DNA of 64,000 nt, from contig NZ_CP010552.1 of NCBI RefSeq assembly GCF_001293165.1, positions 1 to 64,000 on the forward strand, given 5' to 3'. A program made the translations under genes and the position numbers. The notes under the pieces were generated by a model that saw only the letters and a program-made list of their open reading frames with translations, was not told the origin of the DNA and made no database searches. Source of the DNA: Candidatus Thioglobus autotrophicus. Its GTDB lineage: Bacteria > Pseudomonadota > Gammaproteobacteria > PS1 > Pseudothioglobaceae. Of the stretch, positions 1 through 64,000 are shown piece after piece (positions within the stretch are counted from its first letter, which is position 1; every line of letters begins with the position of its first letter).

Positions 1-54
1 GTTGTTAATAACTGTATTATTTATTATTAAAGATGTTAACTTACTTACATGGGT

Positions 55-85
55 GGTAAAAAATAACTATAATAGGTAAAAAATA
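55..85 (+). promoter_or_regulatory. putative nadE promoter with direct repeats
   Basis: A consensus -10 hexamer TATAAT lies at 68-73, 35 bases before the nadE start. It is flanked by two identical 11-base direct repeats, GGTAAAAAATA, at 55-65 and 75-85, a 20-base period or about two helical turns. A looser copy sits at 98-109 against the start codon. No good -35 was seen. Because the downstream protein has its own helix-turn-helix domain, the repeats could be an autoregulatory operator; that is inference, and A-rich DNA makes chance repeats easier. Confidence 0.4.
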
Positions 86-107
86 TAAGCAAAAATAGAC
101 AAAAAAT

Positions 108-1982
108 ATGGCTAATAAAACCAAAGACTATCTCACCAAAGTACGCAAAAAGACTGGCTTTTCAGACTATAAAATATCGCAAGAATACGGCATTAATCAA
201 TCCAATTTAAGTAAATATAAATCAGGAAAATCCGCCCTTTCTGAAACGCATGCTTGGCTGTTTGCTGATATTTTGAATATTAATCCTGCCGAGGTGGTTG
301 CTAATACTAAACTTGAGCATGCAAAAATGAAAGGTGATAAACCGAAGGCTATATTTTGGCAGGAACAACTAGAAAATCTATCAAACACCTCTGAGTCTAT
401 CAAAATCGATATTGCGCAAATTAACCCTATTGTTGGCGATTTAAACAATAACGCTCAACAAATTATTGATTTAAGTGTTAAGGCCGCCCAACAAGGTACC
501 GATCTATTGGTTTTTCCAGAATTATCATTAACAGGCTATCTGCCCGAAGATTTATTATTACGCGCTGGATTTATTCAGCAAGTTGAAGAAGTGGTTAATA
601 AGATTAAAAATGCCATCCCTGAAACTATTGCTATTATTTTTGGCGCACCTCATCAACAAGCCAGTCATTTATACAATGCTGCCTATCTTGTTCAGGCGCA
701 AGCGATTCAAATTTATCACAAACAACAGCTACCCAATTACAGTGTTTTTGATGAAAAACGCTACTTTAGCGCTGGTAGTGAGCCATTTGTTTTTACAATC
801 AAAGGCCAGCGTATTGGCTTACTCGTATGTGCTGATATCTGGAATGCTGATACAGTTAGTGAAACTGTCAAATATGGTGTGAGTAGCATTATTAGCATTA
901 ACGCCTCCCCTTTTCATATGGGCAAACACCAGAGACGACTCGAGGAAGTTAAAAAACGCGTACTTGAGAATCAAGTGGAATTTATCTATGTCAACTTAGT
1001 CGGTGGCCAAGATGAAATTGTCTTTGATGGTGGCTCATTTGCTATGAACGCCAAAGCACAAATCACTCACCAATTGCCTTTTTTTGAAGCCACAACAGCT
1101 TCATTAGCAACCCCGCAAGATCCAGTACAAGAAGAAAGTATTGAAAAAACGATTTATGATGCTCTAGTACTGGCCACTAAAGATTACATTGAAAAAAATG
1201 GTGTTTTTAACGGGGTTGTTATCGGACTATCTGGCGGCATTGATTCTGCACTTACGCTAGCTATTGCTGCAGATGCCATTGGCCCTGAAAATATTAAAGC
1301 CATTATGATGCCTTACACCTACACATCAAATATGAGCCTAGAAGATGCTAAAGCGCAAGCTAGCACTATGAATATTGATTATCAAGAAATCAGCATTCAC
1401 ACTATGGTTGAGAGTTTTAATACTCAATTAAGTGGTGTTTTTAGCGGCATGCAAGCTGATACCACTGAAGAGAACTTACAAGCTCGAGTGCGTGGAACCC
1501 TACTGATGGCTGTCTCCAACAAACTCGAAAAAATTGTTTTAACCACCGGCAACAAATCAGAAATGGCTGTGGGTTATGCTACTTTATATGGCGATATGTC
1601 AGGTGGATTTGCGCCACTTAAAGATGTGTCAAAAACTATGGTTTACCGTTTGGCAAAATACCGAAATACCCAATCCTATATCATTCCTGGTCGGGTGATT
1701 GATCGTGAGCCTTCTGCAGAGCTTGCCCCTGATCAAGTTGATCAAGACTCTTTGCCACCATACGATGAACTAGATGCGATTCTTGAGCTGTTTATCGAGC
1801 AAAGACTTTCGGTTAAAGAGATTGTTAAACAAGGCTTTAACCAGCAAATCGTAGAGCGTATTAGCCGACTGGTGCTTAATAATGAATATAAACGCAGACA
1901 AAGCGCTCCGGGGCCAAAAATTAGCCAAAATGCATTTGGTAAAGAGCGTCGCTACCCTATGACCTCAAAATTTAAACCTTAA
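108..1982 (+). CDS. nadE: glutamine-dependent NAD+ synthetase with N-terminal HTH domain
   Basis: Converts deamido-NAD to NAD using glutamine-derived ammonia and ATP, in the cytoplasm. Residues 1-90 form a Cro/C1-type helix-turn-helix of the phage-related DUF3693 kind (core ISQEYGINQSNLSKYKSGKS, then a NPAEV turn). A nitrilase-type glutaminase domain follows from about residue 100 (catalytic Glu in FPELSLTGY near 138, Cys in VCADIW near 241). The synthetase domain has the PP-loop SGGIDS at 375-380 and the usual C-terminal RRYPMTSKFKP. At 624 aa it is about 85-95 residues longer than a typical two-domain NadE. The HTH reads in frame into the enzyme with no internal stop, and the only internal Met before the enzyme domain is near residue 75. 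It overlaps convergent pabB by four bases. The enzyme call is firm; a regulatory role is inferred by analogy with NadR, which also joins an HTH to NAD enzymes. Confidence 0.93.
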   Translation: MANKTKDYLTKVRKKTGFSDYKISQEYGINQSNLSKYKSGKSALSETHAWLFADILNINPAEVVANTKLEHAKMKGDKPKAIFWQEQLENLSNTSESIKIDIAQINPIVGDLNNNAQQIIDLSVKAAQQGTDLLVFPELSLTGYLPEDLLLRAGFIQQVEEVVNKIKNAIPETIAIIFGAPHQQASHLYNAAYLVQAQAIQIYHKQQLPNYSVFDEKRYFSAGSEPFVFTIKGQRIGLLVCADIWNADTVSETVKYGVSSIISINASPFHMGKHQRRLEEVKKRVLENQVEFIYVNLVGGQDEIVFDGGSFAMNAKAQITHQLPFFEATTASLATPQDPVQEESIEKTIYDALVLATKDYIEKNGVFNGVVIGLSGGIDSALTLAIAADAIGPENIKAIMMPYTYTSNMSLEDAKAQASTMNIDYQEISIHTMVESFNTQLSGVFSGMQADTTEENLQARVRGTLLMAVSNKLEKIVLTTGNKSEMAVGYATLYGDMSGGFAPLKDVSKTMVYRLAKYRNTQSYIIPGRVIDREPSAELAPDQVDQDSLPPYDELDAILELFIEQRLSVKEIVKQGFNQQIVERISRLVLNNEYKRRQSAPGPKISQNAFGKERRYPMTSKFKP

Positions 1983-3277
1983 GAGAACACCTTTAAAATT
2001 CCTTGTGCTTTATGCGTCGTTTCTTCTAGTTCGCGATCAGCATTAGAATCAAACACAATACCTGCACCCGCTCTAAAGCTTAAGTCTTTCTGTTGTTTAA
2101 TGAGTGTGCGAATTAAGATGTTGAAATCCATCTTACCATTATTACTAATATAGCCTAATGAGCCTGTATAAGCCTCTCGAGGCTCTTGCTCTAGTTCAGA
2201 AATAATCTGCATACAACGAATCTTGGGGCACCCAGTAATAGTTCCTCCTGGGAACAACGCCTCTACCAAATGCTTAATATTAACCAAAGGCTTTAGCCTA
2301 CCCTGAATATTGGAAACAATATGATGTACATACGGATAGGTTTCTAAAACCATAACTTCATTCACCTCAATTGAGCCATACTCACATACCCTACCCAAAT
2401 CATTACGCTCCAAATCAAGTAGCATAATATGCTCAGCTTGTTCCTTAGGATGGTTAATCAAACGCTGCTTCAGTAGCTCATCATCCTGCGCTCCTGTTCC
2501 TCTAGGATGCGTCCCTGCAATAGGACGGGTTTCAACCTTTTTGCCATCCACACTAAACAAGCGCTCAGGCGATGAAGAAATAATGCTAAAGTTTTGAAAT
2601 TGAGCGAGTGCTGAAAATGGTGCTGGATTAGACTGCTTTAAAGCCTTATAGAGTTGTGTGGCAGAACAATCATTCTCGAGAGTATATTGCCAGGCACGCG
2701 ATAAGTTCACTTGAAAAACATCGCCCGCTTCAATATAGCGCTTAATTTTGTCAACACCGGATAAAAACTTGACGTCTGCCTCACAGCTTAATAGACCTGC
2801 AAAATCGGGCAAGTTTTCCTCTAATTTAACTTGTTTAATATCAGCTAATAGCTGATCTATTCTTAATTGCTCACCCTGCTCATCTAGTAAATAGGTTTTG
2901 TCTAGCTGGTGATCGACAATAATCGCACTAGGGATTTTGACCGCAACTGCAATTGGCAGATTGCTATCATGCATATCTTTTGCCAGTGTTGGCTCGATTT
3001 GACCAACCAGCTCATAGGATAAATAAACAAACCACCCACCCGTAAAAGGCAAGTGTGAAAATTGAGTAGTCTCATTTACAACTTGAGAAGAAAATGCGTC
3101 TAAAAAATTAAAATCCGTTAAATTTTCTAAAACCAATTCTTGCTGTGGATGTGCAAACAAAATAGAATAGCGGTTATTGCCATTATGATTAACACTTTCT
3201 AGTAAAAAAGGATAGCGTTGAGCATTTAATTGGCACAAAGCATCCAAAGAAAAATTTGGAATTTCTAAAACTTTCAT
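1979..3277 (-). CDS. pabB: aminodeoxychorismate synthase component I
   Basis: Chorismate-binding enzyme of the TrpE/PabB/MenF superfamily. With a glutaminase partner it would make aminodeoxychorismate for p-aminobenzoate and folate. The chorismate domain occupies roughly residues 170-430 (EAGDVFQVNLSR, SSPERLF, RPIAGTHPRG, HIMLLDLERNDLGRV, PGGTITGCPK, YTGSLGY). The length of 432 aa fits PabB better than TrpE (about 500). The active-site motif reads PIAGT, whereas E. coli PabB has PIKGT with a catalytic lysine and TrpE has PIAGT, so an anthranilate synthase-like activity cannot be excluded. No glutaminase subunit or trp gene is adjacent. It is the last gene of the iscX-tolB-pal-cpoB-pabB run, one base after cpoB. 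Confidence 0.8.
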   Translation of the reverse strand: MKVLEIPNFSLDALCQLNAQRYPFLLESVNHNGNNRYSILFAHPQQELVLENLTDFNFLDAFSSQVVNETTQFSHLPFTGGWFVYLSYELVGQIEPTLAKDMHDSNLPIAVAVKIPSAIIVDHQLDKTYLLDEQGEQLRIDQLLADIKQVKLEENLPDFAGLLSCEADVKFLSGVDKIKRYIEAGDVFQVNLSRAWQYTLENDCSATQLYKALKQSNPAPFSALAQFQNFSIISSSPERLFSVDGKKVETRPIAGTHPRGTGAQDDELLKQRLINHPKEQAEHIMLLDLERNDLGRVCEYGSIEVNEVMVLETYPYVHHIVSNIQGRLKPLVNIKHLVEALFPGGTITGCPKIRCMQIISELEQEPREAYTGSLGYISNNGKMDFNILIRTLIKQQKDLSFRAGAGIVFDSNADRELEETTHKAQGILKVFS

Positions 3278-3278
3278 A

Positions 3279-3962
3279 CTAATTCAACTGCTCAGACTCG
3301 CTTGCAATGGGTTTAATTGGGGCAATTTTACTAAGCAACTGCTGAGCTCGGTCGGCCACACGATGAGAGGGGAATTTGTCCAACATACTTTCAAGTAGTT
3401 TTTTAGCTTGATCAGTCTGCTTTAGCTCAACATACACCCTGGCTAATTCAAATAAAGAATTGGCATATTTATGATGCAGTGGGCTATTTTGCTGAAATGC
3501 TACAAATGTATTTTTCGCTAAAGTATGCTGCCCTTGTGCTAAATAGGTTTTGGCCAGCCAATAATGTGCATCTGAAGCATGATTGTTATCGGGATAAATA
3601 TCTAAGTACTGCTTAAACAAGCTAACAGCCTGCTCATATTGATCAGTGACCAAGAGTGAGCGTGCATTGGTGTATATTTTTTTGGCTTTTTTATTATGTT
3701 CGCGCACTCGCAACATGGTTTGCTCAACCACTGCACTGGATTTTTTGTATTCCATCAAGTTAAACAATTCTGTAATTTTTTGACGACTTTCTTGCTGCTG
3801 TTGCTCTAATTGTTCAATTTTTCCTTTAAGAGATTTATTAGCACGCACTAAGCGCTTAATTTTTTTATTATGATCCACAATCACTTTTTCGGTATTAATG
3901 CCCGCAGAAACAGGCTGCCAAGAAAATGCGACCAATAAAAATATTAAGAAAAAACCCTGCAT
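3279..3962 (-). CDS. cpoB: Tol-Pal system protein CpoB/YbgF
   Basis: Periplasmic coordinator of outer-membrane constriction and PBP1B activity in gammaproteobacteria. A signal peptide (FFLIFLLVAFSWQPVSA) is followed by a short Lys/Gln-rich coiled coil at about residues 28-75, which drives trimerisation in the family. The C-terminal TPR domain spans about 95-215 (AHYWLAKTYLAQGQHTLAK, NSLFELARVYVELKQTDQA). Length of 227 aa is near normal. It directly follows pal and precedes pabB, the classic tolB-pal-cpoB order. Confidence 0.92.
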   Translation of the reverse strand: MQGFFLIFLLVAFSWQPVSAGINTEKVIVDHNKKIKRLVRANKSLKGKIEQLEQQQQESRQKITELFNLMEYKKSSAVVEQTMLRVREHNKKAKKIYTNARSLLVTDQYEQAVSLFKQYLDIYPDNNHASDAHYWLAKTYLAQGQHTLAKNTFVAFQQNSPLHHKYANSLFELARVYVELKQTDQAKKLLESMLDKFPSHRVADRAQQLLSKIAPIKPIASESEQLN

Positions 3963-3968
3963 AATATT

Positions 3969-4550
3969 TTACTGATAAATAAACTCAACACGTCTGTTTT
4001 GCTGCCAAGCACTTTCATCGTGCAATTGCACAGTAGGGTTTTCTTCACCGAAGCTAATCACTTGAACGCGAGAAGACAACTCGTACAAGCCTAAAATCTC
4101 TTTAACTGCCAAGGCGCGATTCTCACCCAATGCTAAATTATATTCTCGAGTACCGCGCTCATCTGCATGCCCTTCTAGACGTAAATTAAGCGCTGGATTA
4201 TCACGCATAAAGTTCGCATGTTTAATCACTTCTTGCGTTGCTGACTCATCAATTTCACTACCGTCGTAAGAAAAATGCAAGACAAACTTAGTATTTGAAT
4301 TTTTTAGCTGAGCCACCGCCATTCGAGCAGCACTATTTTGAGCTGCTGATCGCGCGTGATTACCTGCAAACTCTTGTGGCCGAAAGCTTGAAGAGTCTGC
4401 AGCGATAACACTCTCTTGAGTGTCCGCTAAATTTTGTTGATCTGTGATTACGCTAGGTCTGGGCGCGACTTTTTCATAGAGCTGATCGATGGTTGATGTA
4501 CAAGAAGAGAGTAATACGGCAACTGTCATTAATGAGGTAATTTTTAACAT
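3969..4550 (-). CDS. pal: peptidoglycan-associated lipoprotein Pal
   Basis: Outer-membrane lipoprotein that binds peptidoglycan and TolB during cell constriction. The lipobox LLSSC sets the mature N-terminus at Cys17. A roughly 60-residue linker leads into an OmpA-like domain at about 85-190, with FDGSEIDESATQEV-like opening and the diagnostic LEGHADERGTREYNLALGE and RRVEF motifs. The linker is somewhat longer than in E. coli Pal. It sits between tolB and cpoB, 15 bases after tolB. Confidence 0.95.
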   Translation of the reverse strand: MLKITSLMTVAVLLSSCTSTIDQLYEKVAPRPSVITDQQNLADTQESVIAADSSSFRPQEFAGNHARSAAQNSAARMAVAQLKNSNTKFVLHFSYDGSEIDESATQEVIKHANFMRDNPALNLRLEGHADERGTREYNLALGENRALAVKEILGLYELSSRVQVISFGEENPTVQLHDESAWQQNRRVEFIYQ

Positions 4551-4565
4551 GTAAATCTCCTGATA

Positions 4566-5840
4566 TTATTTAGAATAATGCGACCAATTCGGCTCTCGAA
4601 CTTCACCCGCTTTACTGGTTAACTCAAAGGTTTGATGACCCAAAATAGAAACCACAGATAACACACCTGAATCACCTTTGTTAGTGGCAAAGATAATCAT
4701 ACTACCATTTGGTGAAAAGAAGGGAGATTCATCCAATTTGTTTTGGGTCATAACCATTAAGTCTTTCGTAGCGATATCCAACAACGCGATGCGATAATCC
4801 CTATTCACCCGGTGCACCAGCGCCAAACTCTTACCATCTGGTGAAAATACCGCCTTGGCATTATAGCTTCCTGCAAAAGTAGCACGTTTAATCTTGCCAG
4901 TTTTTAAATGCTTAATATAGACTTGCACTTGCCCCGAGCGGTTCGAGGTAAAGGCAATACGCTCACCATCTGCAGAATAACTTGCCTCTGTGTCAATACT
5001 GATATCATGGGTTAATCGCGTTAATTTCTTATCTTTAAGATGGTAAGAGTAAATATCTTTATTGCCATCTTTAGACAAGGTTAGAACAATACTTTCGCCA
5101 TTAGGGTGCCAAGCAGGTGCTGAAGCAATGCCATCAAAATAAGGCAATTTTTGCGTTTTACGGCGCATAAATGGATATTGAATAAAAACCTCAGAGCGTC
5201 CATTTTTAAACGATACATAAGCAATTTTATTTTGATCAGGCGACCAAGCGGGCGATAAAATTGGGCTAGCAGCTCTCAAAATAGTTTGCGGATTTTGCGC
5301 GTCTGAATCAGCTATTTCTAGCTTGTATTCACGATTTCCTCGGCCTTTATTAGCCACAGTGACGTATGCTAAGCGTGTATCAAACGAGCCTTTTTCACCC
5401 AATAAGGCAAAATAAATTTGGTCAGACAGGTAATGGGTAATACGTCTAATACCACTATTATGTACGGCAAATTTTTTTGCATAGAGTGTTTTTTTTGAGT
5501 ATACATCTAGTAGCTCAATTTCAACATTAAAAATTTTCTGACTGACTTGCTCGAGTTTGCCAATGACAATGGCTTCAACTTTTTTGGCCTGCCACTTGTC
5601 AAAATCAACCTGGCTGGTGATAATGTAATCAGCGCTGGAAGCGCTAAATTCACCAGAACGGTTAAAATTGTCGCGCATAATATGTGCAATAGATTCACCT
5701 TGTTTAGCATCTCCCTTGACTAAAAATGGAGAGATGACAATCGGAAAGGCATCTTCAGCTTTTTTTAAAACAGTGACTTCTAAAACGGCAAAAGCTGTTG
5801 CACTATAAAATGTTAAAAAAGCAGCTAGCAGTCTAATCAT
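4566..5840 (-). CDS. tolB: Tol-Pal translocation protein TolB
   Basis: Periplasmic beta-propeller protein that shuttles between Pal and TolA. The signal peptide ends in SATAFA. The N-terminal domain (about 20-160) is followed by WD40-like PD40 repeats (SPAWSPDQNKIAYVSF, APAWHPNGESIVLTLS, ASYSADGERIAFTSNRSG, AVFSPDGKSLALVHR, SPFFSPNGSMIIFATN). Length is 424 aa against about 430 in E. coli. Its start codon overlaps the stop of iscX (ATGA), implying translational coupling. TolQ, TolR and TolA are not upstream as in many relatives. Confidence 0.95.
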   Translation of the reverse strand: MIRLLAAFLTFYSATAFAVLEVTVLKKAEDAFPIVISPFLVKGDAKQGESIAHIMRDNFNRSGEFSASSADYIITSQVDFDKWQAKKVEAIVIGKLEQVSQKIFNVEIELLDVYSKKTLYAKKFAVHNSGIRRITHYLSDQIYFALLGEKGSFDTRLAYVTVANKGRGNREYKLEIADSDAQNPQTILRAASPILSPAWSPDQNKIAYVSFKNGRSEVFIQYPFMRRKTQKLPYFDGIASAPAWHPNGESIVLTLSKDGNKDIYSYHLKDKKLTRLTHDISIDTEASYSADGERIAFTSNRSGQVQVYIKHLKTGKIKRATFAGSYNAKAVFSPDGKSLALVHRVNRDYRIALLDIATKDLMVMTQNKLDESPFFSPNGSMIIFATNKGDSGVLSVVSILGHQTFELTSKAGEVREPNWSHYSK

Positions 5841-6031
5841 TCTCTTTCTTCAATCCAGTTCATTTGAATGGCTTCCAGAATTTTTTCCCCTGTTTTTTCA
5901 GCATCATCTTCAAATTCTTCCAATGCCATAACCATTTCCATCAAATCAACAAATCCAATGGTTAAAGGGTTAATATCAGGATGTGCTTCATCTAGTGCGA
6001 TGGCAATATCAAGAGAGTCTGTCCAGTTCAT
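5837..6031 (-). CDS. iscX: Fe-S assembly protein IscX
   Basis: Small acidic modulator of the Isc machinery that binds IscS and iron in E. coli. The 64-aa sequence has the complete family pattern: MNWTDSLDIAIALDEAHPD at the start, the FVDLMEMVMALEEFEDD centre and KILEAIQMNWIEE at the end. It overlaps tolB by four bases and is not next to other isc genes here, so its transcription appears tied to the Tol-Pal operon. Confidence 0.93.
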   Translation of the reverse strand: MNWTDSLDIAIALDEAHPDINPLTIGFVDLMEMVMALEEFEDDAEKTGEKILEAIQMNWIEERE

Positions 6032-6110
6032 AAAAAATACCTAAAAATAATTAACTTAATTTTAAACAAATAGCTAGTAATAATGTGCCCTTTTGACTAG
6101 GGATATCAGC

Positions 6111-8213
6111 CTAAATTCGACGCACACTCTGAATAAATTTAAGCGTTTTTAAGGATTGCGTGATTTCATACAAATGTTTAGAATCGACCACACTAATCAC
6201 TAAATCGAGTGATTTAATGGAATTATCCTTTTCTTGCACTTCAATATGCTCAATATTGCTTTCCAGCTTTGATATCATGTTGGCAATTGAGGCAAGTGTA
6301 CCGCGCTGATTATCCACATCCACCGCAACCTTAACATCAAAACTCTCGCTCTCGTCACTTTGCCAATCAATACTCAACCATTGGGCTTGCTTACTCTTTA
6401 AGCGCACCAAATTTGCACAATCAGAGCGGTGCATAACTAACCCCTTTGAAGTGGTTAAAATGCCAGAAACCTTATCCCCAGGAATAGGGTAACAACAATG
6501 AGCAAAGCTGATGGCTTTATCTCGAGTTGAGCTAATTCTGATATTTTGTACTGCGTACTTGTCATTATCGTATTGCAGCTTGTTCAACACTACTGAAACC
6601 AAAATTTCGCTTAAACCAATGCCTAAATGCAACTCCTCTAAGGAGTTACACCCCAGCTCATCCAAACAAGTTTGCCACTTTTCAGCACTAATACTAACCA
6701 TATCAATCGTTAAATAATCAAGCGCATTAGAGAGTAGGTACTCACCCAGCTGAATCAGCTCAGAAGCAGATTGTGATTTTAGATAAGCCTTAATGGCAGA
6801 TTTAGCTTTAGCAGTGACCGCCATTTGTAGCCAAGATGGATGAGGCTTTGCCTGTTCATCGGTAATAACCTCCACCGTTTGTCCTGAGTGTAGTCGTGCT
6901 GAAATGGGTGCACTCACTTGATCGATTTTAGCTTTAATCGTTTTATGGCCAATATTGGTGTGCACCATATAGGCAAAATCTAGCACGGTTGAACGATAAG
7001 GTAGTTGCATAATATCGCCACCTGGCGTAAATACAAATACCTCTGATGGAAATAGATCGTTCTTAGTTTCTTCTAAAAATTCAACCGAAGTGCCCGAATT
7101 TTGCTGAATATCCAACAACGAACCCAACCAATTATTCGCCAATTCAGAATCATTATCCGAATCACTCTTATAATGCCAGTGCGCCGCAATACCATATTCA
7201 GAAACAAAATGCATGTCTTCAGAACGAATTTGCACTTCGATAAAGATCTTATTAGGGCCAAATAAAATAGTGTGTAATGACTGATAGCCATTGGATTTTG
7301 GCAGAGCTACATAGTCTTTAAACTTGCCTGGTAGAGGTTTATACAAGTTATGAATAATACCAAGTGCCTGATAACACTGTGCCACATCCTTAACAATTAC
7401 CCGAAAAGCATACATATCTAACACTTGAGTAAATTTCAACTGCTTATTTTTCATTTTTTTATAAATACTGCAGGGTTGTTTTCGTCGTCCGCCGATCTCC
7501 ACCTCAGGCAATCCCTCTTGTACTAAACGATTATTGAGTTGCTCTTGAATATGCTTAATTACCTTGGCACGATTACCACATTGCTTTTTAATTTGGCTAA
7601 CCAGCACTTTGTGACGAAAGGGATGAATAATAGCGAAACACAAATTATCCAACTCCACTCTAATACTATTCAAACCCAATCTTCTAGCAATTGGCGCATG
7701 AATTTCAACAGTTTCTTTAGCAATTCTTAGTTGCTTGTCCCTACGCATAGAGCCCAAAGTACGCATATTATGTAAGCGATCGGCCAGTTTAATTACCATA
7801 ACCCTCATATCATCACTCATTGCCAAAAACAACTTACGAAAGTTTTGCGCCTGTTTATCAACAGTTGTATGGAATTCTAACCCTGTTAATTTAGAAACAC
7901 CTTCAACAATATGAGCAATTTCATAGCCAAAATCATATTTAATTTCTTCATAAGTGACACTGGTATCTTCAATACAGTCGTGTAATAGTGCAGCCACAAT
8001 ACAGTAATAATCCAGCTGTAATTCTGCCAAAATCATGGCTACAGATAAAGGGTGAAATACATAAGCTTCGCCCGATTTTCGATACTGACCATCATGCGCC
8101 GTCGCTGCTACCACATAGGCCTGGTAAACCCCTTCCACCTGAGATTTGGGCATATACAATTCAAGCACTTCACAAAGATCGCTAATTAGAATTCTTGAAT
8201 TATTTTTTGACAT
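6111..8213 (-). CDS. spoT: bifunctional (p)ppGpp synthetase/hydrolase
   Basis: Makes and degrades the alarmone (p)ppGpp. Domains in order: HD hydrolase (about residues 30-190, motif LLHDCIEDT intact, so hydrolase-competent), RelA/SpoT synthetase (about 225-335, GYQSLHT), TGS (about 375-435, VFVFTPGGDIMQLP), a CC-containing zinc-finger-like region (FAHCCYPIPGDKV) and a C-terminal ACT domain. About 700 aa, the size of E. coli SpoT. I start it at the ATG at 8213, because the upstream ATG at 8249 is embedded in a TATAAT -10 element, so mRNA should begin after it. The intact HD motif favours SpoT over RelA. Confidence 0.93.
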   Translation of the reverse strand: MSKNNSRILISDLCEVLELYMPKSQVEGVYQAYVVAATAHDGQYRKSGEAYVFHPLSVAMILAELQLDYYCIVAALLHDCIEDTSVTYEEIKYDFGYEIAHIVEGVSKLTGLEFHTTVDKQAQNFRKLFLAMSDDMRVMVIKLADRLHNMRTLGSMRRDKQLRIAKETVEIHAPIARRLGLNSIRVELDNLCFAIIHPFRHKVLVSQIKKQCGNRAKVIKHIQEQLNNRLVQEGLPEVEIGGRRKQPCSIYKKMKNKQLKFTQVLDMYAFRVIVKDVAQCYQALGIIHNLYKPLPGKFKDYVALPKSNGYQSLHTILFGPNKIFIEVQIRSEDMHFVSEYGIAAHWHYKSDSDNDSELANNWLGSLLDIQQNSGTSVEFLEETKNDLFPSEVFVFTPGGDIMQLPYRSTVLDFAYMVHTNIGHKTIKAKIDQVSAPISARLHSGQTVEVITDEQAKPHPSWLQMAVTAKAKSAIKAYLKSQSASELIQLGEYLLSNALDYLTIDMVSISAEKWQTCLDELGCNSLEELHLGIGLSEILVSVVLNKLQYDNDKYAVQNIRISSTRDKAISFAHCCYPIPGDKVSGILTTSKGLVMHRSDCANLVRLKSKQAQWLSIDWQSDESESFDVKVAVDVDNQRGTLASIANMISKLESNIEHIEVQEKDNSIKSLDLVISVVDSKHLYEITQSLKTLKFIQSVRRI

Positions 8214-8247
8214 GTAATTTGAGTTGAATCTAGAATTAAGTTTTGCC

Positions 8248-8253
8248 ATTATA
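8248..8253 (-). promoter_or_regulatory. -10 element for spoT
   Basis: A perfect TATAAT on the minus strand overlaps the first possible ATG of the spoT frame (reading TATAATG). Transcription would start about seven bases inside that frame, leaving the ATG at 8213 as the first usable start. No convincing -35 was found. Confidence 0.5.
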
Positions 8254-8268
8254 ATACTTATGCATCAG

Positions 8269-8274
8269 TATAAT
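8269..8274 (+). promoter_or_regulatory. -10 element for bamD
   Basis: A perfect TATAAT on the plus strand lies 36 bases before the bamD start, 15 bases from the divergent -10 of spoT. Back-to-back promoters would be separated by about two helical turns, so the two genes may influence each other. No clear -35 was seen. Confidence 0.45.
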
Positions 8275-8310
8275 GTTGTGCATATTTATAATAAATTTAC
8301 GCAATAATTC

Positions 8311-9078
8311 ATGAAAAAACTTATTCTAATCCTGCCATTACTTAGCTTATTTCTAGGAGGCTGCTTCTGGGAAGAAGAGAAAAAACGCGAATCAATTACC
8401 AAAGGCTGGTCTCCAAAAACCTTCTTCAATCAAGCAAAAGAGCAGGTTTCAGCTGGCTCTATGGATAAAGCCATTGAACTTTTTGAGCAGCTTCAGGCAG
8501 CCTATCCTGGCTCAAAATACGCCTTACAATCTAAGTTAGAAATCGCCTACGCACTCTACAAGAGCGAAGATTACGATCCAGCTATTGAGCGCCTAAACAG
8601 CTATATTAAACTCTACCCTAATCATTTTTCCACGCCATACGCTTATTACCTGCGCGGGGTTGTTTCAGAAGACAAGTCGCGCTCAATCCTAGATGACTAT
8701 ATTACTGACAACGCTCAACGTGACGTTAATTCTGTACGTGATGCATTTAATTACTACTTAGCGCTAATCGATAAATTCCCTAAAACAGAATACACCGAAG
8801 AAGCCAAAACTCGCTTAATAGTACTTAGAAATATCTTGTCTCGTCATGAATTATTTGTCGCTATTTACTACACCAAAAAAGGCGCTAACATCGCTGCCAT
8901 TAATCGCAGTAAATACATCATTGAAAAATACCCAAACACACCATCTGTGCCTGCTGCACTACACCTAATGGCGCACAACTACGATATTATAAAAGCCCCA
9001 ATTTTGGCCAAAGATGCGCGTCGCGTCTTAAAGCAAAGCTACCCTTTATACACGCCCCACTACTCACTAGAAAACTAG
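8311..9078 (+). CDS. bamD: outer-membrane assembly lipoprotein BamD
   Basis: Essential lipoprotein of the BAM complex that inserts beta-barrel proteins into the outer membrane. It has a lipoprotein signal with lipobox LGGC (Cys at about residue 18), then five TPR-like helical hairpins over about 32-250 (FFNQAKEQVSAGSMDKAIELFEQ, LEIAYALYKSEDYDPAIERL, YAYYLRGVV, with the conserved DAFNYYLALIDKFP). Length of 255 aa matches E. coli BamD (245). It is divergent from spoT and followed after 16 bases by an MFS gene. Confidence 0.95.
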   Translation: MKKLILILPLLSLFLGGCFWEEEKKRESITKGWSPKTFFNQAKEQVSAGSMDKAIELFEQLQAAYPGSKYALQSKLEIAYALYKSEDYDPAIERLNSYIKLYPNHFSTPYAYYLRGVVSEDKSRSILDDYITDNAQRDVNSVRDAFNYYLALIDKFPKTEYTEEAKTRLIVLRNILSRHELFVAIYYTKKGANIAAINRSKYIIEKYPNTPSVPAALHLMAHNYDIIKAPILAKDARRVLKQSYPLYTPHYSLEN

Positions 9079-9094
9079 TTAACACGCACCGCTC

Positions 9095-10249
9095 ATGACC
9101 AAACTAGAGCGATCTTTCGCATTCAAAATATCTCTCATCATGGCTACACGCATGTTGGGATTGTTTATGATTTTCCCTGTTTTTTCCGTCTATGCTAATA
9201 ATTACACCAGTGTTACACCTCTATTAATTGGCGTAGCCATTGGTGCATACGGCCTAACACAAGCGTTTTTCCAAATCCCGTTTGGCTATTTATCAGATAA
9301 ATACGGACGTAAGCCTTTACTGATATTTGGACTTATCATTTTCTTTATCGGTAGTGTTGTTGCAGCTAATGCAGATGATATTTTCCAAGTTGTGTTCGGT
9401 AGAGCTCTGCAAGGCGCAGGCGCCATTTCTGCTGTACTAATGGCGTTTTTAGCAGACTACGTTAGTGAAGATGAGCGCCCTAAAGCCAATGCCTTTGTTG
9501 GCGTACAAATTGGCATGGCATTTATGTTGGCCTTATTATTAGGCCCTATTATTAGTCACCAGATCGGTATTTCTGGATTATTTTGGATTATTGCAGCGCT
9601 CTCAGTTGTGGCTTTGTTAGTTGTAGCTACCTTGCCACATGCTAAACCAAAAAAACAATACAGTCTATCGCTTAATAATTTTAAACGTATTCTAACGCCC
9701 GCCCTACTCAGACTCGATTTTAGTGTGTTTGCGCTACATTTAATTCTCACCAGTGCTTTTATCGCTATTCCTATTTTCTTGGTTGATAACAATATTCTCA
9801 ACATTCAAGATAATTGGCAAATTTATCTACCCGTTATTGTTTTGTCTTTTGTAGGCATGATTCCAATGATCATTGTTGCGACTAAATTTCAAAAAACTAA
9901 AACCGTTTTCCTGCTCGCTATTTTCTTACTGGCATTAAGCCAAATACTGTTTTATCAAACCGCCCTAAACTACACCACATTCTTCATTATTCTAACGGTA
10001 TTTTTTACCGCATTTAACGCCTTAGAGGCACTACTACCCTCACTCATCGCCAAAACAGCGAGTAGCGACAAACGCGGGCTAGCAATGGGTTTTTACGCTA
10101 GCTCACAATTTTTAGGTGCGTTTGCAGGCGGGATTTTTGGTGGATGGATTTATCACACACTCGGGCTAAATAGTGTATTCTTATTCACCACATTTATCGC
10201 ACTTATTTGGTGGCTAGTTGCCCTAAGTATGAGCACCGAAAAAACTTAA
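9095..10249 (+). CDS. MFS transporter
   Basis: Inner-membrane major facilitator of about 12 membrane segments and 384 aa. The family motif A after helix 2 is clear (GYLSDKYGRKPLL), and helix 4 carries RALQGAGAISAVLMA. It resembles the YajR branch but ends after helix 12 (last residues LSMSTEKT) and lacks the cytosolic ferredoxin-like domain found at the C-terminus of E. coli YajR. The substrate cannot be read from sequence. It lies between bamD and ssb, with no recognisable ribosome binding site of its own, so translation may depend on bamD. Confidence 0.85.
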   Translation: MTKLERSFAFKISLIMATRMLGLFMIFPVFSVYANNYTSVTPLLIGVAIGAYGLTQAFFQIPFGYLSDKYGRKPLLIFGLIIFFIGSVVAANADDIFQVVFGRALQGAGAISAVLMAFLADYVSEDERPKANAFVGVQIGMAFMLALLLGPIISHQIGISGLFWIIAALSVVALLVVATLPHAKPKKQYSLSLNNFKRILTPALLRLDFSVFALHLILTSAFIAIPIFLVDNNILNIQDNWQIYLPVIVLSFVGMIPMIIVATKFQKTKTVFLLAIFLLALSQILFYQTALNYTTFFIILTVFFTAFNALEALLPSLIAKTASSDKRGLAMGFYASSQFLGAFAGGIFGGWIYHTLGLNSVFLFTTFIALIWWLVALSMSTEKT

Positions 10250-10270
10250 AAACTAACTGGAGAAAATACA

Positions 10271-10744
10271 ATGGCAGGCATCAATAAGGTAATTTTAGTA
10301 GGTAACTTAGGCCAAAAGCCAGAAGTAAAATTTGCATCAAATGGCAATGCAATTGCCAACCTTTCAGTAGCAACAAGCGAATCTTGGACGGATAAAAACA
10401 CTGGTCAAAAACAAGAAAAAACAGAATGGCACCGTGTTAGTTTGTTTGGCAAGCTTGCAGAAATTGCAGGCCAATATTTAGATAAAGGCTCTAAAGTTTA
10501 CGTTGAAGGTAAACTTCAAACCCGTAAATGGCAAGATAAATCTGGCGCTGATCGCTACACAACTGAAGTAGTAGTTTCTGGCTTTAATGGTACTTTACAA
10601 ATGCTTGATCGTCGTGATGGTGCTGGTAGCGCACCTCAAGCAGGCGGCCAACAATCTGCGCCAAGTGCGCCTCGAGCACAAGCACCTACTCAAGACCCAA
10701 TTACACCTGTTGACAACGGTTTTGATGATGACATTCCGTTCTAG
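10271..10744 (+). CDS. ssb: single-stranded DNA-binding protein
   Basis: Homotetrameric SSB for replication, repair and recombination. The OB fold covers residues 1-110 ([58 protein letters not shown]). A short Gln/Ala/Pro-rich linker is followed by the acidic interaction tail ending DDDIPF. Length of 157 aa is typical. The ribosome binding site GGAG is at 10259-10262. A strong terminator follows at 10767. Confidence 0.97.
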
Positions 10745-10766
10745 AGTCTTACTTTAAAACTAATTC

Positions 10767-10792
10767 AAAACCTCGCTCCTGCGGGGTTTTTT
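10767..10792 (+). terminator. Rho-independent terminator after ssb
   Basis: Perfect or near-perfect stem AAAACCTCGC / GCGGGGTTTT with a four-base loop (TCCT), running into a T tract. It follows the ssb stop by 22 bases and separates the plus-strand genes from the minus-strand small gene beyond. Confidence 0.9.
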
Positions 10793-10808
10793 ATTGTCTT
10801 TAAGTTTT

Positions 10809-11054
10809 TTATACTCTTTTGATACCATGGTTATACATTCTCGCCATACCTTTGAGTCCTCGACTATTTAGCTTGGCCCATGGCTGAATATCTTGTTGAT
10901 AACCCTTATGCCACGGCTGAAATGATTCGGTACCAATCTTAGCCTGAGTATGTACAGATTGTGCATAATCTTTAGCAAATGTTTGCGCAGCCATAGAGGT
11001 TCCAGCTGTTGAGATTGTTGCTGTAACCGCCATCACCATACTTTTAACTTTCAT
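10809..11054 (-). CDS. small exported protein with QPW motifs
   Basis: 81 aa, unrecognised. The N-terminus (KSMVMAVTATISTAGTSMAA) is a plausible signal peptide cleaved after AMAA-like residues near 23. The mature part is about 58 residues, basic, with two spaced QPW motifs (SFQPWHKG and DIQPWAKL). A good ribosome binding site (AGGAGC, eight bases before ATG) and a TATAGT-like -10 upstream support a real gene. The Pro-Trp motifs and export signal recall the larger Pro-Trp-rich proteins at 11.7-14.8 kb, but without Asn/Gly richness. Whether it belongs with them is inference. Confidence 0.65.
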   Translation of the reverse strand: MKVKSMVMAVTATISTAGTSMAAQTFAKDYAQSVHTQAKIGTESFQPWHKGYQQDIQPWAKLNSRGLKGMARMYNHGIKRV

Positions 11055-11203
11055 ACTAGCTCCTATTTTTTAGTGGTTCACTTTTACTATACGCCTTATG
11101 TCTAATAGATTCAACCCATCTGTTTTTTCAGCATCCTATAAAATCTACACACTTACCCACCAATAGGGATAATCAGTCTTATCGATATATTAACAAATCA
11201 TCT

Positions 11204-11671
11204 ATGAGTGACAAACGCCCAACACAAATTTGGATTGACGCTGACGCCTGTCCAGTGGTTATTAAAGAAATACTCTTTAAGGCAGCTGATCGCACGCAAA
11301 CTCAAATAACCTTGGTGGCAAATCATGCACTACACTTGCCACCCTCTCAATATTTAAGTTTTATTCAGGTTATACCAGGGTTTGATGTAGCTGATAATGA
11401 AATTGTTAAGCGTTTAAATTCAGGCGATTTAGTGATCACTAGCGATATACCTCTGGCGGATGAAGTGATCACTAAAGGCGGACTTGCTCTAAGCCCACGA
11501 GGGGAATTGTTTAGCGCTAGTAATATTAAATCAAAACTCAGTATGCGAGATTTTATGGATGTGATACGCTCAAGTGGCGTGCAAACAGGTGGTCCTGCAC
11601 CGCTTAACCAAGCAGACCGACAAGCCTTTGCCAATCACTTAGATCGCTGGCTAAATCAATCTAAAGTCTAA
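11204..11671 (+). CDS. yaiI: UPF0178/YaiI family protein
   Basis: 155-aa cytoplasmic protein of the YaiI/YqxD (DUF188) family. It has the family signature [15 protein letters not shown] near the N-terminus, [13 protein letters not shown] in the middle and ALSPRGELF followed by [10 protein letters not shown]. The PIN-like acidic residues suggest a nuclease fold, but no function is established for the family. It overlaps the convergent gene at 11668 by four bases and is the only plus-strand gene inside the accessory zone. Confidence 0.9.
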
Positions 11672-12168
11672 CGCCAAGTTGGCTTCATATAGACGCCAGG
11701 TGTTGCCTCTTCAGCCATAATCTTTCCTGGCTCCATCATCGTGCGAATACCTTGATCCATCCCCGGCATCATAAAGGCAGATTGAGATTGAGGCTGACGA
11801 TATTGTTTTTGAGGCTGCATACCTGGATTAAAAGGCATCATGCTCATACCGCCAAACTGCTGGGATGGCTGCGCTTGAGGCCTTGAAGCCCCACCCATTG
11901 TCCACGGCATAGAATTATAAGCGGGCTGAGTGTATCTTTGTCTTGGGGCAGTGTATCTAGTATTGGAATATCTAGGTTGAGCATAGTCTTGACCACCCCA
12001 CGGCATAGAGCGCCCAAACGACTGCATTTGCTGCGGCTGACCAAAGCTCTGAGCGCCAAATGGCGACATCATCGATGATGGATTGCTAAAATTAGCGCTC
12101 GACATTGTGCTAATAGCCAATGTTAGTCCAGCACAAGCTTTGATTATGCAACGTCCTGTGTTATTCAT
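11668..12168 (-). CDS. exported Met/Gln/Pro-rich protein, sulfur-globule-like
   Basis: 166 aa with a signal peptide ([14 protein letters not shown]) and a low-complexity mature part rich in Met, Gln, Pro, Gly and Ser. It contains two SMPW motifs ([14 protein letters not shown]) and repeated PQ/QP and FG elements. It has no enzymatic motif. Composition and export resemble the structural proteins that coat periplasmic sulfur globules, and four further Pro-Trp/Asn-rich genes lie within 3 kb. A strong ribosome binding site (TTAAGGAGAG) precedes the ATG. It is the most divergent member of the group: fewer Asn and a longer tail ending [10 protein letters not shown]. Function is inferred from composition only. 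Confidence 0.6.
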
Positions 12169-12283
12169 ATAAACTCTCCTTAAGAATTAAATAGTATGAG
12201 TTTGAACTATACACTGAGACTAAGCCATCAATCTTGGTTTTTTTAATTTAAAAACAAAAAAAATGAAGACTTGTACGCCATTA

Positions 12284-12688
12284 TTATTTTTTCGCCTTAT
12301 CTCGATCATCCCAATAATTAGCTTTATTTTTTAAGATCCAGCGAACGCCGCCTTTTGGATCTTCAACATCACCCTTATATCTTGGAATCAAGTGCACGTG
12401 TAAATGCTTAACGCTCTGCCCTGCCATCTCGCCATTGTTTACGCCAATGTTATATGCATCAGGTGAAAACTCCTCATCTAGAACTAGCTTAGCCTTTTGT
12501 ACGGCAACACCAATTGCCAATAACTCTGCCTCAGTTGCCTCAAAATAGGTGGCGAAATGGCGCTTTGGAATAACCAATGTATGGCCAGGAGAAGCGGGAA
12601 AATTATCAATAAAAGTGATGGTTAAATCGCACTCACCGATAATTCTTTCTTGGTTTCTTAATTCACAAAATAAACATTCTGTTGCCAT
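12284..12688 (-). CDS. HIT family hydrolase
   Basis: Histidine-triad protein of 134 aa, a probable nucleotide phosphoramidase or dinucleotide hydrolase. It has the N-terminal CLFCEL pair of cysteines, the FPASPGHTLVIPKRHF block and the catalytic triad HLHVHLIP near residue 100. The substrate is unknown; family members act on AMP-linked compounds such as AMP-NH2 or Ap4A. It sits among the exported Pro-Trp-rich genes but is itself cytosolic, and its ribosome binding site is AAGG. Confidence 0.9.
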   Translation of the reverse strand: MATECLFCELRNQERIIGECDLTITFIDNFPASPGHTLVIPKRHFATYFEATEAELLAIGVAVQKAKLVLDEEFSPDAYNIGVNNGEMAGQSVKHLHVHLIPRYKGDVEDPKGGVRWILKNKANYWDDRDKAKK

Positions 12689-12775
12689 ACTTTTGCCTTG
12701 TTTTAAAGATAGTTAATTTGGAGAGCTATTTTACCCCAACCACCTATCTAGCGTTAAGACGCTTTTCTTTAGGCG

Positions 12776-12802
12776 TAAAAAAGCCGGCAATTAGCCGGCT
12801 TT
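12776..12802 (-). terminator. terminator of the sulfur-globule-like pair
   Basis: Stem AAAGCCGGC / GCCGGCTTT with a five-base loop. On the minus strand it lies 19 bases beyond the stop at 12821 and is followed by seven T residues, a canonical Rho-independent terminator for the two genes upstream. Confidence 0.9.
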
Positions 12803-12820
12803 CATGTCAATAGCTAAAAC

Positions 12821-13342
12821 TTACTCAACTATTTCAGCTGCAGGTGTTGCGTTTGTTGTTTCAGCTGTTGCTGGAATGGCTTGATTGTAGCCGTAGTTCC
12901 AAGGCGCTTGGTTCATATTCATAGGGCCAAATGAGTTTGAGCCTGTACCCATCTTAAACGGAGAAGTGCTCGTACCAAAGTTAAATGGCTGACCACTGTT
13001 ACCGCCATTAAATGGGTTGAAGTTTGAGTTTGTCTTCATAGGGCCAAAGTTGTTGCTATTACCCCAAGGAGCGTTGTTAAAATTAGCATTATTCATTGGC
13101 ATGTTTTTACCCCAATTGCCATTGTTCGACCACGGGCCGTTGTTAAAGCTTTGACCATTCCAAGGTGTATTTCCCCAAGAGTTGTTGTTCCATGGGCTAT
13201 TGTTCATATTGCCAAAATTGCCACCATTGCTCCAAGGTGTATTGCTACCAAAGTTCATAGGATCGTTGCTATTCCAGTTATTGCTAAAAGCAGTTGCACT
13301 TAGCGCTACTGTCATTAATGTTGTTGCGATGATTTTTTTCAT
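12821..13342 (-). CDS. exported Asn/Gly/Pro-Trp-rich protein, sulfur-globule-like
   Basis: 173 aa. I chose the ATG at 13342 because it begins a standard signal peptide (MKKIIATTLMTVALSATAF) after a good ribosome binding site (AAGGAAAA); the longer frame would run into the gene upstream. The mature protein is built of irregular 8-15 residue units around xPW (NTPWSN, NSPWNN, NTPWNG, NGPWSN, NAPWGN, QAPWNYG) plus FGPM units. The composition is dominated by Asn, Gly, Pro, Trp, Phe and Met with almost no charge. The tail is Ala/Thr/Glu-rich. Such composition is known from sulfur globule proteins of purple sulfur bacteria. The signal peptide is nearly identical to the gene 22 bases upstream, indicating duplication. 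Confidence 0.75.
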   Translation of the reverse strand: MKKIIATTLMTVALSATAFSNNWNSNDPMNFGSNTPWSNGGNFGNMNNSPWNNNSWGNTPWNGQSFNNGPWSNNGNWGKNMPMNNANFNNAPWGNSNNFGPMKTNSNFNPFNGGNSGQPFNFGTSTSPFKMGTGSNSFGPMNMNQAPWNYGYNQAIPATAETTNATPAAEIVE

Positions 13343-13364
13343 GATTTTCCTTGTTTTATTATAT

Positions 13365-13796
13365 TTATTTTGTTTGTGTATTGCGTACAGGTGTTGCGTT
13401 ATTCCACGGGCCATTGTTCATCGGTCCAAATGAATTGTTACGGAAGTTAAGCGGCTGTGAATTACCCCATGGTGAGCGATTCCAGTTGTTATTTTGCCAA
13501 GGTGTATTATTGCCAAAATTGCGATTATTCCATGGACTGCTGTTGTTATTCCATGGGCCATTGTTATTAAAACCGTTAGAATTCCAAGGTGTATTATTGC
13601 CATCAAATTCATCCATCATATCATCCATTTCTTCACTGAACCAGTCAGGTGTAAATAGTGAATTTGGATTATGTGCAATAAAACCATTATTAGCATTATT
13701 ACCACCCCAGCCGCTGTTACCCCATGGGCCATTACCAAAGCCTGCTGACGCACTCAGTGCGACTGTCATCAATGACGCAGTTATTATTTTTTTCAT
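13365..13796 (-). CDS. exported Asn/Pro-Trp-rich protein with acidic core, sulfur-globule-like
   Basis: 143 aa. The signal peptide MKKIITASLMTVALSASA is almost the same as that of the downstream neighbour. The mature region has seven xPW units (NGPWGN, NTPWNS, NGPWNN, SSPWNN, NTPWQN, RSPWGN, NGPWNN) and an SFGPMN unit shared with the neighbour. Between the first and second PW block is a distinct acidic stretch, TPDWFSEEMDDMMDEFD, also found in altered form in the next two genes. An extremely strong ribosome binding site (GGGGGAG) precedes the ATG, fitting high expression of a structural protein. It probably forms an operon with the gene at 12821. The sulfur-globule role is inferred. Confidence 0.75.
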   Translation of the reverse strand: MKKIITASLMTVALSASAGFGNGPWGNSGWGGNNANNGFIAHNPNSLFTPDWFSEEMDDMMDEFDGNNTPWNSNGFNNNGPWNNNSSPWNNRNFGNNTPWQNNNWNRSPWGNSQPLNFRNNSFGPMNNGPWNNATPVRNTQTK

Positions 13797-13832
13797 GTAC
13801 TCTCCCCCTTTATTGTTTAATAATAAACCTTA

Positions 13833-13838
13833 ATTATA
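13833..13838 (-). promoter_or_regulatory. -10 element for the sulfur-globule-like pair
   Basis: A minus-strand TATAAT lies 37 bases before the ATG at 13796, with the GGGGGAG ribosome binding site between them. No clear -35 was recognised. Confidence 0.45.
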
Positions 13839-13863
13839 AACCACTTACAGACATTTAATAGAC

Positions 13864-13894
13864 GAAAAAAAACCAGCAACAAGTGCTGGCTTTT
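13864..13894 (-). terminator. terminator after the 111-aa exported gene
   Basis: On the minus strand, stem CCAGCA / TGCTGG with a five-base loop followed by eight T residues, just beyond the stop at 13912. It isolates the 13912 gene from the two downstream genes, which have their own promoter. Confidence 0.85.
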
Positions 13895-13911
13895 CTTAAA
13901 ACTAACTAAAA

Positions 13912-14247
13912 CTACTTAGTTGGTGCGATCGGTGCTTGTGGCGCCTGTGAACCATTCCAAGGGTTGTTGAAGTTGTTGTATGGGTTGTAACCGTTAAAGT
14001 TATTGTTGTTCCAACCATTGTTGTTGTTATTGAATTCATCATCAAACTCATCTACCATGTTTGACATTTCTTCCATGTACCAACGTGGATCCCAGTAATC
14101 GTATGGGTTGTAACCAAACATGCCGTTATCTTGTTGGTAGCCATTGTTGTTATAGTTGTTGCCATTCCATGGCATATCGTTATTGTTAAAGAATGCGTTT
14201 GCACTTAAAGAAGCTGCAACTAATGCGATTGCTAAAAGTTTTTTCAT
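13912..14247 (-). CDS. small exported Asn-rich protein with acidic core, sulfur-globule-like
   Basis: 111 aa with signal peptide MKKLLAIALVAASLSANA. The mature part is extremely Asn-rich (runs of 4-5 Asn, NGYNPYNN, NGWNNN) with two PW units (DMPWNG, NPWNGS). Its middle holds DPRWYMEEMSNMVDEFDDEF, clearly related to the acidic core of the 13365 gene. Its own promoter (-35 TTGCAA, 16-base spacer, TATAAT), GGAG ribosome binding site and terminator make it an independent transcription unit. Proposed as a small structural component of sulfur inclusions or another periplasmic assembly; no enzymatic motif. Confidence 0.75.
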   Translation of the reverse strand: MKKLLAIALVAASLSANAFFNNNDMPWNGNNYNNNGYQQDNGMFGYNPYDYWDPRWYMEEMSNMVDEFDDEFNNNNNGWNNNNFNGYNPYNNFNNPWNGSQAPQAPIAPTK

Positions 14248-14284
14248 TGTCTTATCTCCATATCTAAATTATTTAAGAAACTAT

Positions 14285-14312
14285 ATTATAACACTATAAT
14301 GTATATTTGCAA
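14285..14312 (-). promoter_or_regulatory. sigma70-type promoter of the 111-aa exported gene
   Basis: Minus-strand -35 TTGCAA (14312-14307) and -10 TATAAT (14290-14285) are separated by 16 bases. The -10 ends 37 bases before the ATG at 14247. This is one of the better two-element promoters visible in the window. Confidence 0.6.
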
Positions 14313-14319
14313 GCTTTAA

Positions 14320-14751
14320 TTAAAAACCGCGACCATAAGGACTTCTAGGTTCTGAAAAATTATAATTAGCTGGATAAGGGCTGGGTACATTAGCCACTGG
14401 TGGTGCCACCCTATTGCTTACATTAGAAAACGACATAGCCGCAGGTGTATTGTAAGTGGGCCTTGGAATTTGTTGCGACTCAGCTTGAAAAGCCTGATTA
14501 GGGGTTGGCATCTTGGACATATTAAACTGGGAAGCGCCTACATTATAAGGGCGATTGTTGTATGGATAACCATACTGAGAATTACTGTTATTTGGAAACA
14601 TATTGCTATCTGTGGCCTTTTCCATCCAAAACATCGGCGTCCAAACTGGCCAATCGTTGTTTTTGTAATCAGAGCCGTAGCTATTAAAATCTAAAAATGC
14701 TGACGCATTAAAGCTAGCCACCAACAATCCAACTAATAATATTTTTTTCAT
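14320..14751 (-). CDS. exported protein related to the sulfur-globule-like group
   Basis: 143 aa from the ATG at 14751 (another ATG two codons earlier is possible). The longer frame covers the promoter and is rejected. Signal peptide MKKILLVGLLVASFNASA closely matches those of the three downstream genes. The mature sequence is Asn/Pro/Ser/Tyr-rich and contains WTPMFWMEKATDSNMF, a degenerate copy of the aromatic-acidic core of its neighbours, but no PW repeat. The C-terminal half is Pro/Gln-rich and ends RSPYGRGF. It is divergent from metH. Function is unknown; membership of the family is inferred from signal peptide, core motif and position. Confidence 0.65.
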   Translation of the reverse strand: MKKILLVGLLVASFNASAFLDFNSYGSDYKNNDWPVWTPMFWMEKATDSNMFPNNSNSQYGYPYNNRPYNVGASQFNMSKMPTPNQAFQAESQQIPRPTYNTPAAMSFSNVSNRVAPPVANVPSPYPANYNFSEPRSPYGRGF

Positions 14752-14785
14752 AAACATTTTTTTTAAAACCTGTAATTTTAATTCT

Positions 14786-14791
14786 ATTATA
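14786..14791 (-). promoter_or_regulatory. -10 element for the 143-aa exported gene
   Basis: A minus-strand TATAAT sits 34 bases before the ATG at 14751 and inside the longest possible upstream extension of that frame, which argues for the shorter start. It is 40 bases from the divergent -10 of metH. Confidence 0.45.
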
Positions 14792-14831
14792 AAGCTGAAT
14801 TTATGATGTATGGGCACTTATAGGCTTTGGG

Positions 14832-14837
14832 TATAAT
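14832..14837 (+). promoter_or_regulatory. -10 element for metH, possibly leaderless
   Basis: A perfect TATAAT ends seven bases before the metH ATG at 14845. A transcript starting at the usual distance would begin at or within a base of the start codon. No ribosome binding site and no cobalamin-riboswitch-sized leader are present. Confidence 0.5.
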
Positions 14838-14844
14838 ATCGAGC

Positions 14845-17800
14845 ATGAATACAAAACAGATATTACAAAGCCTTTTAGAGCAACGAATTTTAGTCCTTGA
14901 TGGTGCCATGGGCACCATGATTCAGAAACATAAACTCAGCGAAGAAGATTATCGCGGTGAGCGCTTTAAAGATTGGCATGTTTTGGTACAAGGTAACAAC
15001 GATTTACTATCCTTAACCCAGCCACAAATCATTCAAGATATCCATCGCTCGTATTTAGAAGTGGGTGCAGATATCGTAGAAACCAACACCTTTAATGCCA
15101 CAAAAACCTCCATGTCTGATTATCAGATGGAGGAGTTCGCCTATGAGATTAATGTTGAAAGTGCGCGCCTAGCTAGAGCCGCCTGCGATGAATTCTCAAC
15201 CGATGATAAGCCGCGCTTTGTAGCAGGTGTTATTGGACCTACTTCACGCACTTGCTCACTCTCTCCAGATGTAAACGACCCTGGCTTTAGAAATATTACT
15301 TTTGACGAGCTGGTTGAAGTTTACATGGAATCTACACGCGGACTCATTGAGGGTGGTGCAGATATTGTCCTAATTGAAACCATCTTTGATACACTGAATG
15401 CTAAAGCGGCTATTTTTGCCGTACAAGAAGTGTTTGAACAAGATGGTCTCGAATTGCCAATCATGATTTCAGGCACTATTACAGACGCTTCAGGTCGTAC
15501 GCTTTCTGGGCAAATGACTGAAGCTTTTTATAATTCACTGCGTCATGCCAATCCTATTTCTATTGGCCTTAATTGCGCCTTAGGCCCTGATTTATTGCGC
15601 CAATATGTAGCTGAAATGTCACGCGTGGCAGATACCTACGTATCTGCTCATCCAAATGCCGGCCTACCAAATGAATTTGGTGAATACGATCTCGGTGCTA
15701 TTACCATGGGTAAGCAAGTTAGCGAATGGGCAGAATCTGGTTTGGTGAATATTTTAGGTGGTTGTTGTGGCTCTACGCCTGAGCATATCAAGTGCATTGC
15801 CGATGCAATTAAAGACCTACCCCCTCGCAAAATCCCCACCATTAAGCCTGAATGTCGCTTGTCTGGTTTAGAAGCATTTAATATTGCAGATGATGCTTTA
15901 TTTGTCAATGTGGGTGAGCGTGCCAATGTTACTGGCTCTGCTAAATTTAAGCGTTTAATTCTTAACGAAGAATACGAAGAAGCACTGGATATTTGCCGAG
16001 CACAAGTAGAAGATGGCGCTCAAGTGGTTGATATTAACATGGACGAAGGCATGCTCGATGGCAAGGCGGCGATGGTGCGCTTTATGAACCTAATCGCCTC
16101 AGAGCCTGATATTTCTAAAGTGCCACTAATGGTGGATTCTTCTAAATGGGAGATTATTGAAGCCGGCCTTAAATGTACTCAAGGCAAGGCAATTGTTAAC
16201 TCCATCTCGCTTAAAGAAGGCAAAGAAAACTTTGTTAAATATGCACATCTTTGCAAGCGCTACGGCGCAGCTATTATTGTTATGGCATTTGACGAAGTCG
16301 GCCAGGCGGACACACAGGCACGCAAAATTGAAATCTGTACCAATGCCTACAATATCTTAGTTGATGAAGTGGGTTTTCCTGCTGAAGATATTATTTTCGA
16401 TCCGAATATTTTTGCCGTAGCAACCGGTATTGAAGAGCATAATAACTACGGCGTTGATTTTATCGAGGCAACGCGAGAGATCACTCAAAACCTACCGTAT
16501 GCCAAAATATCGGGTGGCGTATCAAATGTATCCTTCTCATTTAGGGGTAACAACCCCGTGCGCGAAGCCATTCACTCAGTATTTTTATACCATGCTGTCA
16601 AAGCTGGCATGACCATGGGTATTGTGAATGCCGGTCAGCTGGTGGTTTACGATGACATCGACCCTGAGCTAAAAAAAGCCGTGGAAGATGTGGTGCTTAA
16701 TAGCGACGAGGCAGCGGGTGAGCGCTTGGTTGATATTGCTGGAAAATTCTCAGGCACGGGAGAGGCTCAAGAAAACAAAAGAGATTTAGAATGGCGCACT
16801 TGGTCAGTTGAAAAACGCCTAGAACATTCTCTGGTTAAAGGAATTACCGAATTTATTGACGAAGACACTCAAGAAGCCCTAGACAAATTAGGTCGCCCTA
16901 TTTTGGTGATTGAAGGTCCGCTCATGGACGGCATGAATGTGGTTGGTGATTTGTTTGGTGATGGCAAAATGTTTTTACCGCAAGTGGTTAAATCTGCCCG
17001 TGTGATGAAAAAATCCGTTGCTTATCTAGATCCATTCTTAGAAGCAGAAAAACAAGGTTGCGGTGTTAGAACACAGGGCAAAATTCTCATGGCAACTGTT
17101 AAGGGCGATGTGCATGATATTGGCAAAAATATTGTTGGTGTAGTGCTATCTTGTAACAACTACGAAATTATTGATCTCGGCGTGATGGTACCTGCTGAAA
17201 CCATTCTAGAAACCGCCATTAAAGAAAATGTTGATATTATTGGCCTTTCTGGCCTAATCACTCCATCGCTAGATGAAATGGTTTCTGTTGCCAAAGAAAT
17301 GACACGTCGAGGTTTTGAACTGCCTCTGATGATTGGTGGTGCCACCACCTCCATTGCGCATACGGCCGTTAAAATTGAGCCAGAGTATGACAAAGGTGTG
17401 TTCTACGTTAAAGACGCCTCTAAAGCGGTTGGCGTTGCGACGTCACTATTATCAGATAAGCTTAAACCTACCCTGGTTAGCAATACCAAAGCAGAGTACG
17501 AGCAAGTGCGCCTTAGACGCGCCAACAAAGGCAAAAGCAAACTCATTAGCCTAGAAGCCGCTAGAGACAACAAGCCTAGCATTCAGTTTGATAATATCGT
17601 CACACCTAAACAACTCGGCGTTCATGTGTTTAAAGATTACGATCTCAATGAAATCTTTAAATTTATTGATTGGGTGCCATTCTTCCGTACTTGGGAGCTT
17701 GCTGGTAAATTCCCCGATATTCTCACTGATGAAGTGGTGGGTGAATCAGCATCTGCCTTATTTGAAGATGCTAAAGCCATGTTTAAAAAAGTCATGGATG

Positions 17801-18498
17801 AGAAGCTCTTACAAGCTAATGCAGTTGTAGGTATTTTCCCGGCAAATAGCGTTAATGAAGATATTGAGCTAAGTGATAAAAATGGTGAGGTGCTCATGAC
17901 ACTTAACCATCTGCGTCAACAACTTGATAAAAAAGGCAACACTCCTAACTTCTGTCTGAGTGATTTTATCGCCCCGAAAGACAGTGGCGTGCAAGATTAT
18001 ATGGGCGCTTTTGCAGTGACTACTGGTATTAATATCGATCCGCTAGTTGAAGCATATGAAGCAGATCATGATGATTACAATTCAATCATGATTAAGGCAG
18101 TAGCTGATCGCTTTGCTGAGGCTTTTGCTGAAATGATGCACTACAAGTTACGTACCGAGATTTGGGGTTATAGCGATGAAGATTTTGATAACGACAAGTT
18201 GATTGAAGAAAAATACCGCGGCATTCGCCCTGCCCCAGGCTATCCATCGTGCCCTGAGCATAGCGAAAAAGAAAAGTTATGGGATTTACTCGATGTTGAA
18301 AAAAACACCGGCATGACACTCACTAGCTCGTACGCCATGCTACCAACAGCCAGTGTTAGTGGCTGGTACTTCGCTAATAAAGACGCTAGATATTTCGGTG
18401 TGGCAAAAATCAATCAACAACAAGTTCAAGATTATGCGAACAGAAAAGGAGTTTCGGTAGATCAGGCGGAAAGACTACTTTCACCTAATTTAGAGTAA
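14845..18498 (+). CDS. metH: cobalamin-dependent methionine synthase
   Basis: Transfers the methyl group of methyltetrahydrofolate to homocysteine through methylcobalamin. All four modules are present over about 1217 aa (E. coli 1227). The homocysteine/zinc domain (about 1-330) has NCALGPD and [10 protein letters not shown] cysteine ligands. The pterin domain spans about 345-625 ([24 protein letters not shown]). The B12 cap and binding domain spans about 640-880, with the lower-ligand motif DVHDIGKN. The C-terminal AdoMet reactivation domain includes [15 protein letters not shown]. The ATG at 14845 is preferred over a TTG six codons upstream that overlaps the -10. It implies that the cell makes or imports cobalamin. 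Confidence 0.97.
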
Positions 18499-18513
18499 CG
18501 CTAATATGCTGAC

Positions 18514-18562
18514 TCAATAAAGCTAAGCTAAAATTCCTTTCAGCTTAGCTTAGCTTTATTGA
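18514..18562. terminator. 18-bp perfect hairpin after metH
   Basis: Inverted repeat with 18-base perfectly complementary arms at 18514-18531 and 18545-18562 and a 13-base loop. The arms are built on a GCTAA/TTAGC element repeated in tandem. It lies 15 bases after the metH stop and 26 bases from the convergent broken radical SAM gene, so it can act on both transcripts. There is no long T tract outside the stem, so it may instead be an mRNA-stabilising 3' structure. Confidence 0.65.
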
Positions 18563-18588
18563 ATTCATATGCATATTTTTACTATATT

Positions 18589-19518
18589 CTATTTGAAGAG
18601 CATTTTTTTTAATATATGGTAATTCTCGAAAAAATCATAACGATTCAGCATGTTGCATTGGTCACAAATTTCATGATTCAAGACTGTATTCTCTCGTTTT
18701 GACAAAGCTTCGCGAATACTCATTTCATTTATATTTGACAATGTGTGTTTATGTGAGATATCGTTGTAGCAGTATAAATAAGATCCACTAGATGAAATAA
18801 ATAAATCACTATTTCTTGGCACACAGTTAAATTTATTTTTCCACATCTGCTTTAAAATATCTTTGGTTGATGGAATAAAGTCCAGTTCTTGTGAATGCAA
18901 GCCATATTTCTCAATAATTTCTCTTAATTTTTTTGATGATTGCTTATGCTTATCCATTGTTCCCGCACGATTATAGAGAGTAGGTGACATTGTAAGCAAT
19001 TCAACACCTTGATTTCTTAACCATTTAATTGTTTCAGGTAATGTTTCAATGCATTCAACCAAAGGAGTGAGGCTGATTCCAAGTTGCGTATTACTAAAGT
19101 ATTTTTATGCAAGTATTATATTTTCCTTAACCCTTTCATGATTCAACTTAACATGTACTTTACTATAGACATGAGGGTCAATACTGGAAAATGACAAGAT
19201 GAGAAGCTCTAGCTTACCATCTAAATATTTTATACGCCCTTGATCAAGAAGCTGTCCATTTGTAACCATATCAAAGCGTACAGGATGTTCACCAACAGCA
19301 GAAATATATTCCATAAATTTTGGATGAGTAGTTGGCTCACCATACCCAGCTATTACTGTACGAAAAACATCGTCTACCTTGATTCTATCAAGGGATTTAT
19401 AAAAAACATCGTCTTTCATTAGCTGAGGATGTTCAATTAGGCTTTGTGGGCACATGACACAGCGAGCATTACATTTACTTGTCCATTCAAGATTAACGGC
19501 AATTTTATACGGTTTCAT
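18589..19518 (-). pseudogene. radical SAM/SPASM protein interrupted by one in-frame TAA
   Basis: A 310-codon frame encodes a radical SAM enzyme with one stop, TAA at 19105-19107, after about 137 residues. Both halves are in the same frame with no insertion or deletion; reading through gives a continuous protein. The N-terminal half has the [4Fe-4S] motif C16-x3-C20-x2-C23 (CNARCVMC) and AGYGEPTTHPKF. The C-terminal half holds later barrel elements and a SPASM/twitch-like set of cysteines (NCVPR, YCYND, CDQC). The codon after ILA is TAA where a Lys AAA would suit the helix (next residues KYFSNTQLG), a one-base change. Candidates: pseudogene, sequencing error or readthrough. The start codon overlaps the PPOX stop by one base (TAATG). 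The substrate is unknown. Confidence 0.75.
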
Positions 19519-20018
19519 TATTCTTTAACCCATGGAATTAACTTTGGAATATGAGCAGAACAATTGGGAACAACCTGTTCAATTTTAACTAAAACAGCTC
19601 GTGTATAGTTTGGGAATAAATCCTTGATTTCGCCTGAAATATGAATACTCGCCTGACCATTAACTCTTAATCGCTCACCTGTTGAAAAGTCAATAAAAAA
19701 ACAACCAACATGAGGATTTTGAATTATATTTCCAAGGCTCATGAAAGCACCATTACCATCAATATCTGGGAACACGAAATTTTTTTCATCTAAGATACAA
19801 ATAATATCAGGGCCACCTCCCTTAAACGAACAATCGCACTCACCTTTTTTATTGCTTGTTGCCAAAAAGAAAAAGGGTGCGTTTTCTATTCGCTCAAACA
19901 AAGATTCAGGAATATGATCCCATAGTAATTCTTCTCTATGTTTCTTGTTCCAGATATGGCTTGTACGCCATTTCTGTTGCGCCTCTAATTCGCCGGCATG
20001 AAAATCTGAGTCACTCAT
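19518..20018 (-). CDS. PPOX-class FMN-binding protein
   Basis: 166-aa split-barrel flavoprotein of the pyridoxamine-phosphate-oxidase-like superfamily, closest by eye to the MSMEG_1061-type group. It has the PFFFLATSNKKGECDCSFKGG strand-turn, an FPDIDGNGAFMSLGNIIQNPHVGCFFID block and GERLRVNGQASI. An HTH is absent. Pyridoxamine phosphate oxidase function itself is unlikely from the missing C-terminal PLP-binding region. A Shine-Dalgarno-like GGTGGTG precedes the ATG. Its stop overlaps the start of the radical SAM gene, so the two were probably made together. The last residues (PNCSAHIPKLIPWVKE) include a cysteine found in that group. Confidence 0.8.
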   Translation of the reverse strand: MSDSDFHAGELEAQQKWRTSHIWNKKHREELLWDHIPESLFERIENAPFFFLATSNKKGECDCSFKGGGPDIICILDEKNFVFPDIDGNGAFMSLGNIIQNPHVGCFFIDFSTGERLRVNGQASIHISGEIKDLFPNYTRAVLVKIEQVVPNCSAHIPKLIPWVKE

Positions 20019-20170
20019 AATATCACCACCATATATTCAAATTAATAATCAAGATAGCACTTAAATATTAAGGTAATCTTAAATTTTAGAAATAGGCTGT
20101 TTTTATCCGTTTTAGTGCTGTTTTTTTATAAACAGATTGATTTATTTTCAAGCGAGGTATTGTCTCTAAC

Positions 20171-21058
20171 CTATATCAGTATAGATAGTGCCAATAGCAA
20201 CGGCGTTAATAAAGTAACTGCGACATTTACCCCTAAAAACTGCGGATGATTGCCAATATTTTCCCTATATTTAACAGCGCCATACAAAGGAAAAAAAGCT
20301 AATAATATAGGCGCTAGAACAATTAAACTTAATATTGGTAGATAGCCCATTAACACGTAACCAATAAGCACTATCATAGCTAAAACAACAAACAAGCCAT
20401 AAATTTTGTTACTTGCACTAACGCCATAGGTAATTGGAAAGTGACGGCGACCTGCATTAATATCAGCCTGGATATCAGGATATTGATTCAATAACAACAA
20501 ATTATTAATCAGTAAAAATGGAATGATAGAGATCCATAGTGATAATACATAGTATTCGCCAACCAAAACAAACTGAGTGCCAATAACCATTAATACCCCA
20601 AACCCTAATCCTGGCGCTATTAAGCAAAGCCAAGGATGTTTGTTAATCCAGCTGGTATATGTCACAATTAGGACTACGCCCAATAAGCCAATTGGAGCAA
20701 TTAAAAGCCCATACAGGCTAATAAAATAAATACCATCTAGTAATGTAATAAGTAGTGATACAACAGCTGTCAACCATACTGACTTAAGCCCTTCTGGATT
20801 TTTAGGCAATGCGCCACTACCACCACTAAAGTTAGTGCGCTTGGTTTCTAAATCCAAGCCACTTTTAAAATCTAAATATTCATTAAATGTATTAACACTA
20901 ATGTGCGCTGATAGCCCGCCGATAACAACCAATGTTAGTAGTAATAAATCAATGCTTTTTTGTTCGTATATCACAACACTAGCGCCCAGTAATACACATA
21001 TAGGTGTCAGTATTAAGAAAGGCAATCTACTAGATTGAATAATGGTTTTAATTGTCAT
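20171..21058 (-). CDS. UbiA-family prenyltransferase, MenA-like
   Basis: Integral membrane protein of 295 aa with about eight to nine hydrophobic segments. It carries both prenyl-diphosphate-binding regions of the UbiA superfamily: NEYLDFKSGLD near residue 60 (first Asp of the usual NDxxD replaced by Glu) and DIQADINAGRRHFP near 195. The second motif resembles the DxxxDxxAGKRT pattern of MenA (dihydroxynaphthoate octaprenyltransferase) rather than UbiA or CyoE. No other menaquinone gene is in the window, so the acceptor is unknown. It follows the BFD-like gene by 15 bases at the end of the rib-nusB-sulP run. Confidence 0.8.
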   Translation of the reverse strand: MTIKTIIQSSRLPFLILTPICVLLGASVVIYEQKSIDLLLLTLVVIGGLSAHISVNTFNEYLDFKSGLDLETKRTNFSGGSGALPKNPEGLKSVWLTAVVSLLITLLDGIYFISLYGLLIAPIGLLGVVLIVTYTSWINKHPWLCLIAPGLGFGVLMVIGTQFVLVGEYYVLSLWISIIPFLLINNLLLLNQYPDIQADINAGRRHFPITYGVSASNKIYGLFVVLAMIVLIGYVLMGYLPILSLIVLAPILLAFFPLYGAVKYRENIGNHPQFLGVNVAVTLLTPLLLALSILI

Positions 21059-21073
21059 TCAAATATTCTAGTA

Positions 21074-21310
21074 TTATTCGGATGAGTGGATACACTCAAT
21101 CAATCGCTCTACTTGCCTCGTGCAGCAGCCATTGCCACTCGTAGCATAAGTCTTATCTCGAACCTTTGTAAGTGTGGTTGCACCATTGGCAATTGCATTA
21201 ATAATATCTATTTTTTTGACTTCATTGCAAACACATAAATTACGTTTTAAATTCTGCTTGAGTATTTCCGGAAGCTTATCCAGTGGGTTTGAAATAGGAT
21301 TAAATTTCAT
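21074..21310 (-). CDS. BFD-like [2Fe-2S]-binding protein
   Basis: About 78 aa from the ATG at 21310 (a TTG 7 codons upstream is possible). After 30 basic residues comes a BFD/Fer2-BFD-like domain: CVCNEVKKIDIINAIANGATTL, then ATSGNGCCTRQVERLIE. In standard bacterioferritin-associated ferredoxins the ligands are C-x-C and C-x2-C. Here the second pair is adjacent (CC), so cluster ligation may differ. It lies between sulP and the UbiA gene; a role in delivering electrons or iron is speculative. Confidence 0.7.
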   Translation of the reverse strand: MKFNPISNPLDKLPEILKQNLKRNLCVCNEVKKIDIINAIANGATTLTKVRDKTYATSGNGCCTRQVERLIECIHSSE

Positions 21311-21340
21311 GATTTTTTTACACGTTAACAAATTAAAAAA

Positions 21341-23083
21341 CTATTGACATTCGTTAAAAATTTTTACATCACATTGACTACAGACATCTCGATTAAGGCG
21401 AGTGTAAATTGTATTGATTGCTAATTGCTTAGAATCAAAAAAGTTTGCTCTGCCAATGTTTTTAATAAAGTGCGCTTGTGCTAAAAATTGATAAACAGGC
21501 GCCTTAAGGCCAACAAAATACAAGCCACCACCCTTTCTTTTTAATCGATTATTTTCTGAAATAAGCGCTTCCATACCTGATAAGTCAATAAAATTAATGC
21601 CACTAGCAACAATCAAAATATGGTGAATATTTTGCCCATCAGATATTTTTTCAATTTTCTTTTGAATGTGGTTAATAGAGCCAAAATAAATCGACATATC
21701 GACCCGAATAATTCTTAACTGTGGGCACTGTTTGAGTGGTTTTTTACTCACATTTAAAAAGCTTCTAGAGCCTTCTGAATCAATACTATCAATCGATAAA
21801 GTTGGAATTCTTGGGGTTGAGGTTTTAGCCAAAAATAAAACCAATGATAATAGCACGCCTAAATAAATCGCAAATTCCAACTCTAGAAATAAAGTTGCCA
21901 AAAAGGTTGTTATTAAAATTGAAGTTTCAGACTTGCTATATTTAAAAATTTGTGCAATATGATGAACATCAACTAAATTATAAGCCACTAGCAAAATAAC
22001 ACCGCCCATAGCAGCGATTGGCAAATAGGCAGTTAGTGGCGCAATTAATAGTACAATAACCATTAAAAATAAGGCGGCAAAAATAGCTGATAATGGCGTT
22101 TTAGCGCCAGATTCATAGTTGATTCCAGACCTTGTAAAAGAGCCAGATCCTGCATAACTAGAGAAGAAGCTACCAAACATATTTGACATCCCCTGCCCCA
22201 CAAACTCCTGATTAGCACTAATTCTTTGATTAGATTTAGTGGCAACTGCACGACTAATAGAAACCGCTTCAATTAAACCCAACAAGGCGATAGCAAATGC
22301 CTCAGATGCAAGCGAAGAAATAGTAGAGAATGAAAAATCAGGTGTTGATAGTGGCGGCAAATGCGCAGGTATTTCACCCACTAAAGGAATGTCACTAGCC
22401 AGTTGAAAGCGACTCAAATAAAAAGCCAAAACACTACCAATAACCATACCAATTAAAAGATTGGGTGATTTTGGCCAGAATTTTTTAAACAAGATTGCAC
22501 TCAATAAAGTGCTTAATGCAATCACTAATAAGGCCATGTCAAGATTGCCAAAACCTTGAAACAAATCAACCCATGTGTGCAAAAAAGACTCGCCTTTGGG
22601 GATAAAAATACCACTAATATGCTTTAGCTGACTGGTGGCAATTAAAATAGCAGCACCTGCAGTAAAGCCAATAACCACGGTATGCGATACAAAATTAACC
22701 AACACACCAAATCTCGCTAAGCCAAAGGCAAATTGGTAAACGCCAGCCAAAAAAGTCAAAGTTAACGCCATAGATACAAACTCTGGAGAGCCAGGATCGA
22801 CATGTCGACTAATGGTTGAAAATACAACAATTGAAATGGCTGTGGTTGGTCCTGAAACTAAATGATATGACGAGCCAAATAGCGCCGCAATAATTGGTGC
22901 AACCATTGCTGTATACAAACCGTACTCTGGTGGCAAGCCAGCAATGGTAGCAAAAGCAACACCCTGAGGTAAGACGACAACTGCGCCGGTTAGTCCGGCA
23001 ATTAGGTCAGCTTTTAAGGTTTCTTTGTTAACAAGCTTAAACCAAGATAAAAATGGTAATAATGATACAAGCCATTTACTCAT
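21341..23083 (-). CDS. SulP-family anion permease with STAS domain
   Basis: 580-aa inner-membrane transporter of the SLC26/SulP family (sulfate, bicarbonate or other anions). The transmembrane core spans about 20-425 (LPQGVAFATIAGLPPEYGLY, VSGPTTAISIVVFS, NMFGSFFSSYAGSGSFTRSG). A C-terminal STAS domain covers about 450-560 (VDMSIYFGSINHIQ, INFIDLSGMEALISEN). It ends in an unusual Cys-rich tail, CSQCDVKIFNEC. The start overlaps the nusB stop by four bases. In a sulfur oxidiser, sulfate export or bicarbonate uptake are both reasonable; the sequence does not decide. Confidence 0.9.
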   Translation of the reverse strand: MSKWLVSLLPFLSWFKLVNKETLKADLIAGLTGAVVVLPQGVAFATIAGLPPEYGLYTAMVAPIIAALFGSSYHLVSGPTTAISIVVFSTISRHVDPGSPEFVSMALTLTFLAGVYQFAFGLARFGVLVNFVSHTVVIGFTAGAAILIATSQLKHISGIFIPKGESFLHTWVDLFQGFGNLDMALLVIALSTLLSAILFKKFWPKSPNLLIGMVIGSVLAFYLSRFQLASDIPLVGEIPAHLPPLSTPDFSFSTISSLASEAFAIALLGLIEAVSISRAVATKSNQRISANQEFVGQGMSNMFGSFFSSYAGSGSFTRSGINYESGAKTPLSAIFAALFLMVIVLLIAPLTAYLPIAAMGGVILLVAYNLVDVHHIAQIFKYSKSETSILITTFLATLFLELEFAIYLGVLLSLVLFLAKTSTPRIPTLSIDSIDSEGSRSFLNVSKKPLKQCPQLRIIRVDMSIYFGSINHIQKKIEKISDGQNIHHILIVASGINFIDLSGMEALISENNRLKRKGGGLYFVGLKAPVYQFLAQAHFIKNIGRANFFDSKQLAINTIYTRLNRDVCSQCDVKIFNECQ

Positions 23084-23508
23084 GAATGAGCTACCTCAGC
23101 AGCTCTTAAATCTTTGGCTAATTGATCAAGCGAGGCATTAATCAGCTTAAAAGCGCCTTCAGCACCGTACAACTTAGTAATTTCAAGCGCTTCATTAATC
23201 ACCACTTTGTAAGGCACTTCTAGGGAATTTTGCAGCTCGTACGCACCTAAGTAAAGCACAGCATGCTCAACTGAGCCCAGCTCGTCAGTTTCTCTAGAAA
23301 TGGTAGGTGCAATTAGTGCATCAAGCTCGGATCTATTTTTTAAGATATTAATAAATAAATTCGAAAAAAAGGCTTTTGAAATCTTCCCCTCTTTTTGATT
23401 TAAAAACTGTTGTTCGATTTTTAGAACTTCACCGCCCGATACCATGTATTGGTATAGTGCTTGAACGACGCGCTCACGTGAGCGATGTTTTGGGGTTATG
23501 AATGCCAT
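23080..23508 (-). CDS. nusB: transcription antitermination factor NusB
   Basis: 142-aa all-helical protein that binds boxA RNA with NusE (S10) in rRNA antitermination. It has the typical RERVVQALYQYMVSGG start, VEHAVLYLGAYELQ and PYKVVINEALEITKLYGAEGAFKLINA. It follows ribH by two bases, the normal ribH-nusB order. Confidence 0.95.
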   Translation of the reverse strand: MAFITPKHRSRERVVQALYQYMVSGGEVLKIEQQFLNQKEGKISKAFFSNLFINILKNRSELDALIAPTISRETDELGSVEHAVLYLGAYELQNSLEVPYKVVINEALEITKLYGAEGAFKLINASLDQLAKDLRAAEVAHS

Positions 23509-23510
23509 GC

Positions 23511-24014
23511 TTAAAACTCTTGGGAATCTGCTTGTTTCATCAGATACAGCATTTCAATCATGGCCATGGTAGCTTCTTCGCCTTTGTTGCCTTTATAGCC
23601 ACCAGCACGCCCTATGGTTTGATCCATATTAAGCGTTGTTAACACGCCAAATGTTGTTGGAATTTCGTAATTGTAAGATACTTCAGCTATACCTCTTGAG
23701 CATTCATTACAAACATATACATCATGCGGGGTTTCACCTTTGATCACAGCACCAAGTGTCACAATGCCGTCATATAAATTTTGGCCATTGGCTTGTTGCG
23801 CCGCTAGGCGTTTAGCCAATAGTGGGATTTCGAACGCACCTGGTGCATAAAACACATTGACGTTATCCGCATCAATACCGTATTTAGACAATGTCTCTTG
23901 CGCAGCAGAAAGTAGCTTGTCGCCAATATCTTGGTAGAAATAGCCCACAATAATGGCTACTTTACTTTCTTTCAAAAAATCGCTATTTGCATTTTTATCA
24001 AACTGAAATTTCAT
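23511..24014 (-). CDS. ribH: 6,7-dimethyl-8-ribityllumazine synthase
   Basis: Condenses the ribitylamino-uracil intermediate with 3,4-dihydroxy-2-butanone 4-phosphate, the penultimate step of riboflavin synthesis. Signatures: APGAFEIPLLAKRL, GAVIKGETPHDVYV (His of the active site) and a GxGNKGEEA-like block (GYKGNKGEEATMAMIEM). At 167 aa it is slightly longer at the N-terminus than E. coli RibE, suggestive of the decameric type II lumazine synthases, though I cannot settle that by eye. The ribosome binding site AAGGGAT precedes the ATG. Confidence 0.95.
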   Translation of the reverse strand: MKFQFDKNANSDFLKESKVAIIVGYFYQDIGDKLLSAAQETLSKYGIDADNVNVFYAPGAFEIPLLAKRLAAQQANGQNLYDGIVTLGAVIKGETPHDVYVCNECSRGIAEVSYNYEIPTTFGVLTTLNMDQTIGRAGGYKGNKGEEATMAMIEMLYLMKQADSQEF

Positions 24015-24023
24015 CTTATCCCT

Positions 24024-25100
24024 TTAGTGTTTAATTTCTACGTATTCGCTGACTTCTAAGCCAAACCCTTTAAGGCCATGAAGTTTTCTTGGCGAGCCAA
24101 GAATTCTCATTTTCTTAACCCCTAGATCGGACAAAATCTGCGCACCAACACCGTAGGTCTTAATATCATCGCCCATCTCACGAGAACTATTATCAATATT
24201 TTGCAAAATTGATTGGTCGCTTTGCTTTCTAAGTAGCAAGAACACGCCGCTCTGCGATTTAGAAATATGTTTAAGTGCATCATCTACACCAAAGCCTTTG
24301 GTGCTTTCATGCAAAACATCCCTAAAAGTGTCTTCCATATGGACACGTACGCAGGTGTCTTTATCGTGGGTAATTTCGCCCTTAACCAAAGCTAGATGGG
24401 TTTCATTATAAATACTGTCTAGGAATGAAATCAGTCTGAAAGAGCCATGCTCAGTTTCAAACTCACGCTCATTGATGCGCTCAATGGTTTTTTCATTTTC
24501 AATTCGGTAAGAGATTAAATCTTCGATCGTACCCCATTTAATATTGTGTTTTTCGGCAAAAATTTCTAAATCGTCGCGTCTGGCCATAGAGCCATCTTCA
24601 TTTAAAATTTCAACAATAACAGAAGCAGGTTCAAACCCAGATAAGCGCGCAAGATCACAGCCTGCCTCAGTATGTCCTGCACGAATCAGTACGCCACCAG
24701 GTTGCGCCATTAGAGGGAAAATATGCCCTGGTTGAACGATATCAGCAGCTGTTGCATTAGGTGCGACTGCATCTAGTACAGTTTTGGCTCTATCTGCTGC
24801 GGAGATGCCTGTCGTTACCCCTTCTACAGCTTCGATTGAAACCGTGAAGTTGGTGCCATTGGCATCGTTATTTTGCGCCACCATGAGTGGCAAGTTAAGC
24901 TGTTTACAGCGCTCTTGGGTTAGTGTTAAGCAAATCAAACCGCGGCCATGCGTCGCCATAAAGTTAATATCTTCTTTGGTGCAAGTGGCTGCAGGAATAA
25001 TAAGATCGCCTTCATTTTCACGATCTTCGTCATCCATCAGGATGATCATTTTTCCTTGTTTATAATCTTCTAAAATTTCTTCAATGGTTGCTTTTATCAT
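24024..25100 (-). CDS. ribB: DHBP synthase with degenerate GTP cyclohydrolase II domain (RibBX)
   Basis: The N-terminal 200 residues are 3,4-dihydroxy-2-butanone-4-phosphate synthase (MDDEDRENEGDLI, HGRGLICLTLT, GHTEAGCDLARL). Residues about 205-358 align with GTP cyclohydrolase II, but the zinc-binding Cys cluster (normally R-x-H-x2-C-x-GD-x2-GS-x2-CDC) is gone. The equivalent reads RVHMEDTFRDVLHESTKGFG with no cysteine, and the catalytic loop is also lost. This is the RibBX architecture known from other gammaproteobacteria, in which only the RibB reaction works. A separate RibA would be needed. The gene overlaps ribE by four bases. Confidence 0.9.
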   Translation of the reverse strand: MIKATIEEILEDYKQGKMIILMDDEDRENEGDLIIPAATCTKEDINFMATHGRGLICLTLTQERCKQLNLPLMVAQNNDANGTNFTVSIEAVEGVTTGISAADRAKTVLDAVAPNATAADIVQPGHIFPLMAQPGGVLIRAGHTEAGCDLARLSGFEPASVIVEILNEDGSMARRDDLEIFAEKHNIKWGTIEDLISYRIENEKTIERINEREFETEHGSFRLISFLDSIYNETHLALVKGEITHDKDTCVRVHMEDTFRDVLHESTKGFGVDDALKHISKSQSGVFLLLRKQSDQSILQNIDNSSREMGDDIKTYGVGAQILSDLGVKKMRILGSPRKLHGLKGFGLEVSEYVEIKH

Positions 25101-25696
25101 GACTCTTTATTATTTAATAATTGCTCTAAGTGGCGCGCAATAATATCAACTTCTAAGTTGACTTGATCGCCTATTGTTAACTCGCCCAAGGTTGTAACAC
25201 TCAAGGTATGTGGGACAATGTTTAAATCAAAGGTGTTGCCAACAATACTATTGACAGTCAAACTCACGCCATTGATACACACAGAGCCTTTTCTAGCGAT
25301 GTATTTTACCAAATTATCAGGCGCGTTAATCTTAAAACGCGTTGATTCTCCTTCGCTAATTTGCTCGCTGACTTGGGCGATTCCATCCACATGGCCACTG
25401 ACCAAATGACCATCAATACCTTGATTGAGTCTGAGTGCTTTTTCTAAATTGACTGCTGCGCCCTGTTCAAGCTGGGAGAAGATCGAACAATCTAGCGTTT
25501 CTTGAGAAACGTCGGCTGTAAAAAAATCTGAACCGACTTCAACAGCTGTTAAACAAACACCATTAACAGCGATACTATCGCCAATCGCGATGCTAGAAAA
25601 ATCAAAATTTGTTGCCGTGAAACTAAAGACAGCACCTTTGTCATAGGCAACTTTAGTTTTAATGCTGCCAAGCGCTTGAATAATGCCAGTAAACAT
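25097..25696 (-). CDS. ribE: riboflavin synthase alpha subunit
   Basis: Dismutates two lumazine molecules to riboflavin. 199 aa with the N-terminal MFTGIIQALGSI and two tandem lumazine-binding domains (about 1-95 and 96-190), each with a SxxVNGVCLTA / GSVCINGVSLTVN type strand and VNLEKALRL / VNLEVDIIAR end. It heads the rib-nusB-sulP-BFD-ubiA run. Only 33 bases separate it from the brkB gene, too little for an FMN riboswitch. Confidence 0.95.
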   Translation of the reverse strand: MFTGIIQALGSIKTKVAYDKGAVFSFTATNFDFSSIAIGDSIAVNGVCLTAVEVGSDFFTADVSQETLDCSIFSQLEQGAAVNLEKALRLNQGIDGHLVSGHVDGIAQVSEQISEGESTRFKINAPDNLVKYIARKGSVCINGVSLTVNSIVGNTFDLNIVPHTLSVTTLGELTIGDQVNLEVDIIARHLEQLLNNKES

Positions 25697-25729
25697 AAAT
25701 ACAATAAACGATATTAAAGGTTGCTAATT

Positions 25730-26521
25730 TTACGCTAGTTGCTCGTTAATCGCTTTGTTTTCAAAACAATAACAAAAGCTTGCGCCTAGCAAAACAATCA
25801 GCCAAGCTAGGTAAATCCAAAGCATAAGCAACATGAGAACAGAGAGTGTGCCATAAATGAGCTCATAGATTGGAAAGTATTGGATGTAGAGGAACATGGC
25901 ATATTTAATTACCTCTAACAAAATAGCAGCAATAACGCCTGCCTTTAAGGCGTTAATGTATCTGACTTTTTCCAAAGGAACAGCATAATACAAAATCGAA
26001 AAACCCACACTAGATAGGATTAGCGGCGTGAATACGGGTGCATAGTTGATCATAGGCAGTTGATTGAAAACATCTGATGCAGCCACATAAGAGCTTAGAA
26101 ATATTGACGCAGCTAAAAATATCGGCCCCAAGAACAATACAAATAAATAAGAAACAAGTCCTTTCATCCAATGGCGATGATGCACATCATGCCAAATCAG
26201 ATTAATACGCTTGTCTATCTCAAATAACAAAAGCATTACTGCAAAAACTAAAAAACCAGAACTAACCCCTTTTAAAGATTGAGCCTGATTAATAAACTGC
26301 TGAATGTAAGTTTGCGCTGCGCTGTGGTTTTGTGGCAAAAGCTGAGTAAACAAAAATTGCTCTAATGACTGTTGCAGCTCTGCAAAATATGGTGATAGTG
26401 AAAAAACACTAAGACCTAAAGCTAGCCCAGGAACCAAGGCGAATAAGCTACTAAATGACAGTATGGAAGCCGAATCAAAGCTCTGACGCTTTACAAATCT
26501 TCTTAATACTGCTTTAATCAT
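25730..26521 (-). CDS. YihY/BrkB family membrane protein
   Basis: 263-aa inner-membrane protein with about six membrane segments and the family pattern ASILSFSSLFALVPGLAL near the N-terminus, FEIDKRINLIWHDVHHRHWMKG and LPMINYAPVFTPLILSSVGFSILYYAVP. It was once annotated as ribonuclease BN in E. coli, now considered wrong; function is unknown. It lies five bases after ybiT on the same strand. Confidence 0.88.
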   Translation of the reverse strand: MIKAVLRRFVKRQSFDSASILSFSSLFALVPGLALGLSVFSLSPYFAELQQSLEQFLFTQLLPQNHSAAQTYIQQFINQAQSLKGVSSGFLVFAVMLLLFEIDKRINLIWHDVHHRHWMKGLVSYLFVLFLGPIFLAASIFLSSYVAASDVFNQLPMINYAPVFTPLILSSVGFSILYYAVPLEKVRYINALKAGVIAAILLEVIKYAMFLYIQYFPIYELIYGTLSVLMLLMLWIYLAWLIVLLGASFCYCFENKAINEQLA

Positions 26522-26525
26522 AAGC

Positions 26526-28112
26526 TTATTTTTGTGACTTTAAGTAATCCTCATAGTTGCCAGAATAATAATGCATACCATCTTCTTTCAACTCTACAAC
26601 TTTGGTCGATAATGACGATACAAACTCTCTATCGTGACTGACAAAGATCAGTGTACCCTCATAATTTTCCAATGCAAGGTTAAGTGCCTCAATGGACTCC
26701 ATGTCTAAGTGGTTAGTCGGCTCGTCCATCACCAATACGTTTGGTTGTTGCAACATAAGCTTACCAAACAACATTCTGCCTTTTTCGCCACCCGAAAGTG
26801 ATTTAACACTTTTAATGATGTCGTTTTTACCGAACAACATTTTGCCAAGTACGCCGCGCATATCCTGCATATTCTGCTTCGGCTGTTTAAATTGTGCCAT
26901 CCAATCAAGCACAGTCATATCTTCTTTAAAATCAGCACTATTATCTTGAGCATAATAGCCAATATTGATATTCTCACTCCACTTGATCTTGCCTTTATCA
27001 GCTTCAATCTCACCTACTAGCGTACGCAGCAAGGTGGTTTTACCAATACCATTTTGGCCAATGACCGCCACACGCTCACCCACTTCAAACAAAAAGCTAA
27101 TGTCTTTTAATACATGAAGATCGTCAAAGCTTTTTTCCAATCCTTCAACTTCCAGAACATTTCTATGAAGCTTGTTTTCTTGATTGAAGTAAATATAAGG
27201 ACTAACTCTTGAAGACGGCTTAATGTCATCAAGTTCAATTTTTTCAAGCTGTTTTTGACGTGACGTTGCTTGCTTGGCTTTAGAGGCATTTGAAGAAAAA
27301 CGCGACACAAAATGCTTAAGCTCTTTAATTTTTGCCTCTTTTTTAGCATTATCTGACTGCATTTTTTCCTGAATGGCAGTTGAAGCCATCATAAACTGAT
27401 CGTAATTTCCAGGGAAAGTATTGAGTGCGCCGTAGTCCAAATCAGACATATGCGTACACACACCATTTAAGAAGTGTCTATCGTGCGAGATAATGACCAT
27501 AGTAGCTTTACGCTCATTGAGTACATTGACCAGCCAGCTAATTGAGTTAATATCCAAGTTGTTGGTTGGCTCATCCAGTAGTAGAATTTCAGGATCAGAG
27601 AATAACGCCTGAGCCAGCAAGATACGCATTTTCCAACCTGGTGCAATCTCACTCATCAGCCCGTAATGCTGCTCTTCAGGAATATCTAAACCTAGCAATA
27701 ATTCACTGGCTGATGATTCAGCCATGTAGCCGTCCATTTCCGCAAATTCCATTTCAAGGTGTGCAACCTTGGTGCCGTCCGCTTCACTCATCTCTGGCAG
27801 TGCGTAGATACGATCACGCTCTTTTTTCACTTCCCACAACTTCTCATGGCCCATGATAACTGTATCAACAACACGAAACTCTTCATAGGCAAACTGATCC
27901 TGACGCAAAATACCTAGTCTCTCACCCTCGCTAATGCTTACCGTACCGTTTGAAGGCTTTAACTCACCAGTTAAAATTTTCATGAAAGTTGATTTACCAC
28001 AACCATTAGCACCAATCAAACCGTAACGATTGCCGCCTTGAAACTTAATAGAGATATTTTCAAACAGGGGTTTTTCACCAAATTGCATGGTAATGTTGGC
28101 AGTAGAAATCAT
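26526..28112 (-). CDS. ybiT: ABC-F family ATPase YbiT
   Basis: Cytosolic, soluble tandem-ATPase of the ABC-F group, which bind ribosomal E-sites and modulate translation. Two ABC cassettes: Walker [10 protein letters not shown] with [10 protein letters not shown], and GQNGIGKTT with LSGGEKGRM and [10 protein letters not shown], linked by the charged P-site-tRNA interaction region near 240-300. The ATG at 28112 gives [12 protein letters not shown], equivalent to the E. coli YbiT start (MLVSSNVTMQFG), and 528 aa versus 530. Near-identity of motifs such as [10 protein letters not shown] and [12 protein letters not shown] to YbiT supports this paralogue over EttA or Uup. Confidence 0.93.
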
Positions 28113-28257
28113 GAGTATAGGGCTAATTTTGAAAAACAACCATTATCCCATAATAAATTTAAAAAACTAAAGGAAATACGAGGTTGATTAGAGTCATTAA
28201 GACGTCTTTCGAGGGTTAAAATAACAAGAAACTCATCCTTATTTATAGACTTACTGA

Positions 28258-29403
28258 ATGTTTGAAAAAACCGGTCAACTACCTGATAAACCCTTATCTA
28301 TTGCTATTCTTATATTGCTACTATTTGGCTGGATACTATCATTTTCAGCCTCATTAGGTCACTTTGATAGCTACAGCTATTTCTTTAAACAAAGTGTTTA
28401 TATTTTAATCGGCCTAGCATTAGCCTTTACTTGCTTAAAAATTCCCTTATATTTTTATAAAAAATATGCCAAATGGTTTTTTGTTTTTACCTTGGTTTGC
28501 TTGGCATTAGTATTTTTGCCTGAACCTATCGGTAGAACTGTTAACGGCTCAACTCGCTGGATTAATTTTGTATTTTTTAAATTTCAGCCGTCTGAAATGA
28601 TGAAAATTGCTATGATTTTATACATGGCCGACTTTTTAGTAAGACAAGAAAAGGATGTTAAAAAGCCTTGGATGGGCTTAATTAAAACACTTATCATCAT
28701 CTCTTCAGCCGATATATTATTATTATTAGAAATGGACTTAGGGGCCACAATTATTATCTCTTTAACGGCGCTTATCATGTTGTTTGCTGCTGGTGTTTAT
28801 CTCGTGCAACTAAGCTTTGTTGGCAGTATTTTGGTGAGTGCTGTTGGCATTTGGCTGTACATGGATGGCTTAAGCGGAGGTGTACGTTGGCAGCGACTCA
28901 CACAGTTTTGGCAAACAGACTTGTGGATCAATGAAAGTGATAAGGTTTATCAAACCAAGCAGGCTTTAATCGGCATTGCCCGAGGTGATTGGACAGGTGT
29001 TGGACTGGGAAATGGCATTCAAAAATACACCAAACTACCCGAGCCGCATACCGATATGATTTTCTCTATTATCGGGGAAGAGACCGGCATCATTGGCATG
29101 TTGTTTGTTATTTTTGTATTTGGCTTTATTATGCTAAAAGGTTTTAAAATTGCTAAAGGTGCACTCAAACAAAAACGCAAATATAGCTCTTTTGTTGGAT
29201 TTGGTATTTGCACCTGGCTATCATTGCAATTTAGTGTTAATATCGCTATGAATCTGGGCTTAATGCCACCCAAAGGCTTTCCTTTGCCTTTAATTAGTTA
29301 TGGTGGGTCGAGCATGATTTTTGTACTGATTGCGCTTGGCATTCTACTAAGAATTGATATGGAAAGTCGCTGTGAATACTCCAAACAAAAAAACTACGTT
29401 TAA
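28258..29403 (+). CDS. ftsW: septal peptidoglycan glycosyltransferase FtsW
   Basis: SEDS-family membrane polymerase, 381 aa, about ten transmembrane segments. It has the family motifs [21 protein letters not shown], the large periplasmic loop near [62 protein letters not shown] (abbreviated features: [15 protein letters not shown]) and the C-terminal [16 protein letters not shown]. Direct linkage to murG marks it as FtsW; a second SEDS protein at 58.6 kb sits with rodA neighbours. A TATAGA -10-like box is only nine bases before the ATG and no ribosome binding site is visible. The rest of the dcw cluster is not adjacent. Confidence 0.92.
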
Positions 29404-29423
29404 AAAAAAGCTTTGGTATAAAT

Positions 29424-30449
29424 ATGAACAATCATAAAAAAATCTTAATTATGGCGGGTGGTACTGGCGGACACATTTTTCCCGCTTTGGCTATTGCCAA
29501 AGAACTCAAAAAACACCAATGCCAAGTTGAATGGTTAGGCTCTAAAAAAGGCATGGAAAATACCATTGTGCCTAAAAATAAATTACCATTGCACACAGTT
29601 AATGCAGTGGGATTACGGGGTAAAAATATCATTAGCCTGATCAAAGCACCCTTTCAACTAGCCTTAGCCACCGCGCAAGTTATCCAAGTATTTATTAAAA
29701 CCAAGCCTGACATTGCACTAGGCATGGGCGGTTTTGCCTCAGGTATTGGCGGGGTTATTGCTTGGATTTTTAGAGTGCCTTTATTTATTCATGAGCAAAA
29801 TGCCGTTCCTGGCACCACCAACAAACTACTCTCTAAACTTGCCACACAAACACTTCAGGCGTTTGATGGCGCATTTGATGTCTCTGTTCAAGCTCTTAGC
29901 GTGGGTAATCCAGTGGCTTTTAAAGTGAGCAATTCTCATACCAATAATAAAAAACTAAACTTACTTATTGTTGGTGGCAGTCTGGGCTCCAAGCCTATTA
30001 ACGAGGTGGTTACACAGCTAAATATTCCTATTAATATTTGGCATCAAACTGGGCAATTGCACTTTGACCAAGTCCAATCTCAATATGGGAAAAAATCCGC
30101 CAAGGTAGCAGCCTTTATTGATGACATGGCAAAAGCTTATGCTTGGGCAGATGTGGTATTGTGTCGAGCCGGAGCGATGACTATATCAGAGTTGATGCTT
30201 AGCGCTACACCCAGCATTCTAATCCCTCTACCGCACGCGATTGATAATCATCAGTTTTATAATGCAAAAATATTGGCAGATAATAATGCTGGCATACTCA
30301 TCGAGCAAAAACATTTAACCATTCAGACACTTGAAAAAATCTTACTCAGCCTGGACAAAGAAAAGCTAGAATCTATGTCCAATCACACACTCGCCCTTGC
30401 CAAGCCAAATGCTGCTAGAGATATTGTCGAGCGCCTTCTTGACATATAA
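29424..30449 (+). CDS. murG: UDP-GlcNAc:lipid II transferase MurG
   Basis: Adds GlcNAc to lipid I at the inner face of the membrane to make lipid II. 341-aa GT-B enzyme with the N-terminal [17 protein letters not shown] loop, [28 protein letters not shown], and the C-terminal [11 protein letters not shown] donor site and [14 protein letters not shown]. It starts 20 bases after ftsW and is closed by a strong terminator. Confidence 0.96.
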
Positions 30450-30451
30450 AA

Positions 30452-30473
30452 AAAGCCGCATTAAAGCGGCTTT
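30452..30473. terminator. terminator after murG
   Basis: Stem AAAGCCGC / GCGGCTTT with a six-base loop immediately after the murG stop. The arms are symmetric (A run before, T run after), so it may also serve the convergent gene ending at 30494. Confidence 0.85.
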
Positions 30474-30493
30474 AGCTTGACTTGATTAATCAA

Positions 30494-30901
30494 TTATTTC
30501 CATTCAGTGCAAGTGATCATCTCGCTAGTATTGCCAAATCGATCTGATTTTTTATTGGTAACGCAGCGTCTTTCAAGCGCCTTAGCAGGTACCTCTACAA
30601 TACGATCAACATAGACAATCTTCTCAACAATCACTTCCTTAACTGGATTACTATCATTACAAATATCTTGCTTAATAGCTTCTAGCTTTTGCTTGGCCTT
30701 TTGATGCTGATCACTTGACCATTTTTTTGCATCACTAGGTAAGCTTGATAAAGCGCCAATACTAGAATCTACCACACCACCTAAGCAACTACCCAAATGT
30801 TCAAGGTTGTCGTAGCCATCTGTACAGTTTTTAGATTCAGCTGTCGCGCCAAATGTTATAGAGCCAAGTGTTAATGCGATTAAAAGTTGTTTTTTCATCA
30901 T
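30494..30901 (-). CDS. exported Cys-containing protein of unknown function
   Basis: 135 aa, not recognised. The signal peptide (KKQLLIALTLGSITFGATA) is clear. The mature part begins with a two-cysteine segment (NCTDGYDNLEHLGSC), then a charged helix (DAKKWSSDQHQKAKQKLEAIKQD), a VEKIVYVDRIVEVP beta segment of the kind found in periplasmic anchors, and a final RCVTNK...MITCTEW pair. Four cysteines in the tail and head could form disulfides. It lies 13 bases after bioB on the same strand but has no functional link to it that I can see. Confidence 0.65.
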   Translation of the reverse strand: MMKKQLLIALTLGSITFGATAESKNCTDGYDNLEHLGSCLGGVVDSSIGALSSLPSDAKKWSSDQHQKAKQKLEAIKQDICNDSNPVKEVIVEKIVYVDRIVEVPAKALERRCVTNKKSDRFGNTSEMITCTEWK

Positions 30902-30914
30902 AATGTTAGGGTGG

Positions 30915-31871
30915 TTAATGGTTTGATTGACTCATATTTAAGCCTAATGTTTCAAACAAGGCTTTATCACTGCCGGTATCTGGGTTGTCTGTCGTAAGCA
31001 ACTGCTCACCATAAAAAATAGAGTTTGCACCTGCAAAGAAACACAAAGCTTGCATGGCTTCACCCATGTCTGTACGCCCTGCTGACAAACGCACCACAGA
31101 CTTAGGCATCATAATACGGGCAACCGCAATAGTTCTAACAAACTCACTTTCTGTTGGCGGCTCAATTTTTTCAAAAGGTGTGCCCGGGATTGGCACTAAC
31201 AAATTAATAGGAACACTATCTGGATGCTTGTCTAGGTTTGCCAAAGATCTAAGCATTGAAGCTCGGTCTGACTGCTCTTCACCCAAACCCAAAATACCAC
31301 CACTACAAACATGAATGTCTGCATTTTGCACTGACTCTAAAGTATCCAGTCTATCTTGGAAATTACGTGTGGTAATAACATTGGAATAGTTTTCTTCAGA
31401 GGTATCAAGATTGTGATTGTAATAATCAAGCCCCGCCTCTTTTAATGTAAAGGCTTGATCTTGTGTTAGCATCCCTAGAGTGACACAAGTTTCCATGCCC
31501 ATGGCTTTTACACCTTGAATCATTGGGATAACCTTATCAAGGCTTTTATCAGTTGGATTGCGCCAAGCAGCACCCATACAAAAACGTGTTGCACCCTGGT
31601 CTTTTGCTGTTTTCGCCTGCTCTAAAACGGTGTCAATTTCCATGAGCTTTTCACGCTCAAGACCGGTGTCGTATTTAGAGCTTTGAGAGCAATAAGAACA
31701 GTCTTCTGGACAAGCGCCTGTTTTGATATTAAGCAAAGAACTGACTTGCACATAGTTGGGATCAAAATTTTCCCGGTGAATGGTATGTGCTTTGAATAAT
31801 AGATCATTAAACGGCATATCAAATAGAGCTTGAATTTCATCTAATTGCCAATCGTTTCTTAATTGTGTCAT
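30915..31871 (-). CDS. bioB: biotin synthase
   Basis: Radical SAM enzyme that inserts sulfur into dethiobiotin. 318 aa, with the [4Fe-4S] motif [11 protein letters not shown] (C-x3-C-x2-C), the GAAWRNP segment, YYNHNLDTS, and [13 protein letters not shown], and PTNxL-like [14 protein letters not shown], together with the Arg/Cys [2Fe-2S] region. No other bio gene is adjacent. It is separated from glnA by a terminator. Confidence 0.96.
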
Positions 31872-31930
31872 GAGAATTTATTTAAAAATAAGTAGTGTTA
31901 TTTTAACGCAATCAATTTGCTTGAGACATT

Positions 31931-31963
31931 AAAAAAGCCGTGCATTTGCACGGCTTTTTTTTT
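31931..31963. terminator. terminator between glnA and bioB
   Basis: Strong hairpin: an A6 run, then GCCGTGC / GCACGGC around an ATTT loop, then a run of nine T on the plus strand and six on the minus. On the minus strand it follows the glnA stop at 31981 and terminates glnA before bioB. Confidence 0.92.
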
Positions 31964-31980
31964 AGAGTTGAAATTAAGTA

Positions 31981-33396
31981 CTACAAACTGTAGTACATAT
32001 CAAATTCAACTGGGTGGGGCGCTGAACGCATAGCATTTACTTCTTTCATTTTAAGATCAATGAAAGAATCAATGACATTATCCGTAAACACGCCACCTGA
32101 TGTCAAGAAATCACGATCAGCATCGAGTGCATCTAAAGCCTGCTCTAAAGAGTTACAAACCTTAGGAATCTTCGCTTTCTCTTTTCTAGTTAATTCATAC
32201 AAATCACCATCTTGAGGCTTGCCAGGGTCAATTTTATTCTTGATACCGTCAAGGCCGGCCATTAACATTGCAGAGAATGCTAAGTATGGGTTAGCTGTAT
32301 TGTCTGGAAAACGAACTTCAATACGACGACCCAATGGGTTGCCTACGTAAGGAATACGAATTGCAGCTGAACGGTTCTTAGCAGAATAAGCTAGCATTTC
32401 TGGTGCTTCATAGCCTGGAACCAAGCGCTTGTAAGAGTTAGTTGATGCATTAGTAAATGCATTTAACGCTTGAGCATGCTTAATAATGCCGCCAATGTAA
32501 TATAGCGCCATTTGACTTAAGTTGCCATACTCATCGCCATCAAATAAGTTAACACCGTCTTTTGCAATTGACTGGTGAACGTGCATACCATTACCATTGT
32601 CAATCGCAATTGGCTTAGGCATAAAGGTTGCTGTTTTGCCGTACATATGAGCAACATTATGAATACAGTATTTAAGAATTTGAGTCTCATCAGCTTTTCT
32701 TACTAATGTGTTAAATTTTGCGCCAATTTCACATTGACCAGCAGTACCCACTTCGTGGTGATGTACTTCAGTTTCAACACCCATTTCTTCAATCACAAGA
32801 CACATTTCAGATCTAAGATCGTGTAGTGAATCTACTGGAGGAACTGGAAAATAACCACCTTTAACATTTGGACGGTGACCTTTATTTCCACCCTCTAAAT
32901 CAGAGCCAGACTCCCAGTCTGCTTCTTCAGAATGGATTTCATAAAACGCCTTACCCATGCCAAATCCTGTATCCCACTTAACACTGTCAAATACAAAAAA
33001 TTCATTTTCGTTACCAAAATAAGCCGTATCACCAACACCTGAGCCTTGCATGTACTTTTCGGCGCGCTTAGCAATAGAACGAGGATCTTTTTCATAACCC
33101 TGCATATCACTTGGCTCAACAATATCACAACGTACAATTAACGTCGGCTCTTGTGTAAACGGGTCCATGACACATGCTGTTGTGTCTGGCTTTAAAATCA
33201 TGTCAGATTCGTTAATTTCTTTCCAACCTGTGATTGAAGAGCCATCAAACATTTGACCCTCTTCAAATTTATCTTCATCAACCGTATGAGCAGGAACACT
33301 TACGTGGTGCTCTTTACCGTGAGTATCTGTAAAACGAAAATCAACGAACTTAACCTCGTTATCTTCAATCATCTTCATTACATCTTGTGCAGACAT
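31981..33396 (-). CDS. glnA: glutamine synthetase type I
   Basis: Dodecameric enzyme making glutamine from glutamate, ATP and ammonia. 471 aa with [42 protein letters not shown], the ATP region and [25 protein letters not shown]. The C-terminal region has Tyr in [15 protein letters not shown] at the place of the adenylylated tyrosine, consistent with GlnE/GlnD control; glnD is in this window at 53.8 kb. Preceded by an excellent ribosome binding site (AAAGGAG). Confidence 0.97.
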
Positions 33397-33439
33397 ATTT
33401 TCTCCTTTAATTTAACTATTTGCATTAACTGACCAACTT

Positions 33440-33445
33440 TGTCAA
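33440..33445 (-). promoter_or_regulatory. -35 element upstream of glnA
   Basis: A consensus TTGACA occurs on the minus strand 44 bases before the glnA ATG. At 17-18 bases spacing only weak -10 candidates (CAAATA or AAATAG) are found. No sigma54 -24/-12 pair was recognised, so nitrogen control at this promoter is not supported by the sequence. Confidence 0.35.
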
Positions 33446-33518
33446 GAAGCTTGCGCCGTTACAAGCATAATTCTTATGTATTGAGCTATTATTTTTATAG
33501 CAAAAACAGCGAATTATT

Positions 33519-33743
33519 CTACCCTATTTTCTCAACAATAAGAATAATCTCATCTGATTTTTCTTGAATTTCCAACACTTTGTGGCCATGAACCTTACAC
33601 CAAGCAGGGATATCATGCAACACACCCGGGTCTGTTGCTAGCATTTCAATAGTATCGCCAACTGCTATCTTGTCAATCATTTCCCCTAGGCGAATCACTG
33701 GCATTGGGCACAGCAATCTTTTTACATCAATATTAGTTTGCAT
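33519..33743 (-). CDS. TusA-family sulfur carrier protein
   Basis: 74-aa single-domain protein of the TusA/SirA-like family, with the active-site motif [10 protein letters not shown] (CPxP cysteine at residue 12). Members relay persulfide sulfur to 2-thiouridine synthesis, Moco enzymes or, in sulfur oxidisers, to the Dsr/Hdr sulfur-oxidation pathway. No dsr, rhd or dsrE gene is adjacent, so the branch cannot be decided. The beginning overlaps the end of hemF by 11 bases. Confidence 0.88.
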
Positions 33744-34641
33744 TAACCCAGTCCTGTGGCTTTAAAAACTTCTCATAAAGCTGCGCTTCTGGTGTATTTG
33801 GCTCAGGTTCATATTGATACTCCCAACGTACCAAAGGTGGCAGCGACATCAAAATTGATTCTGTGCGTCCACCCGTTTGCAAGCCAAACAAGGTGCCCCG
33901 ATCATAAACCAGGTTAAACTCGACATAACGACCACGGCGGTATAGTTGAAACTGGCGCTCATGGTCACCAAATGGTGTGTCTTGTCGTTTTTCTACAATC
34001 GGTCTGTAAGCTTTAATATAGCTATCACCAACACTACGCATAAAAGCAAAGCACTCTTCGAAACTACCCTCGTTCAGATCATCAAAAAATAATCCGCCAA
34101 TACCGCGCTGCTCATCACGATGCTTCATATAGAAATAATCGTCGCACCATTTTTTGTATTTTGGATATACATCCTCACCAAAAGGGTCGCAAGCCTCTTT
34201 AGCAGTTTGGTGCCAAAAAATCGCATCCTCATCAAAGCCGTAATACGGGGTTAAATCAAAGCCGCCACCAAACCACCAAATCGGCTCCTCACCTTCTTTT
34301 TCAGCAATAAAAAAACGCACATTCGCATGTGAAGTGGGCACATAAGGATTGTTTGGATGAATAACCAACGACACACCCAGCGCACTAAAACTACGCCCTG
34401 CTAGCTCTGGGCGCATTGCTGTGGCAGAAGCTGGCATATTATCACCATGAACAATCGAAAAATTAACTCCGGCTTGCTCAAACACTTTGCCCGCTGTTAA
34501 TACTCGGGTTAAGCCGTTACCGCGTCCATCGGGTTTTTTCCATTCATCTTTAATGAATGTTGCTTGTGTATCTACTTGCTCCAATTGCGTGCAAATATCT
34601 TCTTGCAAGGCTAGTAAATATTTTTGAATTTGACCAATCAT
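33733..34641 (-). CDS. hemF: oxygen-dependent coproporphyrinogen III oxidase
   Basis: Oxidative decarboxylation of coproporphyrinogen III to protoporphyrinogen IX in haem synthesis. 302 aa; motifs [50 protein letters not shown], the KxWCDDYFY region and [16 protein letters not shown](L)FGL. It requires O2, so the host respires oxygen at least part of the time. The start overlaps tsaC by four bases. Confidence 0.96.
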
Positions 34642-35171
34642 CTAAGCTTCTCTCCCGTGTGTAAATTAACAATGGCTGACGGATTAATATCTGTCACAAC
34701 TGGCGCAATTATATAGTCTAATTGATCTTTAAAATAAACCCGTAACTTCAAGACACTTTTGGCCGTTTTTTGGCCCGAAATATTCGCACTGGTGCTAACC
34801 AATGCACTGCGAGTCATCGTGCATAAATCTTTAATGAGTTGGTTATTAGTCAATCTAATGGCTACCGTGTCATGACCGCCTAATAATAAACTCGATGTAT
34901 TTCTACTGGCCTTTACAATATAAGTAGTCGGCGTATTAGTGGGTTTAATTTGCTTCAACAGCTCAACATCTTTAACATAAGTTTCAACATACTTAATATC
35001 ACTCGTTAGTAAAATCAACCCCTTATTGGCTGAGCGTTGCTTTAATTCAATAAGTCGAATTAAAACATGATCAAATGGCAAGCAACTAAGCCCTTGAACG
35101 GTATCGGTTGGCAGACTAATCACGCCACCACTATTTAAAATATTGGCGGCTAATCTAGTTTTAATGCTCAT
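34638..35171 (-). CDS. tsaC: threonylcarbamoyl-AMP synthase TsaC
   Basis: YrdC/Sua5-domain protein that makes threonylcarbamoyl-AMP for tRNA t6A37 modification. About 177 aa: [38 protein letters not shown] and VAIRLTNN, with [12 protein letters not shown]. The ATG at 35171 overlaps the xerC stop (ATGA); the longer GTG frame starts inside xerC without support. The short form without the Sua5 C-terminal domain is TsaC. Confidence 0.93.
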
Positions 35172-36037
35172 GTTTTTTTCGCTCGTGGATGACACTTATC
35201 ATAAACTTTTGAAAGCTCTAAAAAATCAAGATGAGTATATACTTGAGTAGACTTAATACTCGCATGACCTAAAAACTCTTGAGTCGAGCGCAAATCATGA
35301 CTAGATTGTAAAAAATGCGTGGCCGCCGCATGACGCAGCATGTGCGGATAAACATTAACTTTAATACCTGCTAACAAGGCACGTTTTTTAATCATATTTT
35401 GAATTGATCTTACTCCAATCCTGTCACCATTTTTATTAATAAAAAGCGCACTGGCTTGGTGCACCTCTAAATACTTAATAATAGCCTTTTGTGCAGAACC
35501 CCCTAATGGTGTGTGTCGAGTCTTGCCGCCCTTGCCCACAACTTTTAAAAAACCTTCAGACAAATCTACATCACTCACATCCAAACCTACCAGTTCAGCC
35601 ACACGCAAACCACAAGAATAAAGCACCTCGATTATGGCCACATCCCGATACTCAAATCGGGAGGTGCTGCTTGCTTTTAATAGTTGCAGTAATTGCTCAT
35701 AATTTAATACACTGGGTAAATTTTGCACAATCTTTGGCGTGCGTAGTTGAACGGCGCAGTTATGCTCAAGCTGATCCTGATTAACCAAATACGTCAACAA
35801 CCCCTTGATAGAGGATAGATAGCGACGAATACTTCTAGCAGAAATATTTTTATGGCGCAACTGCATGATAAATGTATTAAGTAGTTGCTCATTAAGCGCC
35901 GACCAAGTGTTGATATTTTGAGTTTTTAAAAAATTAAGCAATTGATTTAAGTCACGCTCATACGCCTGTTGTGTATTAAGCGCGTAATGTCGCTCAACTT
36001 TTAAATACAAAATAAAATCAATTATTTGCTTTTTCAC
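35168..36037 (-). CDS. xerC: site-specific tyrosine recombinase XerC
   Basis: Resolves chromosome dimers at dif with XerD. 289 aa: N-terminal SAM-like DNA-binding domain (about 1-90) and catalytic domain with RHRRY residues: Arg in SCGLRVAELVGL, Lys in GKGGKTR, HxxR in PHMLRHAAATHFL, His in FLGHASIKSTQVYTH with the nucleophilic Tyr. It lacks the XerD-specific patterns I know. Its position at the head of xerC-tsaC-hemF-tusA, and the size, favour XerC but XerD cannot be fully ruled out. Confidence 0.88.
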   Translation of the reverse strand: MKKQIIDFILYLKVERHYALNTQQAYERDLNQLLNFLKTQNINTWSALNEQLLNTFIMQLRHKNISARSIRRYLSSIKGLLTYLVNQDQLEHNCAVQLRTPKIVQNLPSVLNYEQLLQLLKASSTSRFEYRDVAIIEVLYSCGLRVAELVGLDVSDVDLSEGFLKVVGKGGKTRHTPLGGSAQKAIIKYLEVHQASALFINKNGDRIGVRSIQNMIKKRALLAGIKVNVYPHMLRHAAATHFLQSSHDLRSTQEFLGHASIKSTQVYTHLDFLELSKVYDKCHPRAKKT

Positions 36038-36052
36038 TTGATTTTTCTCAGC

Positions 36053-36082
36053 TTGACCATATCAATACATTTTACGCATAAT
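36053..36082 (+). promoter_or_regulatory. possible htpG promoter
   Basis: TTGACC at 36053-36058 and CATAAT at 36077-36082 are separated by 18 bases, a reasonable sigma70-type pair 16 bases before the htpG ATG. A sigma32 promoter (CCCCATNT -10) was not seen, although htpG is a heat-shock gene in E. coli. Confidence 0.4.
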
Positions 36083-36097
36083 AAAAGGCACTGGTAA

Positions 36098-37954
36098 ATG
36101 ACTACTAAACAGACGCATTCGTTCCAAACAGAGGTTTCTCAACTCCTACATCTTATGATTCACTCTTTATATTCCAACAAAGAGATCTTCCTGCGAGAGC
36201 TGGTATCAAACGCTTCGGACGCTGTTGATAAACTTAAATTTGAATCCTTATCAAACGACACTCTAGTGGAAGGCAAAGAAAGCTTGCAAGTGCATATTGA
36301 TGTTGATAAAGAAGCTGGCACAATTACTATTACTGATAACGGCATTGGCATGACACAGACTGAAGTCATGGAAAATATCGGTACTATTGCTAATTCTGGT
36401 ACCAAAAAATTCCTACAAAGTCTAGACAAAAAACAAGCCGAAGATTCAAACCTAATCGGCCAATTTGGCGTAGGCTTCTACGCTTCATTCATTGTCGCGG
36501 ACGAAGTTGTGCTTACCACTAGAAAAGCTGGCGATGACAAAGCTAACGGCACTATCTGGACCTCTAAAGGCGAAGGTGAGTATTCTCTAGAAACCACTAC
36601 TGTGGAAGATTTTGGTACCAAAATCACCCTACACATTAAAGACGATGAAAAAGAATTCCTAGACGATTATCGCCTACGTGGCATTATCTCTAAATACTCG
36701 GATCATATTACTGTACCAATTATGATGATCAAGCCAGCAGCAGAAGATTCTGATGAGGCTATTGAATATGAAATGATTAACAAGGCCAATGCTTTTTGGA
36801 TGCAAGACAAAAAAGAGCTAAAACAAGAAGATTATGATGAATTTTACAAATCTCTTACCTATGATTTTGAAGCGCCACTTGCACAACTGCACAACCGTGT
36901 TGAAGGCAAACTAGATTACACCTCTCTGCTATTTATCCCTGCTAAAGCACCGTTTGACATGTGGGAGCCAAAGCGTAAAGGCGGCATTAAACTGTATGCT
37001 AAGCGTGTGTTCATCATGGAAGACAATGAAGAACTTATGCCAATGTACTTGCGCTTTGTTAAAGGTGTAATCGATACGGCTGATTTATCTTTAAATGTGT
37101 CTCGTGAGATCCTACAAGGCAACAAAGTGGTTGACACAATCCGCAAGGCCTCAGTTAGCAGAATTTTAAAAGAACTTGAAAAAATGGCTAAAAACAAGCC
37201 AGAGAAATACGCTACCTTCTGGAAAGAATTTGGCATGGTAATGAAAGAAGGTGTGGTGGAAGATGCTTCAAATAAGGATAAAATCGCCGCGCTACTACGT
37301 TTTTCTACTACCAAGTCAGACAGCGAAGCACAAAGCGTATCTTTGGCCGAGTACATCGAACGTATGGGCGATGATCAAAAAGACATCTACTACGTTACTG
37401 CTGAAACTTTTGCAGCGGCTAAAGGCTCACCACATTTAGAAATATTCAAACAAAAAGACATTGAAGTGCTACTTCTATCTGATCGTGTAGACGAGTGGAT
37501 GGTTAACAACTTTAACGAGTTTGAAGGCAAGCAACTTAAATCAATCGCTAAAGGTGATTTAGAAGATCTTGACTCCAAGGAAGAAAAAAAGGAAAAAGAA
37601 AAAACTGCCAAAGGCTTTAAAAAGACGCTAGAAGAAATGCAGAAAATTCTTGAAAATCAAGTCAAGGAAGTTAAGATTTCAAATCGTCTGAGTGAGTCCC
37701 CTTCTTGTTTAGTCGCTGATGAAAACGAGATGGGCGGCAACATGGAAAGAATTATGGCCTCACTTGGTCAAGACGTACCAGAAACCAAGCCGATTTTGGA
37801 AATCAACCCAACTCACCCTTTAGTTGAAAAACTTAAAGCCAAGGTGGATGAAAACTTAGTTAATGTTTTATTTGATCAAGCAGTTTTATCAGAAGGCGGA
37901 CAACTTAAAGATCCAGCTGAATTTGTAAAACGTATGAATAAGCTAATCAACTAA
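36098..37954 (+). CDS. htpG: molecular chaperone HtpG (Hsp90)
   Basis: Bacterial Hsp90 homodimer, 618 aa. N-terminal GHKL ATPase domain (about 1-215) with NKEIFLRELVSNASDA, DNGIGM, GTIANSGTKKFL and GQFGVGFYA. Middle domain (about 230-490) includes the SLNVSREILQ catalytic-loop motif, and a C-terminal dimerisation domain. Convergent neighbours are absent; a clear terminator follows. Length and motifs are complete. Confidence 0.97.
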   Translation: MTTKQTHSFQTEVSQLLHLMIHSLYSNKEIFLRELVSNASDAVDKLKFESLSNDTLVEGKESLQVHIDVDKEAGTITITDNGIGMTQTEVMENIGTIANSGTKKFLQSLDKKQAEDSNLIGQFGVGFYASFIVADEVVLTTRKAGDDKANGTIWTSKGEGEYSLETTTVEDFGTKITLHIKDDEKEFLDDYRLRGIISKYSDHITVPIMMIKPAAEDSDEAIEYEMINKANAFWMQDKKELKQEDYDEFYKSLTYDFEAPLAQLHNRVEGKLDYTSLLFIPAKAPFDMWEPKRKGGIKLYAKRVFIMEDNEELMPMYLRFVKGVIDTADLSLNVSREILQGNKVVDTIRKASVSRILKELEKMAKNKPEKYATFWKEFGMVMKEGVVEDASNKDKIAALLRFSTTKSDSEAQSVSLAEYIERMGDDQKDIYYVTAETFAAAKGSPHLEIFKQKDIEVLLLSDRVDEWMVNNFNEFEGKQLKSIAKGDLEDLDSKEEKKEKEKTAKGFKKTLEEMQKILENQVKEVKISNRLSESPSCLVADENEMGGNMERIMASLGQDVPETKPILEINPTHPLVEKLKAKVDENLVNVLFDQAVLSEGGQLKDPAEFVKRMNKLIN

Positions 37955-37974
37955 ACGCCGCATCATCAAACAAT

Positions 37975-38001
37975 AAAAAGCCCGCTAACTGCGGGTTTTT
38001 T
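37975..38001 (+). terminator. terminator after htpG
   Basis: Stem CCCGC / GCGGG with a five-base loop, preceded by an A run and followed by six T, 20 bases after the htpG stop. Confidence 0.88.
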
Positions 38002-38165
38002 ATTGCCATTTTGAAAATTTGGCAAATTTTTGATGGACAAAACTAATGAGATAACAATTCACATAAATTCAACGAATTACCAGCTTAAATACGGGTTTTA
38101 TGGGTAAATTTAGCTATTTTCACCGATTAAATTACTAAAATAGGCCTTGGCCATATCTTTTAGAC
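38002..38165. other. intergenic region between htpG and trmJ
   Basis: Together with the terminators on each side this is the largest gene-free area (37955-38212). It is very AT-rich, has no open frame of note, no tRNA-like cloverleaf and no promoter that I could support. It looks like spacer between convergent transcription units. Confidence 0.6.
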
Positions 38166-38193
38166 GAAAAAAAATCGCACAAAATGTGCGATT
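38166..38193 (-). terminator. terminator after trmJ
   Basis: On the minus strand, stem AATCGCACA / TGTGCGATT with a three-base loop leads into eight T residues, about 20 bases beyond the trmJ stop. Confidence 0.88.
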
Positions 38194-38212
38194 CGCATAA
38201 TTTTGGAAATTT

Positions 38213-38944
38213 TTAATCTTTTTTAAAGGGTTTAATATTTCTTAAAATCCCTCTAAAAATCGCAACTTCTTCTTTTTCAGGTTCTGCTCGGCCAAAAAAC
38301 CGACGCATTCGACGCATTAAAAGCGCTTTAGGGCGTTTTTCTTCAAAATAGTCAATATGCTCAAGCACTTGAGCAAGATGTGCGTAAAAACCTTCTAGTT
38401 CAATATTACTGGCAATTTCATTGGTGCTTTTTTCAAATTCTGTGGTAGTGCTATAAACGTAGTGCTGATAAGCAAATACCTGAATAGCTGAGGCAACATT
38501 AAGCGAGAAGTAATTTGGATTGCCGGGAATGGTCATCAAAATTTGACACAAATCTAGCTCTTCGTTACTTAAGCCAGAGTTTTCCGTACCAAATACCACT
38601 GCTACTTCTTGACCCTCAACAGCCATGGTTTTTTGAATTTCGCCACAAGCACCCACCACATCCATTTGCCTCCACTTAACATTGCGCTGGCGCGCACTAG
38701 CACCTATTACCAAATGTACGTCTGCTAAAGCCTCTTCGAGTGTGTCACAAACAACAGCATTAGTTAAGATATCATCTGCCCCACTCGCTCTAGCAGTTGC
38801 TACAGCTGATGGATGAGTCTTTGGACTAACCAAATACAGCGTGGAAAGATTCATGTTTTTCATCGCCCGCGCAGCCGCACCAATATTACCCGGTTCAGTG
38901 GTATTAACCATAACCACACGAACCTTATCAAAGGTATAATTCAT
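38213..38944 (-). CDS. trmJ: tRNA (cytidine/uridine-32-2'-O)-methyltransferase TrmJ
   Basis: SPOUT-class methyltransferase acting on position 32 of the tRNA anticodon loop. It has TEPGNIGAAARAMKNM (motif 1), VFGTENSGLSNEEL (motif 2) and NYFSLNVASAIQVFAYQ (motif 3, SAM knot), plus a C-terminal extension with a basic patch (MRRMRRFFGRAEP) typical of TrmJ. 243 aa from the ATG at 38944; one in-frame ATG lies four codons upstream, and the longer frame would overlap suhB. It is divergent from suhB across 25 bases. Confidence 0.93.
   Translation of the reverse strand: MNYTFDKVRVVMVNTTEPGNIGAAARAMKNMNLSTLYLVSPKTHPSAVATARASGADDILTNAVVCDTLEEALADVHLVIGASARQRNVKWRQMDVVGACGEIQKTMAVEGQEVAVVFGTENSGLSNEELDLCQILMTIPGNPNYFSLNVASAIQVFAYQHYVYSTTTEFEKSTNEIASNIELEGFYAHLAQVLEHIDYFEEKRPKALLMRRMRRFFGRAEPEKEEVAIFRGILRNIKPFKKD
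38935..38940 (+). promoter_or_regulatory. -10 element for suhB inside trmJ
   Basis: TATAAT on the plus strand lies within the first codons of the divergent trmJ and 29 bases before the suhB ATG. The intergenic space is only 25 bases, so the suhB promoter must lie inside trmJ, and this is the best candidate. No good -35. Confidence 0.4.
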
Positions 38945-38969
38945 CTCTTTTTCCATTGGTCTATTAATT

Positions 38970-39773
38970 ATGCATCCTACGCTTAATATTGCCGTTAAAG
39001 CCGCTCGCAAAGCCGGTGACATCATTCTCAGATATCATAATCAGATTGATCTGCTAACGATCGAAAATAAAGCAGCCAATGACTTCGTTTCTGAAGTGGA
39101 TAAAGCTGCTGAAGATGCTATTATAGACGAGTTGAAATATGCCTTTCCGGATCATTCAATCTTAGGTGAAGAAAACGGAGAAATTGTTGGCAAAGACAAG
39201 CGCTTTGTTTGGATCTTGGATCCGCTAGATGGCACTACTAACTATCTACACGGCTTTCCACAATATTCAGTCTCTATTGCTTTATATGAAAACGATGAAG
39301 CTACTCACGCCGTGGTTTACGACCCTTTTAAAGAAGAGTTGTTTACCGCTTCAAAGGGTGATGGCGCTTATTTAAATGAGCAAAGAATTCGTGTTACTAG
39401 TACGAACGGCTTTGAGGATACTTTAATTGGCACTGGTTTTCCATTTAAGGCACCTCAACACCTAGATGCCTACCTCGATATGTTTAAAGCGGTTCATCCA
39501 AAGGTAGCCGGCATTCGTCGTGCAGGTTCTGCCGCACTTGATTTAGCTTATTTGGCTGCTGGCCGACTCGATGGCTTCTGGGAAATAGAGCTTAATATTT
39601 GGGATATCGCTGCCGGTGCACTTTTAGTCAAAGAAGCAGGTGGTTATATTGGTGATTTTTCGGGTCGTGACAAATACCTGGAAACAGGTAACGTGGTCGC
39701 GGGCAATGAAAAAGTTTTTAAAGCGCTTTTAAAAACCATTCACCCACACCTTACAGACGACTTACAGCGCTAA
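38970..39773 (+). CDS. suhB: inositol-1-monophosphatase family protein SuhB
   Basis: Mg-dependent phosphatase of the IMPase fold; E. coli SuhB also acts in rRNA transcription with Nus factors. 267 aa with the N-terminal MHPTLNIAVKAARKAGD as in E. coli, metal motif 1 LGEENGE and DPLDGTTNYLHGFP, and metal motif 2 WDIAAGALLVKEAGG. It is convergent with yciK, overlapping by four bases. Confidence 0.95.
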   Translation: MHPTLNIAVKAARKAGDIILRYHNQIDLLTIENKAANDFVSEVDKAAEDAIIDELKYAFPDHSILGEENGEIVGKDKRFVWILDPLDGTTNYLHGFPQYSVSIALYENDEATHAVVYDPFKEELFTASKGDGAYLNEQRIRVTSTNGFEDTLIGTGFPFKAPQHLDAYLDMFKAVHPKVAGIRRAGSAALDLAYLAAGRLDGFWEIELNIWDIAAGALLVKEAGGYIGDFSGRDKYLETGNVVAGNEKVFKALLKTIHPHLTDDLQR

Positions 39774-40519
39774 TTTTCTAGCGTTAACTGCTCGCCATTT
39801 AACGCTTTAGCAGCTTCACTCATTAAATACACAATCGCCGGAGAGACACTCTCTGGCAGTGGATTGTTGTCTGAATTTTCTGCTGGATAAGCGGTTCTAC
39901 GCATCTCAGTACGCATACGCTTTGGATCAAGCGAATTCACTCTAATATTGGTTTTTTCGAGCTCTTCTGCTAGTGTTTTACTCAAACCCTCAATAGCAAA
40001 TTTACTCACGCCATAAGCACCCCAATAAGCTTTAGCTGTGCGTCCAACTGAGGAAGATAAAAACAAAATTCGAGCATCCTTAGATTTACTCAGTACCGGG
40101 ATTAAAAATTGCGTGAGCATAAAAGGTGCGTTGACGTTAATTTGCATGGTCGAATACCAAAGCTTTAAATCGTATTGCTCAATCGGCATCATTGTGCCGA
40201 TAATACCAGCGTTATGAATTAGTCCGTCAAGCTGGCCAAAATTATCCAAAATATCTCTTTGCAATTGCTCGTAGTGTTCAGGTGTTGCCCCTTCCAAATC
40301 TAATGGATACAAAATAGGCTCTGCAAAGCCAGCATCTACCACTTCGTCGTAGGCAGTTTCCAGTGAACCAAGATCACGCCCAAGCATAATAACGGTTGCG
40401 CCCGCTTTGGCTAGATCTAGTGTCATCGCCTTACCAAAACCGCGATTGGCACCCGTAACCAAAATAACCTTATCTTTTAGTTCGCCCGTGGCGATTGAAT
40501 AGTTTGTTGAAATTTTCAT
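39770..40519 (-). CDS. yciK: short-chain dehydrogenase, YciK-like
   Basis: Rossmann-fold SDR of 249 aa with LVTGANRGFGKAM (nucleotide site), NAGIIG, SSSVGRTAKAYWGAYGVSK (Ser and YxxxK catalytic residues) and a NxLDPKRMRTEM segment. Similar to E. coli YciK across its length, including the MQINVNAPFMLTQ and WGAY segments. The substrate is unknown. It is the third gene of the gph-rmuC-yciK run and shares a base with the rmuC stop (TAATG). Confidence 0.85.
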   Translation of the reverse strand: MKISTNYSIATGELKDKVILVTGANRGFGKAMTLDLAKAGATVIMLGRDLGSLETAYDEVVDAGFAEPILYPLDLEGATPEHYEQLQRDILDNFGQLDGLIHNAGIIGTMMPIEQYDLKLWYSTMQINVNAPFMLTQFLIPVLSKSKDARILFLSSSVGRTAKAYWGAYGVSKFAIEGLSKTLAEELEKTNIRVNSLDPKRMRTEMRRTAYPAENSDNNPLPESVSPAIVYLMSEAAKALNGEQLTLEN

Positions 40520-41655
40520 TAACCCAACTCCTTTTTACTTTGCACGCCCAACTCTTTGAGTTTTTCAGCGCGACTAATTAAATTACCCTTGCCATCAGAA
40601 AGCTTCCCGCGCGCTTCTTTGTAGCTCTTTTGCGCTTTATCCAAGTTCTTTTCAATTTCATCCATGGACTTCATAAAGCCAAATAATTTATCGTACATAG
40701 CACCAGCTTGACGCGCGATTTCTTCAGAATTTTGGTTTTGGCGCTCAGTCTGCCAGATGTGATGCACCGTTTTAAGACTCATCATTAATGTTGACGGCGA
40801 AACCAAGACAATATTCTTTTTAAGCGCTATGGTAAATAAATCAGGCTTTTGGTCAAGTGCCACCAACAAGGCTGACTCAATCGGAATAAACACAAAAATA
40901 AAATCGAGTGTTAGCACGCCTTCAAGATTTTCATACTCTTTAATACTAATGCCGTTAATATGCGCCTCAACCGAGCCCACATGTGCCTTAAGTAATGCGC
41001 TATTAGTTTGATCAGCAATGTAGTCTTTGTAAGCTTTAAGAGATACTTTGGAGTCAATAATAATGTCTTTTTCATCTGGTAAATGCAAAACCACATCTGG
41101 CTTAAAAGCTTCACCTTGCTCGTTTTTTAGCTGTTTTTGGGTATCAAACTCATGCCCTTCTCTAAGGCCTGAACTAGATAAAATCGAGCTTAGAATCATC
41201 TCGCCCCAATCGCCTTGTTGCTTGTTATCGTAAGTCAGGGCATTGGTTAGATTTTGGGTGGTTTCTTGCGCCTCTATACTGGTCTTTTTAAGGTTGTCAA
41301 TTTGCGCAGAAAGTGTCGCACGCTCTTTAATTTGCTCAGTAGTAATAACCTCAATTTTGTCACGAAATTCTTTAAGTTGAGCCTGTAAAGGAGTGAGTAA
41401 TTCAGAATTTTTAATACTTAAATCGTTGCGGTCTTTTTCTAAAATACTACTAGCCACTTCCTTAAAATCTTTACTCATTTGCTCTCTGGCAATATTGATC
41501 ATGTCGATCTGATTTTCGTAAGATTTAATCTTTTCATCCAGGCTCACCTCTAGGTGAATTTTTTCTTTACTCAGTGTCTGTAATTGCTTATCCAAATAAA
41601 TATAAACACCGATTGCACCGACTAATAAACCCAATATTAAACTTACTATATCCAT
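40519..41655 (-). CDS. rmuC: DNA recombination protein RmuC
   Basis: 378 aa. N-terminal membrane anchor (SLILGLLVGAIGVYIYL), a long coiled coil (about 22-140), and the RmuC domain with NKQQGDWGEMILSSILSSSGL and PDVVLHLPDEKDIIIDSKVSL, and FVFIPIESAL. It limits DNA rearrangements at inverted repeats in E. coli; a nuclease-like core is suspected. It overlaps gph by one base and yciK by one base. Confidence 0.92.
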   Translation of the reverse strand: MDIVSLILGLLVGAIGVYIYLDKQLQTLSKEKIHLEVSLDEKIKSYENQIDMINIAREQMSKDFKEVASSILEKDRNDLSIKNSELLTPLQAQLKEFRDKIEVITTEQIKERATLSAQIDNLKKTSIEAQETTQNLTNALTYDNKQQGDWGEMILSSILSSSGLREGHEFDTQKQLKNEQGEAFKPDVVLHLPDEKDIIIDSKVSLKAYKDYIADQTNSALLKAHVGSVEAHINGISIKEYENLEGVLTLDFIFVFIPIESALLVALDQKPDLFTIALKKNIVLVSPSTLMMSLKTVHHIWQTERQNQNSEEIARQAGAMYDKLFGFMKSMDEIEKNLDKAQKSYKEARGKLSDGKGNLISRAEKLKELGVQSKKELG

Positions 41656-42290
41656 TAAATTAACTCCAATAATTCTTGCGGTTGATTGATTTTATAATCA
41701 TAATTCCAATCACTCTTAACTTGGCCATAACCATAAGTTACTGCCACGGTCTTAATACCGGCATTGCTGCCTGCCAACATATCGTTTTTATCATCTCCAA
41801 CAAACAAACAACGCCTTGGCTCAATCGCCAATTGCGCACAAGCGTACAATAATGGCGCGGGATGTGGCTTATTAAATTCCAAGGTGTCTCCACAAACTAC
41901 TACACCCGGCTGAATGTTTAGCTTTTGCAACAACAAGTGCGTTAAATTTTCGGGCTTATTGGTTACAATCCCCCAATTTATACGCTGCTTCACCAAGTTT
42001 TTTATCAATGCGCCAATACCGTCAAAAGGCGCTGAATTTAGATCAATATTCTTTGTGTAAATCTCAAGCAAGCGTTGATGCCAATTGGAAAAATTTGGAT
42101 GATTCTCATCACAACCAAACCCAAATTTAATCAACGCCTTACCACCAAAAGCGACCAAAGGCTTAATTTGCTCAAAAGACTTAGCTTCTAGCCCACCCTC
42201 TTTAAGTAGGGTATTTAGTGCATAAGCCAAGTCTGGCGCCGTGTCAATTAGCGTGCCGTCTAAATCAAAAAGAATGGTATCAATATTCAT
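41655..42290 (-). CDS. gph: phosphoglycolate phosphatase
   Basis: HAD-superfamily hydrolase of 211 aa: LFDLDGTLIDTAPDL (nucleophile Asp, Asp+2), NKPEN, the Lys and LFVGDDKNDMLAGSNAG (acidic pair), with a class-I helical cap. It removes 2-phosphoglycolate formed by DNA repair or, in autotrophs, by Rubisco oxygenation. Other small HAD phosphatases are possible; the neighbouring yciK supports gph, as in relatives with ubiG-gph-yciK order. Confidence 0.87.
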   Translation of the reverse strand: MNIDTILFDLDGTLIDTAPDLAYALNTLLKEGGLEAKSFEQIKPLVAFGGKALIKFGFGCDENHPNFSNWHQRLLEIYTKNIDLNSAPFDGIGALIKNLVKQRINWGIVTNKPENLTHLLLQKLNIQPGVVVCGDTLEFNKPHPAPLLYACAQLAIEPRRCLFVGDDKNDMLAGSNAGIKTVAVTYGYGQVKSDWNYDYKINQPQELLELI

Positions 42291-42346
42291 ATAAAACCGT
42301 TAAAATTTAACTCTACAAATTATAACGTTTACACTCGTCACTTCTC

Positions 42347-43057
42347 ATGCTGTTTTTAAGATCATTACTGTATTTTTTAGGCTCAACGCTAGTACTTAGC
42401 TTTCTAGTCGCCTTATCTCTAGCTCTGTTCTTTTTACCGGTGAAATATCGTTATGCAATTTTGTCAAAATGGGCATTATTTTGCCTGTGGTGGCTCAAAA
42501 TAACACTAAATATCAAACTCAAGGTTATTGGCAAAGAAAATATTCCAAATACGCCGAGTGTAATCGTTTCAAACCATCAGTCAACTTGGGAGACACTAGC
42601 TTTGCAAACTGTTTTTCCCCACCAAACTTGGGTACTCAAACAAGAGCTACAATGGATTCCAATTTTTGGCTGGGGCTTAGCCTTATTAAAGCCAATTATC
42701 ATCAACCGTGGTGAAAAGCTAAAAGCCATTAAAAAAGTCATGAAACAAGGCTCTGCTCGAATTAAAGAAGGAATTTTTGTAGTGGTATTTCCTGAAGGTA
42801 CACGCCAACCTTATAAACAATTGGGAGAATATCAAAATGGCGGCGTTGCCATTGCCAAAAAAACCAATTGTGACATTGTGCCGGTTTATCACGATGCAGG
42901 CAAGCTTTGGCCAAAAGGTAGCTTCGTTAAACAGCCTGGTACTATCACGCTCGTTATCGGCAAACCCATTCAATCAACTGGAAAAAGTGCCTCGGTACTT
43001 ACCAAAGAAGTGCGAGACTGGACACTCGCCATGCAAAAATTTCATTCAAGCTTATGA
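42347..43057 (+). CDS. plsC: 1-acylglycerol-3-phosphate acyltransferase
   Basis: Membrane enzyme of phospholipid synthesis making phosphatidic acid. 236 aa, N-terminal membrane segments, block I SNHQSTWETL (H-x4-E in place of the more usual H-x4-D, a variant seen in some gammaproteobacterial PlsC homologues), block III FPEGTRQP and VPVYHDAG. A TATAAC -10-like box lies 21 bases before the ATG. It overlaps the convergent TolC-like gene by six bases. Confidence 0.9.
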   Translation: MLFLRSLLYFLGSTLVLSFLVALSLALFFLPVKYRYAILSKWALFCLWWLKITLNIKLKVIGKENIPNTPSVIVSNHQSTWETLALQTVFPHQTWVLKQELQWIPIFGWGLALLKPIIINRGEKLKAIKKVMKQGSARIKEGIFVVVFPEGTRQPYKQLGEYQNGGVAIAKKTNCDIVPVYHDAGKLWPKGSFVKQPGTITLVIGKPIQSTGKSASVLTKEVRDWTLAMQKFHSSL

Positions 43058-44479
43058 ATAAGGCAGTAGGCGATCTAGTAAATTATTGTAGCTAAGCTTA
43101 TCTTTATATAAATCAATTAAAAGAGTGATTTTTTCCAACTGTAATTCTTGATAATCTTCCTGCTCAATAATGGCAAATCTAACATCACCCCGCCCTGCAA
43201 AATAAAGCTCTAGCTCGTTGTCAATTTTGTTTTGTTTGATTTGTTGTTGAGTGAGTTTAAGCTGGATTAATCCTTGTTTAATATCGACACTGAGCTTGCC
43301 AATAGCAGACATAATATCTTTTAGTTTGTGTTCATACTTAAGCTCAATTTGCCGACGTTTAAATCGGTATTTATCTAAATACACCTGATTAGAAATGTTG
43401 CCACTTAATGGGTAAGAAAACTCCAATTTCGTCTCAACCGTGTTTTCTCTAGATTTTGAATAACTACTGTAGTTACCTTTATTGCTGTCTATAGAGGCGC
43501 TAATCGTAAAGTCAAAATCGGCCAATTGTGAATTTTTATAAGTATCAATATAGCGATTATTCTTTTGCAACTCTAGATCAATCCGCTGTAAATCTCGAAC
43601 ATGTGCCTGACAATAGGGCTTAATATTATCAATTAAATCGACATAAAATTGAGTTGGTAAGGTTGGCACATCTTTAGAAAAATCAACCGCCTGAATGGCA
43701 GCAGACAGCAAGCCTGTTTGCGCTTTTAATTTAGACTTTAAGCTCAACAATAAGCGCTTCTTCTTATCAATAAATCTGCCTAAAACTTGAACGTCTTCAG
43801 CTTGAGTATTTTCAATTTTTTGGCGTATTTTTTGCAACTTTATAATCACCTTTTCAAGAGCATCAATTTTCCATTTAAATCCCACCCAATCAATAAATTC
43901 AAAGACTTTGCCTTCAATAAAATCCTCTTGTGATTCTGCCAATATTAACCTTTCATCTTCATAATCTAATACAGATAAATCATAAGTTTTTTGATCAATT
44001 ACACCAGATTTATTTTTAAGCAGTGGCACTGTCCAGCTAATACTGGTGTCATTTAAATATTCCGCTGTATTTTTATCTTTTTGATAGCCGTTTTTGTCAT
44101 GCATTTGCTCACCTTTAATAGGTAAAGACCGATCAAAAGAAAAATTTAATTCAGAGCCATTTGAGAAAAATTTCTTAGATAAATCGGAGGATATTTTTCT
44201 CACATTTTGATGTGTATCACGTGAGTAATCTGTACTAGAAGTGTAATCATACTTTTGCTTATCTTTATGAATATGTGCAATCTCTGCACCAACATCCCAC
44301 GACCAATTTCCATAATTAGCCCGATCCCCTTCCATCTCTAGTTTTTTAATCTTAACATTGATCAACTCTTTTTCAAAAAAATCATGGCTAGCTAATAGCT
44401 GCTCTATAAACGTTTTTTGCGTATAAGCAAAAACTGAAGAGCTTAAAAATAAGGTAAATATTAGCAATAACCGCATCAT
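43052..44479 (-). CDS. TolC-like outer membrane protein
   Basis: 475 aa with a signal peptide (LLLIFTLFLSSSVFA). The rest is predicted as long amphipathic helices mixed with strands, including coiled-coil-prone stretches (about 190-270 and 370-430), NxSFDRSLP and YPLSGNISNQVYLDKYRFKRRQIELKYEH. This is the pattern of the outer-membrane efflux (OEP) fold, but it is divergent and I cannot name the gene. No ABC, RND or membrane-fusion partner is adjacent, so it is an orphan channel or a channel shared by several systems. Confidence in the fold is moderate. Confidence 0.6.
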   Translation of the reverse strand: MMRLLLIFTLFLSSSVFAYTQKTFIEQLLASHDFFEKELINVKIKKLEMEGDRANYGNWSWDVGAEIAHIHKDKQKYDYTSSTDYSRDTHQNVRKISSDLSKKFFSNGSELNFSFDRSLPIKGEQMHDKNGYQKDKNTAEYLNDTSISWTVPLLKNKSGVIDQKTYDLSVLDYEDERLILAESQEDFIEGKVFEFIDWVGFKWKIDALEKVIIKLQKIRQKIENTQAEDVQVLGRFIDKKKRLLLSLKSKLKAQTGLLSAAIQAVDFSKDVPTLPTQFYVDLIDNIKPYCQAHVRDLQRIDLELQKNNRYIDTYKNSQLADFDFTISASIDSNKGNYSSYSKSRENTVETKLEFSYPLSGNISNQVYLDKYRFKRRQIELKYEHKLKDIMSAIGKLSVDIKQGLIQLKLTQQQIKQNKIDNELELYFAGRGDVRFAIIEQEDYQELQLEKITLLIDLYKDKLSYNNLLDRLLPYS

Positions 44480-44588
44480 TTTGAACTATTTAAATTGACT
44501 AATTATAAGCAAGATTAATTTCATATAAAAATTCATTTAGCAAACTATTTTTGGTAAAATTGTTTAGTTATTTTTTTGATAATAAAAG

Positions 44589-45095
44589 ATGCAGGGAATA
44601 CCGGCTAATATAAAACTTTTAAGCTTTGCTAAAAAAGGATTGATTTTTTCACAGACTTATGCCGTGAAAGACTTTCCAAGAATTAAAAACATTGTTTCTA
44701 ATGTTGATGATAAGGTTAGCGTTAAGTTAAATTTTTATATTGAAAGCGGCAAAATTCCTTGTATTGAAGGTAGTGTGGAATTAGAAGTAGCGCTTGATTG
44801 TCAGCGTTGCTTAAAAGAAGTTAAGCTTCAGCTAAATCCCGCCTTTAAATTAGCTTTTATTATTCATGAAAATCAGGCTGAAGATTTAGACCCAAGTTTT
44901 GAGACAATTTTGAACGCGGATGAAGAGTTTTCAGCAATAGAATTTATAACGGATGAGGTGCTAATATCCATTCCAATGATACCGATGCATTCACATGAAT
45001 GCCAATCGTACAAGGATAAAAGCCCAGTAATAGAGCAAAAGCGTAAAAACCCTTTTGCAGTTTTAGAACAATTAAAAAACTCAACCAAGGAGTAA
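44589..45095 (+). CDS. yceD: YceD/DUF177 family protein
   Basis: 168 aa with the family's CQRCLKEV motif (paired cysteines near residue 76) and the acidic central part. In E. coli YceD affects 23S rRNA accumulation. It occupies the invariant place before rpmF, four bases upstream. A TAAAAT -10-like box precedes it. Confidence 0.88.
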
Positions 45096-45099
45096 AAAG

Positions 45100-45294
45100 A
45101 TGGCTGTACAAAAAAGTAGAAAAACCCCTTCAAAAAGAGGTATGCGTCGTTCACACAATGCATTAACAAGCCCTGCATTATCAGAAGATCAAGAGACAGG
45201 TGAAACTCACCTACGTCACCACATCACTGCAGATGGCTACTACCGTGGCAAAAAGGTAATCAACACAAAAGACGTTCAAGAAGTAGAAGCTTAA
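45100..45294 (+). CDS. rpmF: 50S ribosomal protein L32
   Basis: 64 aa: [22 protein letters not shown] is the L32 signature. The four zinc cysteines of C+ L32 are absent, so this is the zinc-free form. It lies in the yceD-rpmF-plsX-fabH operon with AAGGAG just before the ATG. Confidence 0.97.
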
Positions 45295-45301
45295 TAATCC
45301 C

Positions 45302-46321
45302 ATGATTATCAAGGTATCAATTGATGCCTCAGGGGGAGATCATGGCATTCCTGTTACCGTTGAGGCAGGTATTAAAGCTCTGAGTGTATTTCAAGACTTG
45401 CAATTAACTTTTGTCGGTGATCAGTCAGCAATTGAAGCTGAACTTAATAAACACTCTCCTGCCAGTAAAACGACTGCTCGAATTCAAATTGTTCATGCTA
45501 CGGAAGTCGTACTAATGAACGAATCTCCAGCAATTGCACTTCGCAAGAAAAAAGACTCTTCTATGCGTGTTGCCATTAATTTGGTTAAATCCAATACTGT
45601 AGATGCTTGTGTAAGCGCTGGTAATACTGGTGCACTGATGGCAATCTCTCGTTTTGTTCTCAAAACCATTAAAGGTATAGATAGACCTGCCATTATGGGG
45701 CGCATGCCAACCATGACTGGCCACACCCATATGCTAGACTTAGGCGCTAATGTTGATTCTAGTCCTCAAGCATTGCTCGAATTTGCCACCATGGGTTCGA
45801 TTGCTGTTGAGCAAACCGAAGGCATTTCTAAGCCAACTATTGGTCTTTTAAATGTTGGTGAAGAAGAGATGAAAGGCAATGACAAGATTAAAAAAACCTC
45901 TGAGTTGCTTAAAGCATCAAATCTGAACTACCAAGGCTTTGTTGAAGGTGATGATATTTACAAAGGCACCGTTGATTTAGTTGTGTGCGATGGCTTTGAA
46001 GGCAACATTGCCCTTAAAGCCAGCGAAGGCGTTGCTAGCATGATGAGCCACTATTTAAAGCGTGCCTTTACGCGCAACTGGCTTACTAAAATTGTTGCTC
46101 TAATTGCCACACCTGTACTCAAAGATTTTAAATCAAGCCTAGATCCTGGCAAGTACAATGGCGCCAGCTTATTAGGCTTACGCGGTATTGTCGTTAAAAG
46201 TCACGGTGGTGCTGATAGTGATTCATTCTTTGTGGCAATCTGTGAAGCCTATACTGAAGTCAATGCTAAAATTATTGACAAAATCTCCTCTCAAGTTTCA
46301 ATAGAATTGGAAAAAAAATGA
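45302..46321 (+). CDS. plsX: phosphate acyltransferase PlsX
   Basis: Converts acyl-ACP to acyl-phosphate for phospholipid synthesis. 339 aa: N-terminal VSIDASGGDHGIPVTVEAG, SMRVAINLVK, SAGNTGALMAISRF, DLGANVDSSPQ and the C-terminal GIVVKSHGGADSDSF. Its stop overlaps the fabH start by four bases (ATGA). Confidence 0.96.
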   Translation: MIIKVSIDASGGDHGIPVTVEAGIKALSVFQDLQLTFVGDQSAIEAELNKHSPASKTTARIQIVHATEVVLMNESPAIALRKKKDSSMRVAINLVKSNTVDACVSAGNTGALMAISRFVLKTIKGIDRPAIMGRMPTMTGHTHMLDLGANVDSSPQALLEFATMGSIAVEQTEGISKPTIGLLNVGEEEMKGNDKIKKTSELLKASNLNYQGFVEGDDIYKGTVDLVVCDGFEGNIALKASEGVASMMSHYLKRAFTRNWLTKIVALIATPVLKDFKSSLDPGKYNGASLLGLRGIVVKSHGGADSDSFFVAICEAYTEVNAKIIDKISSQVSIELEKK

Positions 46322-47262
46322 ATAAATTTGCTCGAATTATTGGCACAGGAAGCTACCTACCGCCAAACGTTGTTACCAATGACGACCTCTCTAAAACCAT
46401 CGATACGACTGATGAGTGGATTACAACGCGCACCGGTATTAAACAACGACATGTTGTTTCCAATGAAAGCACCTGTGACTTAGCCGAGAAGGCTTCAATA
46501 AAAGCACTTGAAATGGCAGGTATTGACGTCTCTGAATTGGATTTAATTATCCTTGCAACCACCACGCCAGATAAGATTTTTCCAGCAACTGCCACCATGC
46601 TACAAAAAGCCATTGGCGCTTCTTGTCCTGCTTTTGACTTGCAATCTGTTTGCGCGGGATTTATCTTCGCCCTAACTACCGCTGAGCAATATATCAAAAC
46701 AGGTGCTGCTAAGAATGTTTTAGTGGTTGGTAGTGAAACCATGTCAAGAATTGTAGATTGGAATGATCGCTCAACAGCAATTCTTTTTGGCGATGGTGCT
46801 GGCGCTGTTGTACTTAGTGGCAGCGAAGAAACTGGCATTCTACATTCCAAACTATTTAGTGATGGCACCTACCTATCCTCTTTACAAGTCAATAATAATT
46901 TCATCAATGAAACTGGTTTTATTGAAATGGCCGGCAACGAGGTATTTAAAATTGCCGTTAATCGCCTATCTGAGCTCGCTGAAGAGACTTTAAATGAAGT
47001 AGGCATGAGTTCAGAAGAGCTTGATTGGATGGTGCCACATCAAGCTAATATTCGTATTATCTCAAGTGTTGCTAAACGCATTAAAACACCAATGGATAAG
47101 GTGATTGTTACCTTGGAAAATCACGGCAACACTTCTGCTGCTTCTATCCCATTAGCACTTGACACAGCAGTAAGAGACGGACGAATCAAAAAAGGTGATA
47201 ACCTACTAATGGAAGGTATTGGCGGCGGATTTAGCTGGGGCAGTGTTTTAGTACAATTCTAA
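46318..47262 (+). CDS. fabH: 3-oxoacyl-ACP synthase III
   Basis: Starts fatty acid synthesis by condensing acetyl-CoA with malonyl-ACP. 314 aa: GTGSYLPPNVVTNDDL, ITTRTGIKQRH, catalytic Cys in QSVCAGFIFAL, His in PHQANIRII, Asn in NHGNTSAAS, and the C-terminal GGGFSWGS. It is the final gene of the operon and overlaps convergent ispA by four bases. Confidence 0.96.
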   Translation: MNKFARIIGTGSYLPPNVVTNDDLSKTIDTTDEWITTRTGIKQRHVVSNESTCDLAEKASIKALEMAGIDVSELDLIILATTTPDKIFPATATMLQKAIGASCPAFDLQSVCAGFIFALTTAEQYIKTGAAKNVLVVGSETMSRIVDWNDRSTAILFGDGAGAVVLSGSEETGILHSKLFSDGTYLSSLQVNNNFINETGFIEMAGNEVFKIAVNRLSELAEETLNEVGMSSEELDWMVPHQANIRIISSVAKRIKTPMDKVIVTLENHGNTSAASIPLALDTAVRDGRIKKGDNLLMEGIGGGFSWGSVLVQF

Positions 47263-48110
47263 AACGTTCTAGTTTGCAATTTCTGTGTCAATAATTGCAA
47301 TATTTTTGCATCCACACTTAGCTCATTTAAACACTCGCTTGCTTGCAAATAAAGCGCTTGATAAGCTTCTTTAGAGGCTTGTAGGCCAATAATAGCAGGA
47401 TAAGTTGGTTTATTTTTTTCACTATCTGAGTGCTGTTGCTTACCCAGAACACCAACAGGTGTCTCCACATCTAGCACGTCATCTTGTATCTGATAAGCCA
47501 GGCCAATAGCCTGAGAAAATACTTTTAAAGTGTGTCGATCTTGTTCGCTACATTGAGCAACAACCGCGCCTAAATCAACTGCACAACTAAGAAGAGCGCC
47601 TGTTTTCTTACGATGCATACTTTCAAGTAAGTTAATATCAACCGTGCGATCAACAATGGACAAATCAATAGCTTGCCCTTCAGCCATCTCAAAAGCAGCG
47701 TGCGTTAGAGTTGATAATAGGTCAATCTTTATCTGGCTATTTAACAAAGGATCGTTAACCAATACTTCAAAAGCCAAAGCCTGAAGTCCATCCCCCGCTA
47801 AAATGGCCTGAGCTTCATCAAAGCGCTTATGACATGAAGGTTGATTATGGCGAATATCATCATCATCCATAGCTGGAAGATCATCATGGATGAGTGAATA
47901 GGCGTGGATAAACTCCACCGCACAACTACTAGAATCTACTTGCTCTAAATTACTGCCAAACATATCTGCCACACAATAGCTTAGTATTGGTCTAAAACGC
48001 TTCCCCCCTGCTAATACACTATAACGCATCGCCTCGGTTAGCGAACCTTGGGTGGTTAAATAGTAATCGAGTTTGGTATTAACTCTAGCAACATATTGAT
48101 CAAACTGCAT
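47259..48110 (-). CDS. ispA: farnesyl diphosphate synthase
   Basis: Builds C15 farnesyl diphosphate from IPP and DMAPP. 283 aa, all-helical, with the first Asp-rich motif DDLPAMDDDDIRH (chain-length region short, as in IspA), GKRFRP, HKRF, AGDGLQ, and the second motif QDDVLDVE. Upstream is xseB, the usual xseB-ispA order; dxs is not adjacent. Confidence 0.94.
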   Translation of the reverse strand: MQFDQYVARVNTKLDYYLTTQGSLTEAMRYSVLAGGKRFRPILSYCVADMFGSNLEQVDSSSCAVEFIHAYSLIHDDLPAMDDDDIRHNQPSCHKRFDEAQAILAGDGLQALAFEVLVNDPLLNSQIKIDLLSTLTHAAFEMAEGQAIDLSIVDRTVDINLLESMHRKKTGALLSCAVDLGAVVAQCSEQDRHTLKVFSQAIGLAYQIQDDVLDVETPVGVLGKQQHSDSEKNKPTYPAIIGLQASKEAYQALYLQASECLNELSVDAKILQLLTQKLQTRTF

Positions 48111-48119
48111 ACAAATTAA

Positions 48120-48344
48120 CTATGAATCATTCAGAGGTGCTTCACTTGTAAAGCCATCTTGCTCAGTAAGTTTTGAGATTTTTTGGCTAGCCTTATCAAG
48201 CGCCAATTGGCAAGATTTGGTCAGCTCAACGCCTTTAGAAAAATAAGCTAATGAGTCTTCTAAACTCAAATCACCCGATTCCATTGTTTTCACAATTTCT
48301 TCTAAATCTACCAAACCCTTATTGAAATCAAATCTTTTAGTCAT
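48120..48344 (-). CDS. xseB: exodeoxyribonuclease VII small subunit
   Basis: 74-aa coiled-coil subunit that partners XseA. Signature: FDFNKGLVDLEEIVKTMESGDLSLEDSLAYFSKGVEL. It lies between ispA (nine bases) and an SDR gene (three bases). Confidence 0.94.
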   Translation of the reverse strand: MTKRFDFNKGLVDLEEIVKTMESGDLSLEDSLAYFSKGVELTKSCQLALDKASQKISKLTEQDGFTSEAPLNDS

Positions 48345-48347
48345 AAT

Positions 48348-49181
48348 TTATCGCTTGCCTCCGCCACCTGCTTTAGAGAGTATTTTATCCATAATTCGAC
48401 TGGGCAACACCCTTTTCAGCACTGCAAATAATTTAGTCGGAAAGGTAACTCGATAGTGAATTTTGGCCTTAGGCGCTTCTAGTGCATGCAAAGTACAGTT
48501 TAAAATAGATTCAGGCGACAATGTATAAGCGGCCAACTTGGTTGATTTTAAGCGTTGAATCATGCCTTGATAATTTTCTTTATAGTCACTTTTATCCATA
48601 TCAACATGCGCTTTAAAGGCTAAATAAGCATTTGCTCTAAATTGCGACTCAATAGGGCCGGGCTGAATGAGTGACAACTGCACTTGAGTGTTGGTAAGCT
48701 CAAGTCTTAATGTATCAACCAACCCTTCAATGGCAAATTTTGAGGCATTATAGGGCCCTCGAAAAGGCATAGCAACAAAACCTAATACCGAGCTTAAGTA
48801 AATAATTCTACCCGTGTTATTTTTCTTCATACTTGGTAAAACTAAGTTGGTTAACTCATGCCAGCCAAAGACATTAGCCTGAAATTGAGCCTCAAGCACC
48901 TCTCTAGAAATATCTTCTAAAGCGCCAACTTGCCCGTAAGCGCCATTATGAATTAATCCGTATAAAGTATCTGTCTGCGAGAAAATCTCACGCATAGCGA
49001 GCTGAATAGAAGCAGATGAAGCGAGATCTAGCTGATACGATTCAAAGCCTAAGTGGCTGAGCTTTTCAACGTCTTGAAGTTTTCTAGCTGTTGCAAAAAC
49101 ACGATATCCTGCTTGTTTTAAGCCTTGAGCAAGACATAGTCCAATTCCACTAGAGCAGCCTGTGATTAAGACTGCGCGCAT
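48348..49181 (-). CDS. SDR-family oxidoreductase
   Basis: 277 aa classical SDR with ITGCSSGIGLCLAQ, NGAYGQVGALED, SSVLGFVAMPFRGPYNASKFA and a C-terminal part with LxxPESIxNCTLHALEAPK, like the 17beta-hydroxysteroid-dehydrogenase-type bacterial SDRs. The substrate is unknown. Its start shares a base with the pcnB stop. Confidence 0.85.
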   Translation of the reverse strand: MRAVLITGCSSGIGLCLAQGLKQAGYRVFATARKLQDVEKLSHLGFESYQLDLASSASIQLAMREIFSQTDTLYGLIHNGAYGQVGALEDISREVLEAQFQANVFGWHELTNLVLPSMKKNNTGRIIYLSSVLGFVAMPFRGPYNASKFAIEGLVDTLRLELTNTQVQLSLIQPGPIESQFRANAYLAFKAHVDMDKSDYKENYQGMIQRLKSTKLAAYTLSPESILNCTLHALEAPKAKIHYRVTFPTKLFAVLKRVLPSRIMDKILSKAGGGGKR

Positions 49182-50356
49182 TATTTCTGTGCTTTGGTCC
49201 AGAAATCAGCGACGGATTTAAGCTCAGGGTTAATACTTTGAGAGCGTAGTACTAAAAAATCATACGCCATGCGAAAACCTTTACTTGCGAGAATATCTTC
49301 CACTTTTTTAGGCTGCATTTTTTCTAATCGATTTTGCATCATCCACGTGTCTTTGATACGCGCTGTTAGCCACCTTGGCAAGGACACTTGTTTAATCTGG
49401 CTAATAATCACTTCTTCAGAAGCCTGACTCATAGCCAAATAAGTGCTTTTTTGCTTTTGCTTAATCAGCTGAAAGCGTTCATTTTGCGCCTGCCATAAAA
49501 ATACAGCAAACAAAAAAGCAGGGGTTACTGGCTTGTTTCTTTTAATTCTACTGGAAGTATTATTTAGCGCAATTTTAATAAACTCATTTTTACGCGTTTG
49601 CTTAAATAAATGCTTTAATAAGTCATATTTTTCTAAACGCTCAAACACTTGGAAGCCATACTCATTATGGAATAATTTAATGCACTCTTCATAGAGTCGA
49701 GCCGGGGAAATATTACTCAGTAATGACGCTTGCTGATGAATAGCCTGTTTAATTTCATCACTTAGCTGGAAATCAAGCTTTGTTTGAAACCTAACCGCTC
49801 TAATCATGCGCACGGGATCTTCCTCAAAACGCACCAGCGGCTCTCCAATAATATGAATGGTTTGATCATTTATATCTTGCAAGCCACCAATATAGTCAAT
49901 TACTTCTTTAGTATTGATATCGTAATACAGTGCATTCACTCGAAAATCACGACGAACCACATCTTCCTCAACCTTACCGTAGCAATTATCACGCACAATA
50001 ACACCACTTTTAGCGGTTTTTACTTGGCCCGATCTAAAGGTTGCAACTTCCAAAAATTTTCTTGCTGAGAACATAACATGCACTAGGCGAAAGCGTCTAC
50101 CAATTAAACGAGAGCGTTTAAATAACTTGTGTACTTGTTCTGGCTTGGCGTTAGTGGCAATGTCAAAATCTTTAGGCTTAAGGCCTAATAATAAATCACG
50201 TACGCAACCACCAACCAAATAGACCTCAAAGCCAGCTTTGGAAATAGTTTGAACAACTTTAATGGCATCCCTATCTAGCAGTCTTTGATCGAAATCAACT
50301 GCTTGACGAATGATGTTGGTTTGCTTCTTTTTACGAAAGATGTTGAAGATTGACAA
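49181..50356 (-). CDS. pcnB: poly(A) polymerase I
   Basis: Adds 3' poly(A) tails that target RNA for decay. Class II nucleotidyltransferase: [29 protein letters not shown] (catalytic DxD in KDFDIAT), [22 protein letters not shown], and RNA-binding domain [14 protein letters not shown]. The C-terminal basic region suits PcnB rather than a CCA enzyme. About 391 aa using the TTG at 50356 with GGAG 11 bases upstream. Longer starts run far into queF, shorter ones lose the basic N-terminus. The start is the uncertain part. Confidence 0.85.
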
Positions 50357-50729
50357 TCGGCTTAGGACTCCACCCAGTTTGTTGATGTTCGGCGATAACT
50401 GTCGTATAAACACCGCCACGTACATTGAAAATCGCCTTTAGGCACATAAACCTTGGATTAGTCGCCTTCACCAAATCATTTAAAATTTCATTGGTAACCG
50501 CCTCATGAAAGGCGCCTTCATCACGAAATGACCAAATATACATTTTTAATGCCTTAAGCTCAACACAAGCCTGATCTGCAATATATTCCAAATGCAAAGT
50601 AGCGAAATCTGGCTGACCTGTTTTAGGACACAAACAAGTGAATTCCGGCATGTCAATCTGAATAACAAAATCACGCTCAGGATTGGGATTGTCAAAAACT
50701 TCAAGTTCTTTACTAGGATGTGAAGACAT
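50331..50729 (-). CDS. queF: preQ0 reductase QueF
   Basis: NADPH-dependent reduction of 7-cyano-7-deazaguanine to preQ1 in queuosine synthesis. Short, unimodular type of 132 aa: [13 protein letters not shown] (active Cys), [20 protein letters not shown] and [17 protein letters not shown] start at the ATG at 50729 ([10 protein letters not shown]...), because family members begin at about this point; a GTG nine codons upstream is possible. It overlaps the beginning of pcnB. Confidence 0.93.
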
Positions 50730-50794
50730 GGTTTCTTTAAATTGAGAAAATGACACTATTTTACACGCCTATTAAGTGTGTTGAAATAGCGATA

Positions 50795-51946
50795 CTAAAA
50801 AGGTTTGCTGATTAATTGACTTAATTTACCGTGACGATAAGCATAAAACACAAAAATAATAAGCAACACCAATAAATGCACCCACCACAAGCCTACTAAA
50901 GGCGATATCTCGCCTCGCTCTAAGCTTGATTTGGCCATTAATAAAGCATTGTTATATAGGATAAATACCAAAACGCCTGCTAATACACCCAAATTCTTAC
51001 CGCCCCGTGGCGAGGTTTTACCCAGCATAATAGCAAAAATCGATAATATAAAAACACTAACAGGTTGCGAGAGTCGCCATTGCCACTCTGCAATTTCGCC
51101 CGCTTTACTTGAAAATATTAACTCTAAAGTAGGCTTTGATTCAGTTTTAATCGTGGTGTTGACATTATGACGCTTCTCACCATCAATAATTTGTAAATCA
51201 TATTGATCAAAATTAAGAATTTTTTTGTTGGCGGTTGATGGAAATCCATGATATCTAGCGCCATCTTTTAGGCGTAAATAAACGCTTTTTGTTTCTGCAT
51301 CCGTGTATTTTTGCGCCTGAGTTGCTAGCGTAATAATCGGCTGACCGTTTGCCAAAGTATAGATAAAAACCTCCTCCATATTTTGAGTTGACTCACCCTC
51401 AACCTCCTTAACTTTTGACGCATAAAAAACTAGCTCACCCCCCTTGAAATCTTGAAACTCACCCTCTTTAATGAAGGAAAATTCAGAGGCGTTTTCACTA
51501 CGATCCATGATCATACTGCGTTGCTGTTTTGACCACGGAACAGCAACTGTTGTTAAAAACAAAATAAAGATCAAAATAATCATTACCACTGGCTGGATAA
51601 ACACCATTAAATGCTTATCGCCAATACCTAGAGAGTTCATCACGATGGCTTCAGAGTCTTTATAGGATTTACTGACCGCCAAAATAATTGCTAAAAATAA
51701 AGACAAAGATAGGATTAACGGCACATCTCGAATCATCTTAAAGCTCACCAAAGGCAATAGGTCAGCAATTGGAATACCCTCTTCCAAACTTTCTTTAATG
51801 ACTAAGACTAGTTGATTGCCAAAAATGACCAGACCAATCACAATAAACACGCCGGCCGTCAACATTAATACATTGCGTATTAAGTATTTGGCAAGAATGC
51901 TATTTTGTAATTTAAACGCCTGTTTAATGGCAGAAGATACGTGCAT
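50795..51946 (-). CDS. lptF: LPS export ABC permease LptF
   Basis: 383-aa inner-membrane permease of the LptFG-B2C complex. There are six membrane segments with a large periplasmic beta-jellyroll loop (about 145-280). Motifs near the N-terminus and SLFLAIILAVSKSYKDSEAIVMNSLGIG (coupling helix) and LSQPVSVFILSIFAIMLGKTSPRGGK fit LptF. LptG, normally next to it, is absent. It follows rho by 31 bases, separated by a perfect 20-bp palindrome just before the ATG. Confidence 0.9.
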   Translation of the reverse strand: MHVSSAIKQAFKLQNSILAKYLIRNVLMLTAGVFIVIGLVIFGNQLVLVIKESLEEGIPIADLLPLVSFKMIRDVPLILSLSLFLAIILAVSKSYKDSEAIVMNSLGIGDKHLMVFIQPVVMIILIFILFLTTVAVPWSKQQRSMIMDRSENASEFSFIKEGEFQDFKGGELVFYASKVKEVEGESTQNMEEVFIYTLANGQPIITLATQAQKYTDAETKSVYLRLKDGARYHGFPSTANKKILNFDQYDLQIIDGEKRHNVNTTIKTESKPTLELIFSSKAGEIAEWQWRLSQPVSVFILSIFAIMLGKTSPRGGKNLGVLAGVLVFILYNNALLMAKSSLERGEISPLVGLWWVHLLVLLIIFVFYAYRHGKLSQLISKPF

Positions 51947-51948
51947 AT

Positions 51949-51968
51949 GCTTTAAGTATACTTAAAGC
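51949..51968. repeat. perfect 20-bp palindrome at the lptF start
   Basis: GCTTTAAGTATACTTAAAGC reads the same on both strands and ends two bases before the lptF start codon. A second palindrome, GCATATGC, overlaps it. It has no loop, which favours a dimeric protein binding site over an RNA hairpin, though a tight hairpin at the ribosome binding region is also possible. Confidence 0.6.
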
Positions 51969-51977
51969 GGTGAATAA

Positions 51978-53240
51978 TTATTTCTTTTGTGCCATCGAGG
52001 CAAAAAATTCATCATTGGTTTTGGTTAGTTTTAATCGATCTATCAAAAACTCTGCCGCTTCTACCGTATCCATAGGATGTAATATTTTTCTTAAAATCCA
52101 CAATTTTTGTAATTCTTTTTCATCGGTAATTAGCTCTTCACGGCGTGTGCCAGAGGCGTTAATATTAATAGCTGGGAAGATGCGCTTTTCACTTAAACGC
52201 TTCTCTAAATGAAGCTCCATATTACCCGTACCCTTAAATTCTTGATAAATAACTTCATCCATTTTTGAGCCTGTATCGATCAATGCAGTTGCAATAATAG
52301 TAATACTACCGCCATTTTCAATATTTCTAGCAGCACCGAAAAAACGCTTAGGGCGTTGTAGTGCATTGGCATCCACACCACCAGTTAAAACCTTTCCAGA
52401 AGAAGGTGCAACAGTATTGTAAGCTCTAGCAAGACGCGTAATAGAATCCAATAAAATAATGACGTCTTTACCTTGCTCTGCACGTCTCTTAGCTTTTTGA
52501 ATAACCATTTCGGCCACCTGAACATGGCGCTTTGCTGGCTCGTCAAACGTGGAGGCAATTACTTCGCCACGCACTGTTCTTGCCATTTCAGTTACTTCTT
52601 CTGGACGTTCGTCAATCAACAATACAATCAACTCACACTCTGGATGGTTGCGCGAGATTGAAGAGGCGATATTTTGCATAATCATCGTCTTACCTGCTTT
52701 TGGCGGCGCAACTAACAACCCTCTTTGACCTTTTCCAAACGGTGCGATTAAGTCAATGACTCTTGCAGTAATATCCTCTGTACCACCATTACCAATTTCT
52801 AAACTAAGTCTTTGATCTGGATGAATTGGCGTTAATGAGGCAAACGGTACTCGATTTCGAACATTTTCTGGATTTTCACCATTAACTTCTGACACTTGCA
52901 CCAAAGCAAAGTATTTTTCTCCTTTTTTGGGTGCTCGAATCTTGCCCGCAACCAAATCACCTATTGACAAGTTAAAGCGTTTAATTTGATTAGGAGAGAT
53001 GTAAATATCATCTGCACCCGAAGTATAAGAATCATCACTTGATCTTAAAAATCCGTAACCATCCTGCAAAATATCCAATACACCATCACCAATTACCTCT
53101 TCATTATTAGCGGCTTTTGCCTTTAGAATGATAAAGATAAGGGTTTGTTTTTTGGCTCGCGAGATATTTTCAGCACCTAATGACTGGGCTAGCTCTAATA
53201 ATTCTTCTGGAGAGGATTTTTTTAACTCTGATAATTTCAT
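51978..53240 (-). CDS. rho: transcription termination factor Rho
   Basis: Hexameric RNA helicase, 420 aa. N-terminal helix bundle ([19 protein letters not shown]), CSD RNA-binding domain (about 50-125, [23 protein letters not shown]), RecA-like ATPase with Walker [21 protein letters not shown], and Q/R-loops ([20 protein letters not shown]). The ATG at 53240 with GGAAA is used; longer frames extend into the leader. It heads the rho-lptF-queF-pcnB run. Confidence 0.96.
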
Positions 53241-53313
53241 GAAATTTCCATTGTGTTCTGGCAAGAATTTGCCAGATGATTGTTGCAATTAAATTGCAAA
53301 TGATTTGATGTAG

Positions 53314-53340
53314 ACCGGCTATTGATAAAAAATAGCCGGT
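53314..53340. terminator. hairpin between trxA and rho
   Basis: Ten-base perfect stem ACCGGCTATT / AATAGCCGGT with a seven-base loop, ten bases after the trxA stop. It lacks a T tract on the minus strand (next bases CTACATC), so it is either a weak terminator or an mRNA 3'-end structure, or part of the rho leader. Confidence 0.55.
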
Positions 53341-53349
53341 TTAAGTTGA

Positions 53350-53676
53350 TTAAATATTGGTGTCAATAAACGTACTGAGCTCAGCCTTTGACAAAGCACC
53401 CATTTTAGTTGCAGCCACTACACCATCTTTAAACAAAAGCATTGTTGGAATGCCTCGAATGCCGTATTTTGGTGGTGTTTGGTCGTTTTCATCTACATTT
53501 ACTTTAGCAATAATTACTTTGCCATCATACTCGTCGGCTATTTCGTCTAATACCGGTGCCAATGCTTTACAAGGTCCACACCATTCGGCCCAAAAATCAA
53601 CCAATACGGTTTGTGATGAATTAATAACGTCCGCTTCAAAGCTGGCGTCTGTGACTGCTAAAATTTTATCGTTCAT
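53350..53676 (-). CDS. trxA: thioredoxin
   Basis: 108-aa dithiol reductant with [19 protein letters not shown] (active site WCGPC), the cis-Pro loop [14 protein letters not shown] and the [11 protein letters not shown] end. Cytoplasmic, no signal peptide. It lies upstream of rho on the same strand, as in many gammaproteobacteria. Confidence 0.97.
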
Positions 53677-53770
53677 AAGTTTTTTTTAAATGATTTTGAA
53701 ATGAAAAAAGATACAACAGAACTGCTGCAATGTGAGAATTATATCACTATTTGCAGTGCTATCCAAGCTT

Positions 53771-56287
53771 TTATAGTCTTTCTTCTAGCGCCATCTTTAA
53801 ACTAGATTGCTGTAATTTATTCAAAGGCCCATGATTAGCATCACTAATAAAAAATACATCCTCTACCCGCTCACCCATAGTTGAAACTCTAGCATTAATG
53901 AGTGAAATGTTCATTTCATACAATACATAAGCAATATTAGACAGCACTCCGATCTTGTCCAGGGTGTTGATCTCTAATTTTGTCAGCTGCCATTTTTTAT
54001 CTTCACTCAAACTAATGTGTGTTTTGTTGTCAAAATAGCGATGTGAGTAATGTGATTGTAGCTTGGTAACCTTGGCCTTAGGATCGCTCAGAGCTTGTGA
54101 AATAACTTGACTTAAATCCAGTCCTTCCAGGCTTTTATCTTGCAAAATACTAAGTGTGTTATACGCCCTATCATCTTTAGTTGTTAAAATTTTGGCATCT
54201 ACAATATCCAATCCAACTCGCTCTAATACGCTGACTAAATTAAAAAATAAACCCTTAAAATCGTCACATAAAACAAAAATATCAACCACATTACTTTCAG
54301 AAATTTTAGAACTAATAATAGTCGAAGATGGGTCGCTATTCAATTGTAGCGACAAATGCCAGAGCATGTCATCTAGCTCATATCGCAAATAATAATCTTT
54401 AGGCAAACACTCTAATGTTTGTTGAACACGCTCCATATCAAAGCCTTGAGCAATACAAGCCTCAATTAACACCTGTTTGCTTTTTTCAATTCTCTGACTA
54501 TCACTCAATAAAATTTCGGTATCACTGTCTAGATATTGCTTAGCATGTCTAAATAATTTTCTCAATAAGACATCCTTCCAATCATTCCACAAATCATCCT
54601 TGGTCGCTCGAATATCTGCCACAGTTAATAAATATAGATATTCTAAAAATTCCAAAGAGCCGACTGCATCACAAAAGCTTTTAATTACTACAGGGTCATC
54701 AATATCTTGTTTTTGTGCAACAACCGACATCAGTAAATGCTTTTCAACCAGGCTAACCACAAGATTTGTATCTGCCGTATTAAGCTGATGACTCTTACAA
54801 AATATCCGTGCATCTTGCATGCCTAATTGTGCATGATCACCCCCTCTACCTTTAGCAATATCATGAAAAAGACCTGCCAACATTAGTAACTCTGGCTTCT
54901 TAATATGGCTGGAAATTTCACTACACAAACTAAACTCGTGGGAAAATTCACTAATAAAAAAACGTCTAAGATTGCGAATCACAAACAACGTATGCTGATC
55001 AACGGTAAAGGCATGAAACAAGTCATATTGCATGAGCCCTATAATCTTACCAAACGCTGGAATATAATGCTCAAGAACACCGTATCTATTCATGAGTTTT
55101 AAGGCTTTATTAACCCCTTGATTTTGCTGTAATAGCTCAATAAATAGACGATTATTATTGCGCTTCTTGTAATAATTTTGATCAATTAAATCTAAATCAT
55201 CTTGCATTTGCCTCAAGGTTCCAGCGCTAATGCCGCGAATATAGTTATGCTTGGCAATGAGCAAAAACACCTCAATAAACGCAGCAGGATTTTGACTAAA
55301 CACCTGGTCATGATTCGCATGAATATAGCCATATGAAATTCTAAACTGGCTATTTAAATATTGCGTGTTAATCACTTTATCTTCAAGTAATTGCAGCAAA
55401 ATATCATTCAATCGAGCTACTTTAGTGACAGTTTGATAGTAGTCTTTCATAAAACACTCAACTGCCATTGAATCACCATCTGTATAACCCAGCATATCTG
55501 CCACTTGCTTTTGATACTGAAATGCCAAGCGATCTTCTCGACGCTTAGCAATGATATGCAATGCAAACCTTACTCGCCACAAAAACAGCTGGGAAGTTTT
55601 TAAGAGCTCATATTCATCATTGCTCAAATACTTAGTCTCCACCAACTCAAACAAAGTATTGACGCTAAAATACCATTTGGCTACCCAAGCAACTGTTTGT
55701 ATATCTCTCAATCCACCTGGACTTTCTTTAATATTGGGCTCTAAGTTATAGGCGGTATTTGAAAAGTTAGCGTGTCTAGCTCGCTGCTCTTTTTGCTTTT
55801 CAATGAAAAAAGATTGTGATGACCAGTCACTGGTCTTAATCACACGCTTCATTTGTTCAAAAGTACGTTCAAGGCCAACAATTAAACGAGCCTCTAGTAA
55901 ATTTGTAACAATACTTAAGTCATCAATGACGCGAACACAATCTTTAATGTCTCTGGTTGCATGACCTACTTCCAGCCCAACATCCCATAAGAATGTTAAA
56001 AATTGAGAGATTTTTTCTTGGTGAATTTGATGCGAATCGTTTGGAATTAAAATCAGTAAATCAATATCTGAATACAAATGTAACTCACTACGACCATAGC
56101 CGCCAACCGCAACCAAAGATATTTGAGCAGGCATGTCAAACCCCTGCCAAATATCTTTTAATAATTCATCAACGCCGTTTGCCCTTGCAAGCACAAACCC
56201 TTCGACAGCAATAGTGGAGTTTAAAAACCCTGCTTGTAAAGAGCGCTGTAAGTTTTGATATCGCGCCTTGTAATCATCTAATTTCAT
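53771..56287 (-). CDS. glnD: PII uridylyltransferase/uridylyl-removing enzyme
   Basis: Senses glutamine and modifies PII proteins. 838 aa. Nucleotidyltransferase domain (GGYGRSELHLYSDIDLLIL; about 60-200), HD uridylyl-removing domain (GLFHDIAKGRGGDHAQLG; about 440-560) and two C-terminal ACT domains (VFVLCDDFKGLF-like and LTKLEINTLDKIGVLSNIAYVL). With glnA at 32-33 kb it supports standard nitrogen control. E. coli GlnD is 890 aa. Confidence 0.95.
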   Translation of the reverse strand: MKLDDYKARYQNLQRSLQAGFLNSTIAVEGFVLARANGVDELLKDIWQGFDMPAQISLVAVGGYGRSELHLYSDIDLLILIPNDSHQIHQEKISQFLTFLWDVGLEVGHATRDIKDCVRVIDDLSIVTNLLEARLIVGLERTFEQMKRVIKTSDWSSQSFFIEKQKEQRARHANFSNTAYNLEPNIKESPGGLRDIQTVAWVAKWYFSVNTLFELVETKYLSNDEYELLKTSQLFLWRVRFALHIIAKRREDRLAFQYQKQVADMLGYTDGDSMAVECFMKDYYQTVTKVARLNDILLQLLEDKVINTQYLNSQFRISYGYIHANHDQVFSQNPAAFIEVFLLIAKHNYIRGISAGTLRQMQDDLDLIDQNYYKKRNNNRLFIELLQQNQGVNKALKLMNRYGVLEHYIPAFGKIIGLMQYDLFHAFTVDQHTLFVIRNLRRFFISEFSHEFSLCSEISSHIKKPELLMLAGLFHDIAKGRGGDHAQLGMQDARIFCKSHQLNTADTNLVVSLVEKHLLMSVVAQKQDIDDPVVIKSFCDAVGSLEFLEYLYLLTVADIRATKDDLWNDWKDVLLRKLFRHAKQYLDSDTEILLSDSQRIEKSKQVLIEACIAQGFDMERVQQTLECLPKDYYLRYELDDMLWHLSLQLNSDPSSTIISSKISESNVVDIFVLCDDFKGLFFNLVSVLERVGLDIVDAKILTTKDDRAYNTLSILQDKSLEGLDLSQVISQALSDPKAKVTKLQSHYSHRYFDNKTHISLSEDKKWQLTKLEINTLDKIGVLSNIAYVLYEMNISLINARVSTMGERVEDVFFISDANHGPLNKLQQSSLKMALEERL

Positions 56288-56304
56288 GCTTAGATGATAA
56301 CTGA

Positions 56305-57687
56305 TTAGTGAGAATGTTGAGCGATATAATCCAGTGCCATTTGTAGTCGTTTCAAGGTACGGTCCTTGCCAACTAACTGCGCCACAATATCAATATTTCC
56401 CGCATTACCATTGCCACTTAACGCCAAGCGAAATGGCTGGCCAATTTTTCCAAAACCAATATCAAGCTCAGTGCATACTTGCTTAATTTGATCTTTAATA
56501 TTGTCAGCAACCCAATTATCCAAAGCACTCAGTTTGGTGAGCAATAACTCAAGAGGCTGACTATCTTTAAATTGTTTGGCTGATAATTTTTCATCAAACT
56601 CATCAAAATCTTGATAAAACATTTTCATGCCGTCAACCATTTCTACCAGGGTTTTTGAACGCTCTTGCAAATGCGCAACCACCGACTCGAGTGCAGGACC
56701 TGTCGAGGTGTCAACCGACTGATGGTCCAAATGCCAGGCCAAATTTTCAAGTAAATGCGCAACACTGGCAGACTTAATATATTCTTGATTTAACCAAAGT
56801 AGTTTTTCTTGGTTAAAGCTCGCTGGCGCTTTATTAATATCTTTTAATTCAAATAATTCTACAATTTCTGACAATGAAAAAACTTCCTGATCACCGTGCG
56901 ACCAACCCAGGCGCACCAAATAATTAAGTAGCGCTTCTGGTAAAAACCCTTCATCCCGATACGCCATCACACTCACCGCGCCGTGACGCTTGGAAAGTCG
57001 TGCACCATCGCTACCCAAAATCATAGGTAAATGTGCAAATTTTGGTAGACTCCAGCCCAAAGCTTCGTATAAGTTAATTTGCCTAGGGGTATTGTTAATA
57101 TGATCATCACCTCGAATAACCGTATCAATATCCATATCATGGTCATCCACAACAACGGTTAAATTATAAGTCGGCGTGCCATCACTACGTGCAATAATCA
57201 AATCATCTAACTCTTGATTGCCAATAGAAATAGAGCCTTTAACCGCATCCTTAAACGTGACAAAACCCGCTATAGGATTTTTGAAACGCACCACGCCAGA
57301 GTTTAATTTCTTGTCTCGACAACAACCATCGTACTTTGCTTTTTCGCCTTTTTCAGTTAGCTCATCACGCAGAATTTGCAAGCGCTCTTTTGAGCATTCA
57401 CAATAGTAGGCGTTATCTTCATCTAACAATTGCTGAATGATTTCTTTATAACGATCAAAGCGTTCTGTTTGGTAAAAAGGCCCTTCATCGTGCTCTAAGC
57501 CCAACCAACTCATGCCGTCTAATATGGCATCAACCGAAGCTTGCGTAGAGCGCTCTCGATCGGTATCTTCAATGCGCAGTACAAACTGGCCTTTTTGCTT
57601 TTTAGCCCAAGTCCAAGCAAAAAGTGCTGTTCTGGCACCGCCTATGTGCAAATATCCTGTTGGCGAAGGGGCAAATCTTGATTTCAT
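56305..57687 (-). CDS. gltX: glutamyl-tRNA synthetase
   Basis: Class I synthetase of 460 aa: RFAPSPTGYLHIGGARTALFAWTWA (HIGH-type HIGG), RIEDTDRER, cysteine-containing insertion (YYCECSKERL, DGCCRD) and KMSKS-like RLSKRHG. The C-terminal anticodon-binding region is complete. Discriminating versus non-discriminating type cannot be told. It overlaps the Sel1 gene by four bases. Confidence 0.95.
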   Translation of the reverse strand: MKSRFAPSPTGYLHIGGARTALFAWTWAKKQKGQFVLRIEDTDRERSTQASVDAILDGMSWLGLEHDEGPFYQTERFDRYKEIIQQLLDEDNAYYCECSKERLQILRDELTEKGEKAKYDGCCRDKKLNSGVVRFKNPIAGFVTFKDAVKGSISIGNQELDDLIIARSDGTPTYNLTVVVDDHDMDIDTVIRGDDHINNTPRQINLYEALGWSLPKFAHLPMILGSDGARLSKRHGAVSVMAYRDEGFLPEALLNYLVRLGWSHGDQEVFSLSEIVELFELKDINKAPASFNQEKLLWLNQEYIKSASVAHLLENLAWHLDHQSVDTSTGPALESVVAHLQERSKTLVEMVDGMKMFYQDFDEFDEKLSAKQFKDSQPLELLLTKLSALDNWVADNIKDQIKQVCTELDIGFGKIGQPFRLALSGNGNAGNIDIVAQLVGKDRTLKRLQMALDYIAQHSH

Positions 57688-58148
57688 GGTGTATTAACTT
57701 CTGCCGCTTTATCGTACCAAAGCTGGGCTTTTTCAAGATCTTGCTCGACTTCTTTACCGTCTTCATACAGCATACCCAAGGTGTACATAGGGCCAGGAAT
57801 ACCAAACTCAGCTGCCTTTTCAAACCATTCAATAGCCACAGTAATGTCTTTTTCCACACCCTCGCCCGTCATATAAGCAACACCAATCATATGGTGTGCA
57901 AAAACATGGCCTTGAGCTGCAGATTTTATAAAGTTTTCCAGCCCCAAAGGTTGGTTTTCAACCATACCCAAGCCATTCATTTGCATCATGCCAAGTCGCC
58001 ATTGACTCTCGGCATTACCTTGCGCTGCAAGTGGCGCTAACAGCTGATACGCCATGGTGAAATTTTTGGTGTCAAAAGCAGTAACACCGCTGGTTAAATC
58101 AGCATTATAAATATCTGTAGAATTAGAATTGTTCACAAGTTTTATCAA
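57684..58148 (-). CDS. Sel1-repeat protein
   Basis: 154 aa, no signal peptide. It has three Sel1-like (TPR-type) repeats: AESQWRLGMMQMNGLGMVENQPLGLENFIKSAA, FAHHMIGVAYMTGEGVEKDITVAIEWFEKAA and PMYTLGMLYEDGKEVEQDLEKAQLWYDKAA (shown here only as features: G-x-G-V, W-Y-x-KAA). A likely scaffold or protein-interaction module, no enzyme motif. Translationally coupled to gltX by the four-base overlap. Confidence 0.85.
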   Translation of the reverse strand: MIKLVNNSNSTDIYNADLTSGVTAFDTKNFTMAYQLLAPLAAQGNAESQWRLGMMQMNGLGMVENQPLGLENFIKSAAQGHVFAHHMIGVAYMTGEGVEKDITVAIEWFEKAAEFGIPGPMYTLGMLYEDGKEVEQDLEKAQLWYDKAAEVNTP

Positions 58149-58185
58149 ATATAAAAAGACAATAATTTTACACCGAGACTGTTGT

Positions 58186-58191
58186 TATAAT
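58186..58191 (+). promoter_or_regulatory. -10 element of the rodA operon
   Basis: Perfect TATAAT, 34 bases before the GTG start of the first gene of the plus-strand cell-wall operon. No matched -35 is evident. Confidence 0.4.
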
Positions 58192-58225
58192 GGCTAATAA
58201 TTAGCAAACAAACCTTACTTTTTAA

Positions 58226-58588
58226 GTGGAATTTAGCCAACAAGAAAACAATCAAAACAGTGTTATATCAGTAGAGCCGGGCGGTGTTCAGCTAGCCCAT
58301 ACTCAGCTAAAAACACCGTGTTTTATTTCTAGAAATTTTTTCACTGAAACCAGTATTCACACGATTGAAGCTATTACAAAAACATCGCTATTTAGCCTAT
58401 CCAGCCAAGATGATATCGATCTCTTAATTATTGGTACAGGCACCTCCCCGCAATTTTTATCTGCCAAACAACAAGTCGAGATACAACAAATGCAAATCGG
58501 CACTGAAAGCATGAACAGCGAATCCGCTTGTCGAAGTTTCAATCTATTATTATCAGACGTTAGGAACGTTGGTCTATTGCTATTATGA
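58226..58588 (+). CDS. Mth938-like domain protein (DUF498)
   Basis: 120 aa with the Mth938/NDUFAF3 fold pattern: SVEPGGVQLAHTQLKTPCFIS, DDIDLLIIGTGTSPQFLS and GTESMNSESACRSFNLLLSD. The start is a GTG; there is no internal ATG until the second half. Function is unknown in bacteria. Its end overlaps the rodA start by four bases (ATGA), so it is translated with rodA. Confidence 0.8.
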   Translation: MEFSQQENNQNSVISVEPGGVQLAHTQLKTPCFISRNFFTETSIHTIEAITKTSLFSLSSQDDIDLLIIGTGTSPQFLSAKQQVEIQQMQIGTESMNSESACRSFNLLLSDVRNVGLLLL

Positions 58589-59724
58589 GGTTTTTAAGTA
58601 TTGCTCAATTGCGCCATTATTGGCATTACTTTAAGATGGACACGCCTTTGTTTTTACTGATTATGGCCTTGAGCGCTTTTGGCCTTATGGTGCTTTATTC
58701 GGCCTCAGCAGGGTCTCTATCCACCCTTTACAAACAAGTTTTTCACTTCTCTCTGGCCATTAGCGCTATGTTAGTTATTGCGCAAATTCCACCTTATTTG
58801 TTAAAGCGATTTTCACCTTATTTAATGCTATTCGGTATTTTTCTACTCATTTTGGTTTTACTCTTTGGATCAAGTAGTGGCGGCGCACAACGCTGGCTAG
58901 ATCTTGGCTTTTTACGCTTTCAGCCTTCTGAAATTATGAAGGTTATCGTACCAATTGCTATCGCCTCCATCCTCAGTGACAAAACCTTACCACCAAAACC
59001 TTTATCCATTTTCTTATCGATTATCTCCATTGTTGCTATTGTTTTGCTAATCGCCAGACAGCCTGATCTTGGCACCTCGTTACTCATTGGCGCCTCAGGT
59101 GTTTATGTGCTTTTTTTCTCAGGTATTCGTATCCAAATTCTTCGAAATAATTGGCTTAATTTTGCTGCTATTAGTGCGTTTATCGTTGCTGGCGCCTACA
59201 TCGCCTGGAACTATTTACTCATGGCGTATCAAAAAAAACGCATCATGACCTTAATCGATCCAAGCTCAGATCCGCTAGGCTCAGGCTATCACATCTTGCA
59301 ATCCAAAATTGCCATTGGTTCTGGCGGTATTTTTGGAAAAGGTCTAGAGCAAGGTTCACAATCTCAACTTAATTTTCTACCCGAGCACACCACTGATTTT
59401 ATTTTTGCCGTCGTTGCAGAAGAGCTAGGGCTTATTGGTGTGCTATTTTTATTTATGCTTTACGGTTTGATTATTTTTAGAGCCTTTGTAATTTCATTCC
59501 AATCAGAGGATAATTTCTCCAAACTATTAGGCGCCAGCCTTACGCTTACTTTCTTTACCTATATTTTTGTCAACATAGGTATGGTGTCAGGGCTACTGCC
59601 TGTCGTTGGTGTACCTCTTCCACTCGTCAGTTACGGTGGCTCTTCGCTGATCACACTAATGTCTAGCTTTGGCATTATCATGTCTATTCGCAAACACAAA
59701 ACCCCAAGATATTTACAACAATAA
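58585..59724 (+). CDS. rodA: peptidoglycan glycosyltransferase RodA
   Basis: SEDS polymerase of elongation, 379 aa, about ten membrane segments. Motifs: GAQRWLDLGFLRFQPSEIMK, ARQPDLGTSLLIG, KSKIAIGSGGIFGKGL (reads QSKIAIGSGG), PEHTTDFIFAVVAEELG and VPLPLVSYGGSS. Next to mltB and dacA, hence RodA rather than FtsW. mrdA (PBP2) is not adjacent. Confidence 0.93.
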   Translation: MRFLSIAQLRHYWHYFKMDTPLFLLIMALSAFGLMVLYSASAGSLSTLYKQVFHFSLAISAMLVIAQIPPYLLKRFSPYLMLFGIFLLILVLLFGSSSGGAQRWLDLGFLRFQPSEIMKVIVPIAIASILSDKTLPPKPLSIFLSIISIVAIVLLIARQPDLGTSLLIGASGVYVLFFSGIRIQILRNNWLNFAAISAFIVAGAYIAWNYLLMAYQKKRIMTLIDPSSDPLGSGYHILQSKIAIGSGGIFGKGLEQGSQSQLNFLPEHTTDFIFAVVAEELGLIGVLFLFMLYGLIIFRAFVISFQSEDNFSKLLGASLTLTFFTYIFVNIGMVSGLLPVVGVPLPLVSYGGSSLITLMSSFGIIMSIRKHKTPRYLQQ

Positions 59725-60719
59725 TGCCTATATTTGTATTGATTATTTTGCTTTTTTCGCAATCTATTTTTGCCAAAACGCTGCCCGCAACAAACTTTCA
59801 AGCGACACACAACTTTATCAACAAGATGGTGAAAGAGCATCAATTTAGTAAGCCTGAGTTACTGGCAATTTTCTCTAAAGTTAATCTCATTGTTGCCGAA
59901 AAAACTCAAAAAATAGTCACCAAAAAACCTAAATTAAAACCCATGTCTTGGGATAAATATCGTTCACTGTTTATCACCGACACACGGATAAAAAACGGTG
60001 TTGATTTTTGGAACAACAACCTTGAGACTTTAAAGCGTGCTGAGAAAAAATACAATGTACCACAAGAAATTATTGTCGCTATTTTAGGCATTGAAACCAA
60101 CTACGGTCACAATCAAGGCCAACACCCTACTCTGGAAACCTTAGCAAGATTGTCTTTTGGCAAGCATCGTCGCAAAAAATTCTACAAAAAAGAACTTGAA
60201 GAGTTCCTACTCATGTCTCGTGAAAATGATCTTGCCCCACTCTTAATCAAAGGCTCTTACGCAGGCGCACTCGGTTATGGGCAATTTATTTCCAGCTCTT
60301 ATCGATACTACGCCGTAGATTTTGATTTTGACGGAAAAGTTGACTTATTCTCCAGTTCAGCTGATGCAATTGGCTCAATTGCTAATTATTTTGACAAACA
60401 CCAATGGCATGATTTCGGCGCTTACGCCCGCCCAATCACCCTGACAAATACCCAATTAAAACAGGCCAAATCCAGCACCAACAAGCCCAAGAAAACCGCC
60501 AAATATTGGCGTAGTAAAGACTTTAACATTGATCACGACATCGACAACAAAACCAAACTTGCTTTTATCAAACTACCTCAAGAACATAAGTCAGAAACCT
60601 GGCTGACTTTTTGGAATTTTTATGTATTAACTCGTTATAATCATGACAATAGATACGCAATGACTGCTGTTCAATTATCAAGCAAAATAAAGCAACAATT
60701 CAACCAAACCAACCCATAA
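59724..60719 (+). CDS. mltB: lytic murein transglycosylase B
   Basis: 331 aa. Signal peptide (FVLIILLFSQSIFA). Family 103 catalytic core with the active glutamate in GIETNYGHNQGQHPTLETLA, then SYAGALGYGQFISSSYR and FDFDGKVDLFSSSADAIGSIANYF (Ca-binding-like DxDxDGK). No lipobox, so soluble periplasmic. Start TAATG-overlaps the rodA stop. Confidence 0.93.
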   Translation: MPIFVLIILLFSQSIFAKTLPATNFQATHNFINKMVKEHQFSKPELLAIFSKVNLIVAEKTQKIVTKKPKLKPMSWDKYRSLFITDTRIKNGVDFWNNNLETLKRAEKKYNVPQEIIVAILGIETNYGHNQGQHPTLETLARLSFGKHRRKKFYKKELEEFLLMSRENDLAPLLIKGSYAGALGYGQFISSSYRYYAVDFDFDGKVDLFSSSADAIGSIANYFDKHQWHDFGAYARPITLTNTQLKQAKSSTNKPKKTAKYWRSKDFNIDHDIDNKTKLAFIKLPQEHKSETWLTFWNFYVLTRYNHDNRYAMTAVQLSSKIKQQFNQTNP

Positions 60720-60723
60720 AATT

Positions 60724-61851
60724 ATGCGCTTTTTACCCCTATCAAAACTCCTAATCCTTTCTATTGCAAGCATTGCACTAAACACGCAAGCAGCAATTTT
60801 CATCACTCCTAAAGCGCCAGGCATTAGTGCAGCGGCTTATACAGTGCTAGATTTTAACTCTGGAAAAACACTTGCTAGTAGCAACGCTCATGAAAAGCGC
60901 GCACCTGCCAGCCTTACTAAACTAATGACCGCTTATGTGGTTTTTCAGCTTATTAACGATGGTCGTGCTAGTCTTGAAGATGAAGTGCGCATTAGTAAAA
61001 AAGCTTGGAAAACGGGCGGCTCAAAAAGTTTTGTTGAAGTAGGCAAAAATATCAAGCTAGAAACTCTTTTAAAAGGCATGATAATCCAATCAGGTAACGA
61101 CTCTGCCGTAGCACTTGCAGAGCACATTGCAGGCACAGAAGGTACATTTGCTACCTATATGAATGAATACGCACGCGAGCTAGGCATGAACAACTCACGC
61201 TTTGAAAACGCCTCAGGCCTACCTCATGCTGATCAACACACAACAGCTGCAGATATGGCGCTTTTAGCGGCCGCTACCATTCGTGATTTTCCACAGTTCT
61301 ACCCATGGTACTCACAAAAAGAATTCACCTATCACGGCATCAAACAGCGCAATCGCAACAAACTACTCTGGAGTGATCATACCGTTGACGGGCTTAAAAC
61401 TGGTTTTACCAAAAAAGCCGGCTACAATCTAGTTGCTAGCGCCAATCGCGTTGGTATGCGTCTAGTTTCAGTGGTACTCGGCTCAACCGGTACAGAGGCT
61501 AGAACTGCACAAACACAAAAAATCCTAGACTATGGTTTTCGTTTCTTTGAAACTCAGCACCTAAAGGGTATCACCAAAGAAGTGCCAATCGCCAGCGCTA
61601 CCAAAGACACGCTTAAAGTAGGCACTTCCAGCCAAGCCAGCTTCACACTAGCACGTGGACAATTTAAGCTATCTGACCAAGTTATCCAGCTCAATAGCGG
61701 ACTCTCAGCACCGATTAAAAAAGGCGATTCTATTGGTAAATTACTCATTCAGTTTGAAGGAAAAACCACTGCCAGCGTACCATTAGTGGCACTTGAAGAC
61801 GCAGAGCAGGCAGGGTTCTTCTCACGTATGTTGGAGAAAGTTGGGCTTTAA
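60724..61851 (+). CDS. dacA: D-alanyl-D-alanine carboxypeptidase
   Basis: Class A low-molecular-weight PBP, 375 aa, periplasmic with signal peptide. SxxK in ASLTKLMTAYV (Ser nucleophile), SxN in SGNDSAVALAEH, KTG in DGLKTGFTKKAGYNL. A C-terminal PBP5-like beta domain (about 275-355) and amphipathic anchor (FFSRMLEKVGL). It fits DacA (PBP5) or DacC (PBP6). It follows mltB by four bases. Confidence 0.93.
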   Translation: MRFLPLSKLLILSIASIALNTQAAIFITPKAPGISAAAYTVLDFNSGKTLASSNAHEKRAPASLTKLMTAYVVFQLINDGRASLEDEVRISKKAWKTGGSKSFVEVGKNIKLETLLKGMIIQSGNDSAVALAEHIAGTEGTFATYMNEYARELGMNNSRFENASGLPHADQHTTAADMALLAAATIRDFPQFYPWYSQKEFTYHGIKQRNRNKLLWSDHTVDGLKTGFTKKAGYNLVASANRVGMRLVSVVLGSTGTEARTAQTQKILDYGFRFFETQHLKGITKEVPIASATKDTLKVGTSSQASFTLARGQFKLSDQVIQLNSGLSAPIKKGDSIGKLLIQFEGKTTASVPLVALEDAEQAGFFSRMLEKVGL

Positions 61852-62684
61852 TGGTCTTTCTTAACGGCGAATTTATCCCTAAAAATCAAGCCTCTATTTC
61901 CGTTATGGATAGAGGCTTTTTGTTTGGCGATGGTGTTTATGAAGTTATTCCAGTTTATGCTGGCAAGGTTTTTCGCCTTAATGAGCACCTAGCTCGCCTA
62001 CAAAATAGCCTCGATTCAATCCAAATTAGCAATCCATATTCAACTGAAAAGTGGCAGAGTATTTTGACTCAACTACTGGAACAAGCACCAGAGTCTGATC
62101 AATCAATCTATTTGCAAATTACCCGTGGTGCAGATACCGCCAGAAAACACCGATTCAGCGAACTAACACCGACGGTATTTATCGAGTTAAATCCGTTAGT
62201 GCCAAAAACAAAGTCAGAGTTAGAAACTGGCTACCACGCCATCATCCAACCAGATTTTCGCTGGGAAAGATGCGATATTAAGGCCACCTCACTTTTGGCC
62301 AATATTATGTATGCCCAGCAAGCCAAACAACACCAGGTAGAGGAAGTTATTCTTCATCGTGACCAAAGCATAACCGAAGGCGCTACATCAAACGTCTTTG
62401 TTATCCGAAATAACACCCTATTTACCCACCCAACTGGCAAACACATTCTTTCTGGAATTACCCGTGATTTGGTCATAGAAAGTGCATGCCATTGCGCCCT
62501 TAATATTCAAGAATCCATCATAACCATTGATGAGGTTTTTAATGCTGATGAAGTTTGGATATCCAGCTCTACACGTGAGGTTATGCCCATTACCATGATC
62601 GACTCCAAACAGATTAATAACGGCAAAATTGGCCGCCACTGGTCAAACGTTTACGATCATTATCAAGCGCTTAAAAATGCATGA
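61851..62684 (+). CDS. dat: D-amino acid aminotransferase
   Basis: Class IV PLP enzyme of 277 aa, likely interconverting D-Ala and D-Glu. MDRGFLFGDGVYEVIPVYAGKVFRLNEHLARL, the Lys site near ATSLLANIMYAQQAK, and EGATSNVFVIRNNTLFTHP. Branched-chain (IlvE) activity is less likely from the DRGFLFGDGVYE signature. TAATG coupling to dacA. It could supply D-amino acids for peptidoglycan. Confidence 0.87.
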   Translation: MVFLNGEFIPKNQASISVMDRGFLFGDGVYEVIPVYAGKVFRLNEHLARLQNSLDSIQISNPYSTEKWQSILTQLLEQAPESDQSIYLQITRGADTARKHRFSELTPTVFIELNPLVPKTKSELETGYHAIIQPDFRWERCDIKATSLLANIMYAQQAKQHQVEEVILHRDQSITEGATSNVFVIRNNTLFTHPTGKHILSGITRDLVIESACHCALNIQESIITIDEVFNADEVWISSSTREVMPITMIDSKQINNGKIGRHWSNVYDHYQALKNA

Positions 62685-63624
62685 TAAGCACATGACAGAT
62701 CGACGCCTAGACCAGCTAGAAGACTGGCTAGAAATATTTTTTGATGATGCTAATTACACCCTCTCAAAAGCCAGCGATGACGCAAGCTTTAGGCGTTATT
62801 TTCGTATTGAGCGCAGCAACCTTAGCTTTATTGCGATGGACGCTCCACCTGCAAAAGAAAACTCCAAACTTTTTGTAGAGATTGCACAACTACTGCGTGA
62901 TAATAATATTCATGCACCCAAAATCATCGACAAAGATCTAGAGCAAGGCTTTTTACTGATTGAGGATCTTGGCAATACAACGTTTTTGCAAGCATTAAAC
63001 CCTAGCAACAAACTAGATTTATACAAACTGGCTATTGACGAGCTTGTCAAAATACAAGCAATAGAGCTCAAAAATCAGGCGCTTAATACGTACGACGAGT
63101 CTTTACTTAAAGCTGAACTACAGCTCTTAATTGATTGGTATCTAGCAAAAGACATTGATCAAAATTTGATAAATCAACTTAAGCAATTATTTGATCAATT
63201 GGTGCAAAATTCACTTAACGCTTCGCAAGTATTTGTCCATCGAGATTACCACTGTCGAAATTTAATGACCACCAATGGAAAGATCTCTATCATTGATTTC
63301 CAAGACGCTGTTATTGGCTCAAATACCTACGATCTAGCCTCACTATTAAAAGATGCCTACATCGAGCTAAACTTAGCTGAAATACAAACTCTGCTTACTT
63401 ATTTTTACCAGCAGGCTAACATTAAAATTCCTTTTGCAGAATTTGAAAAACAATTTGATCTGATGGGTTTACAGCGCCATCTTAAAATTTTAGGTATTTT
63501 TAAACGTCTATCTATTCGCGACGGCAAACACCAATATCTGGACGATATTCCTCTGGTTAAAAAATACGCCCTACAAATGGCAGATAAATATCCAGAATTT
63601 ACCCTTCTCAAGGATATCCTATGA
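62677..63624 (+). CDS. amgK: N-acetylmuramate/N-acetylglucosamine kinase AmgK
   Basis: Aminoglycoside-phosphotransferase fold (about 315 aa from the ATG at 62677; 62692 is possible). Nucleotide loop SDDASFRRYFRI, EDLGNTTFLQAL, catalytic HRDYHCRNLM and IDFQDAVIG. AmgK phosphorylates MurNAc at C1. The diagnosis rests on the immediate neighbour, a MurU-type nucleotidyltransferase, overlapping by four bases. The amgK-murU pair forms the direct recycling path to UDP-MurNAc in Pseudomonas and relatives. Confidence 0.88.
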   Translation: MHDKHMTDRRLDQLEDWLEIFFDDANYTLSKASDDASFRRYFRIERSNLSFIAMDAPPAKENSKLFVEIAQLLRDNNIHAPKIIDKDLEQGFLLIEDLGNTTFLQALNPSNKLDLYKLAIDELVKIQAIELKNQALNTYDESLLKAELQLLIDWYLAKDIDQNLINQLKQLFDQLVQNSLNASQVFVHRDYHCRNLMTTNGKISIIDFQDAVIGSNTYDLASLLKDAYIELNLAEIQTLLTYFYQQANIKIPFAEFEKQFDLMGLQRHLKILGIFKRLSIRDGKHQYLDDIPLVKKYALQMADKYPEFTLLKDIL

Positions 63625-64000
63625 TTGGCATGATTCTAGCAGCAGGACGAGGTGAGCGGATGATGCCACTCACCGAAAACACCCCAAAACCGCTTATTAA
63701 GGTTCAAAACATTGCACTCATTGAGCACGCTATTAGCGCCCTTAAAAAAGCTAATATTACTGATATTGTGATCAATATTTCTTATTTGGGTGAGCAAATA
63801 AAATCGTATTTAGGCGATGGCTCAAATTTCGGAGTTAGTATCCAATATAGCGATGAATCACAAAATGCCTTAGAAACCGCTGGCGGTATTATCAAAGCCC
63901 TACCCTTGCTAGGCAACAAACCTTTTGTGGTGATCAACTCTGATGTGTTGTGTGATTATGATCTATCCAAACTAACACTACCGATTGGCTCGCTTGCGCA
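63621..64000 (+). CDS. murU: N-acetylmuramate-1-phosphate uridylyltransferase MurU (partial)
   Basis: First 126 codons only; it runs off the window. Nucleotidyltransferase start MIGMILAAGRGERMMPLTENTPKPLIKV (LAAGRGERM-x-PLT...PKPL), then VINISYLGEQIKSYLGDGS and ETAGGIIKALPLLG, NSDVLCDYD (Mg-binding Asp). The ATG overlaps the amgK stop (ATGA). Product would be UDP-MurNAc, joining recycled muropeptide sugar to cell-wall synthesis. Other sugar-1-phosphate nucleotidyltransferases are possible, but context is strong. Confidence 0.88.
   Translation, partial: MIGMILAAGRGERMMPLTENTPKPLIKVQNIALIEHAISALKKANITDIVINISYLGEQIKSYLGDGSNFGVSIQYSDESQNALETAGGIIKALPLLGNKPFVVINSDVLCDYDLSKLTLPIGSLA

Follow-up and report, generated by a model that had tools for sequence, protein, structure and literature searches.

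Near the start of the window, by which we mean the whole analysed stretch of 64,000 nucleotides of Candidatus Thioglobus autotrophicus (contig NZ_CP010552.1, forward strand), lies a NAD synthetase (NadE) gene whose predicted protein begins with a helix-turn-helix (HTH) domain. The locus raises the question of whether the two parts form a single protein and whether such a protein could control the transcription of a gene. An original prediction, made from the sequence alone, had offered two answers: an undescribed NAD-sensing regulator, or a recently captured phage gene with no regulatory role.

The genome carrying the gene is a single contig of 1,512,449 bases, and the parts of the protein and the elements upstream of it are collected in Table 1. 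A Cro/C1-like, DUF3693-type HTH in frame with a complete glutaminase-NAD synthetase had been predicted. The in-frame arrangement was confirmed as one frame of 624 aa with Pfam and NCBIfam matches, and the Cro/CI type was borne out by HTH_3 and by the fold. The DUF3693 identity was rejected, as that profile did not appear among Pfam families reported up to E 10, a search in which the HMMER filters drop most weak matches. HTH_3 was matched at residues 11–62 with 25.7 bits in the full protein and 28.9 bits with the first 100 residues alone, above the curated cut-off of 23. CN_hydrolase followed at residues 102–332 and NAD_synthase at 351–598 (241 bits), and the NCBIfam model PRK13981 (NAD+ synthase) covered residues 96–623 with 728 bits. 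E138, K205 and C241, which we take to be the catalytic residues of the glutaminase, were invariant in 60 sequences; the presence of both domains and of these active-site residues points to a glutamine-dependent NAD synthetase. The best sequence and fold matches of the enzyme part were 5kha (Acinetobacter baumannii) and 4f4h (Burkholderia thailandensis).

The isolated N-terminus (95 residues) was modelled with AlphaFold2 at a pLDDT of 94.3, with six helices over residues 1–95. It is predicted to be a helical bundle with a helix-turn-helix of the XRE/Cro-CI type, in which an HTH core (1–66) is followed by two helices reaching to about residue 94 (predicted helices at 60–75 and 78–94). The 50 PDB neighbours listed by Foldseek were mostly HTH proteins of the Cro/CI/XRE type, including lambda CI, 434 Cro and restriction controllers. 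None of these 50 reached E 0.001 (best 0.025), so the HTH fold is clear, yet a close relative is not among the solved structures. The full-length model had a pLDDT of 79 and a pTM of 0.72, with several stretches below 50, the C-terminus included; the placement of the HTH against the enzyme was therefore left without interpretation. The HTH-glutaminase-NAD synthetase fusion is real and in frame.

Table 1. Position of the nadE gene, its domains and the upstream elements in the window
Feature	Coordinates	Strand	Basis or remarks
NadE open reading frame, 624 aa	108..1982	+	Start codon ATG
Cro/CI (XRE) HTH domain, residues 1–66	108..305	+	Pfam HTH_3, AlphaFold2, Foldseek
Recognition helix, about residues 31–39 (NQSNLSKYK)			Inside HTH domain
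Linker, residues 67–95, part of two helices	306..392	+	Predicted model, lower conservation
Nitrilase-type glutaminase domain, residues 96–340	393..1127	+	Pfam CN_hydrolase; E138, K205, C241 invariant
NAD synthetase domain, residues 341–624, plus stop codon	1128..1982	+	Pfam NAD_synthase; SGGIDSA conserved
Candidate sigma-70 promoter, CTTACA / 18-nt spacer / TATAAT	44..73	+	10/12 matches
Operator-like site O2, TTACATGGGTGGTA	45..58	+	Position -63 from ATG, 2 mismatches
Second inverted repeat, ATAACTATAATAGGTAA, over -10 element	63..79	+	Pattern count and alignment

A candidate promoter lies just ahead of codon 1. Translation from a start near residue 75–100 would detach the enzyme from the HTH, and the window gene does have an ATG at codon 74. 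Across the fused genes, codons 67–104 contained no ATG, GTG or TTG in 37 of 62, and in these the enzyme must be made through the HTH; 25 of the 62 had such a codon, 11 of them ATG. An internal start was rejected as a general mechanism.

In the order, which is represented in the sample by this family only, the HTH was detected in 71 of 83 genomes and in all 11 genera. All 49 order genomes with at least 90% completeness and at most 5% contamination carried it, and the 12 of 83 order genomes without an HTH match were all less than 90% complete. The best HTH hits lay in frames of at least 600 aa in 66 of the 71; the remaining five frames measured 462–592 aa. One draft genome (G002, loci L016/L087) has an in-frame TAA at codon 70, between the HTH and the enzyme, with HTH and promoter intact; its frame is counted within the 66. 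In another draft assembly (G085), whose frame is among the five shorter ones, a frameshift splits the HTH.

The protein match began at residue 1–4 in 24 of 24 family genomes; in other families (15 genomes) it began no earlier than residue 79. At six NadE loci of other families the open frame before the match extended for just 2–77 codons. With the HTH profile, the fusion was found in only four family members among 369 genomes of the class (these 15 included) and in none of the 365 other Gammaproteobacteria sampled; four class genomes outside the family had weak HTHs in frames of 87–126 aa. The genome_contigs collection (84,980 species) was also scanned for the peptide INQSNLSK or ALSE[TM]HAW, a requirement by which diverged forms are missed; it yielded 60 loci, 57 at 67–99% identity and three weak Flavobacterium HTHs. 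Record titles of the 57 named Thioglobus, Ruthia, Ruthturnera, Thiodubiliella, Pseudothioglobus, SUP05, PS1, Bathymodiolus symbionts or, more broadly, gammaproteobacteria. Within the order the fusion is ancient and spans the lineage. The architecture that the original prediction had proposed to seek in relatives is there, and its view that ordinary NadE proteins begin directly with the glutaminase domain agrees with the other families sampled. A separate HTH gene joined by sequencing error is contradicted by the recurrence of the join in dozens of assemblies.

Interspecies identity in the window's genus was 93% for the HTH, 78% for the glutaminase and 89% for the synthetase; in genus g3 the values were 87%, 67% and 81%. 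Median dN/dS, taken over pairs with usable dS, was.031,.130,.108 and.043 for HTH, linker, glutaminase and synthetase in the window's genus (45 pairs) and.066,.109,.148 and.064 in g3 (105 pairs), values that are approximate because dS is near saturation in g1 and g3. In g2, with larger genomes, the HTH tied with the synthetase (identity.931 versus.937, dN/dS.072 versus.071). The HTH medians span 0.03–0.07 across the three genera, and linker conservation was below that of the HTH in g1 and g3. In sets of 14 and 50 sequences no invariant run of the domain was longer than INQSNLSKY (residues 29–37), in the recognition helix region. These comparisons indicate that the HTH is under purifying selection, matching or exceeding the synthetase domain in conservation; DNA-binding domain and enzyme both appear to be selected, as in a trigger enzyme.

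A palindrome, TACCA-N4-TGGTA, was common to the nadE upstream regions, roughly at -99 and/or at around -64 or -51 relative to the ATG, adjoining or overlapping a TATAAT-like element. It was counted in 120 bp upstream of 67 genes, four decayed genomes being left out. With at most two mismatches it was present in 64 of 67 regions and with at most one in 45 of 67; these counts use a consensus built from the very sequences searched, which are related and share ancestry. Control windows from the same loci gave 106 of 1719 (6%) and 6 of 1719, and 3600 shuffles gave 3.7% and 0.17%, at the same two limits. The three regions with no palindrome at two mismatches were L026, L086 and L126. Over 71 regions the main sites were far in 35 and near in 41, both being present in 12 and mostly one alone; the two were spaced by 36 bp in 10 of the 12. 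The upstream neighbour of nadE varied over 22 loci (Sel1-like, a binding-protein gene, and a co-directional gene in L109, as judged by eye), which indicates that the palindromic sites belong to nadE.

In the window the site O2 (TTACATGGGTGGTA) has a degenerate left half and an intact right half and covers the -35 element and spacer of the candidate promoter; the far site O1 was not recognisable upstream of nadE in this genome. From this promoter a transcript start is predicted near base 80. The sigma-70 scan gave three sites against 2.1 in shuffles and is by itself not above chance; TAACTATAAT of the promoter is conserved in 41 of the 71 upstream regions. The inverted repeat ATAACTATAATAGGTAA was the sole genome-wide match with one mismatch, and 13 matches with at most two mismatches compare with 27 for a control pattern.

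Further elements were seen around these promoters. A box, WATCAANNNNTTR, that resembles the IHF consensus was present ahead of nadE in 50 of the 71 regions, between -107 and -142, and in 41 of them it fell between -128 and -134; in the window genome this position would fall before base 1, at the contig end. Control windows of about 100 bp contained it in 36 of 2071 cases. The IHF-like box suggests a bent, multi-protein nadE promoter. In genus g4 (L019, L147 and others) the promoter region lies between the arms of an inverted repeat, GTATTTTTTAACTA ... TAGTTAAAAAATAC, and TTTTTTAACTA was present in 39 of 71 upstream regions.

Four reduced genomes (G067, G068, G071 and G075; single contigs of 1.02–1.03 Mb) provide a natural experiment in which the fused regulatory domain appears to have been lost and the enzyme kept. 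They belong to a genus that also contains named Ruthia records; Ruthia are symbionts of vesicomyid clams. All four retain the fused frame and the enzyme. Their median dN/dS was.90 for the HTH, a nearly neutral value, and 1.13 for the linker, whereas the two enzyme domains remained constrained at.08 and.10. Amino acid-changing versus silent codon differences, compared between HTH and enzyme by Fisher tests, gave p ≤ 3.7e-4 in 6 of 6 pairs of reduced genomes and p ≥.35 in all 10 pairs formed by relatives with larger genomes in that genus, the pairs not being independent and the four genomes being possibly one clade. Among 31 HTH and linker residues invariant in 56 other sequences, 3, 4, 5 and 5 were changed in the four genomes; these 17 changes at 12 positions were in no case identical between genomes. 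Only 1 of 157 otherwise invariant enzyme residues was changed, and it was the same one in all four.

The palindrome was likewise missing at two mismatches in all four reduced genomes, their best sites, with three mismatches, lying just one past the allowed limit, whereas 8 of 8 larger genomes of the genus had it; the promoter element TAACTATAAT was kept in 4 of 4. The pattern fits the loss of one function, that of the HTH on its operator, with the enzyme retained. The conserved palindrome and its decay together with the HTH would fit a domain that binds a specific promoter, and nadE is probably autoregulated by HTH-NadE.

We consider it reasonably likely that the protein is a trigger enzyme: an NadE that amidates nicotinic acid adenine dinucleotide (NaAD), binds the palindrome in its own promoter and represses itself according to NAD status. 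A single HTH-NadE polypeptide would both convert NaAD to NAD and bind the palindromic operator TACCA-N4-TGGTA, which would offer one main site or a pair of them, with some 36 bp between the two when the pair is present. A dimeric NadE would most likely set two HTHs on the palindrome, and the bound protein would block the promoter and switch off nadE transcription, repression being preferred here to activation. The signal would most likely be NAD status, sensed through the enzyme domains as NAD+ at a feedback site or as occupancy by NaAD or ATP, and with ample NAD nadE would be off. More tentatively, it is plausible that the NAD synthetase of the whole order is an NAD-responsive repressor, a trigger-enzyme class whose principal target is its own gene, reached through an array of operators, and whose regulatory half is fading in reduced clam-symbiont genomes. 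If this is true, product sensing and gene control are united in one protein in bacteria of the SUP05/Thioglobus type, which are marine sulfur oxidisers, both free-living and symbionts of mussels and clams.

The operator and the selection described above would equally serve a repressor that senses nothing. Such an HTH would bind the nadE promoter and hold the enzyme at a constant level by negative feedback, and a pure self-regulator would show no convincing second target; none was established in the palindrome searches described below. We regard autorepression of this ligand-independent kind as unlikely: a separate repressor would suffice for it without any fusion, and in other bacteria the closest NadE type is feedback-inhibited by NAD+, a ready signal, according to the passages searched of PMC7196632.

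It is improbable that the HTH acts mainly elsewhere, on an unrecognised regulon or in another role on DNA, with the nadE palindrome bound by it or by another protein. This reading draws on searches for the palindrome beyond nadE. In the window genome near-matches were not above control (8 versus 12). The exact form TACCANTANTGGTA occurred at 71 places in the 83 family genomes (42 of them) against 23 for a control pattern; about 10 of the 71 were at nadE and about 61 elsewhere, which leaves an excess that nadE by itself does not account for. Of these places, 44 were viewed without annotation, 5 at nadE and 39 elsewhere. All but two of the 39 (L163 and L168) fell within an open frame of 72 codons or more, and such a frame need not be coding; since nearly all viewed places lie inside open frames, codon usage may be the source of the exact patterns away from nadE. 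In three genomes of g3 (G041, G051 and G056; loci L161, L163 and L164) the exact pattern stands directly before a cysE-like gene, named by eye, where it overlaps an extended -10 element, TGGTATAAT; cysE is possibly a second target in g3, or the match is due to chance. An action elsewhere could also accommodate the IHF-like box near -130 in many genomes. It is opposed by the joint decay of HTH and nadE palindrome in the four reduced genomes, by the position of the cysE sites over the extended -10, and by nadA, where the 650 bases preceding the frame held no site with at most two mismatches. The winged helix of NrtR (PF21906) was not found in the window genome. A regulon beyond nadE was not established from the palindrome searches, which covered the window genome and, over the 83 family genomes, 44 of the 71 exact places.

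An N-terminal domain that serves the enzyme as a structural or oligomerisation module, without binding DNA, seems very improbable. The domain is nearly always joined to the enzyme, and the case for DNA binding comes from sequence comparison. A module of this kind is, however, hard to reconcile with an invariant run that falls on the recognition helix (residues 29–37), with the NadE proteins of other sampled families, which do without the domain, and with the four reduced genomes, where the HTH decays while the enzyme domains stay conserved, a decay not expected if the enzyme needed the HTH for its structure.

We give almost no credence to a recent phage-gene capture without a role, or to an annotation or assembly artefact: the HTH does match PHROG 4441 and 638 and has weak free-standing relatives in five Geobacillus phages and 15 Pseudomonas plasmids, but its presence in all 49 near-complete order genomes and purifying selection as strong as that on the synthetase domain contradict the second answer of the original prediction. 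None of 30 pattern matches in viral_contigs was confirmed as a relative of the HTH. The closest free relative found was a free-standing 84-aa HTH with 55% identity to the fused one (L144:3005-3259, G022:C117), from a genome of the same order; some 180 bp downstream of it comes a frame resembling NrdA (ribonucleotide reductase), named by eye. It is perhaps a paralogue or of the donor type.

The trigger-enzyme reading was set beside NadR of enterobacteria, which also has a kinase domain, and PutA of E. coli, whose DNA-binding fold differs from that of HTH-NadE. The NadR architecture, an HTH with an adenylyltransferase, is absent here, where CN_hydrolase and NAD_synthase follow the HTH. In the passages searched, NadR likewise joins an HTH to an enzyme of the NAD pathway and regulates NAD biosynthesis (PMC5343134; named as a trigger enzyme in PMC8249747), but its enzyme is a nicotinamide mononucleotide adenylyltransferase and it controls nadA-pnuC among others, whereas the enzyme here is NadE and the supported target would be its own promoter only. 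PutA resembles HTH-NadE as a catalytic enzyme with a DNA-binding domain and an operator in its own promoter region, and stands in the passages searched of PMC8249747 for trigger enzymes with few targets, their own promoter region included; it differs in enzyme and pathway, and substrate control would be a conjecture for HTH-NadE. The E. coli trigger enzymes listed in those passages are BirA, NadR, PepA, PutA and PyrH, and NadE is not in that list.

The glutaminase-synthetase part is shared with glutamine-dependent NadE of type 2 (5kha, 4f4h), but the chains of 5kha and 4f4h are without an HTH; the match spans nearly the whole of them and leaves no room for one. In the searched passages of PMC7196632, B. 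thailandensis NadE falls within a dimer cluster, enzymes of this type are regulated by NAD+ and PII and not by DNA binding, and little is said to be known of how bacteria regulate NAD synthesis. NAD genes are also under dedicated transcriptional control by NrtR and NadQ, but these are separate regulators with a related DNA-binding domain (PMC5343134, passages searched). The main text searched of a NadE family survey (PMC3376133) does not mention a helix-turn-helix, the searched part of PMC5520373 has nothing on NAD genes, and in the literature searched no NAD regulator built into the synthetase itself was found. No description of the HTH-NadE fusion appeared in the titles and abstract openings of the literature matches listed, a search mostly outside subscription papers, or in the paper passages searched, in line with the fusion having been called undescribed. 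Fusions of enzyme and regulator are known as a kind, of which HTH-NadE appears to be a member new to the searchable literature.
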